DNA from: Gammaproteobacteria bacterium
GTDB lineage: Bacteria > Pseudomonadota > Gammaproteobacteria > Xanthomonadales > SZUA-36
DNA: 64,000 bases
NCBI GenBank assembly: GCA_021772915.1
Contig: JAJFLB010000012.1
Span: 124,001-188,000 of the forward strand
Direction of reading: 5' to 3'
The position numbers were made by a program, and so were the translations under genes. Positions 1-64,000 of the stretch are shown one piece after another (positions within the stretch are counted from its first letter, which is position 1; the number at the start of each line of letters is the position of its first letter). The notes under the pieces are model-generated. The model saw nothing but the letters and a program-made list of their open reading frames with translations, did no database searches and had not been told where the DNA came from.

Positions 1-145
1 TCGTTGACGGTTCCCACCGTCGAAGTCAATTCTGAACTATGAAGTTATAGACAGGTCAAGCACGTACGCAGAAGCCATTATTTGTATTGCGCAGTTTGCA
101 GTGCATGACACCCGAAAAAACTGGGAAGCACAGAAGGCTGCACGC

Positions 146-170
146 AAAAAAAAGCGGCCGAAGCCGCTTA
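146..170 (-). terminator. Rho-independent terminator
   Basis: On the minus strand AGCGGC-TTCG-GCCGCT hairpin (153-168) with UUCG loop followed by a run of T (A-run 146-152 on plus). Confidence 0.8.
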
Positions 171-333
171 TGATCCTGCAATTTATTGTATTTATTGTCG
201 TTTGTTATAGTTTTTGGCAAGCCCCAACAGGAGGGTTGGGCAGTTTATACTCCCTGTTGAAGACCAGGTCAAGCTAACCGCACAAATAAAAGTGTGTCCA
301 CGTCGTTCATTGCACCTGTTGAGGTCGGGCGCT

Positions 334-1149
334 TTAACGACACTCCTGAAACGGCCAGAGCCATTCTCGTGCCGGGTCGCCAAATACGAAAAAATGTGGA
401 TTCAAAAAACTTTCCTTCCGATTGTAAGACAATGAAGTGCCATCAATCTCAACCACTTGACCACCGGCAGCCTCAACTACCGCTTGTGCCGCAGCGGTGT
501 CCCATTCACTGGTGGGACCCGTGCGTGGATAGAAATCTGCCTGGCCTTCTGCTATGTGGCAAAACTTCAGTGAACTGCCCATGCTGACAACTTCAGTGGG
601 TCCCAAATTACGAAGTTGGCTGGCGAGTTCGGGGTTGGCGTGTGAACGGCTGCCGACAACGAGAGCTGGTTCCGCTGCTGGTTGTCTCACTTCAATAGCC
701 ACGGCCTGGTCGGTACCAACCTGCCGCCAGGCACCATGACCCCTTGCACCAAAGTAGCTTGTAGTACTGACTGGTACATGGACAATGCCAAGTACCGGTT
801 GGTGATCACAAATCAGGGCGATATTAACCGTGAACTCCCCGTTGCGATTGATGAATTCCTTGGTGCCATCCAGGGGATCAACCAGCCAGTATTTCTGCCA
901 GTTTCTGCGGGTATGCCAGGGTATATCGGCATGTTCTTCAGAAAGGACCGGGATGTCCGGCCAAAATCGGGTTAACTCAGCCATGATCAATTCATGACTG
1001 GCCAGGTCGGCACGGGTAAGTGGTGAGTCGTCTGCTTTATAAGTGATACCCATGTCCCCGGTGTACCACTTCAGTATGGTCATACCGGCCCGGGAGCTGA
1101 TATCTACCAGGCGGTCCAGGTCTTGCTGAAGATTTTCACCGGTGAGCAT
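334..1149 (-). CDS. cysQ: 3'(2'),5'-bisphosphate nucleotidase CysQ
   Basis: IMPase-superfamily motifs WLVDPLDGTKEFINRNGEFTVNIALI and EWDTAAAQAVVEAAGG; start chosen at internal Met of the 334..1188 ORF. Confidence 0.9.
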   Translation of the reverse strand: MLTGENLQQDLDRLVDISSRAGMTILKWYTGDMGITYKADDSPLTRADLASHELIMAELTRFWPDIPVLSEEHADIPWHTRRNWQKYWLVDPLDGTKEFINRNGEFTVNIALICDHQPVLGIVHVPVSTTSYFGARGHGAWRQVGTDQAVAIEVRQPAAEPALVVGSRSHANPELASQLRNLGPTEVVSMGSSLKFCHIAEGQADFYPRTGPTSEWDTAAAQAVVEAAGGQVVEIDGTSLSYNRKESFLNPHFFVFGDPAREWLWPFQECR

Positions 1150-1245
1150 ATTGCACCTGGCAGCTGGCGAACAAAAACACCCCGGCAATCATGTGATCAC
1201 TTGCTTGCCGGCTGGGCCAGACTGGTGCAGGGTGCGGCGAAAGTG

Positions 1246-1797
1246 TCATTTAGATTCCTGTTGCAGATAGTCTCGCGCGATATACAGGGCGGCGATACTT
1301 CGGCCCTCGGTACAGTCAGGTCGTTGCACCAGTGTATGTAAATCCCTGATTGGCCAGGGAACGATCTCCAGTTCTTCCGGCTCGTCACCAACGAGCTTTT
1401 CCGGGTAGAGATTACGTGCCAGTACCACGTGGGTACTGTGAGACATGTAACCTGGTGCGAGACTTAAGGTAGTCAGTTCATACAGGTCTTCGGCACCGTA
1501 ACCGATCTCTTCTTTGAGTTCCCTTTGTGCGCCCTCCACTATGGATTCATCGGCTTCAAGACGACCTTTTACCAGACCCAGTTCGTAGTGATGGAGCCCC
1601 GCGGCGTACTCCCGCACCAGCAGTACGGTGTCCTCGTCAGGCATCGGTATCACGATAACTGCACCGAGACCCCTGCTGTGCAGACGTTCATAGGTACGTT
1701 TTGCGCCGTTACGAAACTCCAGATCAAGTTGCTCAATACGAAATAGCTTTCCTGGATCAAGGTCACGTTTGGCATGAATTTTTGGAAGTCTTTCCAT
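1246..1797 (-). CDS. nudE: ADP compounds hydrolase NudE (Nudix)
   Basis: Nudix box GRLEADESIVEGAQRELKEEIGYGA; adjacent to cysQ as in many gammaproteobacteria. Confidence 0.9.
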   Translation of the reverse strand: MERLPKIHAKRDLDPGKLFRIEQLDLEFRNGAKRTYERLHSRGLGAVIVIPMPDEDTVLLVREYAAGLHHYELGLVKGRLEADESIVEGAQRELKEEIGYGAEDLYELTTLSLAPGYMSHSTHVVLARNLYPEKLVGDEPEELEIVPWPIRDLHTLVQRPDCTEGRSIAALYIARDYLQQESK

Positions 1798-1803
1798 CGG
1801 GGC

Positions 1804-2595
1804 TCAGTCTCGGTTCAATTCTGTCAACAAGGTTTCATGTAATGGCCGCGTAGCAGCCAGTACCGAGTGTGTATCCAGGCTGATTGGTTGGTTGTCCAGG
1901 TCGGTAAACACCCCGCCCGCTTCTGTAATGATGACGTACAGAGCGGCAATATCCAGGATGTTTACATCGGATTCAATAATGGCATCCAACTGGCCGGCGG
2001 CAAGACGGTGGTAATGGTAATAATCACCGTAACCCCGGGTGCGATTTGCCCGGGACAATACTCTTCCAAGTGCAGGCCAACGATCACCTGCTGCCAGACT
2101 CTGGATGTTGCCTGTGGAAATACTTGCCTGTGAGATGCACTCCACATCACTGACACGCAGGTCCGCATCTTCGCTAAATGCGCCACCGCCACGTGTGGCC
2201 CACACCAGTTCGTTCATTGCTGGTGCGCAGGATACGCCAAGAACCAACTCACCACTGTGCATCAATGCGATCTGGGTAGAAAACATGCCGTAGCCTTTTA
2301 CAAAGCTCTTGGTGCCATCAATGGGGTCCACTAGCCAAAGGTAATCTGCGGCATCGCTATCCCTGCCGTATTCCTCGCCGAAGATGCCATGCTCGGGGTA
2401 AGCTTCCCCAAGTGTTGCACGGATTACCTGTTCTGCGCGGCGGTCAGCTACAGTCACGGGTGTCTGGTCGGCCTTGATTTCAACATCGATCTCGCCGTCA
2501 TAGTAAGACAGGATCAGCTCACGCGCGGCCCTGACGGCTCGTAAGGCCGTGGCAAGCAGTTCTTTCATGGCAGTTTCGGTTATTGCCTGCGGCAT
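1804..2595 (-). CDS. Inositol monophosphatase family protein (histidinol-phosphatase-like)
   Basis: GEEYGRDSD, WLVDPIDGTKSFVKGYGMFSTQIAL motifs; start at internal Met MPQAITETAM. Confidence 0.8.
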   Translation of the reverse strand: MPQAITETAMKELLATALRAVRAARELILSYYDGEIDVEIKADQTPVTVADRRAEQVIRATLGEAYPEHGIFGEEYGRDSDAADYLWLVDPIDGTKSFVKGYGMFSTQIALMHSGELVLGVSCAPAMNELVWATRGGGAFSEDADLRVSDVECISQASISTGNIQSLAAGDRWPALGRVLSRANRTRGYGDYYHYHRLAAGQLDAIIESDVNILDIAALYVIITEAGGVFTDLDNQPISLDTHSVLAATRPLHETLLTELNRD

Positions 2596-2720
2596 GGTTT
2601 GAGTACCCGGTGATCGCTGAACAAGGACTTTGGCAGCTTTGACTCGGTGTTGCTTGCAAGGCTGTGCCGTACTGCCCATGATACCAGACTGCAATTGATT
2701 CCAAAGAAAGTGGTTGGCCT

Positions 2721-4079
2721 ATGAGCGTGGGTAAAAATGAAGCAATCCGGCGCCGTGATCTCGCGGTACTGTGGCATCCAACCACACAGATGAAGGACCA
2801 CGAGTGGCTACCGCTGTTGCCGATTAGGAGTGCTCAGGGTGTGTGGTTGGAAGACATGCAGGGCAAGCGCTATATCGATGCCATCAGTTCCTGGTGGGTC
2901 AACTTGTTTGGCCACGCAAATGAGCATATTAGCGCTGCGGTCAGCGACCAGGCCAGGCGTCTTGAGCATGTCATCCTGGCCGGCGTCACCCACGAGCCGG
3001 CGGTGCAACTGGCAGAGAAGCTGGTCGGGATTACACCACTGGGTCTGGAACGGGTGTTTTTTGCGGATAGTGGTGCCTCCGCTGTTGAAATCGCACTGAA
3101 GATGAGTTTTCACTACTGGCACAATCGCGGCGAACCCGACCGCGTGCGTTTTGTGACATTATCCAACAGTTACCATGGAGATACGCTCGGAGCGCTAAGC
3201 GTTGGTGATGCCGGCTTGTTCAAGGCGGCTTATGAGCCCCTGTTGATGGACCCCCTGGTTGCACCCAGTCCGGATTGTTTTGGCTTGCCGCGGGGGCAGT
3301 GGGATGAGCACGCCGATCAGAAACTGGTGGAAATGGATGAGTTGTTGGCTTCGCACGAGGGTGAGATTTGTGCAGTTATTATCGAACCGCTGGTGCAGTG
3401 TGCCGGCGGCATGCGGATGTACCCACCTGCATACCTGAGTGGTCTGCGAGTTTTATGTGACAAGTACCGGGTGCACCTGATAGCTGATGAAATCGCGGTT
3501 GGCTTCGGCCGGACCGGAAGTATGTTTGCCTGCGAGCAGGGCGGGATCTCACCGGACTTCATGTGTCTTTCAAAGGGCCTGACCGGGGGTTACCTGCCGA
3601 TGTCGGCGGTGCTGACCAGCAACTTGGTTTATCAGGAGTTTTACGCTGAATACATTTCGCTCAGGGGCTTTTTGCATTCACACAGTTACACCGGTAATGC
3701 GCTGGCTTGCGCAGCAGCACTGGCCACTCTGGAGTTGTTTGAAGAGCGAGAGGTGTTGGCGGATAACCTTGTATTGGCCCAACACATGTTGACCGCTATC
3801 GAGCCATTGCAGGATCACCCGCATGTGGGGGATATACGACAGACCGGCATGATACTCGCCGTGGAGATGGTGGAACGGCGCGACCCCATGTTGCAGTACG
3901 ACTGGAAACAGCGTCGAGGCATGCGGGTGTATGAGCATGCACTGGATCAAGGGGTCTTGTTGAGACCGGTCGGTAATGTGGTTTATTTTATGCCCCCTTA
4001 CATCATCAATGAGGGTGAAATCGACCTGATGGCAAGGGCCGCTATCGATGGTATTGAACTGGCGACCGGTACGTCTTGA
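2721..4079 (+). CDS. bioA: Adenosylmethionine--8-amino-7-oxononanoate aminotransferase
   Basis: Class III aminotransferase; LWHPTTQMKDHE, SSWWVNLFGHAN, IADEIAVGFGRTG, LSKGLTGGYLP motifs typical of BioA. Confidence 0.93.
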   Translation: MSVGKNEAIRRRDLAVLWHPTTQMKDHEWLPLLPIRSAQGVWLEDMQGKRYIDAISSWWVNLFGHANEHISAAVSDQARRLEHVILAGVTHEPAVQLAEKLVGITPLGLERVFFADSGASAVEIALKMSFHYWHNRGEPDRVRFVTLSNSYHGDTLGALSVGDAGLFKAAYEPLLMDPLVAPSPDCFGLPRGQWDEHADQKLVEMDELLASHEGEICAVIIEPLVQCAGGMRMYPPAYLSGLRVLCDKYRVHLIADEIAVGFGRTGSMFACEQGGISPDFMCLSKGLTGGYLPMSAVLTSNLVYQEFYAEYISLRGFLHSHSYTGNALACAAALATLELFEEREVLADNLVLAQHMLTAIEPLQDHPHVGDIRQTGMILAVEMVERRDPMLQYDWKQRRGMRVYEHALDQGVLLRPVGNVVYFMPPYIINEGEIDLMARAAIDGIELATGTS

Positions 4080-4161
4080 AAAGATCAAGCCAGCCTCAGC
4101 GGCCGCTGTGTTGTCCGGGTGTCCCCGCACCGCAATCCGCGTGTCGACGAGGTGCTGTTTG

Positions 4162-4908
4162 ATGCGCCATTCCCGGGTTTATACGTCGCAGACATTGGCG
4201 TCTGGTGACACTGTCAGCTTGGATAAATCAGCAAGTCATTACCTGGCTGATGTGTTAAGGGTGTTAGAGGGTGACATTGTGACTTTGTTCAATGGAAACG
4301 GTAGCGACTACCAGGGTGTAGTCTGCGAGATGCAGCGCCACCGTGTAAAAGTCAGGCTGACGCGTAGCCGGGTACCCGACAATGAATCCCGGCTAAAGAT
4401 AACGCTGATACAGGCCATCACCAGAAGCCAACGTATGGACTACGCGTTGCAAAAAGCCACTGAGCTCGGGGTGAGCAGTATTCAGCCATTGATGAGTAGC
4501 CGGGTCGAGGTTCGACTGGACGAGAAAAGACAGGCGAATCGGCTGGCTCATTGGCGTACGGTGGTTACCTCGGCCTGTGAACAATCTGGCCGGGCGGTTG
4601 TGCCGGAGATTCTGACCCCCTGTTCATTGCAGACCTGGCTTGCAGGTGCAACAAAGGTTGGGTCAGAGAGTGCGTCCGGGCGACTGGTGCTGGTTCCTCG
4701 GGCAGGGCTCAAATTGTCTGACTACGCCCTAAGTCATAAGGCCGTGTCCGTGTTTGTTGGTCCCGAGGGCGGTTTCAGCAAAGAGGAGTTGCAGTCGTTG
4801 CACGCAGCGGCCGTAACGGGTGTATCTCTGGGGCCAAGAATTTTGCGTACTGAAACAGCCGGTCCTGTGGCTATCGCGCTGCTGCAGGCAAAAGCAGGTG
4901 ATTTGTAG
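4162..4908 (+). CDS. rsmE: 16S rRNA (uracil(1498)-N(3))-methyltransferase RsmE
   Basis: FVGPEGGFSKEEL and LGPRILRTETA motifs; start set to MRHSRVYTS inside the 4048..4908 ORF. Confidence 0.92.
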   Translation: MRHSRVYTSQTLASGDTVSLDKSASHYLADVLRVLEGDIVTLFNGNGSDYQGVVCEMQRHRVKVRLTRSRVPDNESRLKITLIQAITRSQRMDYALQKATELGVSSIQPLMSSRVEVRLDEKRQANRLAHWRTVVTSACEQSGRAVVPEILTPCSLQTWLAGATKVGSESASGRLVLVPRAGLKLSDYALSHKAVSVFVGPEGGFSKEELQSLHAAAVTGVSLGPRILRTETAGPVAIALLQAKAGDL

Positions 4909-4922
4909 GTGCTACCAGTACA

Positions 4923-5384
4923 CTAACTACCGTATGCTGCCTGTTCCACGATGTGTGTCAGTTCCCGCAGTTCCGGTATCAGTGCAGTCTGCCCCTCAAT
5001 AGTGACCTTGCTGTGTAAAGCCTCGGGTAATCCTTCGGTTTGGCTTTCAACCAGCGTCCCGGCATTCACCGTTTTAAGTTTTGGCACACCCTGAATGACC
5101 AGACCGATGTAGTAGACCTGTGTTGATTCTCCCATGGTCTTGATGATAAGAATTCGTGCTTCCGGTGTAACTGCATTGCCTGCTTTGGCGTCAAGCAGTT
5201 TCAAGTAGCTGATGATTGGCACCTGCCAGCCTTGCCAGGCCAACTCACCCAGCAACCATTTCGGAGCTTCTTTGAAGGGCTCGGGCGGCGTGTAAGGCAG
5301 TACTTCCGCCACGGTGGTACTCGGAAGCAACACATGGTTTTCCGTCAGAGCTGCTATTACGGTACGAATTTCCTTATCAGTCAT
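4923..5384 (-). CDS. CheW-like chemosensory protein (ChpC-like)
   Basis: CheW-like length and pattern (PYTPPEPFKEAPKWLLGELAWQGWQVPIISYLKLL), immediately downstream of the ChpA-like kinase. Confidence 0.7.
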   Translation of the reverse strand: MTDKEIRTVIAALTENHVLLPSTTVAEVLPYTPPEPFKEAPKWLLGELAWQGWQVPIISYLKLLDAKAGNAVTPEARILIIKTMGESTQVYYIGLVIQGVPKLKTVNAGTLVESQTEGLPEALHSKVTIEGQTALIPELRELTHIVEQAAYGS

Positions 5385-5385
5385 A

Positions 5386-8300
5386 TCAAGTCCGATCAGT
5401 GCCCAGTAGTCTGTCTACCTCGGAGATCAGTTCCGATTCTTTGTACGGTTTGGAAATATATGCATTGGCACCCGCTTTTTTTCCGCGTTCGCAGTGCTTC
5501 TTACCTGTACGGGAAGTGATCATGATGATGGGGATTTCTCGCAGCCTGGAATCAGTGCGGACGTATTCTGCGAGTTGGTAGCCATCCATACGTGGCATTT
5601 CCACATCCAGCAAAAGAAGTTCAGGAACCCTTTCCTGCATTTGTTCCATGGCGTCCATCCCGTCTCTTGCGGTGAAAACTTCAATATTGTGTCCCTCCAG
5701 CACGCGCGAGGTTACTTTTCGCATCGTGATGGAGTCGTCAACGACCAGGGCCAGGGGTTGTTTTGAATCGGCATCAACTGTTAGCTCGGGTGGTGCGGGG
5801 CGACTGGTGTCCGTCAACGCACGCCGGATTAGCGGACCGGAGTCAATAATGACCACGACCTGCCCATCGCCGGAAATGGTACCTCCTAAAATGCCGGGCA
5901 CACTACTAATCTGCGGCCCGACCGGCTTGATGACAATTTCTTTGTGTTCCAGAAGTTCCGGTACCCGGAAGGCAGCCCGTTGGTTACCAGCCTTGATCAT
6001 TAGAATGGAAACAGTGTTATTACCTATTGGCGTTGATGGTTCGCTCAGCAACGGCTCCAGCTCGATAACGGGGTACTGCTGTCCACTGAACCCGTAAGTC
6101 GGTTGGTCGTTTTCGTATAAGGCCTGGTACTCGGCAGGCTTTATACGTGCCACACCCGTGACGCTGGCCAATGGGATCAGATACTGGCGTTGGCCGGCAA
6201 TGACACCGATGGCCTGCATCACCGCAAGGGTAAATGGAATCCGAATGGTAAACAGACTGCCTTTGCCGGTTTCCGAATCGATCTCAATAGAGCCGCCAAC
6301 CTGCTTTATTTCGCTGTTCACAACGTCCATGCCAACACCGCGACCAGCCAGCGCGGTCACCTTCTTGGATGTTGAGAATCCACTTTGCAGGATTAGCTGT
6401 AGCAATTGCTGAGGTTCCGGTTTGGCCTTTTTGTCAATTAACTCCAGTTCGATGGCGCGTTTTTTGATGGCAACCAGATCCATGCCAGCACCATCATCCT
6501 CTACACGGACAACAAATTCAGTCGCCTCAGCGGCAACCGTTATGCACAGTTCACCTTCTTCGGGCTTGTTGAGTTTTTTCCGCACTTTGGCAGATTCAAT
6601 GCCATGCACTATGGCATTTCTGATCAGGTGTTCCAGGGGTGCCGTGATTCTCTCCAGCACGTTGCGGTCGAGTTGATCACCAGCACCTGCCATGCGTAAC
6701 TGCAGCCGTGTTTTTTTACCGGTTTCGCCGGCAGCGGTACGGACGATGCGGCGCAGACGAGGGGCGATGGTGCTGAAGTGCACCATGCGGGTCTGCATCA
6801 GACGCTCCTGCAACTCGGTATTGACCCGGGATTGCTTTACCAGCAGGGCTTCGGACTTGCGTGCACTTTTATCCAGTAATTCCTGTAGGTTTAAGAGGTC
6901 GGCTACGGACTCGGACAGACTGCGTGACAATTGCTGTATTGGAGAGAAGTGGTCCAGCTCCAGTGGATCGAACCCCTCCTCATCCTTCCGGATGTCCTGT
7001 GGGTAGCGCGAACGAATCTGTGTTTCGGTTTCAATTTCGAGTTTGCGAAATTGGTCCCTTAATCTTGTGACAGTTTCATCAGACTCTTTCAGGCACTCAC
7101 GCAGGTGACTGAATTGTTGCTCCATACGCGACCGAAAAATACTAATTTCGCCAGCGCAATTGACCAGTGAGTCAAGTAGTTCCGCGTTGACCCGGATTGG
7201 CTGTTGGCCCCTGGGGGCCTCTTCAGGCCTTTCTGCAACATCAAGCTCGTCAGTTTTGGTAGCGTCAACCGGGGTCTCCTCCACTTCATCGGGTGCTGAT
7301 TCGGTAGTGACGGCCTGGTCCGAGTCAACCACAGGTGGAATCTGGCTCGTTGCAAAATCGTCAAGCTGTTGCTCGGACTCTGCCGGCATTCCTTCAGCAT
7401 GTGATGCGCTTTTCTGAGTGGCTTGTTCTGTCCACTTGTGCAGACGGTCGCAGCCTTGTTCAAGCGACTCGATGACGGCAGTGGACGGTGAGACCAGCTG
7501 ACCCGCCACACGTTCCAGTAGTGTCTCCATCGAATGGCTGAGGTCTCCCAGGGCAATCATGCCTGCCATGCGTGCACCACCCTTGAGGGTGTGTATTTCA
7601 CGTTGAAGGTTCTTCACCAGCTCCAGGTTTGACAGGTCATCGCGCCAAGTGTCGAGCAACGAATCACAGCGTTCCAGGATATCCGCAGCTTCTTCCAGAA
7701 AAATATTGAGTATGTCGGTGTCAACGGGCTCGATTTCGGTATCTGGCTCTCGATCCTCTGGCGAATCTCTCTTTTCTTCTTTGATTGTCTTCTCTGACTC
7801 GACCGTGTCTTGTGGGGGTTTTTCAAACTTCTCGTATTCAAGAGCCAGGGCATCGAGTTGCTCAATCTGCTTGTCTTCGTCCAATTCCAGCTGAATTTCC
7901 AGATCACCTGCCTGAACCGCAAGGCAGGTTTCAAAGTGTGCCAGGCTGGTAGCGATCAACCACAGATCAGTATTGCCGAAAGCTTTGCCACTGATGCGTT
8001 GCGCTTCGAGGAGCCTTTGCACGGATTTCGCAATGTCTGTTTCGCGGCTCACCTGAGCTGATGCCGTGGTTTGCACAACGGCGTCTATGGCGCTGATTTG
8101 CTCATCTGTGGCCACGTAAGTCCGGTCTTTTGAGATACTGTCCATCAGACCATTCAAAACCACCAGCGTGTCTGTCAGGCCTTGTCGTTCAGAAACTTTT
8201 GCGGTGTCCTTGGTCGATATCCTGGTGACTGCAACATCGCCTTTCTTACGGTTGGCGCGTGCAGCGGTTGCACTATCTGGCATCAGTGGGGCAAAAGTTG

Positions 8301-10578
8301 CCGGCAACTCACTGTCTAACAGATTCCAATCAGGTGTCTTGCCCCTTCCGACGTATTCGGCCTGTCGACCAAGCGCTTTGATGGCGCTGGTACTGAGTTC
8401 CGAAGGCTGTTGTTGCAAGCGTTGCTTTAAGGCGGGTAGTGCGTGTGCTGACAACAGTACGATGGTGCCGACATCACCAATGGCTTCAATATTGTTATCC
8501 AACAGGGCGCTAATCATTGCCTCGATTTGCCCGGCAAAATTCCCCAATTCATCGGCACCCACCACGCGTCCACTACCCTTGAGTGTGTGAAAGCCGCGGC
8601 AGATTTCCGCCATCAGTTCAGAGTCGTCCTGACTTTGCATCCAGTGTGGGATTTGCTCATTCAAAAGGGCGGAGACGGATTCGTACTCCTCAAGGAATAT
8701 TTCGAGTAATTTCGGGTCGGCCGCAACTGCTGACATTTCATCTGTAGCGGGTGATTGGGTCTTTTCTGGTGCCTTTGTTTCTGCTGGTTGTTCCGGATCC
8801 CTATCAGGACTGGGCGACAGTGTCTCTACCGCGGAAGTTGCATCCTCATCGACCGGTAGCCGTTCAAGGCGTTGTTTGAGAATATCAAGATAACGGAGGT
8901 GATCGCCTTGTTCGTCTCTGGATCCGGCGAGGTAAAGCTCGAGTGCTGCAATTGCATCAACGACGACCTCAAGCCGGTCGGACTCTGCTACCTGTGAGGA
9001 CTCGTTGACTTGCAATACAACTGCCAGGGCATTGCCAAGTTGAAGTACCAGCGGTGCTATTTCGGTCTCGCCGACCATTTCCAGGGCGCCCGCGATATGC
9101 CCCAGACCAATCTCATAATCAGCACCCTCATGACCTTCAAGATGCTGACGCACCGCTTCCTGCACCTCCTGAATACTGCTAACTGTCTCGTTAAGCAGAC
9201 ACCCCCGTATGCGATGTTGTTCGGCTGCGGGCAGTTCGATGTAGCCCTCGTTTTCTTCTTCCAGGAGTGGCTCACCCAGTGTATTGATTTGCTCATCCAG
9301 AACCGACTCCACCTGGATCAACTTGGTTGCCAATTCCAACAATTGTGATTCTTGTAACGGGCCATCAATATTGCTTACTGAATCAGCATCCGGTTCAGCA
9401 GTGCTCACAAATGCAGACATCAATTCCTCTATGGATTGCGAGGAATCCGCCAGGCCCATCATTTGTAGCGTGTCACGGAGTTTTGACAGCGCTTCGAAGC
9501 TCTGGCGACGCCTGCCGGGCTCAATATTACCTGTTCGAAGCTCAAGATCCAGTGCATCCTTGACCAGTGAAAGCTCGTCTCGGACTGCTGCTCCCAGCGA
9601 CTGATAAAGCTCCCGGCTATGACCACTAACCGCGCCCTGGGCTCTGCTCAGCACATCCGGCTCGGGAACCAGGTCCCTTAAGTGAAACCGCTCTATCAGC
9701 AGATCTACACCAGCATTACCGGGCCTGGCTTGTGCAGTATGGAACAATAACGCCTGTGATATGGCGTTGACCGAGTCACTATCAGCGGCTCCCTCCCCAT
9801 TTTCTGCTATTACCTTGAGATGGAGGCTTAACCGCGACAACAATCGGCGCAGATTTAGGTCGTTATCAGTAACCTTGTCAAGCAATCCACCGATGACCTC
9901 GGCGGCTATCCACCACAGTCTCCGTAAACTGGTTCCTTCCGCCCTCCGTTGTAAGGTCGCGCACACTGATTGCAGGGGTGAGAGCAGGTCAAGGTTCTCC
10001 TGGTCTTGTAACCACAGGAGCAAAGCACTTTCGTATTGCTGACACATACGCTGTGCGAGCACCTGGAAGGACTCATCATTGGCCGCAGCATGACGATTGC
10101 CGCCCTGCTTGTCATTTGAAGAATCCAGTTCCGGCAGTGGAACATCGAGGTCGGGTGCGAACAGTGCTGCTTCAGATACCACATCGGCGTCATGGGTGGC
10201 ACGTAATTCGTTGATTACTGGTAGCAATAGCACGGGCAGGTCATGATGACCGGCCTGTAAGCGGTCCAGATAAGACGGCACCACCACGATGGCATTCATC
10301 AGCGCGCCAAAGGCTTCTTCGCGGTCGCGGGTACCCTCGTTTTCGAGTTCCTTACAAACTGCAATCATCTCTTCGACGACGGGTGTAACACCTTGAAAAA
10401 CCAGTGTCCGGAAAATGAAGTTCAGTTCGGTGAGGTTTTCAGCAGTGTGTCTGATCCCACTCCCAATATGAGTACTCTCGGCCACGTTTTCTAATTGCGC
10501 ACGGATCTGATCCAGGTGCTTATCCAGGTCAGGGCGCACCCAGCTCAATATAGTGCTTGTGTTTGAGCCCCCAGGCAT
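5386..10578 (-). CDS. chpA: Pil-Chp hybrid histidine kinase/response regulator ChpA/PilL (1730 aa)
   Basis: Multiple HPt motifs (HTLKGSGRVVGADELG, HTLKGGARMAGM), CheA-type kinase (HLIRNAIVHGIE, DDGAGMD, GRGVGMDVV), CheW domain, C-terminal REC (VVDDSITMRKVTSRVLEGH...LLLDVEMPRMDGY...SKPY). Confidence 0.93.
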   Translation of the reverse strand: MPGGSNTSTILSWVRPDLDKHLDQIRAQLENVAESTHIGSGIRHTAENLTELNFIFRTLVFQGVTPVVEEMIAVCKELENEGTRDREEAFGALMNAIVVVPSYLDRLQAGHHDLPVLLLPVINELRATHDADVVSEAALFAPDLDVPLPELDSSNDKQGGNRHAAANDESFQVLAQRMCQQYESALLLWLQDQENLDLLSPLQSVCATLQRRAEGTSLRRLWWIAAEVIGGLLDKVTDNDLNLRRLLSRLSLHLKVIAENGEGAADSDSVNAISQALLFHTAQARPGNAGVDLLIERFHLRDLVPEPDVLSRAQGAVSGHSRELYQSLGAAVRDELSLVKDALDLELRTGNIEPGRRRQSFEALSKLRDTLQMMGLADSSQSIEELMSAFVSTAEPDADSVSNIDGPLQESQLLELATKLIQVESVLDEQINTLGEPLLEEENEGYIELPAAEQHRIRGCLLNETVSSIQEVQEAVRQHLEGHEGADYEIGLGHIAGALEMVGETEIAPLVLQLGNALAVVLQVNESSQVAESDRLEVVVDAIAALELYLAGSRDEQGDHLRYLDILKQRLERLPVDEDATSAVETLSPSPDRDPEQPAETKAPEKTQSPATDEMSAVAADPKLLEIFLEEYESVSALLNEQIPHWMQSQDDSELMAEICRGFHTLKGSGRVVGADELGNFAGQIEAMISALLDNNIEAIGDVGTIVLLSAHALPALKQRLQQQPSELSTSAIKALGRQAEYVGRGKTPDWNLLDSELPATFAPLMPDSATAARANRKKGDVAVTRISTKDTAKVSERQGLTDTLVVLNGLMDSISKDRTYVATDEQISAIDAVVQTTASAQVSRETDIAKSVQRLLEAQRISGKAFGNTDLWLIATSLAHFETCLAVQAGDLEIQLELDEDKQIEQLDALALEYEKFEKPPQDTVESEKTIKEEKRDSPEDREPDTEIEPVDTDILNIFLEEAADILERCDSLLDTWRDDLSNLELVKNLQREIHTLKGGARMAGMIALGDLSHSMETLLERVAGQLVSPSTAVIESLEQGCDRLHKWTEQATQKSASHAEGMPAESEQQLDDFATSQIPPVVDSDQAVTTESAPDEVEETPVDATKTDELDVAERPEEAPRGQQPIRVNAELLDSLVNCAGEISIFRSRMEQQFSHLRECLKESDETVTRLRDQFRKLEIETETQIRSRYPQDIRKDEEGFDPLELDHFSPIQQLSRSLSESVADLLNLQELLDKSARKSEALLVKQSRVNTELQERLMQTRMVHFSTIAPRLRRIVRTAAGETGKKTRLQLRMAGAGDQLDRNVLERITAPLEHLIRNAIVHGIESAKVRKKLNKPEEGELCITVAAEATEFVVRVEDDGAGMDLVAIKKRAIELELIDKKAKPEPQQLLQLILQSGFSTSKKVTALAGRGVGMDVVNSEIKQVGGSIEIDSETGKGSLFTIRIPFTLAVMQAIGVIAGQRQYLIPLASVTGVARIKPAEYQALYENDQPTYGFSGQQYPVIELEPLLSEPSTPIGNNTVSILMIKAGNQRAAFRVPELLEHKEIVIKPVGPQISSVPGILGGTISGDGQVVVIIDSGPLIRRALTDTSRPAPPELTVDADSKQPLALVVDDSITMRKVTSRVLEGHNIEVFTARDGMDAMEQMQERVPELLLLDVEMPRMDGYQLAEYVRTDSRLREIPIIMITSRTGKKHCERGKKAGANAYISKPYKESELISEVDRLLGTDRT

Positions 10579-10649
10579 TACCAGCCAATTGCAGTGTGAC
10601 GGTTTAACACGTTACGTTTCTCGGGGATGATCAATACAGGCGGCACGGT

Positions 10650-12683
10650 CTATTCATTTTCCGGAAGTTTGAAATCGGTGACCGAGTCACTTAATTTCTG
10701 GACCAACTCAGCCAGTTTGTCGACCGATTTCGCAGCCTTTGCGCTGCCTTTAGATGCCTGTACAGCCACGGTCTGTACATCTTTCATTAACCCGGAGATC
10801 TCAGTTGCAGTCTTTGATTGGGTCTGGGCTTCTTCAGAAATGCTGGCAATCAGATTGGACAGGTCGGTTGACCCGGATTCAATCTGCTCCAGCGCTTTAC
10901 CTGCATCTTGTGCCAGTCGGGCACCACTGACCACTTCTGAGGTGGTTGATTCCATTGACATGACGGCCTCTGCAGTATCTGTCTGGATTGTCAGTACCAG
11001 GGTTTCAATTCTACGGGTGGCGCTGGTGGCACTTTCCGCCAATTGTTGGACCTCATCAGCAACCACCGCAAACCCCTTGCCGGCGCCACCGGCAGAAGAG
11101 GCCTGAATGGCAGCATTGAGTGCGAGCACATTGGTTTGTTCGGCAATGCCATTGATCAACTCTACAATATCACCGATTTGTTGGCTTGATTCACCTAAGC
11201 GCTTGACACGTTTTGAGGTCGCTTGAATCTGCTCTCGTATGGTATCCATACCCGTGATAGTTTCACGGACCTTTTCTCCTCCCTTGTTAGCAATTTTCAC
11301 AGATCCCTGGGCCGCCGCGCTGGATTCACCCGATCGCCAGGCCATGACGTCGAAAGATTGCGCCATTTGATCTGCTATATTTGTTGCTGCTTCAACCTTT
11401 TTGGCCTGCAGGGCGGCAGCTTTGGCAAGACTGGCGGTGGAAGCGCGTGTATCCATTGCCGAATTTGTAACTGCCTCGGCCGTGTTCTTGATTCCTTTAA
11501 CCAGCTCGCGTAATTGCTCAACAGCATAGTTAACTGCGTCAGCAATCGCTCCGGTCATGTTGTCAGTAACCGAAGCTTTAACGGTCAGGTCTCCATCGGC
11601 CAAAGCACTCATCTCATTCAACAGTTGCACAATAGCCTGTTGATTCTTTTTGCTGGCTTTTGCGGCAACTTTTGCCCGTCCACGTTCAGTGGACAAAAAG
11701 GAACGCAACATAATCCAGACAATGACGATCATGAGCGCCAGGCCCACGGCACCGGCAGTTTGGGAAGGCCAAATACGTGTTTGTGGAAGCGCGGCGATGG
11801 ACCCTTTCAGGTTGGACGCCTCATCGAATACGACGCGGCTATCGAGAAATATTTCGTCTGCGGCGCCACGAACTGCAAACAAATCGTCAGCGGAGGCCAG
11901 AATGGCCTCGGCATTGGGTTTGATGGTTGCGAACGCGACGCTGACCTGCCCCAAAGATTGCATTGCCTGTGTGCTGCGAATCCGGCTAATACCGAGACGG
12001 GTGTTGCCTTGCGTCAATGCTGTCACGACTTGCTCAAACAGGTCGAGATCATTACGCAACTTATCCGCCGCAATGATCGCATTACTTCCGCCCTGAAGGA
12101 TTTCGGATGTGCGTCGTAAAATTCGATCCGCCAGCACCAGTTGACGACTGGCGAACACCACCTGGTTCGTTGATGCGCCACTTTGCGACAGGGCGCGCAA
12201 GCTTGCATCTGCATTTTGTTGCAGGTCTGGAATATTTTCCTGTACCACGTTGTGGGCCATTGCCAGTTCCACAATCATTGCTTTGAGCTCAAGTATCCTG
12301 GCTGCATTGCCGCCCAATCGGTCCCAGGACAGACTGAGTTGCAACATGGGTATTTCTAAATTCGCTGGTGTGGGTGGAAGATTGGTCAAATCGGAACCAC
12401 TCAATAGCGTATCCATCGCGGCCTGAATCTGGAGACGTGAGGTTCCGAGCTCCAGGAATGCCTGGAGATTTCCTGAAGCGGCCTCACCGGCAGATTTGGC
12501 CATTTGTTGTGATCTCACCTGAACATCCGTGGCCAGGGACATCCACTCCTGTTGGTTATGGGCATGACGTGCAAGCAGGTAAAAGTTCGAGACCACCAAC
12601 CCGAGAGAAGCGATGAGCAAACCTGTGAGTAAGAAAACAGCCGACGATTTTGGGTCCTTCGAGTTTAGCTCTCTGTTTTTCAT
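10650..12683 (-). CDS. pilJ: Methyl-accepting chemotaxis protein PilJ
   Basis: Two N-terminal-type TM segments, signalling hairpin IAEQTNVLALNAAIQASSAGGAGKGFAVVADEVQQLAE; position in the pil-chp operon. Confidence 0.9.
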   Translation of the reverse strand: MKNRELNSKDPKSSAVFLLTGLLIASLGLVVSNFYLLARHAHNQQEWMSLATDVQVRSQQMAKSAGEAASGNLQAFLELGTSRLQIQAAMDTLLSGSDLTNLPPTPANLEIPMLQLSLSWDRLGGNAARILELKAMIVELAMAHNVVQENIPDLQQNADASLRALSQSGASTNQVVFASRQLVLADRILRRTSEILQGGSNAIIAADKLRNDLDLFEQVVTALTQGNTRLGISRIRSTQAMQSLGQVSVAFATIKPNAEAILASADDLFAVRGAADEIFLDSRVVFDEASNLKGSIAALPQTRIWPSQTAGAVGLALMIVIVWIMLRSFLSTERGRAKVAAKASKKNQQAIVQLLNEMSALADGDLTVKASVTDNMTGAIADAVNYAVEQLRELVKGIKNTAEAVTNSAMDTRASTASLAKAAALQAKKVEAATNIADQMAQSFDVMAWRSGESSAAAQGSVKIANKGGEKVRETITGMDTIREQIQATSKRVKRLGESSQQIGDIVELINGIAEQTNVLALNAAIQASSAGGAGKGFAVVADEVQQLAESATSATRRIETLVLTIQTDTAEAVMSMESTTSEVVSGARLAQDAGKALEQIESGSTDLSNLIASISEEAQTQSKTATEISGLMKDVQTVAVQASKGSAKAAKSVDKLAELVQKLSDSVTDFKLPENE

Positions 12684-12702
12684 CTTGTTTTTCTAAATGA
12701 CT

Positions 12703-13245
12703 TCAAGTTGCGGCACCGTTGAGGAACTCTGTGGTGGAAAACAGTGTACCAAGGTCCAACTCCTGCCATACATCCTTGCCGGAGCGATATTGTTTGTGCA
12801 CGTAGGTTGTTAGCGGAGACTTTTTTGGTAGCTTGGCTTGTTTAGCCTCTGAGCGTACAAAAAACCGCTGACCAAATACTTCATCCACCAACAGACCGAG
12901 CGGCCGGCCGCGTAAACTTGCTGCCAGCAGGCGGGTTCTCATCGTTACGGATGAGCGCTCACCATTGAGAAACCATGCCAAATCCACAACGGTCAATAAA
13001 TCACCGTGGATGTTAGCCAGACCGAGTATCCACGGTTTGGTCCCCGGCACGGGCGTGAACGCGGGCAGGGGCAAAAACTCGCGCACTTGCTCGATGCTGC
13101 AGGTCAGTTGGATATCACCTATTCGAAAAATTACTCCGGCCCATTCGTCACCCTGCGGGTTCTTATCGGACTGACCAGGTTCGAAAGCCTCACTACGTTT
13201 TTCGTACTCCAGTAGTTTCTCGAATGATGTACTAACAACACTCAT
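12703..13245 (-). CDS. pilI: CheW-type twitching protein PilI
   Basis: CheW domain (VREFLPLPAFTPVPGTKPWILGLANIHGDLLTVVDLAWFL); position upstream of pilJ. Confidence 0.85.
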   Translation of the reverse strand: MSVVSTSFEKLLEYEKRSEAFEPGQSDKNPQGDEWAGVIFRIGDIQLTCSIEQVREFLPLPAFTPVPGTKPWILGLANIHGDLLTVVDLAWFLNGERSSVTMRTRLLAASLRGRPLGLLVDEVFGQRFFVRSEAKQAKLPKKSPLTTYVHKQYRSGKDVWQELDLGTLFSTTEFLNGAAT

Positions 13246-13343
13246 AGTTGTTCACCGTGTATCGGCCTTTGGGGTTGAAGCATTACATCTTCGATCCCGA
13301 TGGATGCAATAACGAAGGGTTGCTCACACGACAAAGACAAGCC

Positions 13344-13766
13344 TCAGGCAGCATGCCGCTTGACGGCATCCAGTAATTCTTCACGGGTAAATGGCTTGGT
13401 CAGATATTGGTCCGACCCCACGACTCTGCCACGGGCCTTGTCGAACAAACCATCCTTGCTGGTGAGCATCACCACGGGTGTGTGGCGAAATTCGGTGTTG
13501 TTTTTGATAATGGCACAGGTTTGGTATCCGTCCAGCCGGGGCATCATGATATCCACAAAAATAACGTCTGGGTGGTGGCGAGTGATTTTGGACAGTGCCT
13601 CAAAACCGTTTTCCGCGGTAATGACCTCGTAGCCTTCATTAGAAAGCATATTTTCTGCCGAACGACGGATAGTAGCGCTGTCATCAATGACCAATATACG
13701 CAGTTTTTTCGGGACAACCGGGCCGTCGCTGTCGTTTTCCGCAGTGTCCAATGTTTCTTTAACCAT
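13344..13766 (-). CDS. pilG: Response regulator PilG-like
   Basis: REC domain VIDDSATIRRSAENMLSNEGYEV...IMMPRLDGYQTC...LTKPF; divergent from gshB as in Pseudomonas. Confidence 0.82.
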   Translation of the reverse strand: MVKETLDTAENDSDGPVVPKKLRILVIDDSATIRRSAENMLSNEGYEVITAENGFEALSKITRHHPDVIFVDIMMPRLDGYQTCAIIKNNTEFRHTPVVMLTSKDGLFDKARGRVVGSDQYLTKPFTREELLDAVKRHAA

Positions 13767-14013
13767 AGTCTCTTCCCTGATCGCTGAGACGTTGACAATG
13801 CTTCCATTCATTGCGATGCAGTACATCAGTTAATTCGGAAGTTGTCCAGTTAGTTTACCCGCAGAAAAGGGTTGATTCCAGCCCGTCGTATTTGAGCAGG
13901 AATGCTCTTCATACCGTTATGTGTCAATGTATTTGACGAGTTCCGGTTCAGGTATCGCTGGAACCTGACCTTCAGGCACATGATAATGTTGCAAGACTAA
14001 GCAGGAAAAGAAG

Positions 14014-14994
14014 ATGACCGTGGTTGCCAAATCAGCTGATCAATCCCTGAAAACGGGTGTGGTGATGAACCCCATCAGTGGTATCAGTAGTTACAAGGAT
14101 TCCACTTTCGCCATGTTGCTGGAGGCACAGCGCCGTGGACATGAGTTGTACTATATGGAGCCTCAAAATTTGCTGGCCAAAGACGGACGGTGTTTTGCCG
14201 CCATGCAACAACTTGAAGTGCGTGATAACACCACCGACTGGTTCGACCTTGAGCCCGCCGGCAGCCTGCCACTCGATCAACTGGATATCGTGTTGATGCG
14301 ACGGGATCCGCCCTTCGATATGGATTACATCTATGCGACTTACATGCTGGAGTTGGCCGAGAAATCTGGCACCCTGGTAATTAATAGTCCGCAAAGTTTG
14401 CGTGATGCCAACGAAAAATTCTTTATCAATCGTTTCCCACAATGTTGTGTGCCGATGTTGGTCAGTAGTGAATCAGGGCTGATTCGTGAGTTTGTTTCAC
14501 AACAGGGGCTTTGTGTTGTCAAACCTTTGGACGGTATGGGAGGCGAGTCCATTTTCCGGGTAAGTGAGTCAGACTTGAATCTGAATGTCATTTTGGAAAC
14601 CATTACACAGCACAACTCCAGAGCGGTGATGGTGCAGAAATTCATTGATGATATTTCTCATGGGGACAAACGTATTTTAGTGGTCGACGGTGAGCCGGTG
14701 CCCTATGCATTGGCACGTTTTCCTGGTGCGGGTGATTTTCGTGGCAATTTAGCCAAAGGAGGCAGCAGCAAAGGTGTGCCGCTGAGTGAGCGGGACCGAT
14801 GGATCTGCGCGCAGGTTGCACCTGAATTGAGGAAGCGAGGCATCATGTTCGCCGGTTTGGATGTCATCGGAGACTGGCTTTCTGAGGTGAATGTTACCAG
14901 CCCGACCTGCATTCGCGAGCTGGATGATGAGTTCGATCTGAACATTGCCGCACAGTTATTCGAAGCAATCGAAGCGTTGTTGCAACGTCAATGA
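14014..14994 (+). CDS. gshB: Glutathione synthetase
   Basis: MNPISGISSYKDSTFAMLLEAQRRGHELYYME, VVKPLDGMGGESIFR, NVTSPTCIREL motifs. Confidence 0.95.
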   Translation: MTVVAKSADQSLKTGVVMNPISGISSYKDSTFAMLLEAQRRGHELYYMEPQNLLAKDGRCFAAMQQLEVRDNTTDWFDLEPAGSLPLDQLDIVLMRRDPPFDMDYIYATYMLELAEKSGTLVINSPQSLRDANEKFFINRFPQCCVPMLVSSESGLIREFVSQQGLCVVKPLDGMGGESIFRVSESDLNLNVILETITQHNSRAVMVQKFIDDISHGDKRILVVDGEPVPYALARFPGAGDFRGNLAKGGSSKGVPLSERDRWICAQVAPELRKRGIMFAGLDVIGDWLSEVNVTSPTCIRELDDEFDLNIAAQLFEAIEALLQRQ

Positions 14995-15851
14995 CTGCTT
15001 CCTACGCCCACAACGATCGATTTGCCATCAGTCTTTTGATGGCACTTGCGTTGCACGCCATTACGCTGTTGGGTATTGGTTTTGCGATTGATTTCAGACC
15101 ACTGACCCACCCACTTGAAACACTCGATGTGGTGTTGGTGAATTGGCGGTCGGACTCGACACCGGATGACGCTGATTTTTTGGCCCAGGCTTCCCAGCAG
15201 GGCGGTGGTGAGTCCCTCAAGGTTCAAAAGCCCTCACAGGAAAGCGCTGGGACGGCGATGGGCCCTTCCGAAGGAGATGACAGGCAAAACCAGATAGAAC
15301 AGATATCAGCGGCTGCGGATGCCGCACGCGAGCAGATATTGGTCGAGGCAATTGACGCTGAGCACACCCAGCAGATCACCAAGATAGCCCAGCCAGAGCC
15401 GCCGCTCCCAACGGCGGCCAGCTTGAGGCAGGAAAGTCTTGCAGTTGCAAAGCTGCAACCAGGGATAAAGCACGATCGCGAATCCCAGTCAAAGCTACCC
15501 CGCCGCAAATGGATCTCTGCCAACACCCGTGAGTATGAGTTTGCTGCCTACATGCAGGCCTGGGTTGCAAAGGTAGAGCGGGTTGGGAACCTGAATTACC
15601 CGGAGGAAATTCGACGCCAGAAACTGATGGGTGATTTGCTCATGACGGTGGGCATTGGTCGTGATGGTAAGGTGGAAAGCATCGACATCCTGCGCAGTTC
15701 CGGCTTGGTTCAACTGGATCAGACAGCGACCCGGATTGTTCGCCTGGCCGCACCGTATTCACCGCTGCCTGAGCATATCAATGCCACGGTCGACGTATTG
15801 CATATTACTCGCACCTGGCGATTTTCACGTAATTTTGAAGGGCTGGATTAA
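14991..15851 (+). CDS. TonB family energy transducer
   Basis: N-terminal TM, C-terminal TonB-like domain VGNLNYPEEIRRQKLMGDLLMTVGIGRDGKVESIDILRSSG; located between gshB and yqgE. Confidence 0.85.
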   Translation: MTASYAHNDRFAISLLMALALHAITLLGIGFAIDFRPLTHPLETLDVVLVNWRSDSTPDDADFLAQASQQGGGESLKVQKPSQESAGTAMGPSEGDDRQNQIEQISAAADAAREQILVEAIDAEHTQQITKIAQPEPPLPTAASLRQESLAVAKLQPGIKHDRESQSKLPRRKWISANTREYEFAAYMQAWVAKVERVGNLNYPEEIRRQKLMGDLLMTVGIGRDGKVESIDILRSSGLVQLDQTATRIVRLAAPYSPLPEHINATVDVLHITRTWRFSRNFEGLD

Positions 15852-15905
15852 TAAACACTTCACGTTCCGCTTGATTTAACCGGCATACCGACTAACATTT
15901 GATAT

Positions 15906-16487
15906 ATGGGTAAGGAATCACAGGACACTGTCAGCGGTTATCTGCAACAGCAGATGTTGATCGCCATGCCAGCCATGGCTGACCCCAATTTTGTTCGCAG
16001 CGTGACCCTGCTGTGCCAGCACAGCGAAGCGGGTGCCATCGGGATCACTATTAATCGCTTGTCGAGCCTCACACTGGGTGAGATTCTGGATCAGCTTCAC
16101 ATTCCCTGTAAGGATGAAGCGCTTTCCGCAATCATGGTCCTGGAGGGCGGCCCGGTTAGTCCGGACCATGGTTTTGTACTACACAGCCCGGCTGAGGGTT
16201 TTGAGTCCAGTGTCCGCATCAACGATGACATCATGGTCACTACCTCGCGCGATGTACTGACTGCCATTGCTAGCGGTGAGGGCCCGCAGCAGTTTCTGGT
16301 TGCACTCGGTTACGCGGGTTGGGGCAATGGCCAGCTGGAATCGGAACTGCGTCAGAATGCGTGGTTATCTGTACCGGCAGATAAAGCAATTTTGTTTGAA
16401 TCACCATTACAAAGCCGTTGGGAAAGAGCAGTCGGCAAACTTGGAATCGATATTGACCACTTGCATGGGGTGGGTGGGCATGCCTGA
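15906..16487 (+). CDS. YqgE/AlgH family protein
   Basis: LIAMPAMADPNFVRSVTLLCQHSEAGAIGITINR, GGPVSPDHGFVLH, GYAGWGNGQLESEL. Confidence 0.93.
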   Translation: MGKESQDTVSGYLQQQMLIAMPAMADPNFVRSVTLLCQHSEAGAIGITINRLSSLTLGEILDQLHIPCKDEALSAIMVLEGGPVSPDHGFVLHSPAEGFESSVRINDDIMVTTSRDVLTAIASGEGPQQFLVALGYAGWGNGQLESELRQNAWLSVPADKAILFESPLQSRWERAVGKLGIDIDHLHGVGGHA

Positions 16488-16950
16488 TGGGGATCCCGGT
16501 CCGAATGGTGCACACCCTATGCCCACAGGTACATTACTGGCGTTTGATTTTGGCCACCGGCGCATTGGGGTTGCTGTTGGACAGACCCTGACCTGTACTG
16601 CGACTGCACTGGCCGTTGTCCCTGTTGCTAACCAACCCAATTGGCAGGAAGTTGCCAATCTCATTGAAGATTGGCAGCCAGTTGCCCTGGTGGTGGGCTT
16701 GCCGCTGGGTGTCGCGGGTGATGAAACTGACATGTCTCGCGACGCGAGACAGTTCGGTCTGCAGCTGGGGGACAGGTTTGGAATCCAGGTGTTGTATGAG
16801 GATGAGCGTTTGACTTCAGTAGTCGCTGAGAATCGTTTTGTGGACGCCAGGGCCAAGGGCAATCTGCGTCGCAAAGATGCGGCACTCAAAGATGCAATGG
16901 CGGCTCAGATCATACTCGAAAATTGGTTACGGTCCAGTGGCCCAAAATGA
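16480..16950 (+). CDS. ruvX: Holliday junction resolvase RuvX (YqgF)
   Basis: LAFDFGHRRIGVAVG, VVGLPLGVAGDETDMS, YEDERLTSV motifs; overlaps yqgE end by a few bases. Confidence 0.92.
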   Translation: MPDGDPGPNGAHPMPTGTLLAFDFGHRRIGVAVGQTLTCTATALAVVPVANQPNWQEVANLIEDWQPVALVVGLPLGVAGDETDMSRDARQFGLQLGDRFGIQVLYEDERLTSVVAENRFVDARAKGNLRRKDAALKDAMAAQIILENWLRSSGPK

Positions 16951-17040
16951 TTGCTCTGAATCTATCCAACCTCCCTCGCTGGACCACTGCTGTGTTGCAT
17001 CACTAAGTAGCGGATTTTCATCCGGGATTGGTCACGCAAA

Positions 17041-17085
17041 AAAAACCGCCCCACGCTGAAAGAGGGTTATCAGTGTGGGGCGGTT
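17041..17085 (-). terminator. Rho-independent terminator (minus-strand polarity)
   Basis: ACCGCCCCACGCTGA ... TCAGTGTGGGGCGGT long stem; flanking A-run on the left gives a U-run on the minus-strand transcript. Confidence 0.75.
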
Positions 17086-17372
17086 GAAGCAAGGTCGGGA
17101 ACGTCGGTCAGACGATGATCAGGGAGAAAATATCCCGACATTGCTTATTCTAAGATTTTGGGATTATATTGAGCCGTTAAATTCTTAGCCCTCTTTTCTA
17201 TTGCGATTGCTTACTTTGACGCGCTGAACCATCAATACGTTACACATAGTTTCTGAATGCGCCGATTGGGTGTCATTGTGGACAACAGTTCGTGGGCATG
17301 AGGGTGCCCATGGTCATGGTCTGCGGTGAGGGGTTGGAATGGGGCGATAAAGCGTTGGCTGGGTGATCTTGC

Positions 17373-18197
17373 CTATCTGAACATTTTGAGCTTGTCCTTA
17401 TAGGTTCGTGACAGCTTGACCCGGTGACCGGAATCCAGGGTCAGGAAATACTCGCCGTTAATATGTGATTCCATCTCCTTAACCCGTTTAACATTGATGA
17501 TGGTTGAGCGATGAATTCGTTGCAATACGTTTTCGTCCAGTTCTTTCTCCAGTTCTTTCATGGTTTTGCGCATGATGTGGGTCACCCCCAGCGCTTGCAC
17601 ACACATGTAGTCTCCGGCTGCGTCTATCCATTCGATATCATTCTGGCTAACCCAGGTTGTGCGGCCGCTGTCGCGTATGGCCAGCCGGGGCGGCTCCTTG
17701 CTGACCAGTGTTTCGACACCCTGCTCCTCTAATTCCTCGATGCTGCTGATGGTGTTGCCACTGATATCACTGGCCAGTTTCAATAACAGGCGCTTTTGTT
17801 TCAATGCACGTTTTTGTCCCAGATTGGTGCGTACTTTTTCAAGCACCTGATGGAGCCGCTCTTCCTCAATGGGCTTGAGAATATAGTCGAGGGCATTAAC
17901 CTCGAAAGCATTGACCGCGTACTCGTCGTAAGCGGTCAGAAAAAGGATAACGGGCATGCTCTTCTCGTCAAGCTTCTGTACCACTTCGAATCCGTCGATA
18001 CCGGGCATTTGTATATCCAGAAACACGAGGTCGGGGTTTTTATCCCGGATAAGTTCCAGGGCCTCGCGGCCATTACGGGCCTCACCAATAATTTCTACAT
18101 CTGGTACATTCTTAAGACGGTGGATGAGACCCCGGCGTGCGAGGGACTCATCATCGACTATCAGGGTTCTTAGAATTTTCTGGCTGCTTTCGGTCAA
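17373..18197 (-). CDS. LytTR-family response regulator (AlgR-like)
   Basis: REC (LIVDDESLARRGL...LVFLDIQMPGIDGFEV...LDYILKPI) plus LytTR domain (EWIDAAGDYMCVQ...RIHRSTIINVKRV). Confidence 0.88.
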   Translation of the reverse strand: MTESSQKILRTLIVDDESLARRGLIHRLKNVPDVEIIGEARNGREALELIRDKNPDLVFLDIQMPGIDGFEVVQKLDEKSMPVILFLTAYDEYAVNAFEVNALDYILKPIEEERLHQVLEKVRTNLGQKRALKQKRLLLKLASDISGNTISSIEELEEQGVETLVSKEPPRLAIRDSGRTTWVSQNDIEWIDAAGDYMCVQALGVTHIMRKTMKELEKELDENVLQRIHRSTIINVKRVKEMESHINGEYFLTLDSGHRVKLSRTYKDKLKMFR

Positions 18198-18302
18198 GAT
18201 TTCGAGGTGTCCATGGGCTGGTAACGCGTGTTAGACAGAAAAGGAACGAACAGCTTATCACCCCTGCCAACCTATTTCTTGGGTTAGCCTAAAGTTGGTC
18301 TC

Positions 18303-18586
18303 CGCAGAATGGTCCCGGCATTTTTTTGTTTTTGGTGCGCGGAACCTTCCAGGCAAACTCTGTTTCTGCTTCTATGTTTCTTCCTGCCTGGGCCAAGCCC
18401 ATGCGTGCGAGATGATGAGTAATGTCAGCGTGACCTCAACGCTGAAAGCTTGATCTTCACGTGAATCCTGACATCGTCCAGGGCTGTGCCGGCCTTCTTT
18501 ATCCTGCTCAATTGGATTACTCCTGCCTTTGATCCAGAGATAAGTGTATAGCCGAGTATGGGATTAACTAAGGGTATTTTTCTGGT
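18303..18586. repeat. Dispersed repeat, long copy
   Basis: Near-identical to 28209-28413 (gcagaatggtcccggcattttt...ggattaacta), except for an extra ~73 bp (18416-18488). Confidence 0.85.
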
Positions 18587-18872
18587 GTGACTTCTTTCCG
18601 CCTTCGATTGTACAATAACCATAATTAGTTAAACTGTTTTCTATATATACGTCACAGGTTTCACAAATACACTCAGTCAATTCTTTGATGCAATTGCTTG
18701 TTCCAAAAGTACAAAACAAGCCCTCAAAATGCTCTACTTCTCCGATATTTCCCTTTATCTTGGTCATCATGTTTCGTGGCATATTCTTTAGTTTGCATCC
18801 CAACTTATACGATGGACATTCCATACAACTACACTTTCCTAAGTTTTCACTATTTCTTTCAACTTCGCCCAT
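18564..18872 (-). CDS. Small cysteine-rich protein (DUF2769-like)
   Basis: 102 aa with CSCMECPSYKLGCK ... FCTFGTSNC ... CICETCDVY clusters; AT-rich relative to surroundings. Confidence 0.6.
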   Translation of the reverse strand: MGEVERNSENLGKCSCMECPSYKLGCKLKNMPRNMMTKIKGNIGEVEHFEGLFCTFGTSNCIKELTECICETCDVYIENSLTNYGYCTIEGGKKSHQKNTLS

Positions 18873-19060
18873 GATTTTTAACTCCTTTGCTTGGTTTCTG
18901 TGTGGGTTTTAGCAATCGTTAATGACAAAAATGACTCTTCAACTAATTGAAATATCTCAAAAACTGTACAACACCCGTAATTGCAAATGATTGTAATATA
19001 AACATTTGCTACCTTTGGCAAGCCCTGAACTAAAGGCCTTCCGACTCTAACCCACGCCTA

Positions 19061-19900
19061 TCACTGACCCGTAATGGTCAGGTGGGTTCTACCCCGTTTA
19101 CAAATTTTCCCATCCTTCAAAGCCAGTACCGTACCTTCATCCAAGGCTTCCCACGCCTCATCATCCAAAGGTACCGATGCGACCAGTACGGTCTGCTGGT
19201 CCGGTAGGTCAATTTTGAGTCCAGGACAGCTTACTTCCTTCTGATAGGTACAAGTCCAACACTTTTTGATATGCATCCCGGGTGGCTTAGGTCCGACCTG
19301 CTGCCCATTTTCCTCGCAGATCCTCTTGTGTGCATGAACAAAAAGAACCTCACCGTCATAATAGAGAAAATTACTGGAACCCAAAGGTTTCATCTCCTCA
19401 CACAGCTTGCGAAATACGTTGAAACGGGTATCCATCGATGGTGTATCACTATCCTGGTAGTAGGGCTTTAGGCGTGACAACAGCGTGCAAAATACAAGTT
19501 CAGAGTCCGTGTCACCAATCGGGATGAAACTCATATCACCCAAATCCACATTTTCTTCAATCCCTTTCAGGGTTCCGTTATGGGCAAACAGATGGGTGCG
19601 ACGACCAAGCACCCGACGAAAGGGATGCGTGTTTTCCATTGTATGCTGACCTTGGGTGGCGTAGCGGACATGGGCGATCGCCAGTGTGGTTTCAAGAGGG
19701 TGAGCCGCAATAAATTGAACCCAGGGGCTATCTTTAGCAGGTTTTGGTTCTTTGATCAGAAATGCGTCACGGTCACGTGCCAACGCAATACCCCAGCCAT
19801 CCCGGTTATGCCTGAGTTTTGAACCGTTTTTGGAAAACTCATCCAGTGAGTAGGTGATTGCAACTGGCGTGCAACTGCTCATGGCAAACAATTCACACAT
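19061..19900 (-). CDS. Class II glutamine amidotransferase (YafJ-like)
   Basis: N-terminal MCELFAMSS catalytic Cys, HNRDGWGIA, AHVRYATQG, FAHNGTLKG motifs. Confidence 0.9.
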   Translation of the reverse strand: MCELFAMSSCTPVAITYSLDEFSKNGSKLRHNRDGWGIALARDRDAFLIKEPKPAKDSPWVQFIAAHPLETTLAIAHVRYATQGQHTMENTHPFRRVLGRRTHLFAHNGTLKGIEENVDLGDMSFIPIGDTDSELVFCTLLSRLKPYYQDSDTPSMDTRFNVFRKLCEEMKPLGSSNFLYYDGEVLFVHAHKRICEENGQQVGPKPPGMHIKKCWTCTYQKEVSCPGLKIDLPDQQTVLVASVPLDDEAWEALDEGTVLALKDGKICKRGRTHLTITGQ

Positions 19901-19924
19901 TAGACTTTCCTCTTGTATTTTTGG

Positions 19925-21550
19925 CTATTGGCTATCGTATACCGGCTGGTACATCAGAGATTGAATGTGAGCGGCAAGATCGACAGGTTGTTTGATTTGG
20001 GCAAGACCTTGCGCAAAGGCCTTTTGAGCAACGTCTATGGCGATGGTTTTGGAAACCAGGCGGATATCCGGTAGAGGAGGGTACAGGCTACCGCTTGCCA
20101 GATCATGTTCTGACACGTGATCGGCCAGCGAGCGGGCCGCAGTAAGGAACATTTCATCGCTGATAAGCCGCGCCTCGCAAGCAATTACGCCGAGACCGAT
20201 GCCCGGGAAGACATAAGCATTATTACCTTGCCCGGGTTTGATCCGCTTGCCTTGAAACTCCACCGCAGAAAATGGACTGCCGCTGGAAAAAACTGCCTTG
20301 CCCTTACTCCATTCGTAGGCCTGCTCTGCGGTACATTCAGCCCGGGAAGTTGGGTTTGATAAGGCAAAAATTGTCGGTCGGTCGTTAATCGCCGACATGA
20401 TTTCGATCACTTCTTGGGTAAATGTTCCGGGCGCACCCGTGGCACCAATCAGAACATGGGGTTTAATGGATTTGATGGCATCCACAAAACTGCCGGCTTC
20501 ATGTTCGTGTGCGTAAGGCAGGTTGTGTGGCATCAAATCAGTGCGCCCGGCCACCACCAGTCCTTCGATATCATTGAACCATAACCGTTGCCGTGCAGTG
20601 GCCTGGTCCAGGCCTTCATCCTGAAATGCCGAAACCAACAGGTCGCCAATACCGGTGGCAGCGGAACCGGCGCCCAGAAACATGATCCGCAGATCTTTGA
20701 ACTCGATTTTGGTCAAGCGGGTGGATGCGTATACACCCGCCAGAGCAACTGCAGCAGTACCCTGGATGTCGTCATTGAAACACAGCACCCATTCACGGTA
20801 ACGGTCTAACAACTGGTACGCATTGGGTGTCAGGAAGTCCTCGAACTGAATCAACGCCTTGGGGAATTTGTCCTGCACTGCAACAATGAACTCATCTACC
20901 AGAGCCAGGTAGGCTTCGCCTTCAAGCCGATTTTCCGGATAGCCGAGATACAATGGATCAGCCAGCAATTCTTCATTATTGGTACCGACATCCAGCATCA
21001 CCGGCAGACACTGGCGAGGCTGGATGCCGGCGCAGGCGCAATACAGGGATAACTTGCCAATGGGAATGCCCATGCCATTGGCGCCGAGATCGCCAAGACC
21101 GAGGATTCTTTGGCCGTCGGTGATAACGATTACCCGGATATCTTCTTCAGGCCAGTTATCGAGCATTGACCTGATCGAGCCCCGGTCATCAGGGGTAATG
21201 TAAAAACCCTGTGGTTTGCGGAAGATGTGTGCGAATTCCTTACAGGCCTGACCAACCGTCGGCGTGTAAATCAATGGCATTAACTCTTCAATATTGTTCA
21301 GAACCGTGTGGTAGAACAGTTTTTCATTACGCTCCATCAGGCCGACCAGGAAAATATAGCGTTCGATGTCATAGGCCTTGCGCCGGATGTTTTCGAGTAC
21401 TCGCTGCTCCTGTGCTTGCAGTGAGCAAATTCTGTGCGGCAGCAAGCCCCGTAGACCCAAGTCTTCCCGTTCCTGGCGAGAAAAAACAGTTGATTTGTTC
21501 AAAGCTGCATCGTTGATCACAGCATAACCTCTCTTGGGTCCAGCCATCAC
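19925..21550 (-). CDS. maeA: NAD-dependent malic enzyme
   Basis: YTPTVGQAC, VITDGQRILGLGDLGANGMGIPIGKL, FNDDIQGTAAVALAG motifs. Confidence 0.93.
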   Translation of the reverse strand: MMAGPKRGYAVINDAALNKSTVFSRQEREDLGLRGLLPHRICSLQAQEQRVLENIRRKAYDIERYIFLVGLMERNEKLFYHTVLNNIEELMPLIYTPTVGQACKEFAHIFRKPQGFYITPDDRGSIRSMLDNWPEEDIRVIVITDGQRILGLGDLGANGMGIPIGKLSLYCACAGIQPRQCLPVMLDVGTNNEELLADPLYLGYPENRLEGEAYLALVDEFIVAVQDKFPKALIQFEDFLTPNAYQLLDRYREWVLCFNDDIQGTAAVALAGVYASTRLTKIEFKDLRIMFLGAGSAATGIGDLLVSAFQDEGLDQATARQRLWFNDIEGLVVAGRTDLMPHNLPYAHEHEAGSFVDAIKSIKPHVLIGATGAPGTFTQEVIEIMSAINDRPTIFALSNPTSRAECTAEQAYEWSKGKAVFSSGSPFSAVEFQGKRIKPGQGNNAYVFPGIGLGVIACEARLISDEMFLTAARSLADHVSEHDLASGSLYPPLPDIRLVSKTIAIDVAQKAFAQGLAQIKQPVDLAAHIQSLMYQPVYDSQ

Positions 21551-23235
21551 TTCTTCTCCTGTTCGACAAACAGTTCTTTGAGTTTTGCAAGGCTATAGCC
21601 CCAAGCGTGGGCCGCATCCAGCTTTGGTGGCAAGATTAGTTCATCGGGATTGACTTCAACATCGACGATATAGGGTTTTCGTGTAGCCAAAGCAGTTGTC
21701 AGAGCTTCCTTGAGGTCTTCGGGCCGTTTGACTTTAATCCCATTGCCACCACATACCTCTGCGTACTCGGAAAATTTTGGGTTGACCAGCTTAGTTCCAT
21801 ATTTTGGAAAACCCGTTGCCTGCATTTCGAGTTCAACGAAGCCTAATTTGTGGTTGTTGAAAACGATGCAAACCAATGGCAAGGCATAGCGAACTGCTGT
21901 GACAAAGTCCTGCATCATCATGCCAAAAGCGCCATCGCCAGCCAAAGCAATGATCTGCCTACTCCGATCCAGTGCCTGTACACCGATGGCCCCGGGCAGG
22001 GCAACACCCAGCGAACCATGATTGAATGAACCCAGCAGACGCTGACTACCGCGCATTCTTAGGTGGCGTGCGGCGAATGCGGTGATTTCTCCAACGTCCA
22101 CAACAAAAACTGCATCGTCATCTGCCAATTCACTCGCCAAACGGGTGACCGCCTGAGGTGGCACCGTCTTTCTGTTTTCGAGCGACGCCTTGCGGTCCAT
22201 TCTGCTATCCCATTTGCGCCGCTGAGACTGCAGTTGTGACAAAAATGTCGTGTTGGGATTCCTAAACAGTAATGGAAGAAGCTCTACAAGCGTTGCCCTG
22301 ACATGCCCAATGATACCGATGTCGACCGCACAACGACGACCGATGTGTGCGGCTTTTATGTCGACCTGGATAATCGTTGCACCGGAGGGCAAAAACATAC
22401 TGTAGGGAAAGTCGGTGCCCAACATCAGCAGGGTATTGCATTCATCGAGGGCGGTAACACCCTGGGGAGACCCCAACATGCCCAGACCGCCGATCCAATG
22501 CGGGTGCTTATATTCCACCACGTCGGTGGCACGCAAGGTTCGTACAATGGGCGCATTGAGTTGCTCTGAAATTGCCAGTAATTCATCCCTGGAATCACGA
22601 CAGCCGTCACCCGCCAGGATGACAATCCTGCCACCTTTATTGAGCACGTTGGCAGCTTTTTGTAATTCTGCAGGACACGGCATCATGGTCGCTTGTGGGA
22701 TAAGAATGTCGCGAGTCAGGTCCGAATTCGGAACCTCCAGGTTTATTACATCACTGGGTACGGACAGATGCGCAACACCACCTTGTGTCAATGCGGTCTG
22801 GACCGCCTGCTGTGCCATACGTGGCAATTGCTTGGGATCGTGAATGTATTCGTTATAAACACAGATATCTTCAAATATTGCTTTCAGGTTGGTTTCCTGG
22901 AAATAACTTGTGCCGATTTCGGAACGTGGTACATGTCCGGTAATAGCCAAAACCGGTGCGCGATCACGTTTTGCGTCATACAGACCGTTAATCAGGTGTA
23001 AAGCGCCCGGGCCGGTTGTTCCAGCGCAGAGCCCAAGCCGGCCGGTGAGTTTTGCCTGTGCCGCTGCCGCGAATGCACCGGTTTCCTCGTGACGCACGCC
23101 CAACCATTCAAAACGGTCATCGCGTCTGATCGCATCCAGTAATGGATTCAGTGTATCCCCTGTCATGCCAAACATCTGGCCGGTACTGACCGGTGCCAGA
23201 ATATCCAGTAACAACTCACAAACCTTTCTTGCCAC
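21547..23235 (-). CDS. Thiamine-pyrophosphate enzyme, PoxB-like pyruvate dehydrogenase (quinone)
   Basis: TPP-enzyme fold with PoxB-like SEIGTSYFQET; GDGAFGMMMQDFVTAVRYALPLVCIVFNN motif. Confidence 0.82.
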   Translation of the reverse strand: MARKVCELLLDILAPVSTGQMFGMTGDTLNPLLDAIRRDDRFEWLGVRHEETGAFAAAAQAKLTGRLGLCAGTTGPGALHLINGLYDAKRDRAPVLAITGHVPRSEIGTSYFQETNLKAIFEDICVYNEYIHDPKQLPRMAQQAVQTALTQGGVAHLSVPSDVINLEVPNSDLTRDILIPQATMMPCPAELQKAANVLNKGGRIVILAGDGCRDSRDELLAISEQLNAPIVRTLRATDVVEYKHPHWIGGLGMLGSPQGVTALDECNTLLMLGTDFPYSMFLPSGATIIQVDIKAAHIGRRCAVDIGIIGHVRATLVELLPLLFRNPNTTFLSQLQSQRRKWDSRMDRKASLENRKTVPPQAVTRLASELADDDAVFVVDVGEITAFAARHLRMRGSQRLLGSFNHGSLGVALPGAIGVQALDRSRQIIALAGDGAFGMMMQDFVTAVRYALPLVCIVFNNHKLGFVELEMQATGFPKYGTKLVNPKFSEYAEVCGGNGIKVKRPEDLKEALTTALATRKPYIVDVEVNPDELILPPKLDAAHAWGYSLAKLKELFVEQEKK

Positions 23236-23407
23236 GAACTACCCTCCGCTAAATATACCTAACCGTCAAAAAGTCCTTCTATTCCAGTGTGGGTTTGGAA
23301 AATGCACTCAATAACCGTAGATGCCGGTCATCCACGAACGGTTACACCCAAACAGGAAAAATGAGAGAGAACAGCCAGGCTGGGTTCAGATTCAGGCGCC
23401 GCTGGCA

Positions 23408-23602
23408 CCTGTAGTATTGTCGAAAGTGTTCATTGGGAGCGAGTTTTCAAGTGCATCCTGATTAGCGCACACAGAATCCGGTCCGCGCGCGCATTGAGCA
23501 TCAGAAACCACAGCAAGAGCAAGCCGGCCAGTAGCCAGGCAACCTACATGGCGATCGCAGAGACTTCTCCGTCGGTACTAGTCAGCGAGACCACCACCTG
23601 TA
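23408..23602 (-). pseudogene. Decayed partial duplicate of the TrkA_C membrane protein gene (cf. 28528-29214)
   Basis: 23408-23457 matches ~28506-28554 and 23458-23600 matches ~28826-28970; intervening ~270 bp absent; no intact ORF. Confidence 0.8.
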
Positions 23603-23931
23603 ACCTTTTTCATGATCCTGGCATCTACGGCTACAACGTAAATCATAAATCCCAGGTATGCGCGCCATTGTTAACACGAACCAATATTCTCTGGTGTGAC
23701 TGATTTTCTTGACTCAGCCCTGGTGATGGTTGCTTGCCGCAGGTGATCACGCGGGGGGCGATTACTCTGCACCACGGGAGCCACCGGGCCTCCGTTTCCA
23801 TCAGCGTTGCCGTTGCTGAAAAGACGCGGTAACAGAACCGGGACCGGAACCGTGACTGTCGTCCTGATGATGCGGAAAGAGCCATCGCGGGCTTGATGTC
23901 TGATCTGGTACATTGAAGAGACCGTAACTCC

Positions 23932-24438
23932 ATGAAAGACCTTAAGCTACACCTCATTAGCGCCGATGCCATTCCGGCCGCACTGGAAATGGCCCGGCAA
24001 TACCGTTCGTTGCAGGAGCCCCAACAGGCTGAGAGCATTTGCCTGGATATCCTTGCAGTACAGCCGGAGTGCCACGATGTACAAGTGGTTCTGATCCTGG
24101 CGCTCACCGACCAGTTTACCCACAGCGGCCAGGCGCTGGATGTCAAACGGGTATTGGCACTGATCGAAGTGCTCAGTGACGAGTATGAGCGCTTGTATTT
24201 CAAGGGACTGGTCATCGAGCGCAGGGCGCGGGCCTTGTTACGCGAAAGCATGTCCCGATCTTTTGCTTACGACTATTTCCGTGAGGCCATGCACTGGTAT
24301 GAACGGGCACAGGCCATCCATAACGAACACCACGACAATGCCCTGCTGCGCTGGAACTCCTGTCTGCGCACACTTCGCTACGAGCGCCTGCAACCGAGAG
24401 CGGAGCAGGATGAGGCCTGTCTGGATATGGAGTGCTGA
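23932..24438 (+). CDS. Hypothetical TPR-like protein upstream of sdh operon
   Basis: 168-aa ORF; helical TPR-like pattern (RQYRSLQEPQQAESICLDILAVQPECHDVQ); ends 4 nt before sdhC. Confidence 0.6.
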   Translation: MKDLKLHLISADAIPAALEMARQYRSLQEPQQAESICLDILAVQPECHDVQVVLILALTDQFTHSGQALDVKRVLALIEVLSDEYERLYFKGLVIERRARALLRESMSRSFAYDYFREAMHWYERAQAIHNEHHDNALLRWNSCLRTLRYERLQPRAEQDEACLDMEC

Positions 24439-24441
24439 GCT

Positions 24442-25134
24442 GTGAACGAAGTGCAACTTTTTACCAGAGAACGATCATTGCCCGCTATCTGGCACTATTC
24501 CATGATGCGCAAGGCCGCCATGGCCGTCAGTGGTATCGCCTTGATCGTGTTTCTTTTTGGGCATTGGAATGGAAACCGGGTACTGCTGGAAGGCGAGATG
24601 GAGTTCAACGCATACCTGGAGTGGTTGCAAGCTCATCCGCTGCTGCATTACGGGATCTGGACGATTGTGGCGGCCGCCCTGGTGGTGCACCTGGTGGTTG
24701 GGTCGACTCACTGGCTGCACAATCACCGCGCACGTCGGGTTCCTTATCGCAAAAAGAAGCAGCAGGCGACCACCTGGGCCGCGCGTACAATGATAGTCAG
24801 TGGCACGATCCTGCTACTGTTCCTGGTATTGCACATCGCCCAGATACGCGGCTGGTTGGTATTCGACAGTGGCGGGGTTTATCGGAACCTGCAGGCCGGT
24901 TTTGAGCACTGGGCGGTCGTGGCTGTCTACCTGCTGGGTCAGATTACTCTTGCATTCCATCTGTATCACGGCGCGTGGAGTCTGTTTCAAACTCTGGGAA
25001 TCAATCATCCGCGTTATAACCACTGGCGACGCCCGATTGCGGCAGTCATCGGTGTGGGGATTGCGGCGCTTAATATCGCCTTGATTCTCCTCAATCTCGA
25101 CCTTGTCCGGCGTGTAACCGGGGGCGCGATGTGA
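24442..25134 (+). CDS. Succinate dehydrogenase/fumarate reductase cytochrome b subunit
   Basis: Five TM-like segments with His residues ([38 protein letters not shown]), upstream of flavoprotein. Confidence 0.85.
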
Positions 25135-27068
25135 TTTACGACCTGCATTCGAACGAGCCCACCGGACCGCTTGAGAATCGCTGGACAAAGCACCGCTTCG
25201 ATATGGGGCTAGTGAATCCGGCAAACCGCAAGAAGTACCAGGTCATCGTGGTCGGTACCGGGTTGGCGGGTGGTTCTACAGCAGCAACGCTGGGTGAGAT
25301 GGGCTATCACGTCAAGTCGTTCTGCTTTCAGGACAGTCCACGTCGTGCCCACAGCATTGCTGCGCAGGGTGGGATCAATGCGGCCAAGAATTATCAAAAC
25401 GATGGCGATAGTGTATGGCGTCTGTTCTATGACACCATCAAGGGCGGAGACTTCCGCTCCCGGGAATCGAATGTGTATCGCCTGGCGGAGCTGAGTGTCA
25501 ACATTATCGACCAGGCGGTTGCGCAAGGTGTGCCCTTTGCCCGTGAATATGGTGGATTGCTGGCTAATCGCTCATTTGGCGGCGCCCAGGTTTCGCGCAC
25601 GTTCTATGCTCGAGGACAGACCGGACAGCAGTTATTGCTGGGAGCTTATCAGGCACTGAACCGTCAGATTGCCGCCGGTATGGTGGAAATGTTCCCACGC
25701 ACTGAAATGCTGGAGTTGATCGTCATTGACGGTCGCGCGCGCGGCATTGTCACGCGCAACCTGGTGGATGGAAAGATCGAGGCACATACCGCCGATTGTG
25801 TGGTCCTGTGTACAGGTGGTTATGGCAATGCCTATTATCTGTCTACCAATGCCAAGGGTTGTAACGCCTCGGCCGTCTGGCGGGCCCACCGTCATGGCGC
25901 GCTGTTCGCGAACCCCTGTTTCACGCAGATTCACCCAACCTGTATTCCGCAGAGTGGCAGTTATCAATCCAAGCTGACCTTGATGAGCGAATCCTTGCGT
26001 AATGACGGCCGGGTCTGGGCGCCGCTACGTCCACAAGACAGTGACTGCGCTCCTGCCGATCTTCCAGAAGATGCCCGGGATTATTTCTTGGAACGCCGCT
26101 ATCCGGCTTTCGGTAACCTCGTGCCCCGCGATATCGCCTCTCGTGCCGCCAAGGAGGCCTGCGACGACGGCCGTGGTGTGGGCCCCGAGGTGAATGGAAG
26201 GCGTCTGGGTGTTTATCTGGATTTCTCGAAAGCAATCGGTCAATTAGGTGAGGCGGTAATCGGCGAGCGTTATGGCAACCTGTTCGAGATGTACCAACGC
26301 ATCACCGGCGAAGATCCGAACAAGACGCCGATGCGGATATACCCGGCCATCCATTATGCGATGGGTGGCTTGTGGGTGGATTACAATCTTATGACCACCG
26401 TCGACGGTCTGTTCGCGGCCGGTGAATGTAATTTTTCCGATCACGGCGCAAACCGGCTGGGCGCGAGTGCCTTGATGCAGGGCCTGGCAGACGGCTATTT
26501 TGTCCTCCCCTACAGCATTGGCAATTACCTTTCGCAGCACGAGGCCGACCCCATTGCTCCGGACCATGGCGCCATTTCGTCTGCAATCAGTGCAGTAAAC
26601 TCGCGTATTGATCGACTGCTAAGTGCACCGGGCGCCAAGCACCCGCCCGAGCATTTTCATCGCCTTCTGGGACAGCTTATTTGGGATAACTGCGGCATGT
26701 CCCGAGACCCGGCGGAACTGAAGAACGCCTTGCAACAGCTACCCGAAATACGCGACCGTTTCTGGCACGAAGTCAAGGTGACAGGCAGCGGCGAACAATT
26801 TAACCAGACCCTGGAACGCGCCGGACGTATTGCTGATTTTCTGGAATTGGGAGAACTCATGTGTGTCGATGCGCTGGAGCGGAACGAGTCCTGTGGCAGT
26901 CATGCTCGTTCCGACCACCTGACCGCGGACGGCGAGGTGAAACGCGACGACGATAACTACAGTTACGTGGCGGCATGGGAGTACAGCGGCGATGTCAGCA
27001 CCCCGATACTACATAAGGAACAACTGTGCTTCGAATTCGTACACCCCTCGATAAGGAGCTACAAATGA
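25131..27068 (+). CDS. sdhA: Succinate dehydrogenase/fumarate reductase flavoprotein subunit
   Basis: [99 protein letters not shown] start. Confidence 0.95.
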
Positions 27069-27808
27069 GCCTGGTCTTGCACATATGGAGACAATCCGAC
27101 AGCACCGCTCAAGGCCGCTTTGAGCGCCACACCATCGATGAATTTACACCGGATATGTCCTTCCTGGAAATGTTGGATGTCTTAAACGAGGGATTGATCA
27201 GCGCCGGCAAGGAACCGGTGGCCTTCGATTATGATTGCCGCGAGGGTATTTGCGGCGCCTGCAGCCTTGTGATCGACGGCATTCCCCACGGTCCACAGAA
27301 TGCGACTACGACCTGTCAGCTCTACATGCGGGAATTCTCCGATGGTGATGAAATATGGGTCGAGCCCTGGCGGGTCGGCGCATTTCCCGTGGTACGCGAC
27401 CTGGTAGTCGATCGCAGTGCCTATGACCGCATTCTTCAGGCGGGCGGGTTCATCTCGGCGCGTACCGGCTCAGCACCCGACGGTAATACCTTCCCGGTAT
27501 CCAAGGAAACGGCGGATCGGGTGTTTACCTCGTCGACCTGTATCGGTTGCGGCGCCTGTGCAGCGGCCTGCCCAAATGCCTCGGCGAGTCTGTTTGTGGC
27601 TGCCAAGATTGCCCATCTTGGTCTGTTACCGCAGGGCCAGCCGGAACGCAATTCACGGGTTCATACCATGTTGGCGCAAATGGACACTGAAGGCTTCGGG
27701 TTCTGCGGCAATCACCGCGAATGCGAGGCTGTGTGCCCCAAGGAGATCAATATCGACCGCATCGCCCGTATGAATCGCGATATGTACCGATCGCTCGTAC
27801 GGCGTTGA
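27065..27808 (+). CDS. sdhB: Succinate dehydrogenase/fumarate reductase iron-sulfur subunit
   Basis: [16 protein letters not shown] and [15 protein letters not shown] / CPKEI Fe-S motifs; start at MSLVLHIW. Confidence 0.94.
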
Positions 27809-28208
27809 TTCCGGAATTGCGTTTGGATGTTGATGTCTGGCGGGATTGCTGTTGATTTGTGTTTGGGGTTATGAGCTCCTGTGCTTTCTTTGTCGAGATA
27901 AGGCTTGTCGAATGAGCTACGGTTTTATGAGTCCGGTAATCGAGATACGATTCAACAAAATTTTCGATGTCGCGATAAATGAAACGCGGATTTTATTGGA
28001 GCTATTCATTACCGTACGCTGTCCCGAAACCAGACACGAGGCGCAAGAACCCACACACCGTTGCGATGGCTTTTTTTAACATTGAATATCTCCCTGGTAC
28101 CTGGCCTTTGACGCTGAACTTCAATACCTGGTTTAAACGAGTACTAAAACACGTTGCCGGCGGCATCTGCCGTGTGTACGACGAATAGGGCGGCAATGAA
28201 CTGCGCGA

Positions 28209-28413
28209 CGCAGAATGGTCCCGGCATTTTTTCTGGTGCGCGGAACCTTCGAGGCAAACTCTGTTTCTGCTTCTATGTTTCTTCCTGCCCGGACCAAGCC
28301 CATGCGTGCCAGATGACCGGCCTTCTTTATCCTGCTCAATTGGATTACTTCTACCTTTGATCCAGAGATAAGTGTATAGCCGAGTATGGGATTAACTAAA
28401 GGTTTTCTTCTGG
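28209..28413. repeat. Dispersed repeat, short copy
   Basis: Matches 18303-18586 with 73-bp internal difference. Confidence 0.85.
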
Positions 28414-28527
28414 AGTTCCCACGGTGATGAAGAAACCAATTTCTCAAGTTGAACTGCTTGTACTTCTGCCCTTGACCTTTCTATAGCCTCATGGTTTATC
28501 ATTCATCTGTAGCATCGTCGGAAGTGC

Positions 28528-29214
28528 TCATGGGGGCGAGTTTTCAAGTACATCATGGCCGCTGTCACGGCCGTAGAGCACGAGCCGATCGCTGACCGTG
28601 AGCCCTGAGACACCTGTGAAGCCTTCAGCAGATAGCGTTCCATCCTGGTTACGTACGGCAAGAACCTGTAATCCCAGTTGATCGAGATGCGAAAGTTCCA
28701 AAGTGATCTGGTCTGCCAGCCATGAGCGGCGGACCGGGTGTTCGCAGACACTATAACCGTCACCAAGCTGGACAATGCGTTCATATCGACGTTGGCCGAG
28801 GTAAGTAGTAGAGCGAAGTAGCTTGCTGATTAGCGCACACAGAATCCGGTCCGCGCGCGCATTGAGCATCAGAAACCACAGCAAGAGCAAGCCGCCAAGT
28901 AACCAGGCAACCTGCGTGGCGATCGCAGCGACTTCTCCGTCGGTATTAATCAGTGAGACCACCACCGTCGCGAACACGGTGACAAAGCCCATATTTCCGA
29001 TGATCATCAACAGGCCCGCAATTTTGCGGCGAACCGGGTAATTGACGATCGTTTCCGCCTCATTGGTGGTAAAACCGGTTCCCGTAAATGCTGAAAGGGC
29101 TTGAAACCGCGCGCTGGTTTCCGTAAGCCCGGTGAGCCGCAATGCAACAGCGGCAACACGCACGACGAACACGGAAAAACTCAGCAGTACAAAGATGGAT
29201 AAAGCGGCGCCCAT
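28528..29214 (-). CDS. Membrane protein with TrkH-like N-terminus and C-terminal RCK_C/TrkA_C-like domain
   Basis: TM segments with FTGTGFTTNEAETIVNYPVRRKIAG; C-terminal LGLQVLAVRNQDGTLSAEGFTGVSGLTVSDRLVLYG resembles TrkA_C. Confidence 0.7.
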   Translation of the reverse strand: MGAALSIFVLLSFSVFVVRVAAVALRLTGLTETSARFQALSAFTGTGFTTNEAETIVNYPVRRKIAGLLMIIGNMGFVTVFATVVVSLINTDGEVAAIATQVAWLLGGLLLLWFLMLNARADRILCALISKLLRSTTYLGQRRYERIVQLGDGYSVCEHPVRRSWLADQITLELSHLDQLGLQVLAVRNQDGTLSAEGFTGVSGLTVSDRLVLYGRDSGHDVLENSPP

Positions 29215-29233
29215 TTGCTTCCTCGTTAGTGTG

Positions 29234-31222
29234 CTAGATCAGGTCCGCATCTGTAATCACTTCGATCAACGCAGGTCCGGCGTGGGCCAGACTATCGCGA
29301 ATTGCCATTTCCAACTGACCCACCCTGGTGACGCGAATACCTCTGCCACCACACAGCTTTGCATAGGCTGAGAAGTTGGGGTTGTGTAGTTCGGTTTGCC
29401 ACACTGGCCACTCACCCGCGCGCTGTTCCTTGGAAATCTTACCGAGTTGGGAATTGTTGAGCAAAACGTGGGTGATGTCCATGTTGTACTTAACCGCGGT
29501 TGTGAAATCACCCATGTACTGGCCGAAGCCACCATCACCACTTACCGAAACCACTTTGCGACCGCGGTATTCGTCCTGATCCTGGGTTGCTGCCCACGCG
29601 CCCATGGCGGCTGAGAACGAAAACCCGATGGCGCCGAGATAACCCGACATCAGGATTCTCTGGCCGCGGCTTTCAAAGTAGCGGCCAAAAGAATAGGTGT
29701 TGTTGCCAACATCTACCGCAATGATTGCATCACTGGGGACTGCTTCACTGAGTGCGGCGAATACAGCAGAAGAATTCAGGCCATTGCCCTGATCGTCAAC
29801 AGCCCGACTGCGTTTCTCCTCACGCCAGATTGCCCATCTCTCAGCGAGTTCCGGTCGCTGATCGACGGTTTCCGGTACGTCCGGGAGCGCAGCCGCCATC
29901 AGTTTTGCCGTAACGCCGATTTCTGCCCAAACAGGAATGGTCACGGCATGGAATTTGCCCAGGGTCATACGCTCAAAATCGACTTGAATGATCGGCCGTT
30001 TGGGTGTGATGCCGGTGTGATTGGAGAACGATGCACCCAGGGCGATAATCAGGTCACACTCGTTCATGAACCAGCTCGCGACAGGCGTTCCTGATCGCCC
30101 CAATACCCCTGCGGCAAGTGGGTGATGATCGGCAATCTGGCCCTTGGCTTTGAAGGTCGTCAACACCGGTGAGTTCAGCCGCTCGGCCAAAGCGACGACA
30201 CTTTCCATCGCGTCCCTGGCGCCATACCCGACAACAATTATGGGCCGTTTTGATTGCTCGACGAGCGCCACAGCCGCCTGTAGTACACTTTTTGCGGGTG
30301 CGATGGCCGAATCGGCGACACGTCCTTCAGGGCCGGACGCGGTGGCGGATGGTTGTGCAGCTAATGTTTGTACATCGTCGGGGAAAATCAGGTGCGCCAC
30401 GTCACGCTCGATCAGCGCGCTCTTACACGCGAGCGTCATCAATACGGCGTGCTTCGAGGTATGCAGCACGGTTTGGCTGAAGCGGGCAACCGGTGCAAAA
30501 GCAGCTGCCAGATCGATCTCCTGAAACGCACCCGGTCCAAGCACCTGTGCATCTACCTGTCCGGTCAAAGCCAGTACGGGTGCCCGGTCAACTTTGGCAT
30601 CCCACAATCCGGTCATCAGATTGGTTGCGCCGGGGCCGGCAATGGTCAGACAGGCCGCAGGTTTTCCGGTCAGCTTTCCATAACCGGAGCAGGCGAAAGC
30701 AGCAGCGCCTTCGTGACGAATCCCGTAGTAATTCAGCCGACCCTGCTTCTCCTGCAGACGGAGTGCATCAGCCAGACCAAGATTGGAATGACCGACCATG
30801 CCAAACACGGTCGTTACCCCCCAGTTGGTCATGGTATCTGCCATTACGTCGGTGACCGTCTGCTGATGCGGTGCCTCTTCCTCCAGTCCGATGTAGATTC
30901 CGTCTTCACGTACCTCAACCGGGTAGAGTGTCTGGCCGGTGTCTTCGTGTCCACCCGGCGGTCGGCCGGTTTTCGGGTCAAAATCCCAACCGTGCCACGG
31001 GCAACGCAACCAGCACTGGCCATCCGATCCGACTTCAATGGAGCCTTCACCCAGTGGCCCACCCTGGTGTGGGCAGCGGTTCGCCATGGCGGTAAATTCA
31101 CCATCGATGTGTGTCAATGCCATCGAGAGCGTGCCGGCGGTTACCGTCTTGACACGACCCGCAGGCAGTTCATCCACGTCGGCGACTCGATGCCAATCCA
31201 GTTGAAGCTTGTTGTTACTCAT
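29234..31222 (-). CDS. Rieske [2Fe-2S] - thiamine pyrophosphate enzyme fusion
   Basis: N-term RCPHQGGPLGEG...LRCPWHGWDFD Rieske pair, then complete TPP enzyme (IRHEGAAAFACSGYGKLTGKPAACLTIAGPGATNLMTGLWDAK ... VSGDGGFGQYMGDFTTAVKYNM). Confidence 0.9.
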   Translation of the reverse strand: MSNNKLQLDWHRVADVDELPAGRVKTVTAGTLSMALTHIDGEFTAMANRCPHQGGPLGEGSIEVGSDGQCWLRCPWHGWDFDPKTGRPPGGHEDTGQTLYPVEVREDGIYIGLEEEAPHQQTVTDVMADTMTNWGVTTVFGMVGHSNLGLADALRLQEKQGRLNYYGIRHEGAAAFACSGYGKLTGKPAACLTIAGPGATNLMTGLWDAKVDRAPVLALTGQVDAQVLGPGAFQEIDLAAAFAPVARFSQTVLHTSKHAVLMTLACKSALIERDVAHLIFPDDVQTLAAQPSATASGPEGRVADSAIAPAKSVLQAAVALVEQSKRPIIVVGYGARDAMESVVALAERLNSPVLTTFKAKGQIADHHPLAAGVLGRSGTPVASWFMNECDLIIALGASFSNHTGITPKRPIIQVDFERMTLGKFHAVTIPVWAEIGVTAKLMAAALPDVPETVDQRPELAERWAIWREEKRSRAVDDQGNGLNSSAVFAALSEAVPSDAIIAVDVGNNTYSFGRYFESRGQRILMSGYLGAIGFSFSAAMGAWAATQDQDEYRGRKVVSVSGDGGFGQYMGDFTTAVKYNMDITHVLLNNSQLGKISKEQRAGEWPVWQTELHNPNFSAYAKLCGGRGIRVTRVGQLEMAIRDSLAHAGPALIEVITDADLI

Positions 31223-31290
31223 TTCGGGGTCCTTATCTCGTGTGGCTGAGCATGGGCTCGCGGCCCATGGCTAACAGGGCCGTCCAAAGG

Positions 31291-32907
31291 TCAATTGCCG
31301 GCCGCTACGCCGCCGTAAGCGACACCCGACAGCTGGGCCATATCGGCCTTGTAAGTGGTTAAATCGTCAAGTGAAAATTCGCTCAGGTGCCGGTGACCGG
31401 ACGCACGTGCCAGTACAGTCATCAATTCCACTGTGGCGTCAAAAAACCGTGCCAACCGTTGTGCGGCAATATCAACCGGCAAACGTGCACGCAGATGTGG
31501 CTTCTGGGTGGCAATACCCACGGGGCAATTATTGGTGTGGCAGGCACGCATACCGAGACATCCAATGGCCTGGATTGCCGCGTTCGACACCGCCACGCCG
31601 TTAGCACCCAGTGCCATGGCTTTGGCGAAGTCAGCGGGGTGCCTTAATCCACCCGTGATGATCAGGGAGATGTCGGAAGCGTCACTGGTGTCCAGATGAC
31701 GTCGTGCCCGTGCCAGGGCCGGCATCGTTGGCACGGAGATGTTGTCTCTGAATATCAATGGTGCGGCGCCGGTACCACCACCGCGGCCGTCCAGAATAAT
31801 GTAGTCAACACCCACTTCAAGAGCCGCATCGATATCTTTTTCAATATGCTGGGCTGACAGCTTAAAACCCACCGGGATGCCACCGGTTCGTTCACGTACT
31901 TCTGCAGTAAAATCACGAAATTGACCCAGGTCGGTCCATTCGGGAAAACGCGCTGGCGATATGGCGGGTTGACCCTCTGGAAGGCCTCGCACGGTGGCAA
32001 TCTTGTCCTTGACTTTATTACCCGGCAGGTGGCCACCGGTACCCGTTTTGGCGCCTTGTCCACCTTTGAAGTGAAAAGCCTGTGTTTTTAGTACTTTATC
32101 CCAGGAAAACCCAAAGCGGGCTGAGGCTAATTCGTAAAAATACTTCGTGTTGGCGGCTTGTTCTTCAGGCAGCATACCGCCTTCGCCAGAGCAAATACCG
32201 GTACCGGCAAGTTCAGCACCCTTGGCCAGTGCCACTTTTGCCTCTTCAGACAATGCGCCAAAACTCATGTCCGACACGAACAGCGGAATATCGAGGTGGA
32301 GTGGTTTCTTGGCCCTGGGACCGATCACGATATCTGTGCCGACCAGCTCATCATCAAGCAATGGCAGCTTGTGGAGTTGTCCAACCACAAACTGCAGGTC
32401 GTCCCATTTTGGCAAGTTATCGCGTGGTACACCCATGGCAGCCGCCGGACCATGATGGCCGACCTTGCTGAGTCCCTCATCCGCGAGTTTGTGGATAAGC
32501 TTTACATGTGGTTCATCTTTTGTGCCGGTAGGATCCTGATAGATTCCCTGGTAGGCATCGCGTTGATAGGGCTGAGGATGCGAGTGAGACCAGCTTGTGA
32601 TTTCATCTTCATCCACCAACACCTGTCCATCTTCCACCCAGGCTTTAAACTTCGATAATGTCTCGCTGTTGTTGTACTCGCTTACACCGGTATCAAGCCG
32701 ATAATCCCAGCCGTGCACGCCACAGATCAGGTTGTCGCCATCGACATGGCCATCTGCCATTAGCGCGCCGCGATGTGCACAGCGACCATACAATACACTG
32801 ACGGAGTCATCCACACGGGTAACGACCAGATCCACATTTGCAACCAGCGCGTGTACCGGTTTTCGATCCTCAAGCTCGTCCCAGCTCTTTAGCACCATTT
32901 TTTTCAT
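31291..32907 (-). CDS. Rieske [2Fe-2S] - glutamate synthase (FMN-binding domain) fusion
   Basis: RCAHRGALMADG...LICGVHGWDY Rieske pair; then GltS-type domain (GEGGMLPEEQAANTKYFYELASARFGFSW, KGGQGAKTGTGGHLPGNKV, ILDGRGGGTGAAP, ACHTNNCPVGIATQ). Confidence 0.9.
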   Translation of the reverse strand: MKKMVLKSWDELEDRKPVHALVANVDLVVTRVDDSVSVLYGRCAHRGALMADGHVDGDNLICGVHGWDYRLDTGVSEYNNSETLSKFKAWVEDGQVLVDEDEITSWSHSHPQPYQRDAYQGIYQDPTGTKDEPHVKLIHKLADEGLSKVGHHGPAAAMGVPRDNLPKWDDLQFVVGQLHKLPLLDDELVGTDIVIGPRAKKPLHLDIPLFVSDMSFGALSEEAKVALAKGAELAGTGICSGEGGMLPEEQAANTKYFYELASARFGFSWDKVLKTQAFHFKGGQGAKTGTGGHLPGNKVKDKIATVRGLPEGQPAISPARFPEWTDLGQFRDFTAEVRERTGGIPVGFKLSAQHIEKDIDAALEVGVDYIILDGRGGGTGAAPLIFRDNISVPTMPALARARRHLDTSDASDISLIITGGLRHPADFAKAMALGANGVAVSNAAIQAIGCLGMRACHTNNCPVGIATQKPHLRARLPVDIAAQRLARFFDATVELMTVLARASGHRHLSEFSLDDLTTYKADMAQLSGVAYGGVAAGN

Positions 32908-32944
32908 ATCTACTTTATCCTGTTTCAGTCTTATTAATGATGGT

Positions 32945-34198
32945 TTAACCATCACGCAAGGGCAAATCGGCAACTGACTCATTTTCTTCGCATTGACCCA
33001 TACGTGCCGTCAGGCGGCCATAGAGAGCGGCAAACGGTGCGGCGCTCACACCGTGCAACACGATACTCAAGGCAACCGTGATGACAGTGATCGAAAGTAG
33101 TTCTCCACGGTGTGGTAAGTCTGTCTCTTCAAGAATTAACAGTACAAACAGGATGGAGGCAAGACCACGTGGACCGAACCATCCCAGAAACAAAACGGTT
33201 GGTGTTCGTACTTTGGTGCCCAACAAAGACAGTCCAATGGGAATCATGCGAATCACCGTCAAGCTCAATACTGCATATAGAAAGACTGCAGGTGTTAGGT
33301 GTTCGAGACCCTCAGGCAACAAAGCCGCACCGAACACCAGGAAGGTGATGAGCATCAGTAGTTGCCCTTCGGTCTCCATGAACTCAAACAAAAACTTGCA
33401 GGGATTGCGAATGCTATTTCCAAACACCATGCCACCGATAAAAGCGGCGATAAAACCGTTGCCACCGACGAGTTCTGCCATTACGTAAGTGAAAACTGCC
33501 AATGAAAGAATGCCAATACCTTGAAATGACAAATTTGCCCAGCCACGTTCGGCTGCCGTATCAAGCAGGCGTCCGCCAATAAAACCGACAGCCACCCCAA
33601 TCAGTGGCCCGAGGGTCAGTTGTAACACACCGAAACGAATCCATTCTCCCGCACCTGATGCGCTGTGTTCGGCACTGGCGAGGGCAGCAAAGAGTAAAAC
33701 TGCGGGTAAGGCAATACCGTCATTGAGACCACTCTCTACATTGATCGCTTGTCGAATTCGAACCGGTACCGCTTTTGCCGAAACCACCGCCTGTCCGAGT
33801 GCCGCATCCGTGGGAGCCAGCAAAGCTGCCAGCAAGGCAACTTCCCAAAATAGAAAGGATGGGAATAATTGGGCGGCGACCAAGGTTCCGACCACAATCG
33901 CCAGTGGCAAGCCAATGAGCAGCATCCGGACCGGTAAATTGTGATCCTGACGCAGGGTTTTAAGATCAAGACGGGCAGCGTCGGTGAACAACACAATGAT
34001 CAATGTAAACTCTGCGATAACATGAATTGCAGAGTGCCCGGGGTCAACGTTTGCGATGTCCAACCCGCCCGAACCCACTACAAATCCAAGCATGGTAAAG
34101 ACCAGAGGGGCCGAAATAATCGTCGTTTGTAAGCGACCTGATATGAGCGCGAATAATAATAATGCGCCAGTGACAAGGGCGAGCGACAGCAAATCCAT
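32945..34198 (-). CDS. Cation:proton antiporter (CPA1/NhaP-like)
   Basis: Multi-TM; LLAPTDAALGQAVVSAKAVPVRIRQAINVESGLNDGIALP motif. Confidence 0.9.
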   Translation of the reverse strand: MDLLSLALVTGALLLFALISGRLQTTIISAPLVFTMLGFVVGSGGLDIANVDPGHSAIHVIAEFTLIIVLFTDAARLDLKTLRQDHNLPVRMLLIGLPLAIVVGTLVAAQLFPSFLFWEVALLAALLAPTDAALGQAVVSAKAVPVRIRQAINVESGLNDGIALPAVLLFAALASAEHSASGAGEWIRFGVLQLTLGPLIGVAVGFIGGRLLDTAAERGWANLSFQGIGILSLAVFTYVMAELVGGNGFIAAFIGGMVFGNSIRNPCKFLFEFMETEGQLLMLITFLVFGAALLPEGLEHLTPAVFLYAVLSLTVIRMIPIGLSLLGTKVRTPTVLFLGWFGPRGLASILFVLLILEETDLPHRGELLSITVITVALSIVLHGVSAAPFAALYGRLTARMGQCEENESVADLPLRDG

Positions 34199-34803
34199 TA
34201 TTGGCTCCGAGTATTGGACGCATTATTGAGCGCCACGGCTATGTCCTGACTAAACTGCCCAACGACCCGGCTCATGGCAGCTACGGTGGACAGTGTGTCG
34301 GTACGGCTTCGGGCATCAGAGTAACGTGTTTTGCTTAGCAATATTGGTTTTCCCCCAGCATCATGTATTGTCCAGGACGTGTTGAGCACAACTTCGCCGC
34401 CGGGTTCAGTCCCAAAAGCGATGATGCGCACACTCACACTGTAGTCGAGCAGCAGTCTGGAACTCACTGGATAGGCCATCACACGCTCTGACGGGATGAG
34501 TCTTGACAGGTTTTCAGTCAGAACTGCGGTGATGCTGTCATCCAAGGGCTCTGCCCAACGGTCAAACTCGGCTGTATGAACCCGATAGCGCTCATCGTGT
34601 GTCAGGATCTCCTTACGGTTGAGATATTCGGGTACCGCGATCGGTCCGACAGCAACAGTCAGTTGCGTGTCGCTGCTTGCATTGCTTGCAATGGGCAATG
34701 GTTCGAGCAGATACAAACGCGTTGCTGGCGAAGTCGCACAAGCACTCAATATACCGTTCACCAAAATACCAAATAAAACAGAATAGTGTTTTTGTATCTT
34801 CAT
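34198..34803 (-). CDS. ABC-type transport auxiliary lipoprotein (PqiC-like)
   Basis: Lipobox-like ILSACATSP; LYLLEP..., VGPIAVPEYLNRKEILT; adjacent to MlaD-type gene. Confidence 0.85.
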   Translation of the reverse strand: MKIQKHYSVLFGILVNGILSACATSPATRLYLLEPLPIASNASSDTQLTVAVGPIAVPEYLNRKEILTHDERYRVHTAEFDRWAEPLDDSITAVLTENLSRLIPSERVMAYPVSSRLLLDYSVSVRIIAFGTEPGGEVVLNTSWTIHDAGGKPILLSKTRYSDARSRTDTLSTVAAMSRVVGQFSQDIAVALNNASNTRSQ

Positions 34804-35762
34804 GGTGTTGTCTTACCTCTAAGCAAGGATTCCGGGTGTTCTTCGATATGGTCAGCGAGATTCCTTACCGATTGCGCAGCACGACCCAATTCACGCAAGG
34901 TGGTCAGTAACTCATGGCTTAACGGGTCGTCCAGGCCTAAACGCTGTTGCACCACTTGCAATAAGCTCTCGAATTCGCCCAGGGTGTTATTGACCCTTAC
35001 CAGGGTTTCATCGGTAAGCACTTTCGTCAGTGTTGCAACTGAGTTCTGCGTAGTTGACAAGGTCTGACGCACTTCATCGGTGACCGCTTTAAGGTCATGG
35101 TTTAAGTATTGTCGTAGATCAAGGAAGGTGGTATCCGCATCTGTGAGCAGCGGCGCCAAGGCCAGCAGTGCCTTATCGATTTCCGGGTTGCGTAGCAGGT
35201 CTTCGGCCGCCGCCAAGGCACCTGCGGCGCGAACCAGAACATCTTCTAATGGCAAATCCGAGAGCTTGTTGATGAACTCGTCAAGTCCTGACTCAATCGT
35301 CGGCATCTCAGGGTATTCATCAGTTTCACCACCGAGTGTGCGGATCGGTGCGTCGGGATAAAAATCCAAACTGACATACAACTGTCCTGTCAGCAGGCTT
35401 GTCGACTTAAGACTGGCGCGCATACCGTTTTTAAGGAGCAATGGGAAAAGTGTATATTCACCTTCCTCGACGATGGCGTTTTCAAGGGTTTCCGGAAGGA
35501 ACTCTATGGTCAGGCGAGGCAGCATGTTGCCGGTTTTAGGATCGTATACACCGTTGATTTGGGTTACTTTGCCGACCGGAATACCACGGAAACGAACCGC
35601 TGCACCAATATTGAGACCATTGACCGACTGTTGAAAGTACGCCACGAATTGACGTTTGGGTGTGAACAGATCCTGACTGGAAAACAACACCAGTGCCGCG
35701 ACCAACAGTATAATACCGCCGATCACAAATACACCGATGAGTTTTGGGTTGGCGTCTTTCAT
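34800..35762 (-). CDS. MlaD/MCE family protein
   Basis: Single N-terminal TM, VAYFQQSVNGLNIGAAVRFRGIPVGKVTQI MCE domain. Confidence 0.9.
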   Translation of the reverse strand: MKDANPKLIGVFVIGGIILLVAALVLFSSQDLFTPKRQFVAYFQQSVNGLNIGAAVRFRGIPVGKVTQINGVYDPKTGNMLPRLTIEFLPETLENAIVEEGEYTLFPLLLKNGMRASLKSTSLLTGQLYVSLDFYPDAPIRTLGGETDEYPEMPTIESGLDEFINKLSDLPLEDVLVRAAGALAAAEDLLRNPEIDKALLALAPLLTDADTTFLDLRQYLNHDLKAVTDEVRQTLSTTQNSVATLTKVLTDETLVRVNNTLGEFESLLQVVQQRLGLDDPLSHELLTTLRELGRAAQSVRNLADHIEEHPESLLRGKTTP

Positions 35763-36544
35763 GAGTTTATTCCTGTAGTTGTCTGATGACCGCTACTACG
35801 CGCCAGAAATTCACCTACTTTTGCACTCGGTGGCTGGTCTCGCAGTTTCCTGGGGTCGCCGAGCGCCGTTTGTGTCCTGGCTTCTGCATCCACGAAGACC
35901 GCGTTGTCGGCAATCGCAAAAATACTGGCCAACTCATGGGTTACAACCACAATGGTCGTACCCAGGCTGTCACGCAGCTCAAGGATTAGGTCGTCCAGGC
36001 GTTTTGAGCTGATGGGATCGAGTCCGGCCGAGGGTTCATCAAAAAAAAGAATATCCGGATCAAGCGCCATTGCCCGGGCAAGGCCTGCACGTTTACGCAT
36101 GCCACCGCTGATCTCGGCCGGGAGGTAATCTTCAAAGCCGGACAACCCTACCAAGGCAAGCTTGAAGGACACCAGATCGGCCACCTCCGCCTGACTATAG
36201 TCGGTGTATTCAGTCAACGGCAAGGCAACGTTTTGTGCCAGCGTCATGGAACTCCAAAGCGCACCATTTTGATACAAAACCCCAAACCGGCGAGCGAAGT
36301 GTCTGCGCTCCTCCGCATTAAGGTCCCAGAAACTGGTATCACCGTACAGAATCCGGCCATGGTTTGGTCGTTGCAAGCCAATCAGATGTCGTAATAGGGT
36401 GCTTTTACCACTGCCGCTATCACCCATGATGATGAAAACCTCACCTGCTTGAACGATGAAGTTCAAATCACGCTGGATGACAAAGTCGCCGTACGCCATC
36501 TCGAGGTGGTCAACCGTAATGGTGCTCTTGCTGATTGTCGCCAT
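35759..36544 (-). CDS. MCE-transport ABC ATPase (MlaF-like)
   Basis: Walker A GDSGSGKSTLLRHLIG; EISGGMRKRAGLARAMALDPDILFFDEPSAGLDP. Start at MATISKSTI. Confidence 0.92.
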   Translation of the reverse strand: MATISKSTITVDHLEMAYGDFVIQRDLNFIVQAGEVFIIMGDSGSGKSTLLRHLIGLQRPNHGRILYGDTSFWDLNAEERRHFARRFGVLYQNGALWSSMTLAQNVALPLTEYTDYSQAEVADLVSFKLALVGLSGFEDYLPAEISGGMRKRAGLARAMALDPDILFFDEPSAGLDPISSKRLDDLILELRDSLGTTIVVVTHELASIFAIADNAVFVDAEARTQTALGDPRKLRDQPPSAKVGEFLARSSGHQTTTGINS

Positions 36545-37716
36545 CAGATTCTTAGCAGGTTGGTCAAAACAGCGAAAATGGCCGTCATCACGATAATGGC
36601 AATGATACCGCTGACAACTGCGTTGGTGGCTGCATTCCCCACGGCGGATGCACTGCGGCCGCTTTGGATGCCATGCATACAACCGGTCACAGCAACCATG
36701 ATGCCAAAGATACTGCCTTTGACGACACCCAGCGCAATGTCGCTCAAGTCTATGGCCTGTCGGGTTTGCTGGATGTACTCTGTGGTGCTCAAATCCAATA
36801 CCCCGACACCCACCAGGTAACCGCCGAAGATACCCAATGCGTCTGCGTACAACACCAGTAACGGGAACATTAATGCCAGTGCCAGCATCCTTGGCAAGAC
36901 GAGGAATTCCATGGGGGAAAACCCAAATGTCTTGAGCGCATCAATTTCCTCATTGACCTGCATTGTGCCCAGTTGTGCAGCATAGGCAGCACCGGTTCGT
37001 CCGGCCATTACGATTGCGGTCATCATCGGTGCAATCTCACGTGTCTGACCGAGCGCGACCAGGTCTGCTACGTAGATACCGGCACCAAATTGCTGTAGTT
37101 GAACCGCACCCATGAAGCCGAGTATCACGCCCAACAATACATTGATAATGCCGACGATTGGCAGCGCCTGAGGTCCGGTCTCCTGGATAAACACTGCAAT
37201 ATCAGAGCGCAAAAACCGGGCTCTACCCCACATGAAGCGCCAAAGTGTCAACAGGGATTGTCCGAGGAAGTGATTGCTCTCACCCAGCGCACGCGTGATT
37301 TGAAGGGTCGATTGACCAATAAGCAGCAGCATGGATGATGGCGTGGGTGCTGGGCGACGCTCGCCTCGCGGTGGAACGGCCTCCGACATGACAAGTAAGC
37401 CACGTATGCCCTCAGGCAGGCTCTGCAAATCCGTGACCAGGTTCAGTTTCCTGGCCAACCTGAGCACTGCGGCCACAGCGACCAGTACCCTGCCATCCCA
37501 GACCGTCAGTGCTTCACCACGGAACGTGATCCGGTCAAGCGTCAGATGTGGGTCTTTAGTTTCGCATACCAGGTAATCTACGGCATCTACCAGATTCTGG
37601 TCGGTTGATTTGCGCGCTGTCCAATCGCCGCGAAGTGTAATCGTAAGCGTGCCGTTATGTGGTCCTGACAACTCAAATTTACCTGCTTGTTGCTGGATTG
37701 CTGGGACGGTGGTCAT
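36544..37716 (-). CDS. MCE-transport permease with N-terminal STAS-like domain (MlaE-like)
   Basis: MlaE family GRTGAAYAAQLGTMQVNEEIDALKTFGFSPMEFLVLPRMLAL; start at MTTVPAIQQ. Confidence 0.9.
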   Translation of the reverse strand: MTTVPAIQQQAGKFELSGPHNGTLTITLRGDWTARKSTDQNLVDAVDYLVCETKDPHLTLDRITFRGEALTVWDGRVLVAVAAVLRLARKLNLVTDLQSLPEGIRGLLVMSEAVPPRGERRPAPTPSSMLLLIGQSTLQITRALGESNHFLGQSLLTLWRFMWGRARFLRSDIAVFIQETGPQALPIVGIINVLLGVILGFMGAVQLQQFGAGIYVADLVALGQTREIAPMMTAIVMAGRTGAAYAAQLGTMQVNEEIDALKTFGFSPMEFLVLPRMLALALMFPLLVLYADALGIFGGYLVGVGVLDLSTTEYIQQTRQAIDLSDIALGVVKGSIFGIMVAVTGCMHGIQSGRSASAVGNAATNAVVSGIIAIIVMTAIFAVLTNLLRI

Positions 37717-37920
37717 AGATTTTTTGGGTTGCCCCACCGGCCCGCATATTTCACCACGGCGGATGCCGCCTCTGATATAGAGCCCATGTTCCCTCCCAAG
37801 TGGACTACGATGAATGCACCACCAATTGCATTGCATAGATGATGACCTGGTTTGTTTGGTTACACCGAAATCAAAATAAGTTTTGGGTGGTACGGTCGAA
37901 ATGAATATACAGATTAATAA

Positions 37921-38664
37921 TTACCACAGGCGGAGCACGTCGGCGGACGAAAAAATGGGTCTGATTTTAAAACCAAGGGCGAGTCGACTGTAGAGTTCCG
38001 GCGGCACACCAATATCAGCAAGATAAAGCTCACCAACCTGCGCATCAATGCCGGTTGCCCGTAATCCTTCCTTTGGCAGGGCCAGGCACATGGTTGCGCT
38101 GGCATTGATCGAAGAATCAAACACGGTGCCAGTGGTGGCGTTGACCCCGGATGGCACGTCGAGCGCCAGGATGGGACTCTTTTTGGTATTGGACCATTCA
38201 ATCAACTGGCGAACCAGACCATGGGGTGCGCCGTCAAGACTGTAGCCGACTAAGCCATCAATGATGAGATCAGGTCTGCGACCCGAGTGCGGCAGTATGG
38301 GTTGTGCAAACCACTCAACACCCATTCGAATGAGAATCTCGAGCTGGTGGGCCGCCACCGACGTCATCTGCTTGGGAGCCTGAGCCAGTAAGACCTGTAC
38401 TTTGGCACCCCAGTTGTGCAGGCGCCGTGCCGCCACCAGGGACCCGCCACCGTTGCCACCTTTGCCCGCCATGACCGTGATGTGCTTGCCGGTGGGGCTG
38501 CCATTCAGGAAGCGTTCTCTGGCCAGGGTGGCGAGACAATGTCCGGCGTTTTCCATCATCTGTATCAAAACGATGTGGTATTCCACCATCATCGTACGAT
38601 CTACTTCAATCATCTGTGCAGCGTTGAGAGAGGGAATATCTTCTTCCAGGGTCGGAATGTTCAT
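37921..38664 (-). CDS. NAD(P)H-hydrate epimerase (YjeF_N)
   Basis: MIEVDRTMMVEYHIVLIQMMENAGHCLATLAR; VMAGKGGNGGGSLVAARRLHNWGA; DVPSGVNATTG. Confidence 0.88.
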   Translation of the reverse strand: MNIPTLEEDIPSLNAAQMIEVDRTMMVEYHIVLIQMMENAGHCLATLARERFLNGSPTGKHITVMAGKGGNGGGSLVAARRLHNWGAKVQVLLAQAPKQMTSVAAHQLEILIRMGVEWFAQPILPHSGRRPDLIIDGLVGYSLDGAPHGLVRQLIEWSNTKKSPILALDVPSGVNATTGTVFDSSINASATMCLALPKEGLRATGIDAQVGELYLADIGVPPELYSRLALGFKIRPIFSSADVLRLW

Positions 38665-38959
38665 CTGTGTCTTCCTTCAATGCCCATGAATGTGTTCTTA
38701 ATCATCAAACATCAAGAGGGCATCCTTAGCTTTGGTGGACCCTTTTGGATGGTTCGGGCAAATCGTTGGACCGATCCCGCTTGCTCCCCGGAATTCCTAA
38801 AGCTCAACTTACAGGTTACAATGCCGGGGCTGTTCTCGTAGATGTCCCTGACTGCCAATTGGTTACATCACAAAGGGAGTCTCGGGAAAGGGCGGAGGTC
38901 TTTATGCGCTCACCGGCTTGCCCAAATCAAAGCGGTTACGCGAATTCGATGAGTCTTGA

Positions 38960-39565
38960 ATGCCAACAAAAAGTCCAAAATCTGAACCCGGTTTGTCGAC
39001 GCCACCCCCGAATCATGAGGCGCTTGAAGCGGAGGTACTGGTACGCGATAACATCAGCTGGATGCTCGCACTGGCGCAACGCATATTACGTGATCAGGCA
39101 CTGGCGGAGGATGCTGTCCAAAACGCATTTATTGCGGGCTTGCGTGGTTTGCCCACCTTTGAAGGTCGTTCAAGTGTAAAAACCTGGCTGCATCGAATAA
39201 CCGTTAACGAGTGCTTGATGAAATTGCGTAAGCAGAAGCAACTCAACGAAAAACCCATTGACGAATATTTGCCTGAATTTGATCGCCATAACTGCCGTAT
39301 TGAAGCACCCTGGCCAGTGCTTTCACGTGCAGAAGATTTTTTGGAAAGTGAACGCACGCGAGCGCTGGTTGCCGAGAAAATTTCTGTCTTGCCCGGCACC
39401 TACCGTATCGTTTTGCAACTGCGCGACATCGAAGGATATAGCACTGATGAGGTTGCTGAGTTATTAGAAATTTCTCCCGGCAACGTCAAAGTCAGATTGC
39501 ATCGGGCTCGTGCAGCGCTCAAAAAGCTTCTCGAACCGGTTCTTCGAGGTGAGGTGCACCGATGA
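38960..39565 (+). CDS. ECF-type RNA polymerase sigma factor
   Basis: Sigma region 2 (AQRILRDQALAEDAVQNAFIAGL) and region 4 (LRDIEGYSTDEVAELLEISPGNVKVRLHRARAAL). Confidence 0.92.
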   Translation: MPTKSPKSEPGLSTPPPNHEALEAEVLVRDNISWMLALAQRILRDQALAEDAVQNAFIAGLRGLPTFEGRSSVKTWLHRITVNECLMKLRKQKQLNEKPIDEYLPEFDRHNCRIEAPWPVLSRAEDFLESERTRALVAEKISVLPGTYRIVLQLRDIEGYSTDEVAELLEISPGNVKVRLHRARAALKKLLEPVLRGEVHR

Positions 39566-39873
39566 AGTATTTACACAGATCAGGGGTTCGGGGCTGGATT
39601 AAGGGCGTGCTTTTTAGGGGTATGCCGGGCATGATCAATTGCGTAGAATTTGAAGAATTCGTCTTGAGCTATCTGGACGGTGAGTTGCCGGCTCGACAGT
39701 TGAAAGTGTTTGAGCGGCATATGCGGTTATGCCGTGAGTGTCGTGAATACCTCGCTGCCTATCGCTTATCCTCAGAACTCAGTTGTGCTGTGTTAGGCAC
39801 CCCCCAAGAATCAGTACCCGAGGATGTGCCTGAGGATCTGATAAAAGCGATCCTCGACGCACGTCAGTATTAA
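39562..39873 (+). CDS. Zinc-finger anti-sigma factor
   Basis: Overlaps sigma gene by 4 nt; HMRLCRECREYLAAY zf-HC2-like motif. Start may be the internal Met MPGMINCVEF. Confidence 0.8.
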   Translation: MKYLHRSGVRGWIKGVLFRGMPGMINCVEFEEFVLSYLDGELPARQLKVFERHMRLCRECREYLAAYRLSSELSCAVLGTPQESVPEDVPEDLIKAILDARQY

Positions 39874-40149
39874 CGGCTATTTGGGGTGTAAAAGATTTAG
39901 ACAGCACACGCGCATGGACTGCCCTGAACTGGGAAGGCGGACAGACGATCATGTGCCGAAAACACCGCATGCTCATAACCCGACTGTTCGGTTTATACGC
40001 TGATATTCTTGACCTGGAAATGGCAGCGCACCGGAATCGGTCGCACGAACACAAGTGTTAAGCCCCTGATCAGTAAAGCCTTAACGGTTGGCCATCGACT
40101 CAGGGTTGCGTTGCCTTTTTACCATTTACCCCTATTTCTCTTAAGTCAT

Positions 40150-40277
40150 TGATTCAAAAACCATATGATTTTGAGCCAAAAACTTTGGGTGAACATGTGA
40201 GAAAAAAGCGTCTCAATATGGGACTCATGCAGAAACAGGTTGCTGAGCGACTTGGTGTTAACACCTGGACCATCCTT
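40150..40277 (+). pseudogene. XRE-type HTH fragment
   Basis: Open reading stretch SLIQKPYDFEPKTLGEHVRKKRLNMGLMQKQVAERLGVNTWTIL, truncated; related to the HTH fragments at 42968 and 53250. Confidence 0.65.
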
Positions 40278-40333
40278 GGGGTGCTATGGTCGCTTTTCGT
40301 CCAACAGCAGACGGTCAAATAAGCCTCATCAAC

Positions 40334-40825
40334 TTAGGCGGCCGCGCTCTGAATGAGGCCTACGGTGTACAGCAATGCTGCCGCCATTGCAGCTACCGTC
40401 CGAACGTGGTTCCACATTGTCCACCGGTCCAGGTAGTGCATCCATAACTTGACGGCTTCGGGATCCGTCGCTGACGCAGTGGCCAACTGGTCGTTCAATG
40501 GGACATTACCGAATATCGTAACGAGAAAGGTGCCGACAAAGTAGAAGATCGCCCCTCCGATCAGGAACATCATCGAAGGGTGGTTGCGGCTTACCAGCAC
40601 CAGAACAACCACTGCGACCGATAACACTGCAGTGCCCATAAATGCGCCCAGGAACGAGGGGTTGACAACGACGACATTGATGGACTGCATCGCGGCGATG
40701 CCCTCTGAGGAAGTCAAGCGCGCGAGTGATTTCATGACGAAACTCGAAAAGGCGAAGAACACACCACCGATCAATGCAGATCCCAGCAGGGCCAGTACGC
40801 CGGCCACCGTAGTGATAGCGTTCAT
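40334..40825 (-). CDS. DUF1772 (anthrone oxygenase-like) membrane protein
   Basis: Four-TM protein MNAITTVAGVLALLGSALIGGVFFAFSSFVMKSL ... FGNVPLNDQLA ... WTMWNHVRTVAA; start at internal Met. Confidence 0.8.
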   Translation of the reverse strand: MNAITTVAGVLALLGSALIGGVFFAFSSFVMKSLARLTSSEGIAAMQSINVVVVNPSFLGAFMGTAVLSVAVVVLVLVSRNHPSMMFLIGGAIFYFVGTFLVTIFGNVPLNDQLATASATDPEAVKLWMHYLDRWTMWNHVRTVAAMAAALLYTVGLIQSAAA

Positions 40826-41694
40826 GCCGCCACCTCGTTGACGGCCGCCCTCCAGATGCCACGAGCTGCGATGCGCCCCGCATAATCGGCGAAGTCGATC
40901 GGCTCCCGCCCCAATGCGCGCTGTACGCCGTCGCTCAGATAGGCGTTCCGCCCGTCCAGGACCGTTTCGCACAAATAGTTCAGCAGCCACGCGACGTCGT
41001 CAGGTGCCCCGGATTCGGCGATGGCTGCAGTGAATGCCTCATTTGGGATATCGATGAATTGCACCTCGCGACCGGCGGCGCTAGAGATCTCCTGCGCTAA
41101 CTCGGTGAAGGTCAACATGCGAGGGCCTGTGACTTCGTAGATTTCGTAGGCATGCCCCTCCTCGGTGAGCGCGGCAACCGCAACATCGGCGATGTCATTG
41201 ACGTCGATAAAAGGCTCTGGGACGTCGGCGGCCGGCAGCGTGATCGCGCCACCCAGAACCATGCCGAGGAACTCGCCTTCCGAGAAGTTCTGCATGAACC
41301 AGCTCGCACGAACAACGGTCCACTCGATGCCAGCTTCCTGGATGATCCGCTCACAGGCTTGCGCCTCTTCTTCGCCGCGTCCCGACAACAGCACCAGACG
41401 CTGCACACCCTGCGCTACGGCTTTCTCAGCAAACGCACGAATAGCATCCGTGGCGCCGGGGATCGCCAGATCGGGCGCGTAGGCCACATAGGCTGCGGTC
41501 ACACCTGCAAGGGCTTCACTCCAGGTACTGCGGTCATTCCAATCGAAAGGCAGATCAGCGGACCGCGACGCAATGCGGGTCTCGACACCACGTGCCTGAA
41601 GTTTTTCTGCGACGCGGCGGCCGGTCTTTCCGGTACCGCCCAGTACGAGGGTTATGCCCTCAGCGGTCTTGTTGATGTTCGTTTTGTTGTTCAT
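40822..41694 (-). CDS. NmrA-like NAD(P)-binding oxidoreductase
   Basis: LVLGGTGKTGRRVAEKLQARGVETRIASRS; VRASWFMQNFSEG; ATGA overlap with the DUF1772 gene. Confidence 0.88.
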   Translation of the reverse strand: MNNKTNINKTAEGITLVLGGTGKTGRRVAEKLQARGVETRIASRSADLPFDWNDRSTWSEALAGVTAAYVAYAPDLAIPGATDAIRAFAEKAVAQGVQRLVLLSGRGEEEAQACERIIQEAGIEWTVVRASWFMQNFSEGEFLGMVLGGAITLPAADVPEPFIDVNDIADVAVAALTEEGHAYEIYEVTGPRMLTFTELAQEISSAAGREVQFIDIPNEAFTAAIAESGAPDDVAWLLNYLCETVLDGRNAYLSDGVQRALGREPIDFADYAGRIAARGIWRAAVNEVAA

Positions 41695-41795
41695 GGCTCT
41701 CTCCTGTTGTTGACAGTGATTATTCTACGCACAGCCTGTATGGAGAAACATCCTCAGGACGATCAAATTCATACGCGATCGTCTAAAATGAACCG

Positions 41796-42740
41796 ATGGA
41801 TACGTTAGGTGGACTACTGGACGCACCGCGCGCACGTGGTGCTTTCGCCCTGCGCACGGTAATGAGCTCACCGTGGTCGCTGAGAATCCTGGCCGAATCG
41901 CCAGTCACACTAATCGCCGGCGTATCCGGCGAGACATGGGTTGTGCCCGACGATGGCGAACCGGTGCGAATCGGCCCAGGGGACATCGCCGTTACCCGCG
42001 CACCGGAACATTACAGCGTCGCCGACTCACCCACAATGCCGCCAACCGTGGTGATTCACCCGGGCCAGCGCTGCTGCGACCTGGACGGTAACTCCGTCCT
42101 CGAGGATATGACGCATGGCGTACGAACATGGGGCAATGACCCTGACGGCTCGACGGTTTTTCTGGTCGGCGCATATGAGCATCTGAGTGACATCAGTGAT
42201 CGCTTGTTGCGCGCCCTGCCGCCGGTACTGTCGATGTCGCACGCCGACTGGGAGTCCCCCCTCGTTTCATTGCTCTGCGACGAGGTTGTCAAAGACGAGC
42301 CGGGACAGGCCGCGGTACTGGATCGGATGCTCGACCTGCTGCTTACGGCTGTGCTCAAGGCCTGGTTCGCGCAACGGGATGCCAGTAGACCGGAGTGGTG
42401 GCGATACCAGGGAGACCGTATCATCGAGCGAGCGCTGCGTATCATGCACGACGATCCCGCCTATCCATGGACGCTGGACAAGCTTGCCGCGGAATCAGGT
42501 GCGTCTCGAGCTTCGCTGGCGCGCCGTTTCCATGATCTGGTGGGCGAGCCGCCTATGACCTTCTTAAAACACTGGCGGATGGCAATGGCGGCCGACTTGT
42601 TGTGCCAGCCGGACGAAACAGTGAGTACCGTGGCAGAGAAAGTCGGCTATTCGACCCCGTTCGCGTTTAGCGCTGCGTTCAAGCGTGTCCGAGGCATTAG
42701 CCCGCAGCAACACCGCGCAACCGCACACTCAACTGTGTGA
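41796..42740 (+). CDS. AraC-family transcriptional regulator (AraC_binding/cupin N-term)
   Basis: C-terminal HTH DKLAAESGASRASLARRFHDLVGEPPMTFLKHWRMAMAADLL...VAEKVGYSTPFAFSAAFKR; divergent from the NmrA/DUF1772 pair. Confidence 0.92.
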   Translation: MDTLGGLLDAPRARGAFALRTVMSSPWSLRILAESPVTLIAGVSGETWVVPDDGEPVRIGPGDIAVTRAPEHYSVADSPTMPPTVVIHPGQRCCDLDGNSVLEDMTHGVRTWGNDPDGSTVFLVGAYEHLSDISDRLLRALPPVLSMSHADWESPLVSLLCDEVVKDEPGQAAVLDRMLDLLLTAVLKAWFAQRDASRPEWWRYQGDRIIERALRIMHDDPAYPWTLDKLAAESGASRASLARRFHDLVGEPPMTFLKHWRMAMAADLLCQPDETVSTVAEKVGYSTPFAFSAAFKRVRGISPQQHRATAHSTV

Positions 42741-42903
42741 GCCATCGCATTCTGCTTGGAACCCGGTATAAGAAGGCCAGCCCGATTACTAATGCTCCTG
42801 GCCTATTCTGTTGAAAAACTCGTCTTGAAAGCCAAGATTCTTAAACTACCTGAGTGACCTGTGAAGTCGACTCTCGTGATCTTCTACCAAATATGCTACT
42901 TAT

Positions 42904-42967
42904 CCCGGGCCTCTTTCACCTTCTGAAATCATTTTAGCCCGGGCCTCTTTCAACTTCTGAAATCATT
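42904..42967. repeat. Tandem direct repeat, 2 copies, period 34 bp
   Basis: cccgggcctctttcaccttctgaaatcatt (42904) and cccgggcctctttcaacttctgaaatcatt (42938), one mismatch. Confidence 0.9.
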
Positions 42968-43168
42968 GTGCGTTCAGGGTTGTGTCGCCTATTTGCCCGG
43001 CACCAGGAGATGGGCTGGTCGATCAAGGAAGTCGCCAGGGAAATTGGTGTCGATCCATGCACGTGGAGCAAATGGGAGCGTGGACAGTCAATCCTATACC
43101 GTCAACACCGGGTACTTATGGCTCGGCTGCTTAAGGCCCACACGCTGGTTGTTTTGGTAATTTGTTAA
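42968..43168 (+). pseudogene. XRE-type HTH fragment (truncated)
   Basis: MGWSIKEVAREIGVDPCTWSKWERGQSILYRQHRVLMARL; high DNA similarity to 53340-53465. Confidence 0.7.
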
Positions 43169-43459
43169 ACAGAACTTATTGTCTTATGTTACATTTGGGG
43201 TGAATAGATTGTAAACATTTAAAAAAACAAACACAGTTTTTGTTTTATTTGCCGCAGAGTAGAACACTGACTTAACTTGGCCCTTCATTGGGCTGATTTG
43301 GTCGGTGTGCATGGTGGAGACAGTCACCGATACTCTGCGGTCGTGCCGATATTTTTCCAAGCACCCCGTGAGTGTATCTACACTTAAATGTGGGAGCACG
43401 CGTGAGATATGATCTGACTTTTGCAGCAGAGCACCGGGGCGGGTGAGCTGAGTGATGAC

Positions 43460-46400
43460 ATGAGTACCCGCCCCACTAAACCTGCTGAGCAACAAAAACA
43501 AGTTGAGGAAGCGTTGAGTGAGAGCGAACGACGCTACCGGGAATTGTATGAAAACGCACCGGTCGGCTATCTGTCCGTTGGCGTCGACTTTATCATCCGC
43601 CGTTGCAACGGGTTGGTTTGTGAAATGCTGGGATTCTCCCCGGATCAACTGATCGGCAGACCCATCTTTGATTTGCACATGGACTCGCCAACCGGCAAGG
43701 AGCAAGCCCGCCAAGTCTTCCAAAGTTTCCGTGCGGGGCAAGAAGTACTTGCCGATGAGTTACAGGTAAAGTGTGTCGATGGCTCGTTCCTGTGGGCCGA
43801 AGTGACGTTGAAGGCCTCGCGGGATAAGCATGGCAGAATTGTAGAAATCCATTCCATGCTGGTGGACATCACTGAACGTAAGCGGGCCGAGGAGGCCCAG
43901 CGGCAAAGTGAGGCACACTTGCACACGCTGATCGATACCTTACCCGATCTTGTTTGGTTGAAGAATACCGACGGCGTCTACCTGGACTGCAACCACAGGT
44001 TCTCAAATTTCTATGACACCAGTGAAACCGAGATCATCGGTAAATCAGATTGCGACTTTGTGGAGGAGAAAGAAGCGGCTGTTTACCAGGAGCATGACCG
44101 GAAAGTGATGCTCGAAGGCAAACCACACAGGTACGAAAAGGTCGTTACCTTCAGGGATGACGGTCACTCAGAAACACTCGAAATCATCAAGGTTCCAATG
44201 CACCAGGCGGATGGCAGCCTGGTGGGTGTATTGGGGGTTGGTCACGACATAACAGCGTATAAACGGCAGGAGGCAATCATTGCTGCGGGGGCACGTCGTG
44301 CCGAAGCATTGCTCGCGATGCCCCGCTATGCGCAACACCTGGATGAAAACGCCTTCATGCAGCGTGCTCTGGAGCTGGCGGAGGACCTTACCAACAGCAG
44401 TAATTCCTTCCTGCATTTCGTTCACGATGAGGAAGAGTGCATCGAGCTGATCACCTGGTCACGCCATACGGTTTACGATAAACACTATCCGGGCCGAGGT
44501 GATGGTATCTGGACAGATACCCTGCGCAAGTGTGAGCCGGTGGTGATCAATGACTATCCCGGTTATGCACAAACTCCTGATCATAGCGGGCGGCAAATCG
44601 AACTGCAGCGTTTACTCAGTGTGCCGATCATCGACAACGGCAAAGTGATGATGCTGGTGGGGGTGGGCAACAAGGACAGTGACTATACCGATCTGGATAC
44701 CCAAACCTTGCAACAGATGGGTAATGAGATTTGGAACATCGTGCAGCGGCGCCGTGCGGAAAACAAGATGAGGCGCTTCTCGCGGGTGCTGGAACGATCA
44801 TTAAATGAAATCTATATTTTCGACAGTGAAACCCTCCGCTTTGTCGATGTAAACCTGGGCGCACGTAAAAATCTCGGTTACTCCATCGAGGAACTGCAAG
44901 GCATGACACCGGTGGATTTGAAACCGCAGTTTACAATCCTGTCATTCGCTGAGCTGATTGAACCCTTGCGTAGTGGTCAGCAGCAAGAAATAGCCTTTAC
45001 AACGCTCCATCGCCGCAAAGACGGCTCCAGCTACGCGGTTGAAGTCCATCTGCAGTTGATGGATGAAGATCCACCGGTCTTTGTCGCGGTCATTTTGGAC
45101 ATCACCGAACGTGAAGAGATGGAGAGTGAACTGCGTAAGCTGGCACAGGCGGTGGAGCAAAGCCCAGAGAGTATCGTCATCACCAATATCGATGCCGAGA
45201 TCGAATATGTAAACGCCGCATTCACACGCAACACAGGGTACAGCAGAGAGGAAGTGAAGGGTAGAAACCCACGTATGCTTCAATCAGGTGATACCCCGAG
45301 GGAAACCTACATTGCGATGTGGGATACGCTGCGCAGCGGTCAGTCCTGGGGGGGGGAGTTTTACAATCGACGTAAAGACGGCGCTGTGTATATCGAAATG
45401 GCCCTGGTCGTACCATTGAAGCAACCCGATGGCACAATTACTCACTATCTTGCGGTGAAGGAAGACATCACCGAGAAGAAACGACTGGCCGAAGAACTGG
45501 CCGAGCACCGCCACCACCTTGAAGAACTGGTGGAAGATCGGACCTCGCAACTGACCGAGGCGCAGGAAAAAGCGGAAGCTGCGAATCAAGCCAAGAGTGT
45601 CTTTCTGGCCAATATGAGTCACGAGATCCGTACTCCTATGAACGCCATAATCGGGCTTACCCACCTGTTGCAACGAACCGATCCGACCAAGCAGCAGGCG
45701 GTGCGCTTGTCGAAGATTGATACCTCTGCAGGGCATCTGTTGTCGATCATCAATGATATTCTGGACCTTTCCAAAATTGAGGCCGGCAAGCTGACGCTGG
45801 AACATTCAGATTTCAGCCTGAGTACCATTTTTGATCAAGTCAAGTCGCTGTTAAGAGAACAGACCCGGTCCAAGGGTCTGAGTATTGAAGTAGACCAAAA
45901 CGACGTGCCTGAATGGCTCAAGGGTGATCCTACCCGTCTGCGCCAGGCCTTGCTTAACTACGCCAGCAACGCTGTTAAGTTTACTGAGCAGGGCACGATT
46001 ATGCTGTGTGCCAAAAAGCTGGAAGAACTCGAAGGCGAGATGCTGGTGCGCTTCGAAGTACAGGACAGCGGTATTGGTATTGAGTCCGATAAGCTATCTG
46101 ATCTATTCCGGGCCTTTGAGCAGGCTGATGCGTCCACCACGCGTAAACATGGTGGTACCGGCCTGGGCTTGACCATTAACCGACGTCTGGCACAGTTGAT
46201 GGGTGGCGAAGCGGGGGCAGAAAGTGAGCCGGGCAAAGGCAGCACGTTCTGGTTCACCGCCCGACTCCGTCGCGGTCAAGGTGTAAAGTCGGCCACTGCA
46301 GCAAAAAACTTAACGGATGCCGAAACCCAGTTACGGACCCGTTATGAGGGTGTTCGTATTCTGCTGGTTGAAGACAATGCCATCAACTGTGAGGTGGCCG

Positions 46401-46723
46401 TGGCGCTTCTTAGCGGTGTAGGCTTGGCGGTGGATACCGCAAAAGACGGTGCGGAGGCGGTGGCACTGGTGGGTGAGGGTGTCTATACCCTGGTGTTGAT
46501 GGATGTGCAGATGCCGGTAATGGACGGATTGGAGGCGACCCGGGTGATTCGGGAAGACAATACGGACCTGCCCATCCTGGCGATGACAGCCAATGTGTTT
46601 GCAGAGGATCGTCGAGCCTGCCTGGATGCCGGTATGAACGACTTTGTCGCCAAGCCGGTCAACCCCCAGCATCTGTTTGCAACGCTTACCAAGTGGTTGC
46701 CAAAGCGGGACGCACTGATTTGA
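43460..46723 (+). CDS. Multi-PAS/GAF hybrid sensor histidine kinase with C-terminal receiver
   Basis: Repeated PAS/PAC motifs, GAF-like segment, His[25 protein letters not shown], HATPase [38 protein letters not shown]...[16 protein letters not shown]...AKPV. Confidence 0.94.
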
Positions 46724-46924
46724 ACCGCGCCGATTTTACCGGAGATTTTTTTGTGTAAGCTGCAATGAACACGGTCAAAAATACGAAGTGAAGTCGGCTA
46801 CGCCAGAAAAATTTATTTTTTTAGTACACCAGAAATATTCAGAATTAATTCAGATAGTTTTATATATCATATTGTCTTTTGAAGCGACCTCCGAACTCCA
46901 TGGATAAATAGGAGATTACTACTC

Positions 46925-47908
46925 ATGGCACCGATGCCAGCGGTTTGCGCAAGAGATTACCGTGATTTTACATTTGATGTCGTCTCTCCGGAGTTGCCTT
47001 GTGGTGCTGGCTGGCTGGCAAACTGCTTGTTGGAGCTGAATATCCCGGTTTGGCAACCCTGGGGCTTTGAAGTCAATAATGAATGGCAACGCTTGGCACC
47101 CTTCCATTATCAATACAAAGCCAAATGCGAACCTTGGAAGCAGACACTGCCGGCACTACAGCACTTGCGCGAATATCAATTTAGTTCTGAGAGCGCGGCC
47201 TGTTTCCGCCATCAATGGCCGCTTGCATTTGGAAAAAGACGCCCGTTGGTTTTCTTCGTTCGTGATCCGCGTGATGCGCTTTACTCACACTGGCGTAGAG
47301 CTATTCACAATGATCCGGGTTTTTATTTATCATTCGAGGCTTTTGTTCACTCGCCTTATTATCATTACCCAATCACCTTTCGAGAATACCAACTCCGTTT
47401 CCTGCAAATCTGGAGAAGTTATCTCTCCAAATCTGATCACTTGATTGTTCGTTTTGAAGACTACAAAGCTGATGCCAGACAAACTTTATGCAGAGTTCTA
47501 GATTTTTTGAAGATTAAGGCCGGAGAAGATCAAGTTGATCAGGCGTTGGCTTGTTCGGATTTTTCTGTGCTTAAACGCGTCGAAGATCAACTGGAAAAGC
47601 AAGGGCTATTAGAACGAAAGTTTAACTACGCGGGCATGGCTTTTGAGTATCAACAAAGCTATACGCCCATGATGCACCAGTGTGTGGGATCAGACTTTGA
47701 TGATATCTACCAATGGTTGGGCTATGCCAGTTACGTCGATGCTCGAAGTCAATCCTGCGACTTCCAGTCCGGTGACCATCGTATCAGCGCCATGATGGAC
47801 GTTTTTGATCCACCCGGGAATCCACAAGGAGGGGATAGACGAAAACAGGGAGGTCAGTATCAGCGACGGGGGCCCTGTCGACATGCCATTCAAGGATCGG
47901 CGAAATGA
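46925..47908 (+). CDS. Sulfotransferase-fold protein (candidate phosphoramidate transferase)
   Basis: PLVFFVRDPRDALYSHWRRAI and HLIVRFEDYKADARQTLCRVLDFL are sulfotransferase 3'-phosphate-binding-type motifs; overlaps next gene by 4 nt. Confidence 0.8.
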   Translation: MAPMPAVCARDYRDFTFDVVSPELPCGAGWLANCLLELNIPVWQPWGFEVNNEWQRLAPFHYQYKAKCEPWKQTLPALQHLREYQFSSESAACFRHQWPLAFGKRRPLVFFVRDPRDALYSHWRRAIHNDPGFYLSFEAFVHSPYYHYPITFREYQLRFLQIWRSYLSKSDHLIVRFEDYKADARQTLCRVLDFLKIKAGEDQVDQALACSDFSVLKRVEDQLEKQGLLERKFNYAGMAFEYQQSYTPMMHQCVGSDFDDIYQWLGYASYVDARSQSCDFQSGDHRISAMMDVFDPPGNPQGGDRRKQGGQYQRRGPCRHAIQGSAK

Positions 47909-48411
47909 CGGGTCAACTGTATTGGATAACCGGACTTGCGGGCGCAGGGAAAAGCAGCCTCGCACGCAAGCTGTTTAAAGCCCTCAAACCGGCTACCCCT
48001 GAGCTTGTATATCTGGATGGCGATACATTGCGGGAGCTTTTTGATGCCAACGGGCTATATAGGGAAGCTGACCGCCACCGCCTTGCGTTGCAATATGCAC
48101 ACCTATGTTATTTGCTGACAAGTCAAGGCGTGGATGTTATTTGCGCAACAATTTCCATGTTTGATGATGTGAGAGCATGGAACCGCGAACATTTTCCAAA
48201 TTATATCGAGATTTATCTCAAGGTCTCTTTTTCAGTTTTACAAAAGAGGGATCAAAACAAACTGTATAGCAACCATGCAAGACAACGAATAAATGATGCG
48301 GTTGGTTGTGATATAGATGCCCAACTACCGAAGCAGCCTGATATTGTTTTGTGCAATAACGGAGACAACACGATTGAAGAACTGGTGCGTCGAGTTCTGA
48401 AAAAAATATGA
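47905..48411 (+). CDS. APS-kinase-family protein; predicted cytidine diphosphoramidate kinase (Cj1415-like)
   Basis: Walker A TGLAGAGKSSLARKL, YLDGDTLRELF; lid/motif region ATISMFDDVRAWNREHFPNYIEIYLKV differs from canonical CysC FISPY pattern. Confidence 0.75.
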   Translation: MTGQLYWITGLAGAGKSSLARKLFKALKPATPELVYLDGDTLRELFDANGLYREADRHRLALQYAHLCYLLTSQGVDVICATISMFDDVRAWNREHFPNYIEIYLKVSFSVLQKRDQNKLYSNHARQRINDAVGCDIDAQLPKQPDIVLCNNGDNTIEELVRRVLKKI

Positions 48412-49166
48412 ACAATTCACTTGCCTGGGATTACACGCCATTGGCGGACGCATATCAAAAGAGGCCAAACTATCCTCAGGCAATCATCAGTCAGATTATT
48501 GATTTCACAGGTCTGCAACCGGGTGACGATGTATGTGATATGGGGGCAGGAACAGCTAACCTATCAATTTTGCTGGCTAAGAAGGGTTTACAGATACGGG
48601 CACTGGAACCTAATTTAACCATGCGCCAGCTTGGCGTCCAACGTACCCGGCATTATCAAGAGATCGGTTGGATAAATACCATTGCGGAAGCCTCCCAGTT
48701 ACATAGTAATGCCTATGACATGGTAAGTTTTGGCTCCTCATTTAATGTCGTTGATCGCACCGCTGCATTGCGGGAATCGCTGCGTATCTGTAAACCCAAT
48801 GGTTGGTTCATGGCGATTTGGAATCATCGTGATCTGGATAATCCGTTACAGCAACGTATCGAAACCTGTATCAAAGGGAACTTACCTGGCTACGACTATG
48901 GTCTTAGAAGACAGGACCAGGGGAAGTTTTTGGTGCAAAGTGGCTTGTTTTCTCAGGTCGATTACTTTGAAAGCTCAATGCTGATAAAACAGTGTATCGA
49001 CGATGTACTAGAAGCCTGGTGCTCACATGCCACTTTAAAAAGACAGACAGACAATGAGTTTACCGAGATTATTCAAAAAATAGCCGAAATCCTTCGTGAG
49101 GAAGATTCAAAAACCCTCGAAACACCTTACACGAGCCGTGCATGGGTAGCTCGGTTTCGTACCTGA
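48408..49166 (+). CDS. Class I SAM-dependent methyltransferase
   Basis: DVCDMGAGTANLSILLAKKGLQIRALEPN motif I; NVVDRTAALRESLRICKPNGWF. Confidence 0.85.
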   Translation: MNNSLAWDYTPLADAYQKRPNYPQAIISQIIDFTGLQPGDDVCDMGAGTANLSILLAKKGLQIRALEPNLTMRQLGVQRTRHYQEIGWINTIAEASQLHSNAYDMVSFGSSFNVVDRTAALRESLRICKPNGWFMAIWNHRDLDNPLQQRIETCIKGNLPGYDYGLRRQDQGKFLVQSGLFSQVDYFESSMLIKQCIDDVLEAWCSHATLKRQTDNEFTEIIQKIAEILREEDSKTLETPYTSRAWVARFRT

Positions 49167-49181
49167 AGAAACAACTCCATT

Positions 49182-50225
49182 ATGCGCTCTCTTCAATTTT
49201 CAGGAAAAGCTGAGACTCTACATAAGCTGCAAGGCAGAGTGCGTCATGCCATTGTATTACCGCAACTGCATTTCAGTTTAAAAACATGGTTTGATGCAGA
49301 CAGACATTGGGTTAATTTGGGATTGCAGGAAGAATGGCTGTCTCAGAAGCTTATTGTCCGTAGCAGTGCCCAGTCAGAGGATCACCAGCAGCATTCAATG
49401 GCAGGTCAGTTTCTGTCAGTAGCCCATGTGCAGGGAATTACAGCGATTGAAAAAGCTATTCACCAGGTAATCGAGTCATTTGATGACGAAAACCCATGTC
49501 ATCAAATACTGATACAACCCATGGTCCAGAACATCCGGCTTGGTGGTGTTGCATTTAGCTATGAACCTGGTCGGACCAGCCCCTACTATGTGATCAATTA
49601 TGCGTATGACTCGTCTGTCAGTCATTCTGTAACACAGGGCTTGGGTAACCCATTGAAACTGACGTATATCGCCAAATCAGCAGAGCCGAATCTTGGTGGT
49701 TGGAAGAAACAACTTTTAGATTTGCTCAAAGAGCTGGAGTGTTTGTTTGACAATGACGTCATCGATGTAGAGTTTGCCCTCACGTCTGAGGGTGAGCTCA
49801 TTTTGTTACAGGTTAGACCGCTGGTATTGTCAGGAAAACGATCGGTAACAGCACAGCAACAAAAGACGTTGCTCACCCACTTGAAACAACGGTTCCGGCG
49901 AGCAGGTCAGGAGAGTTATCGATGCCTTGGACAAAGCAATCTCTGGGGTGTTATGCCGGACTGGAATCCTGCCGAGATCATCGGTTTGAGACCAAGACCT
50001 CTGGCATATTCCCTGTATCGAGATTTGGTAACAGATAAGGTCTGGGCACAGCAGCGGCACGATTATGGCTATCGTGATGTTCGGTGTGTGCCATTGATGC
50101 TGGATGTTTGTGGTATTCCCTATATTGACATCCGGGCCAGCTTTAATTCCTTTATTCCGAAGCAATTGCCCGATGAGTTGGCTGGTGGGCTGGTGGGCTG
50201 GTGGAGTATTACCTGCACCGACTAA
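49182..50225 (+). CDS. Predicted L-glutamine kinase (PEP synthase-like), N-terminal part; frameshifted
   Basis: ATP-grasp-type KLIVRSSAQSEDHQQHSMAGQFLSV; IDVEFALTSEGELILLQVRPL; GVMPDWNPAEIIGLRPRPLAYSLYRDLVTD. ORF ends just after the triplicated 8-bp repeat. Confidence 0.75.
   Translation: MRSLQFSGKAETLHKLQGRVRHAIVLPQLHFSLKTWFDADRHWVNLGLQEEWLSQKLIVRSSAQSEDHQQHSMAGQFLSVAHVQGITAIEKAIHQVIESFDDENPCHQILIQPMVQNIRLGGVAFSYEPGRTSPYYVINYAYDSSVSHSVTQGLGNPLKLTYIAKSAEPNLGGWKKQLLDLLKELECLFDNDVIDVEFALTSEGELILLQVRPLVLSGKRSVTAQQQKTLLTHLKQRFRRAGQESYRCLGQSNLWGVMPDWNPAEIIGLRPRPLAYSLYRDLVTDKVWAQQRHDYGYRDVRCVPLMLDVCGIPYIDIRASFNSFIPKQLPDELAGGLVGWWSITCTD
50181..50204. repeat. Perfect 8-bp tandem repeat (GCTGGTGG)x3
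   Basis: gctggtgg gctggtgg gctggtgg read directly at 50181-50204; lies exactly where reading frame changes. Confidence 0.95.
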
Positions 50226-51514
50226 AGGATCATCCACAATGGCATGACAAAGTCGAGTTCAAGATTGTGTTGGCTTCGGACCATTTTTGCCTGCACCAGG
50301 ATTTGCAAGTTTTGTCGAGAAATGGATTTTCCAAAAATGACTGCCACCTGCTGCAAGACTCCCTCATGGAGCAGACGCGCAACATTATTAATCAACAACA
50401 GGGCTTGTGGTTAGGTGACTGCCAAAAGGTGCAAAAGCTTCCAAACCTGCATCAACAAATTATGAGGAGTCAGGTTGATGAAAAGACCAAACTGAGGAGC
50501 TTGCTTGCAATATGTCGCGAGTATGGCACCGGGCCTTTTGCAGGTCTGGCGAGGACAGCGTTTATGGCGGTCTGTTTTTTGCAGTCTCTGGTTAATCGAG
50601 GTGTTTTGTCAACTCTGGATCAGGCACTCTTTATGCGATCTTTGTCTACCGTAAGTGGGAGCTTGTTGCACGCCATGGGCACTACCAGCCGAGATCAATT
50701 TCTTCGTAAATATGGGCATCTGCGTCCCGGTATGTATGACATAACGTCTCCGCGTTACGATCAGATGCCGGACGAGTATTTTTGCTGGAGTTTTGAGACT
50801 CAAGAAACAAAGACTACATTATTTAGGTTGAACAAAAAACAACAAGTACAAATAGATGTGTTGCTAGAACAACACCATTACGAATTCACAGCGACCGAGT
50901 TCATGAGCTTTATCAAAAGAGCGATTGAGTGGCGAGAGAAAGCAAAATTTATTTTCAACCGAACTGTGAGTGAAATCCTTCTGCTTTGTCAACAACTGGG
51001 GCACCAATATCAGCTCGATAACCAGGATCTGAGCTTTCTGAAGATTGATCAGATTATTCAGTTGTCGAGTACAAAAACAGCATTGGAATTTGTGGTAGAA
51101 GCGCAAAAACAATACACACTAACCCAAGCGCTGGTTTTGCCTCCACTTATTACCATGACAGATGATTTTGATAGCTTTCAAATGCCGCCGCAGCAACCAA
51201 ACTTCATCACACTTGAACGGATCACCGCACAGGTGGTGCACTTAGCGGCAATCCCAAGCGTCTCAAGGGGGAATCTGAGGGGGAAAATTATTATGCTGCC
51301 ATCTGCTGACCCAGGTCATGATTGGTTGTTCACTCATCATATTGCGGGTTTGATGACTCGTTATGGCGGCTGCAATTCACACATGGCCATTCGTGCAGCG
51401 GAGTTAAGTTTGCCTGCCGTGATTGGCATGGGGGAAGTATTGTTTCAGCAGTTTTCAAACGCGCAGCTATTGATGCTCGATTGTGAACAGCAGACCATTC
51501 ATCGATTGCAATGA
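50201..51514 (+). CDS. Predicted L-glutamine kinase (PEP synthase-like), C-terminal part with phosphohistidine domain
   Basis: GLMTRYGGCNSHMAIRAAELSLPAVIG swivelling-domain motif; reads continuously with the upstream ORF if one 8-bp unit is removed (DELAGGLVEYYLHR). Confidence 0.75.
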   Translation: MEYYLHRLKDHPQWHDKVEFKIVLASDHFCLHQDLQVLSRNGFSKNDCHLLQDSLMEQTRNIINQQQGLWLGDCQKVQKLPNLHQQIMRSQVDEKTKLRSLLAICREYGTGPFAGLARTAFMAVCFLQSLVNRGVLSTLDQALFMRSLSTVSGSLLHAMGTTSRDQFLRKYGHLRPGMYDITSPRYDQMPDEYFCWSFETQETKTTLFRLNKKQQVQIDVLLEQHHYEFTATEFMSFIKRAIEWREKAKFIFNRTVSEILLLCQQLGHQYQLDNQDLSFLKIDQIIQLSSTKTALEFVVEAQKQYTLTQALVLPPLITMTDDFDSFQMPPQQPNFITLERITAQVVHLAAIPSVSRGNLRGKIIMLPSADPGHDWLFTHHIAGLMTRYGGCNSHMAIRAAELSLPAVIGMGEVLFQQFSNAQLLMLDCEQQTIHRLQ

Positions 51515-52137
51515 AAAAGATTCTTATCACCCAGCGGGTTGATTATATTTCGTCACGTAAAGAGCGACGAGACGCTCTGGATCAACGATGGATATCCCTG
51601 ATGTTGGCGGCAAATTTGTTGCCTGTTCCGGTTGCCAACAACCTTCATTGCGTAAAGCATATGTTGGAGCACGATCACTGCGATGGCTTGTTGCTGACGG
51701 GCGGAAACTCGCTAGTGGCTTGTGGTGGCAACAGTTCAGCACGTGATGATGTCGAGTGCTATTTGCTGGAATGGGCAATCAGGTATTTAAAACCAGTACT
51801 CGGGGTTTGTAGAGGAATGCAGCTCATACAGCATTACTATCAGATTCCGCTGGAACCCGTTCCTGACCACATTGGTGTACAGAAGCATTTGGAGGTGGTT
51901 GCAGATGACCAAGTTGCGCAAATGTACCGCAGTTTAAAGTCAGTGTCAGTTTTTCACCGGGTAGGCTGCTACCTGAGCCAACCGCCACTTAAAACTGTCG
52001 CCAAAACTGCGGAAAATGTGATCATGGCCATTCGACATGAAACCCTACCTGTTTATGGTGTCATGTGGCACCCGGAGCGAGAGGAGAGGATGAGAGAGAA
52101 ACACATTCAACACCTGAAGTTTGTCTTGGATCGTTGA
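51511..52137 (+). CDS. Class I glutamine amidotransferase/peptidase C26-like; predicted gamma-glutamyl-CDP-amidate hydrolase (Cj1417-like)
   Basis: GLLLTGGNSL, VLGVCRGMQLIQHY nucleophile Cys, GVMWHPERE. Confidence 0.78.
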   Translation: MKKILITQRVDYISSRKERRDALDQRWISLMLAANLLPVPVANNLHCVKHMLEHDHCDGLLLTGGNSLVACGGNSSARDDVECYLLEWAIRYLKPVLGVCRGMQLIQHYYQIPLEPVPDHIGVQKHLEVVADDQVAQMYRSLKSVSVFHRVGCYLSQPPLKTVAKTAENVIMAIRHETLPVYGVMWHPEREERMREKHIQHLKFVLDR

Positions 52138-52139
52138 AA

Positions 52140-52877
52140 ATGAAAGGCATAATTTTGGCGGCAGGCAGGGGAGAGCGCTTAGGCAGCTTGACTAAAAACC
52201 AACCAAAGTGCTTCACAAAAATACAAGGAAAACCGTTGATTCAATGGCAGTTGCAAGCATTACAATCAACAGGTATTAGTGATATTGCGGTTGTTACGGG
52301 TTTTCGGTCGGATTGCTTTAGCTATGATCTGACCTACTTTTTCAATGATCAGTGGGCCGTAAGCAATATGGTGACCTCCTTGCTGACCGCCTCAGCCTGG
52401 CTTGAAAAAGAAACCTGCATCGTCAGTTATAGTGACATTGTTTATTCCGCTGACGTGGTTCAGTCGCTTCAGGCAACCTCTGGTGATGTTGTGATCAGTT
52501 ACGACCCAAACTGGTTAGAGCTGTGGCAACTAAGATTCGAACATCCGCTGGATGATGCTGAAACGTTTCGCACCAGGCACGGCCGCTTGCTGGAGATTGG
52601 AGCACAACCCGAGTCAATAAATAATGTGGAGGGCCAATACATGGGTTTGTTGCGAATCACACCGGCGGGATGGCGACAAATGACTGATTGTTTGGCGACC
52701 TTGCCGGTTCGGACGCAGCAGCAGCTTGATCTGACTGGTTTGTTGAGCAGAATGGTCATGCAAGGCGTGAACATAAGGACGGTTCCGATCACAGACCGTT
52801 GGTTTGAAGTAGATACCGTGCGTGATTTAGCTTGCTATGAGGCCTTAGGCCGAGACGAATTTCCAAACTTCAATTGA
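52140..52877 (+). CDS. Nucleotidyltransferase; predicted CTP:phosphoglutamine cytidylyltransferase (Cj1416-like)
   Basis: MKGIILAAGRGERLGSLTKNQPKCFTKIQGKPLIQWQLQAL; IVSYSDIVY; start at internal Met of the 52065 ORF. Confidence 0.78.
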   Translation: MKGIILAAGRGERLGSLTKNQPKCFTKIQGKPLIQWQLQALQSTGISDIAVVTGFRSDCFSYDLTYFFNDQWAVSNMVTSLLTASAWLEKETCIVSYSDIVYSADVVQSLQATSGDVVISYDPNWLELWQLRFEHPLDDAETFRTRHGRLLEIGAQPESINNVEGQYMGLLRITPAGWRQMTDCLATLPVRTQQQLDLTGLLSRMVMQGVNIRTVPITDRWFEVDTVRDLACYEALGRDEFPNFN

Positions 52878-53249
52878 CTATTATTTTTAAGGAACACCCC
52901 TCTTTGATTAACATTCGGAAGCAACGCCTTATGCCCTCTAGAGTAGAAAACATTTTTAACGAAAACGCTCGCACCGATTATATGGCAGTCAGTTCCGATG
53001 TAATTTCCGTGCACGGCTCGGTATCCACAGGCGCACATTTGGCCGTATAACAACCGGTACTGGTAGTGTCCGGACGGCAGTAAATAGCACTACTTGGTGC
53101 CCTTAATAGCCAAGAGTGAATTGCGGAGCAAATCGCCATACACAGACACCAGCAAATCTGATGCCGCACGTCTCTTCCACATGACCGGCGATGCTTCGAT
53201 AGTTCTTGCTGCGGAGTTCAAGAAAGAAGCCGTCAAATAAGTTTTCTTT

Positions 53250-53495
53250 TTGAGAGAGCCATGGGTGTCGCAGCTCTCGTTGGGCTATGATCCTTTTTCG
53301 CACCCAGAGAACTTATCGCAACACTTGCTAGCAAAGCGCCGAGAGATGGGTTGGTCCATCAAAGAAGCCGCTCGGGCACTCGGTGTCGATCCAGGCACGT
53401 GGAGCAAATGGGAGCGTGGACAAACTATCCTTTACCGTCAACATCGTGAACTTGTAGCGAGGATAATCGACCTATCCGCTGGTGCCTTCGACTAG
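53250..53495 (+). CDS. Small XRE-type HTH protein or C-terminal HTH fragment
   Basis: LGYDPFSHPENLSQHLLAKRREMGWSIKEAARALGVDPGTWSKWERGQTILYRQHRELVARII; homologous to 42968-43168. Confidence 0.65.
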   Translation: MREPWVSQLSLGYDPFSHPENLSQHLLAKRREMGWSIKEAARALGVDPGTWSKWERGQTILYRQHRELVARIIDLSAGAFD

Positions 53496-53536
53496 CATCT
53501 CAGTAGTAATTAGGAAACAAAGTTATACGTCAAATT

Positions 53537-54439
53537 TTAATCGTATTGCAAACGAAACCCCTGCACCGTATCTCCTCCTTCCGTTTCCCCGAAGAAGCGG
53601 CTATCGGTGAAGTTACCTATTGGGATTCGAAATCCAGGCTTGTTAATAGGGTTGAGTCCGCCGGCAATTAGAACACAAAAAGGTTCATCAAATGCTTCAT
53701 CCAAATCGCAAAAAATGTCTCCGAATGGTGCTGAAACTTCAGGCGGATTAACTGGTTGCAGTACCTTGTACACAAGTTTTCCCTCATACCCACCACCGGA
53801 AGGTATGCGCCCTTGTTGAATCATGAAAACACCCGAAAACCAAGTCCAAGGTGCGTGTTCCTCTTCGCTGTACCTTTTGAACACCAGCGTCCACAGACTC
53901 ACGTATGGGTTATAAGACACCAGCGGTAAAAGATAGGGTGTTTGCTCAGCAAAAAAAGCTTTGCCTGCATCTCCGTACATAATCGGCACCATGAACTGCA
54001 CGGAGCCATCATTGAGGGTCACACGGGCATACGCACGCTGAAGAAACTCAATACGGATCGGTGGCAGCACTTCAGGCGCATTGGGCGCTTGGTAGGGACA
54101 ACCCAGACAGTTACCACCGGTAAACCGATTCGGCTCGACTTCCAGTTCCCACATAACACCGGGTTGTTCGCTGCGTATAAGACGATTGGTGATCAGCGTC
54201 CACTCAGGCTCACCTGTGACACCATAGCCAAAGTAATAACCGGCCATGATCCCATTCTGGAACTCCAGCGCAAGGCCGCTGCCGGATTGGTCTGGATTAT
54301 ACCAGTGACCCGGTTCCGGGTAAGGCACCTGGGTGAGTTCATCACAACCAACACAGGGGACATAAGGGCCTTCCTGCGCGAGAAGAGATGCTGCTGGCAA
54401 AGCCAGCAGCATCAGTGCAGAAAGCAGTTGTCTGATCAT
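53537..54439 (-). CDS. Secreted protein with GHWYNPDQSGSGL-type domain
   Basis: Signal peptide MIRQLLSALMLLALPAASLLAQ; PGHWYNPDQSGSGLALEFQNGIMAGYYFGY. Confidence 0.7.
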   Translation of the reverse strand: MIRQLLSALMLLALPAASLLAQEGPYVPCVGCDELTQVPYPEPGHWYNPDQSGSGLALEFQNGIMAGYYFGYGVTGEPEWTLITNRLIRSEQPGVMWELEVEPNRFTGGNCLGCPYQAPNAPEVLPPIRIEFLQRAYARVTLNDGSVQFMVPIMYGDAGKAFFAEQTPYLLPLVSYNPYVSLWTLVFKRYSEEEHAPWTWFSGVFMIQQGRIPSGGGYEGKLVYKVLQPVNPPEVSAPFGDIFCDLDEAFDEPFCVLIAGGLNPINKPGFRIPIGNFTDSRFFGETEGGDTVQGFRLQYD

Positions 54440-54447
54440 GTTAGTCT

Positions 54448-54861
54448 CTAGTTACAAAAATTGATAAAGGTAAGAGTTAACTGAGAACTTAATGTACCAC
54501 ACCCGCTACCATTACAGGCCCTGATTTTAATGTACTTGGTCGAATATCGAGAGACGTAAATAAGTGCAGCAGTGGGAGAACCAAAGTAATTGACTTCAGG
54601 GAATGAAAAATTGCTCCAGGATGAATAAAGAATCTGATAATGTTCTGCATTTGTTACTGAATTCCAGTTAACAAAACTCTGGCTACCGCATGCTTCTACA
54701 GAGATTCCGGTGGGTGTTCCAGGAGCAGAATGTGGGTAAGATTCGAAGTATTTGACGTAGAATGGCCAAATGGAACTACTGGGCACTATGATATAGGAGG
54801 CCCTATGCTTACATACCCCATATTTGAGGATCCAAACTGTGACTAAATCTTGAATAAACAA
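54448..54861 (-). CDS. Fibronectin type III-like domain protein, probably a truncated remnant
   Basis: PGTPTGISVEACGSQSFVNWNSVTNAEHYQILYSS...KYIKIRACNGSGCGTLSSQLTLTF; no signal peptide, N-terminus not domain-like. Confidence 0.55.
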   Translation of the reverse strand: MFIQDLVTVWILKYGVCKHRASYIIVPSSSIWPFYVKYFESYPHSAPGTPTGISVEACGSQSFVNWNSVTNAEHYQILYSSWSNFSFPEVNYFGSPTAALIYVSRYSTKYIKIRACNGSGCGTLSSQLTLTFINFCN

Positions 54862-54991
54862 AGAAAAAAAGCACTAGTCTTGCTGATATCAGCCTTTATG
54901 CTGCTATCATTTTTTATTCTTGTTTGGCAGCAGTGATCTGCGAATAACGCTGCACGCCCCGTGTCAGACTGGCAACGTCAACCAACCAGCT

Positions 54992-55109
54992 TGTCTGGCG
55001 GCATTAGAGTATTAGAACCACCTGATTCCATACCGAACTCAGCAGTGAAATGATACATCGCCGATGGTAGTGTGGGGTTTCCCATGCAAGAGTAGGTCAC
55101 TGCCAGGCA
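54992..55109 (+). rRNA. rrf: 5S ribosomal RNA (isolated)
   Basis: TGTCTGGCGGC...GAACCACCTGATTCCATACCGAACTCAG...CGCCGATGGTAGTGTGGGG...CCCATGCAAGAGTAGGTCA...GCCAGGCA; complementary ends. Confidence 0.93.
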
Positions 55110-55119
55110 TCAAATAAAA

Positions 55120-55150
55120 GAGCCTCGTCCTTTGGACGGGGCTTTTTTTT
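55120..55150 (+). terminator. Rho-independent terminator downstream of 5S
   Basis: GCCTCGTCC-TTT-GGACGGGGC followed by T8. Confidence 0.9.
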
Positions 55151-55263
55151 GGGTCGAAGAAAAGGCTGACAGAGTTCAAAGCAACTGGCCGACAAAGAAT
55201 TAGGATTTCGGCCGTTGTGCCCTGCAGGACCACGAACGAATACTTTCAGTATTTGTTCGTACC

Positions 55264-56713
55264 ATGGGATTACCTTCACACAATATTCACCTGGCAAAGC
55301 AAGACTCCGCAGGCGTTTATGTACGCCACCGGCCTGAGACGACCTTGCTTTATCAGATCGTACGGGAGTACTGGCCCGAGTTCCAGGCCGAGTTGACCAG
55401 TCATGGTAAGTACCTGCCAGGATACGTTGCCAAAGAATTTGATGAGTATCTGAAGTGCGGAAGACTTGAATATGGATTCCTGAGAGTACGGTGTGATTCT
55501 TGCCACGATGAGAAACTGGTCGCTTTCAGTTGCAAGAAACGGGGTTTCTGTCCCAGTTGTGGGGCACGTCGCATGGCGGATAGTGCTGCTCTGCTGGTAG
55601 ATGATATCCTGCCCCATCAAGCCATGCGCCAATGGGTTCTCAGCGTACCGTTTCCGCTGCGCTTCCTGTTTGCCAACGATCCCAAAGCCATGACCGGGGT
55701 ATTGGGCATTGTCTACCGCACCATCGCCACACATCTGACACACAAAGCGGGCTTTACAAAGCCTGTGGCACAAACGGGTGCTGTAACCTTGATCCAGCGC
55801 TTTGGCAGTGCGCTGAACCTGAATATTCATTTTCACATGCTGTTTCTGGATGGTGTTTACATTGACGCCAAGAATGGAACTTCACGGTTTCGTCGGGCTA
55901 AAGCCCCGGCCATTGATGAACTGACCAGGTTAACGCATACCATCGCACACCGTGTCGGCGGTTACCTTGAACGCAGAGGTCTGCTGGAACGTGATACCGG
56001 CAATGCCTATCTAAGCCATGAGGCTGTGGCCGTCTCGGATGAGGACCCATCAATTGACCTGCTCGGAAGCTCGATTACTTACCGCATTGCATTAGGTCCA
56101 CAGCAAGGTCGCAAGGTTATGACTTTGCAGACCTTGCCAGATTGTGGAGATGACCCGTTTACAACAAGGGTGGGAAATGTAGCTGGATTTTCACTGCACG
56201 CTGGGGTTGCCACCAAAGCCAATGAACGAGCGAAACTGGAACGCTTGTGCCGATATATTACAAGACCCGCGGTATCCACAAAGCGGGCGCAACGGCACGA
56301 CCCATGTGATATTCGAACCACTGGATTTTATTTCCAGGCTGGTTAGCTTGGTTCCCAAGCCTAGAGTAAACCTCACTCGATTTCATGGCGTGTTCGCGCC
56401 GAATAGTAAACATCGGGCTAAGGTAACACCGGCCAGACGGGGCAAACGTAAAATATCCAACTCAGCCGACCAAACCCCTGCCGAAAAACGGGCCTCAATG
56501 AGTTGGGCAAAACGATTGAAGCGTGTTTTCAACATAGACATTGAAACCTGCAGTGAATGCGGTGGTGACGTCAGAATCATCGCCAGTATTGAAGACCCGG
56601 CAGTTATTCAGAAAGTACTTGCCCACCTCGAAAACACTACAAGTACTGCAGCGACAGCGCTGCTGCCGGATTGCCGTGCATCACCCAGCCTGCCGGTAGG
56701 TATATTCGACTGA
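55264..56713 (+). mobile_element. IS91-family transposase, frameshifted/internally deleted
   Basis: N-term zinc-binding CDSCHDEKLVAFSCKKRGFCPSCGARRMADSAALLVDDILP; HFHMLFLDGVY; C-term GRNGTTHVIFEPLDFISRLVSLVPKPRVNLTRFHGVFAPNSKHR in another frame after ~56270. Confidence 0.9.
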
Positions 56714-57007
56714 AGAAACTTATCAACCATGACTCAGATTTGCTGGTCCCATTTTGGTAACGGTATGGCCACTCTCGTCCCGGGTTCCAGAATTGGAGAA
56801 AAACAAAGTGGCATCCGGCCAATATATTGATCTGAGCGCGCAATGTTGACCATTTTGCAGGCCATTTCAATTGAATGATGGGTGTGCGTTGCCGTTTTGT
56901 ACTTTGAGGTTTGAGTGAATATAGCGTTTATTTTGCTTATACTCTGCAAGGTCTGCCACATAAATTCTGATTTCTTCACTCATTGCTCTGTCTCCTTAGT
57001 CGCGATT

Positions 57008-57273
57008 GAGGTTCAAAAAGCGCTTTTTGCGCTGCGTATGAACCTCTGGCGGCGTTGCCGAAACGGCGGGGGTGAAAAAATCCAGAAAAATTGCGGAGGG
57101 TCTGCCCCGCGAAGCGGATCAGGCGGAAACCGTCATTATTCTTGATTTTGAGGGGATGCAATGCCCCTCAGCGCTTTTCCCAGAAGTCGGGGCTTTGCGG
57201 GGTGTCCCCGCTGGAAGGGGTGATGGAAAACGCCAGCATTGCGGCGGTTGCAATCAGGGGAAGGCATTCCCCT
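57008..57273. other. Cluster of short inverted repeats
   Basis: GAGGTTC(57008)...GAACCTC(57040); AAAAAGCGCTTTTT (57015-57028); TGAGGGG/CCCCTCA (57149-57170); GCGGGGtgtCCCCGC (57197-57211); AGGGGAAggcaTTCCCCT (57256-57273). Confidence 0.7.
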
Positions 57274-57294
57274 TCTGGGTGGTTTGTCTCGCTT

Positions 57295-57702
57295 TTAAAT
57301 GACCTTGATAGTCAGCGTTAAGTCATATTGGCCAATGATACTGTTCGGCCACATTTCTTTTGAAAGAGAGATGTTCTTGTTGCCATGGGTAACTTGGTCA
57401 TTCTTGCTTTCAGCAATCAATGCTTCCAAATTGGTGGAAATATTCTCTCCCAAAGATGCAGATAAAAGTGTTTCCGCTAAGGCAACAAATTTAGGCACAG
57501 TATCTTCGCTCTCTGGCAGATGCATGTAGAGTTTGAGTTTAAGAGATTTGGCAACAAACCGATCCCCTGAAACAGAGTAGGTTGCTGAGTTCGTTATAAC
57601 GTCATCGCTGAGATCAAAATGCTCTGATTGTGAATACCATTCCCCATTCCCAACGTTGTGGTAGTACCCCATTTTCAGCCCTTCTGTTTCCAAGAAGGTC
57701 AT
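57295..57702 (-). CDS. Hypothetical protein
   Basis: 135-aa ORF overlapping the start/stop of the upstream membrane protein gene by 4 nt. Confidence 0.6.
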   Translation of the reverse strand: MTFLETEGLKMGYYHNVGNGEWYSQSEHFDLSDDVITNSATYSVSGDRFVAKSLKLKLYMHLPESEDTVPKFVALAETLLSASLGENISTNLEALIAESKNDQVTHGNKNISLSKEMWPNSIIGQYDLTLTIKVI

Positions 57703-58556
57703 TGCCTCATAAGGGGACCAGCCCTCGACGGCTGGGATGGTCTTTGGATTCTTTTATATTTTATCAATCTCTTCAGAGACTTGATTGAGCGCTTAACATC
57801 GGACTTGCTGTCAAGTCGATTGTAGGTGGTTGTGCCAGCCCATCGATCTAAAAGTCTGGCCCGCAAGTGAAATCCAAGAAACGATTTCCATTTCGCATAT
57901 CTGAGAATTTCAGGGTCGGGGCAATCAAAGCCGATTCTGAGAAATACTCGTTCGTACGTCATGTACACGGAAAGCAGATAGACGAACGGCAAAAAAAGTA
58001 GTGACAGTAGAGGTGGCGTGTAGAAATCAACAAGCGTTTCCAAACTGGCAAAATCGGAAAAGCCCACGACAAGGTTGTAACCAGCAAACCCAAAAACATA
58101 TATGCCGAATGCGATGAGTATGCCGTTGATTAGCTTGGCGACGACTAAATGTTCTTCATCTTGTTCCGCCACAGCAAGCAATCCACCAAGAAAGATTCCG
58201 AGCGGTACAAGTATTAGCTCGCCGATCAAGTTGAAAGTATAAAACGTTAGGATAAACTCTAGGACGACTATCAGGCTGATATTGTCTTTTACCTCATTCC
58301 TGAAGTAGTGAGGGTCCTTAGATAGTTGGTCGGCGCGAAACACGGCCAAAATTCCAACAAAGAAAAACCACAGCAACGTAGCCTTGATTTGACTGAATCC
58401 AACTTTCCATAAGCCAACTTCATGCAGCACGTAGATCATGATTAAAATGTAGATCAGCATAAAGCCGTAAATTTTTCGCAAGGGTATGCTGAAAGCAGTG
58501 GTAAAGATCGAACGTAGGCTGGCGCGATACTTGTTTTGCCACAAAACCCAGGCCAA
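57699..58556 (-). CDS. Hypothetical multi-pass membrane protein
   Basis: 285 aa with several hydrophobic segments (IYGFMLIYILIMIYVLHEVGL, LIVVLEFILTFYTFNLIGELILVPLGIFLGGLLAV). Confidence 0.65.
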   Translation of the reverse strand: MAWVLWQNKYRASLRSIFTTAFSIPLRKIYGFMLIYILIMIYVLHEVGLWKVGFSQIKATLLWFFFVGILAVFRADQLSKDPHYFRNEVKDNISLIVVLEFILTFYTFNLIGELILVPLGIFLGGLLAVAEQDEEHLVVAKLINGILIAFGIYVFGFAGYNLVVGFSDFASLETLVDFYTPPLLSLLFLPFVYLLSVYMTYERVFLRIGFDCPDPEILRYAKWKSFLGFHLRARLLDRWAGTTTYNRLDSKSDVKRSIKSLKRLIKYKRIQRPSQPSRAGPLMRQ

Positions 58557-58937
58557 AAAAACTGCGGCCCAAATAGTAATGCCACCTCTCTGTTATTCAG
58601 GAGATCCAAGTTGCCGTTTTCCATTCATTGCTAATGTTTTGTTGTGCTGAGTTAATCCATTGATTTGTCATGTTCTGAGCAATGTCTTATTGGCAGTGTT
58701 TTCTGACCAACACGTTTACAAGATACGGTTTTCCCATTGGAATTTTTTCCATGATTTTGTCGATAGATTTTGCCTTTAAAACGCATTGAAAATTCGGAGT
58801 TGCCAAAGGGATTTTGTATTGCAGAGTATTTGTAAATCCTGAATCCAACCAACCGTTATCATCTTGCTCAGGAGAATCTTGCCTTTCGAAGTATGTCTTG
58901 CACTATGGAATGCTAATTTCGGTCGATGATTGGAGCT

Positions 58938-59011
58938 GCTCGATGAGCCAACTTAACAAGCCATTGACTCAATCACTCAAAGCCGACCAAATAGTTACGG
59001 GCTCATCGAGC
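58938..59011. repeat. Inverted repeat GCTCGATGAGCC ... GGCTCATCGAGC
   Basis: 12-bp perfect inverted repeat with 50-bp spacer (58938-58949 and 59000-59011). Confidence 0.8.
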
Positions 59012-59135
59012 TGCTCCCATCAGGCCCAGACGCAATGAACGTTACGAACAGGCCGAATGTATATACGCCGCCGGATCCAGCAATCAATATCTTGGCGAAC
59101 TGGGCGAGGCCATCTAAAGGCTATCATTCACTCGA

Positions 59136-60566
59136 TTACCTCAAACACTCCTGGGTGATCTGACTATAGTGAGATCTAAACCATAAATTTTCTTCGTTTA
59201 AAATTACGTCTTCGTAGGGATAATCGTTCACAAGAAGGCATTCATCTAACCCTAGAGAAATTACCAAGTTATATAACTCGGGGGTTTTTTGTAATGAGCC
59301 ACGGACCAAAGCCGACGTCGCATAAAACTGACTGTCGTTCGTGAGTTCCGTAGCCAGTTGAGGCGCTTCGAGAATAAAGCGCTTTAGCCATTCTGTTTTT
59401 CCCTTCATGATATTTTGAAGAAGCAATATTGATTGCAATGGCTTCGTATGTTCAAGGTCCAGTGACATTTCCCAGACCTCGTCATTATCTGGACTCAACA
59501 GTTCAGATTGAACATATAATGACTGGTACAAATCGCCTGCATCAACTGCACCAAACTCGAAAAGCGTGGCAAGTGATTTTCTTGAATCCCGTGCAATTGC
59601 GGTGCCCAATGGAGTCAATCCATTGGTGAACTTATAATTCACTAAGTCTCGATGCTCCTGCAATAAGTGTTTTACCGTCTTGGGAAGATCATGAAACACA
59701 GCAGCCTGCAACAAGGAAGCCGCTGTAGGAAAGTTTAGCGATCCATTTCCACGCTGTATGAACAATCTCGCAACTTCGTCATTGCGACTTCTGATCGCGA
59801 AGTCAACCAAAAGATAATTCAGTTGAAGCGAAGATTCACTGAGTGCGCGGTCGCTAAGTTCACTTGCCTCCTCGTCATTACGAAGCCTAGCTATGTTGCA
59901 GTAAAGGACAGTGGCATTTTCACAATTTGTCGACGCTTGCAACTCAAACTCAACTTGTAAATCGAGCAACCTCTCACCACCTATTTCTTTGATTCTTTCA
60001 ATGGCGACCTGCAGTTTTTCGGAGAACGGCAATACCTCAGTTTTGTCATTGAACAAATCAATCGTGGAGTCTAGTGGCACGCTCGTAAAAACAAAGTATC
60101 TTTGTCCTGCTTGAATTGAGGTGGATTCCCTGAATCTTATTAATGATCTATCAACAATCTGATCCCGCGTTGGCGCGCCATTCACGTTACTCAGGTCGGA
60201 TTTACTTGATAGATTGTTACGAGATAACTCGAATACGGAAGTACCGTCTGAATAATTGAACTTTGAGATCGGTACGGAAGCCCTGGCTAACTTGCCTGGC
60301 TCCAAATCGCAATCATCCCCTTTTATGCATGCCAGTAAATCGATTTCCACATCTTGAGTATAACCGTGGATACCCTGTGGCCAAGAAGCTCGCGCAAGAT
60401 CCTGGATTTCGATTATGAATATGCCTTCATAATGTTGGTAAGACTTTATCGTACTCCTGAGGAAATCATCTTGCCCTCCTTCCAACACTTCCTTAATTTG
60501 AACTTCAACAGCTCGAAGTTCGTTTGCAGCTGTGAATAGCATTAATGTGAGCAATAAACGAAACAT
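59136..60566 (-). CDS. Secreted ankyrin-repeat-like protein
   Basis: N-terminal signal-like MFRLLLTLMLFTAANELRA; ankyrin-like FPTAASLLQAAVFHDLPKTVKHLLQEHRDLVNYKFTNGLTPLGTAIARDSRKSLATLFEFGA. Confidence 0.6.
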   Translation of the reverse strand: MFRLLLTLMLFTAANELRAVEVQIKEVLEGGQDDFLRSTIKSYQHYEGIFIIEIQDLARASWPQGIHGYTQDVEIDLLACIKGDDCDLEPGKLARASVPISKFNYSDGTSVFELSRNNLSSKSDLSNVNGAPTRDQIVDRSLIRFRESTSIQAGQRYFVFTSVPLDSTIDLFNDKTEVLPFSEKLQVAIERIKEIGGERLLDLQVEFELQASTNCENATVLYCNIARLRNDEEASELSDRALSESSLQLNYLLVDFAIRSRNDEVARLFIQRGNGSLNFPTAASLLQAAVFHDLPKTVKHLLQEHRDLVNYKFTNGLTPLGTAIARDSRKSLATLFEFGAVDAGDLYQSLYVQSELLSPDNDEVWEMSLDLEHTKPLQSILLLQNIMKGKTEWLKRFILEAPQLATELTNDSQFYATSALVRGSLQKTPELYNLVISLGLDECLLVNDYPYEDVILNEENLWFRSHYSQITQECLR

Positions 60567-60569
60567 AAC

Positions 60570-62702
60570 TTAGCTACCGCAAGGAAATGAGACTTGACAT
60601 GCAGAGTAGCCTGGCATCTCTGACGTTAAGGGGTATGTAAGCCCTGTAGGGATTTGATTTCCATTAGGATCCACAGTGAAAATATCTTCGCCGGAATGAT
60701 TAACGTGAAGACACTCATTTCGGCATGTTTGATCTACATCATCATCGAATATATCATTTGCTGCCGCTAGTCCAACAGCACAGCTTTGCGCTGAATTGTA
60801 ATTTCCGTCCAGCGTGTTGTGGTAAGGGACTTCAAGCGCTTCAAATTCTGAGATATGCACTCCTTCATGTGTTTTTGTTGCATTGATTTGGGCTTGAGTG
60901 CGATTCTTGAATTGTCCGGGGCTATTAGGGATTGGTAAATTTGTCGCAATCTTTGTGGACAGATTACCTTCGGCCCCGCCTGTTATCAGCCACTTAATTG
61001 AGCCGCCAACACAGAAGTTACTGCAGGCTGGCTTGTCTTGATTGGTTTCATTGTTTATTGCAGGAATAGCCTTTCCGAGAGCTCCTACTTGTGAGAATGG
61101 CAGTTCTGCATGGGGCGCTGTTACCCAGGCTGGTCGAGACATTGGACTGGGGGCTTGTGGCGCATCGCATTCGACTGGCAATGTTGCGGAGGCAGACTTG
61201 AGCCCACTGTCAACGAAGGTACACATCACACTAACACTGATGGTGAAGTATCCGGCCGATGTGAAGGTATGAGTAATGGTTTTACTCAGCCCACCTACGC
61301 CGCCGCCAATATATGAACCATTGGCGTAGAAGAAGTACAAGACAAGCCCACAATTTGATGTGGTCCAGGCAACGTTGGCTTCAATATTTACGGGTACGCC
61401 CGTAAAAGCGGTGCTTGGAACATTCAAAGTTGGATACGCCGTGATGCCTGTCACACAATTGACTGACTCATATTCCGGCGGTAAAAAGAAACTGTTTGAG
61501 GCTTTATCAAATTGACGCTGCGTCATCGGTTCTTGAGCCAGAGCGTTGTAAATTCGCCTGCGCTGATCAGCCGCAAGTATGAGTGAGTCTGGATTGATCA
61601 GCCCAATGTCAGTGGGGATATCCAAGAGCTGCAGTGCTTCGTTCCAGTTGACAACCATTCCAAATACACCACGCGAGCGGGCATAGTGAATGTCTGAACT
61701 TGATCCGAAAGTATTTGATGCCCGACGCTGATTCACCAAACTACCTAAAGTCCGTTCATCCAACTGTTTGCGAATATCAGCCTCACCATCGGAGTATTGG
61801 TAATGATTGGTTCCGAATACGTCGCTCTCAATAGATGTAAGCCTACCGGAGGCATCATATTCACACTGCATCACCTGATCACCCCAATCGAGTGTTTTGG
61901 GGTTCCCATCCGCATGGTATTGAATATCAAGCTGACCTTGAGGTTGAAACTCAACACGCGATACCTGGTTATCATTGTTTAGAGTGATGCTTTGACCAAT
62001 AGGATCACCGAGAATTCCAATGCTTTGAAAATCGGTCAGATTTCCGGTGGCATCGTAATCGAAATCCTGGAAGCTGCCGTCGGGTCGGATGGTGCCTGTT
62101 CTGAACCCTAGAGCGTCATAGGCATATTCATGTTCAGTGCCATCCGGAAAAGTGATGGAAGCGAGCCTGCCTCTGGTGTTATAGGCGAATTGACTGGTGC
62201 CTTCTTCATTTTCCAATTGCGATAAAAGACCATCATCATTGTATGCATACGTTGTTGTGGTACCACCTTCGCTTTGACTGATGAGATCACCTTGATCATT
62301 GAACCCGTATTGAATGGTGTTGCCATTCCAGGTTCTGCTAATCAGATTTCCCTTGACGTCATAATTAAGCGTTTGATAGTTACCGTCCGTATCAGACAGC
62401 GCGATGTTTCGGTCTTCCCAATCAAAAATGTATGTGAGCTCTATCTCACCTTCTGGGTCATAACGCACCAATCGCTCAGGATTACCAAAAGAGTCAAAAG
62501 TAAATGTGCCTCTTAAGCTGCCATTGTGTCGAAGTGCTGCTACGTTATTCGAAGCGGTGAGTTCTATTTCACTTTCAAAATTGTCCGGGTTGATGATCGA
62601 GGTTGTAATTCCGAGCGAATTTTGTACAAACTGGCTTGAGTCTCCAGCGTCATTGGTGACCGTTGTTGTATTTCCATTGTACGAGGTAAGTGTGTTTTTC
62701 AT
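60570..62702 (-). CDS. RHS/YD-repeat protein, C-terminal part with PKD-like segment and HExxH-containing C-terminus
   Basis: Many YD repeats (YDVKGNLISRTWNGNTIQYGFNDQGDLIS, YAYDALGFRTGTIRPDGSFQDFDYDATGNLTD); C-terminal ATKTHEGVHISEFEALE. Confidence 0.85.
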   Translation of the reverse strand: MKNTLTSYNGNTTTVTNDAGDSSQFVQNSLGITTSIINPDNFESEIELTASNNVAALRHNGSLRGTFTFDSFGNPERLVRYDPEGEIELTYIFDWEDRNIALSDTDGNYQTLNYDVKGNLISRTWNGNTIQYGFNDQGDLISQSEGGTTTTYAYNDDGLLSQLENEEGTSQFAYNTRGRLASITFPDGTEHEYAYDALGFRTGTIRPDGSFQDFDYDATGNLTDFQSIGILGDPIGQSITLNNDNQVSRVEFQPQGQLDIQYHADGNPKTLDWGDQVMQCEYDASGRLTSIESDVFGTNHYQYSDGEADIRKQLDERTLGSLVNQRRASNTFGSSSDIHYARSRGVFGMVVNWNEALQLLDIPTDIGLINPDSLILAADQRRRIYNALAQEPMTQRQFDKASNSFFLPPEYESVNCVTGITAYPTLNVPSTAFTGVPVNIEANVAWTTSNCGLVLYFFYANGSYIGGGVGGLSKTITHTFTSAGYFTISVSVMCTFVDSGLKSASATLPVECDAPQAPSPMSRPAWVTAPHAELPFSQVGALGKAIPAINNETNQDKPACSNFCVGGSIKWLITGGAEGNLSTKIATNLPIPNSPGQFKNRTQAQINATKTHEGVHISEFEALEVPYHNTLDGNYNSAQSCAVGLAAANDIFDDDVDQTCRNECLHVNHSGEDIFTVDPNGNQIPTGLTYPLTSEMPGYSACQVSFPCGS

Positions 62703-63480
62703 GACGTATTTTGGTGCGTTTTACTCTTCCGTCTTGATGATAGGTTATTGATGCTGCCCGATTTCCTTCTGGATCGATCACTTGTGTTATCTGGGCTTTA
62801 GCGTATTTGTAGTCCCAACTGTTCCCACCAAGATCTGTCACGGTCGCAAGTTCTCCTTTGTTGTTATAGCTGTAGGAGACCGACCGACCTTGGTCGTCTG
62901 TTATTTCGGTGACCTGTCCGTTCGCATTACGGAAGATAGATACAAAATGTCCATTTTGGCCCGATACATTCGAGAGACGACTTTCAGTTCCGTAACTTAA
63001 AGTGAGCGAATTTCCGTTATTGTCAGTGACCTCAACCAATCGGGCCACATCATCTTCCAGTACGAATCGTTTGACCCACTGATTTCGAAAGGTCAGCAAA
63101 AATCCATCAGACGTCGCGGTCAAATTCTTGACGTCTGATGGGTGTGGCACGCTCAAAGAGAATGTGTCATTTGTATTGCTGAATTCGCTGACGCTTAAGC
63201 TGTCGTCCGTGTAAGTAAGCGATCCATCTGAATTGACCTTGATGATTTCAGCGATACTGATACGCCAGCCTGCTGAAAAATCAGATTCACCGGTATATGC
63301 ACTATCAAATACTCGTGCAAACACCACAGGCAGACGCCCAACAGTCACCATGTCACGGCGAACGAAAGTCAGGTTGCCCTTCCCCACATTCACAAATCCC
63401 TTTTGAACACCATTGAAAATGGATTGTTCATTTGTGAAAAAAGTATTCACTCTCCTGCGCTCTGAAAGCTCGTTGAGCAT
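62650..63480 (-). CDS. RHS/YD-repeat protein, N-terminal part (frameshifted from 60570-62702)
   Basis: KGFVNVGKGNLTFVRRDMVTVGRLPVVFARVFDSAYTG...AGWRISI; YSYNNKGELATVTDLGGNSWDYKYAKAQITQVIDPEGN; overlaps the downstream ORF in a different frame. Confidence 0.82.
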   Translation of the reverse strand: MLNELSERRRVNTFFTNEQSIFNGVQKGFVNVGKGNLTFVRRDMVTVGRLPVVFARVFDSAYTGESDFSAGWRISIAEIIKVNSDGSLTYTDDSLSVSEFSNTNDTFSLSVPHPSDVKNLTATSDGFLLTFRNQWVKRFVLEDDVARLVEVTDNNGNSLTLSYGTESRLSNVSGQNGHFVSIFRNANGQVTEITDDQGRSVSYSYNNKGELATVTDLGGNSWDYKYAKAQITQVIDPEGNRAASITYHQDGRVKRTKIRHEKHTYLVQWKYNNGHQ

Positions 63481-63775
63481 GTCAATTTGAGAATTGTTTC
63501 AAAATTTGTTTTTTTAGTGAAAAATTCTATGACTGAATTTATATATAGTGAAACTCATCGGATAAATCTCTCACTTGATTTATGCTTTTTTTACTTAGAA
63601 TTCTTTGGGTTCTTCCGTGGGCTCTTTAATGTCTATGTCGAAATGCCCTGTAAATCACTATGGAAAATTGGAAAAAGCCAAAAAGCCAGGACATCCATAT
63701 CGAGTGAAATATCCTACAGGACGTGATGCGGTTTTACCCTGTTAGCTATTTGCGGTTCCGGCTTAGACTGGTTTC

Positions 63776-64000
63776 ATGCCAAAGCCAAGATACCGCCAGG
63801 TCTCCATTGAAGACACGCCGTATTACCACTGCATCTCCCGTTGCGTGCGGCGGGCCTTTTTGTGTGGTGAAGATCCAGTTTCAGGATTCAACTTCGAACA
63901 CCGCCGTCAGTGGATCGTTGATCGAATCAAGTTGCTATGTTCGGTGTTTGCCGTTGACCTATGCGCCTACGCTGTCATGAGCAACCACTATCACATCTTG
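63776..64000 (+). mobile_element. REP-associated tyrosine transposase (Y1_Tnp), 5' part, truncated by window end
   Basis: No stop before the window end, so absent from the ORF track: MPKPRYRQVSIEDTPYYHCISRCVRRAFLCGEDPVSGFNFEHRRQWIVDRIKLLCSVFAVDLCAYAVMSNHYHIL; HUH-type HYHIL motif. Confidence 0.85.

Follow-up and report, generated by a model that had tools for sequence, protein, structure and literature searches.

The window, i.e. the whole 64,000-nucleotide stretch of gammaproteobacterial DNA analysed here, carries a six-gene cassette (Table 1). Five of its genes belong to the CDP-phosphoramidate pathway and the sixth, 46925-47908, starts with ATG and encodes a 327-aa protein. No other transferase gene is present and, as the operon otherwise holds only pathway genes, the product of 46925-47908 is the sole transferase candidate there. 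A sensor kinase gene lies upstream and convergent, unrelated genes lie downstream, neither of which belongs to the cassette. An identical six-gene cassette, again without another transferase, occurs between unrelated flanking genes in two further loci (L155, L157). The cassette can be viewed as a self-contained unit of phosphoramidate decoration, all steps of which are inferred here from homology. Downstream of it (55264-56346), an ORF resembling an IS91-type transposase was noted by eye.

Table 1 Features of the phosphoramidate cassette, in window positions
Feature	Position	Strand	Evidence
Sulfotransferase-fold protein, proposed (O-methyl)phosphoramidate transferase	46925..47908	+	Pfam, AlphaFold/Foldseek, dN/dS
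Altered PSB loop, SPELPCGAGW, residues 21-30; replaces PKSGTTW, Pro25 at the Lys position	46985..47014	+	Alignment, model
His96, equivalent to the catalytic base of sulfotransferases	47210..47212	+	Invariant in family alignment
3'-phosphate-binding motif VRDPRDALYSHWRR, R113 and S121	47258..47299	+	Invariant in alignment, profile match
APS-kinase-like protein, proposed CDP-phosphoramidate 3'-kinase (Cj1415 type)	47905..48411	+	NF004041, TIGR00455, tree
SAM-dependent methyltransferase, probable phosphoramidate O-methylation (role inferred)	48408..49166	+	Pfam Methyltransf_11, E 1e-9
Glutamine kinase, N-terminal part; frame disrupted further downstream	49182..50225	+	NF004508, E 6.8e-113
8-bp tandem repeat, 3.1 perfect copies, at the glutamine-kinase frame break	50180..50204	+	Repeat detection, comparison with relative
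Glutamine kinase, C-terminal part	50201..51514	+	NF004508, E 1.1e-141
Gamma-glutamyl-CDP-amidate hydrolase (Cj1417 type)	51511..52137	+	NF045546, E 4.7e-28, below curated cut-off
CTP:phosphoglutamine cytidylyltransferase (Cj1416 type)	52140..52877	+	Pfam NTP_transf_3, E 4.9e-18; role from gene context and the known pathway

In this study, the 327-aa protein was assigned to the sulfotransferase superfamily by its predicted fold, with a score well above chance. Pfam Sulfotransfer_1 (PF00685) matched residues 109-252 with 43.8 bits (cut-off 22; E 2.7e-11) and left the N-terminal third unmatched, where an unusual PSB loop is located. Single-sequence phmmer searches of the PDB gave only weak matches and a profile was required; with the profile of the 14-member family, PDB sulfotransferases were matched at E 4e-13. 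Foldseek searches with the AlphaFold model (mean pLDDT 82.6) returned sulfotransferases as all top matches, those bound to PAP or PAPS being the best, with 1ls6 (SULT1A1 with PAP) in first place (E 7e-8, probability 1.00). The TM value was only about 0.5 and the rmsd about 6 Å, so that details of the pocket cannot be read from the model. Purifying selection acts on the gene (dN/dS 0.22 in comparison with a congener), and its stop codon overlaps the ATG of the kinase gene by four bases (ATGA, 47905-47908). The first-pass annotation had described a sulfotransferase-fold ORF with the motifs VRDPRDALYSHWRR and VRFEDYKADARQTL, translationally coupled to this kinase. The ORF and both motifs (residues 112-125 and 175-188) were confirmed, as was the fold by Pfam and the model; the overlap was also confirmed, and coupling itself is plausible.

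Canonical sulfotransferases grip the 5'-phosphosulfate by a PKSGTTW-type loop. In the family of the window protein this loop has changed to P[C/S/A]GxxW: the PSB Lys and Thr are lost in every member, the loop reads SPELPCGAGW or a close variant of it, and S21, P25 and G27 are invariant in the 14 members. In the model the loop follows strand 17-20 and precedes helix 28-37, which is the expected strand-loop-helix place. Weaker homologues from the same order that are not linked to pathway genes have canonical PKxG loops (PKTGGTW, PKSGNTW), and five other sulfotransferase-domain proteins of the window genome have PRSGTT, PRSGST or PRAGST loops. R113 and S121 of the 3'-phosphate motif, as well as H96, are invariant in the family alignment. 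We take H96 to be the catalytic His of SULT enzymes, by its motif and established SULT knowledge, and the roles given here to the loop, R113/S121 and H96 are likewise taken from established knowledge of the SULT family together with the alignment. Among the features of PAPS-dependent sulfotransferases, the 3'-phosphate Arg/Ser and the catalytic His are present and the PSB Lys/Arg and Ser/Thr are absent; with its PSB loop, the protein fails a defining feature of these enzymes. The site for the 3'-phosphate is thus conserved while that for the transferred group has changed, a pattern that fits a donor with a 3'-phosphate and without sulfate. Compared with the cytosolic PAPS sulfotransferases (SULT, Sulfotransfer_1), the window protein shares the fold, the RDPRD..S 3'-phosphate motif, the catalytic His and the C-terminal half of the profile. 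The two differ in the loop (PKSGTTW in SULT, P[CSA]GxxW in the window family), in the linkage of the window family to CDP-phosphoramidate genes and in its proposed donor, a 3'-phospho-CDP-amidate.

The coupled APS-kinase-like protein scored 174.5 bits against NF004041 (PRK05541-type; cut-off 127), a profile which we take to cover Cj1415. Against TIGR00455 (CysC) it scored 87.9 bits, under the cut-off of 138.7, whereas a separate true CysC of the window genome reached 246 bits. In the kinase tree, 17 true CysC proteins including that of the window genome formed one 100/100 clade; the window kinase was found outside this clade, among glutamine-kinase-linked kinases (one row labelled CysC, L203, is actually the glutamine-kinase-linked kinase of L082). 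Given its place in the tree and its score below the TIGR00455 cut-off, the coupled kinase is not the PAPS source of the genome. Its profile and its linkage to glutamine kinase mark it as a putative cytidine diphosphoramidate kinase of the Cj1415 type, with the substrate inferred.

Linkage to the pathway was surveyed across the order, in 300 genomes, where 14 places with homologues of the window protein were found at E<1e-20, the window itself being excluded. Pathway genes adjoin 13 of these 14 places, and the glutamine kinase itself lies within the fetched stretch at 10 of the 13; the three linked places without it lie on short contigs or close to the end of a contig. Gene order differs between bacterial families and adjacency is retained. 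The unlinked exception, L156 (G496:C44, 9492-10409, minus strand), comes from a genome that has the full cassette as well and represents an additional copy there; this stand-alone copy is 61% identical to the window protein and under purifying selection (dN/dS 0.13). A search of 72,556 plasmid records gave a single match, in Azospirillum lipoferum 4B, which lies inside a pathway operon encoding a kinase, a methyltransferase, a PEP-utilizing enzyme, a gamma-glutamyl hydrolase, a cytidylyltransferase, a DUF1566 protein and the sulfotransferase. On plasmid AZO_p6 of the same strain (L207:656-3196), one protein joins the APS-kinase-like domain to an N-terminal stretch of about 640 residues, the first part of which shows the sulfotransferase-like motifs FIHFDLPRAAGDSL and FVRNPFDWYISSYY. 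That this protein is a sulfotransferase-kinase fusion remains unconfirmed, as Pfam and PDB searches found nothing.

To look beyond the order, 80 loci of many phyla were collected by the glutamine-kinase profile and combined with 15 from the phylum of the window, giving 95 loci (93 distinct). A methyltransferase homologue is encoded in 65 of the 95. Phmmer with the window protein detected relatives in just 3 of the 95, which suggested a refutation; this was overturned by profile and Pfam searches, which revealed a second, divergent family. Its members have 410-940 aa and a Sulfotransfer_3-like domain, often preceded by a PglD_N-like or TPR domain. With both types counted, sulfotransferase-fold proteins are encoded in at least 37 of the 93 distinct loci, and in about 16 loci such a gene and the kinase gene are immediate neighbours. 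In 50 whole genomes, the glutamine-kinase loci account for 0.5% of the sequence and contain 27 of the 119 Sulfotransfer_3 matches (about 47-fold enrichment). It cannot be excluded that this enrichment is partly indirect, through glycan islands attracting both gene types. About half of the glutamine-kinase loci lack a sulfotransferase-fold protein recognisable by Pfam, profile or phmmer. Across the 93 loci, co-occurrence of such a protein with a kinase gene in the same locus was only a trend and not significant (Fisher P 0.20 or 0.075).

Comparison of profiles shows the two families to be related (hhalign probability 94, E 1.3e-7), and the model of a second-family protein from Anaerotruncus colihominis JM4-15 (L098; pLDDT 86) matches sulfotransferases. 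The closest solved relatives of the second family are of the Sulfotransfer_3 type, namely CurM, olefin synthase sulfotransferase domains and tyrosylprotein sulfotransferases. Compared with the CurM type, this family, which is the larger one and occurs in glutamine-kinase loci of Firmicutes and others, adds the N-terminal PglD_N-like or TPR domain and often misses the PSB Lys/Arg; in some Proteobacteria the loop Arg is retained (GRSG type). In Paenibacillus kobensis (L103:2790-5564), an AMP-binding (adenylation) domain is fused to Sulfotransfer_3 just upstream of the glutamine kinase. Two plasmid-borne glutamine-kinase loci, of Agrobacterium vitis (L213) and Vibrio alfacsensis (L210), lack annotated genes for a kinase or a sulfotransferase within 6 kb and carry instead a gene of the CDP-alcohol phosphatidyltransferase or CDP-glycerol glycerophosphotransferase family; potentially, other transferase classes use CDP-phosphoramidate directly. 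A glutamine-kinase homologue (32.8% identity) was also seen at positions 826-3003 of MT837632.1, a 9.5-kb phage record labelled 'Bacteriophage sp.' that stems from human faeces and may be mis-binned bacterial DNA.

The availability of PAPS was assessed in the genomes that bear these loci. CysD/ATP sulfurylase (TIGR02039, PF01747) was undetected in several of them, e.g. A. colihominis JM4-15 and Eubacterium sp. 14-2 (L081), and no CysC over cut-off was found in these two genomes, in which the only Sulfotransfer_3 matches genome-wide are those in the phosphoramidate locus. Without detectable CysD/ATP sulfurylase, PAPS is an improbable donor in such genomes; they are drafts, and absence is no proof. 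For the lineage of the window itself, absence of PAPS was considered and rejected, as a true APS kinase is encoded elsewhere in every same-order genome that has the window family.

The glutamine kinase of the window strain is split over two frames at the 8-bp repeat. In the congener L155 the frame is intact and 8 nt shorter at the repeat site. This split was absent from the first-pass annotation. The repeat at the break looks like slippage and it is possible that it reflects phase variation of phosphoramidate synthesis. With this gene broken, the cassette may have been turned off, or may be failing, in the window strain. All remaining cassette genes are intact and under purifying selection (dN/dS 0.09-0.22).

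The enzymes leading to 3'-phospho-CDP-phosphoramidate are known from Campylobacter jejuni, i.e. glutamine kinase, cytidylyltransferase, hydrolase and CDP-amidate kinase (pathway of the Raushel laboratory; cited in PMC12096443, PMC6429109). All genes of this Cj1415/Cj1418 pathway are present in the window by homology, which differs from it in the bacterium, the operon and the broken glutamine-kinase frame of the window strain. In C. jejuni, the end-of-pathway role proposed here for the window protein is filled by the MeOPN transferases Cj1421/Cj1422 (PMC3907429, PMC11800397). These have about 610-640 aa (PMC7901785), compared with 327 aa for the window protein, and a protein of this type was described with a C-terminal DUF2972 (PMC5808241). 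A Pfam search of the window proteins gave no match to DUF2972 (PF11186), the family of Cj1421/Cj1422, and none over cut-off was detected in 50 non-Campylobacter genomes with glutamine kinase. No paper combining phosphoramidate, sulfotransferase and capsular polysaccharide was found in the open-licence literature searched.

The most likely reading of the cassette is the following pathway. Glutamine kinase would form N-phosphoglutamine, from which the cytidylyltransferase would make gamma-glutamyl-CDP-amidate, and the hydrolase would then free CDP-phosphoramidate. The 3'-OH of this compound would be phosphorylated by the APS-kinase-like enzyme, and its phosphoramidate would probably be methylated by the methyltransferase; methylation aside, these proposed synthesis steps are known steps in Campylobacter (PMC12096443, PMC6429109). 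In the last step, the 46925-47908 product would take the (O-methyl)phosphoramidyl group off the 3'-phospho-CDP donor and attach it to a surface-glycan hydroxyl, with 3'-phospho-CMP as the leaving product. In this scheme His96 would serve as the base, the 3'-phosphate would be bound by R113/S121 as it is in PAPS enzymes, and the SPELPCGAGW loop, in its remodelled form, would hold the phosphoramidate diphosphate in place of phosphosulfate. Fold, motifs, operon structure, conserved linkage and loop change are shown in this study; donor, transferred group and acceptor are inferred. We regard the protein as most likely a sulfotransferase-like enzyme that uses 3'-phospho-CDP-(O-methyl)amidate instead of PAPS, its activity and base specificity being likewise inferred, without biochemistry. 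Counting against this reading are the APS kinase elsewhere in every same-order genome with the family, through which PAPS is available, the possible contribution of shared glycan islands to the enrichment, the lack of a significant association with the kinase gene, the roughly half of loci that lack such a protein, the GRSG loops, the stand-alone copy L156 and the broken kinase frame.

Of the alternatives, an ordinary PAPS-dependent carbohydrate sulfotransferase survives best, although we consider it unlikely. The glycan would then carry both sulfate and phosphoramidate, with PAPS supplied by the CysNC of the genome. The sulfotransferase fold, the intact 3'-phosphate motif and the catalytic His speak for it, as does the true APS kinase elsewhere in the window genome and in all relatives that bear the family. 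However, the PSB Lys and Thr are gone in all family members, the cassette offers no other transferase, the coupled kinase is not a CysC, and sulfotransferase-fold proteins accompany the pathway in genomes lacking detectable ATP sulfurylase. Second, the protein might have a pathway role without being the final transferase, e.g. as a non-catalytic acceptor-binding subunit, the transfer being performed by an unlinked enzyme. Loss of the PSB Lys can signal lost catalysis, and the unlinked copy L156 implies that transferases can sit elsewhere; nevertheless, the invariant H96, R113 and S121 and the purifying selection point to an active enzyme, and different sulfotransferase-fold families recur in the same genetic slot; we consider this explanation very unlikely. 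Decay of the cassette in the window strain, leaving the gene without a current role there whatever its relatives do, is suggested by the two-frame glutamine kinase at the 8-bp repeat but is also very unlikely, as the other cassette genes are intact, conserved and under selection and a break by repeat copy number is compatible with on/off switching as well.

The reading as a phosphoramidate transferase using a 3'-phospho-CDP donor, which had been put forward in the first-pass annotation, is strongly supported, as a hypothesis and not as a demonstrated function; the reaction and a preference for cytosine over adenine are inferred. Homologues generally unlinked to glutamine-kinase genes would have refuted it, and when this was tested the outcome (13 of 14 places and the plasmid match) favoured the hypothesis. 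Its attribution of the Campylobacter transfer step to Cj1421/Cj1422 is in line with the literature (PMC3907429, PMC11800397), and the phosphoramidate transferase with a sulfotransferase fold of which it knew no example was not found in the open-licence literature searched either. Support that it had not foreseen came from the PSB-loop change being confined to the linked family, from the position of the kinase outside the CysC clade and from the recurrence of the sulfotransferase fold across phyla, including genomes without detectable ATP sulfurylase.

A bolder reading can be proposed, for which, with its three parts taken jointly, the balance tips only slightly in favour. The sulfotransferase fold might be how phosphoramidate is generally transferred by bacteria other than Campylobacter; no fewer than two separate families of this fold might have been recruited for 3'-phospho-CDP-(O-methyl)amidate, a pyrimidine analogue of PAPS; and the APS-kinase-like step might exist to make a 3'-phosphate handle, so that a second, phosphorus-based system of 3'-phosphonucleotide donors would run parallel to PAPS. 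Neither the fold and mechanism of phosphoramidate transfer nor a reason for phosphorylating the 3'-OH of CDP-phosphoramidate was reported in the literature searched. If true, a sulfotransferase-fold reader of the 3'-phosphate would give a direct rationale for the extra phosphate of the pathway, together with a testable active site. Many annotated sulfotransferases beside adenylyl-sulfate kinase genes may then sulfate nothing. Dozens of candidate enzymes would become available in bacteria other than Campylobacter, and a well-known superfamily would be extended from sulfuryl to phosphoramidyl transfer.
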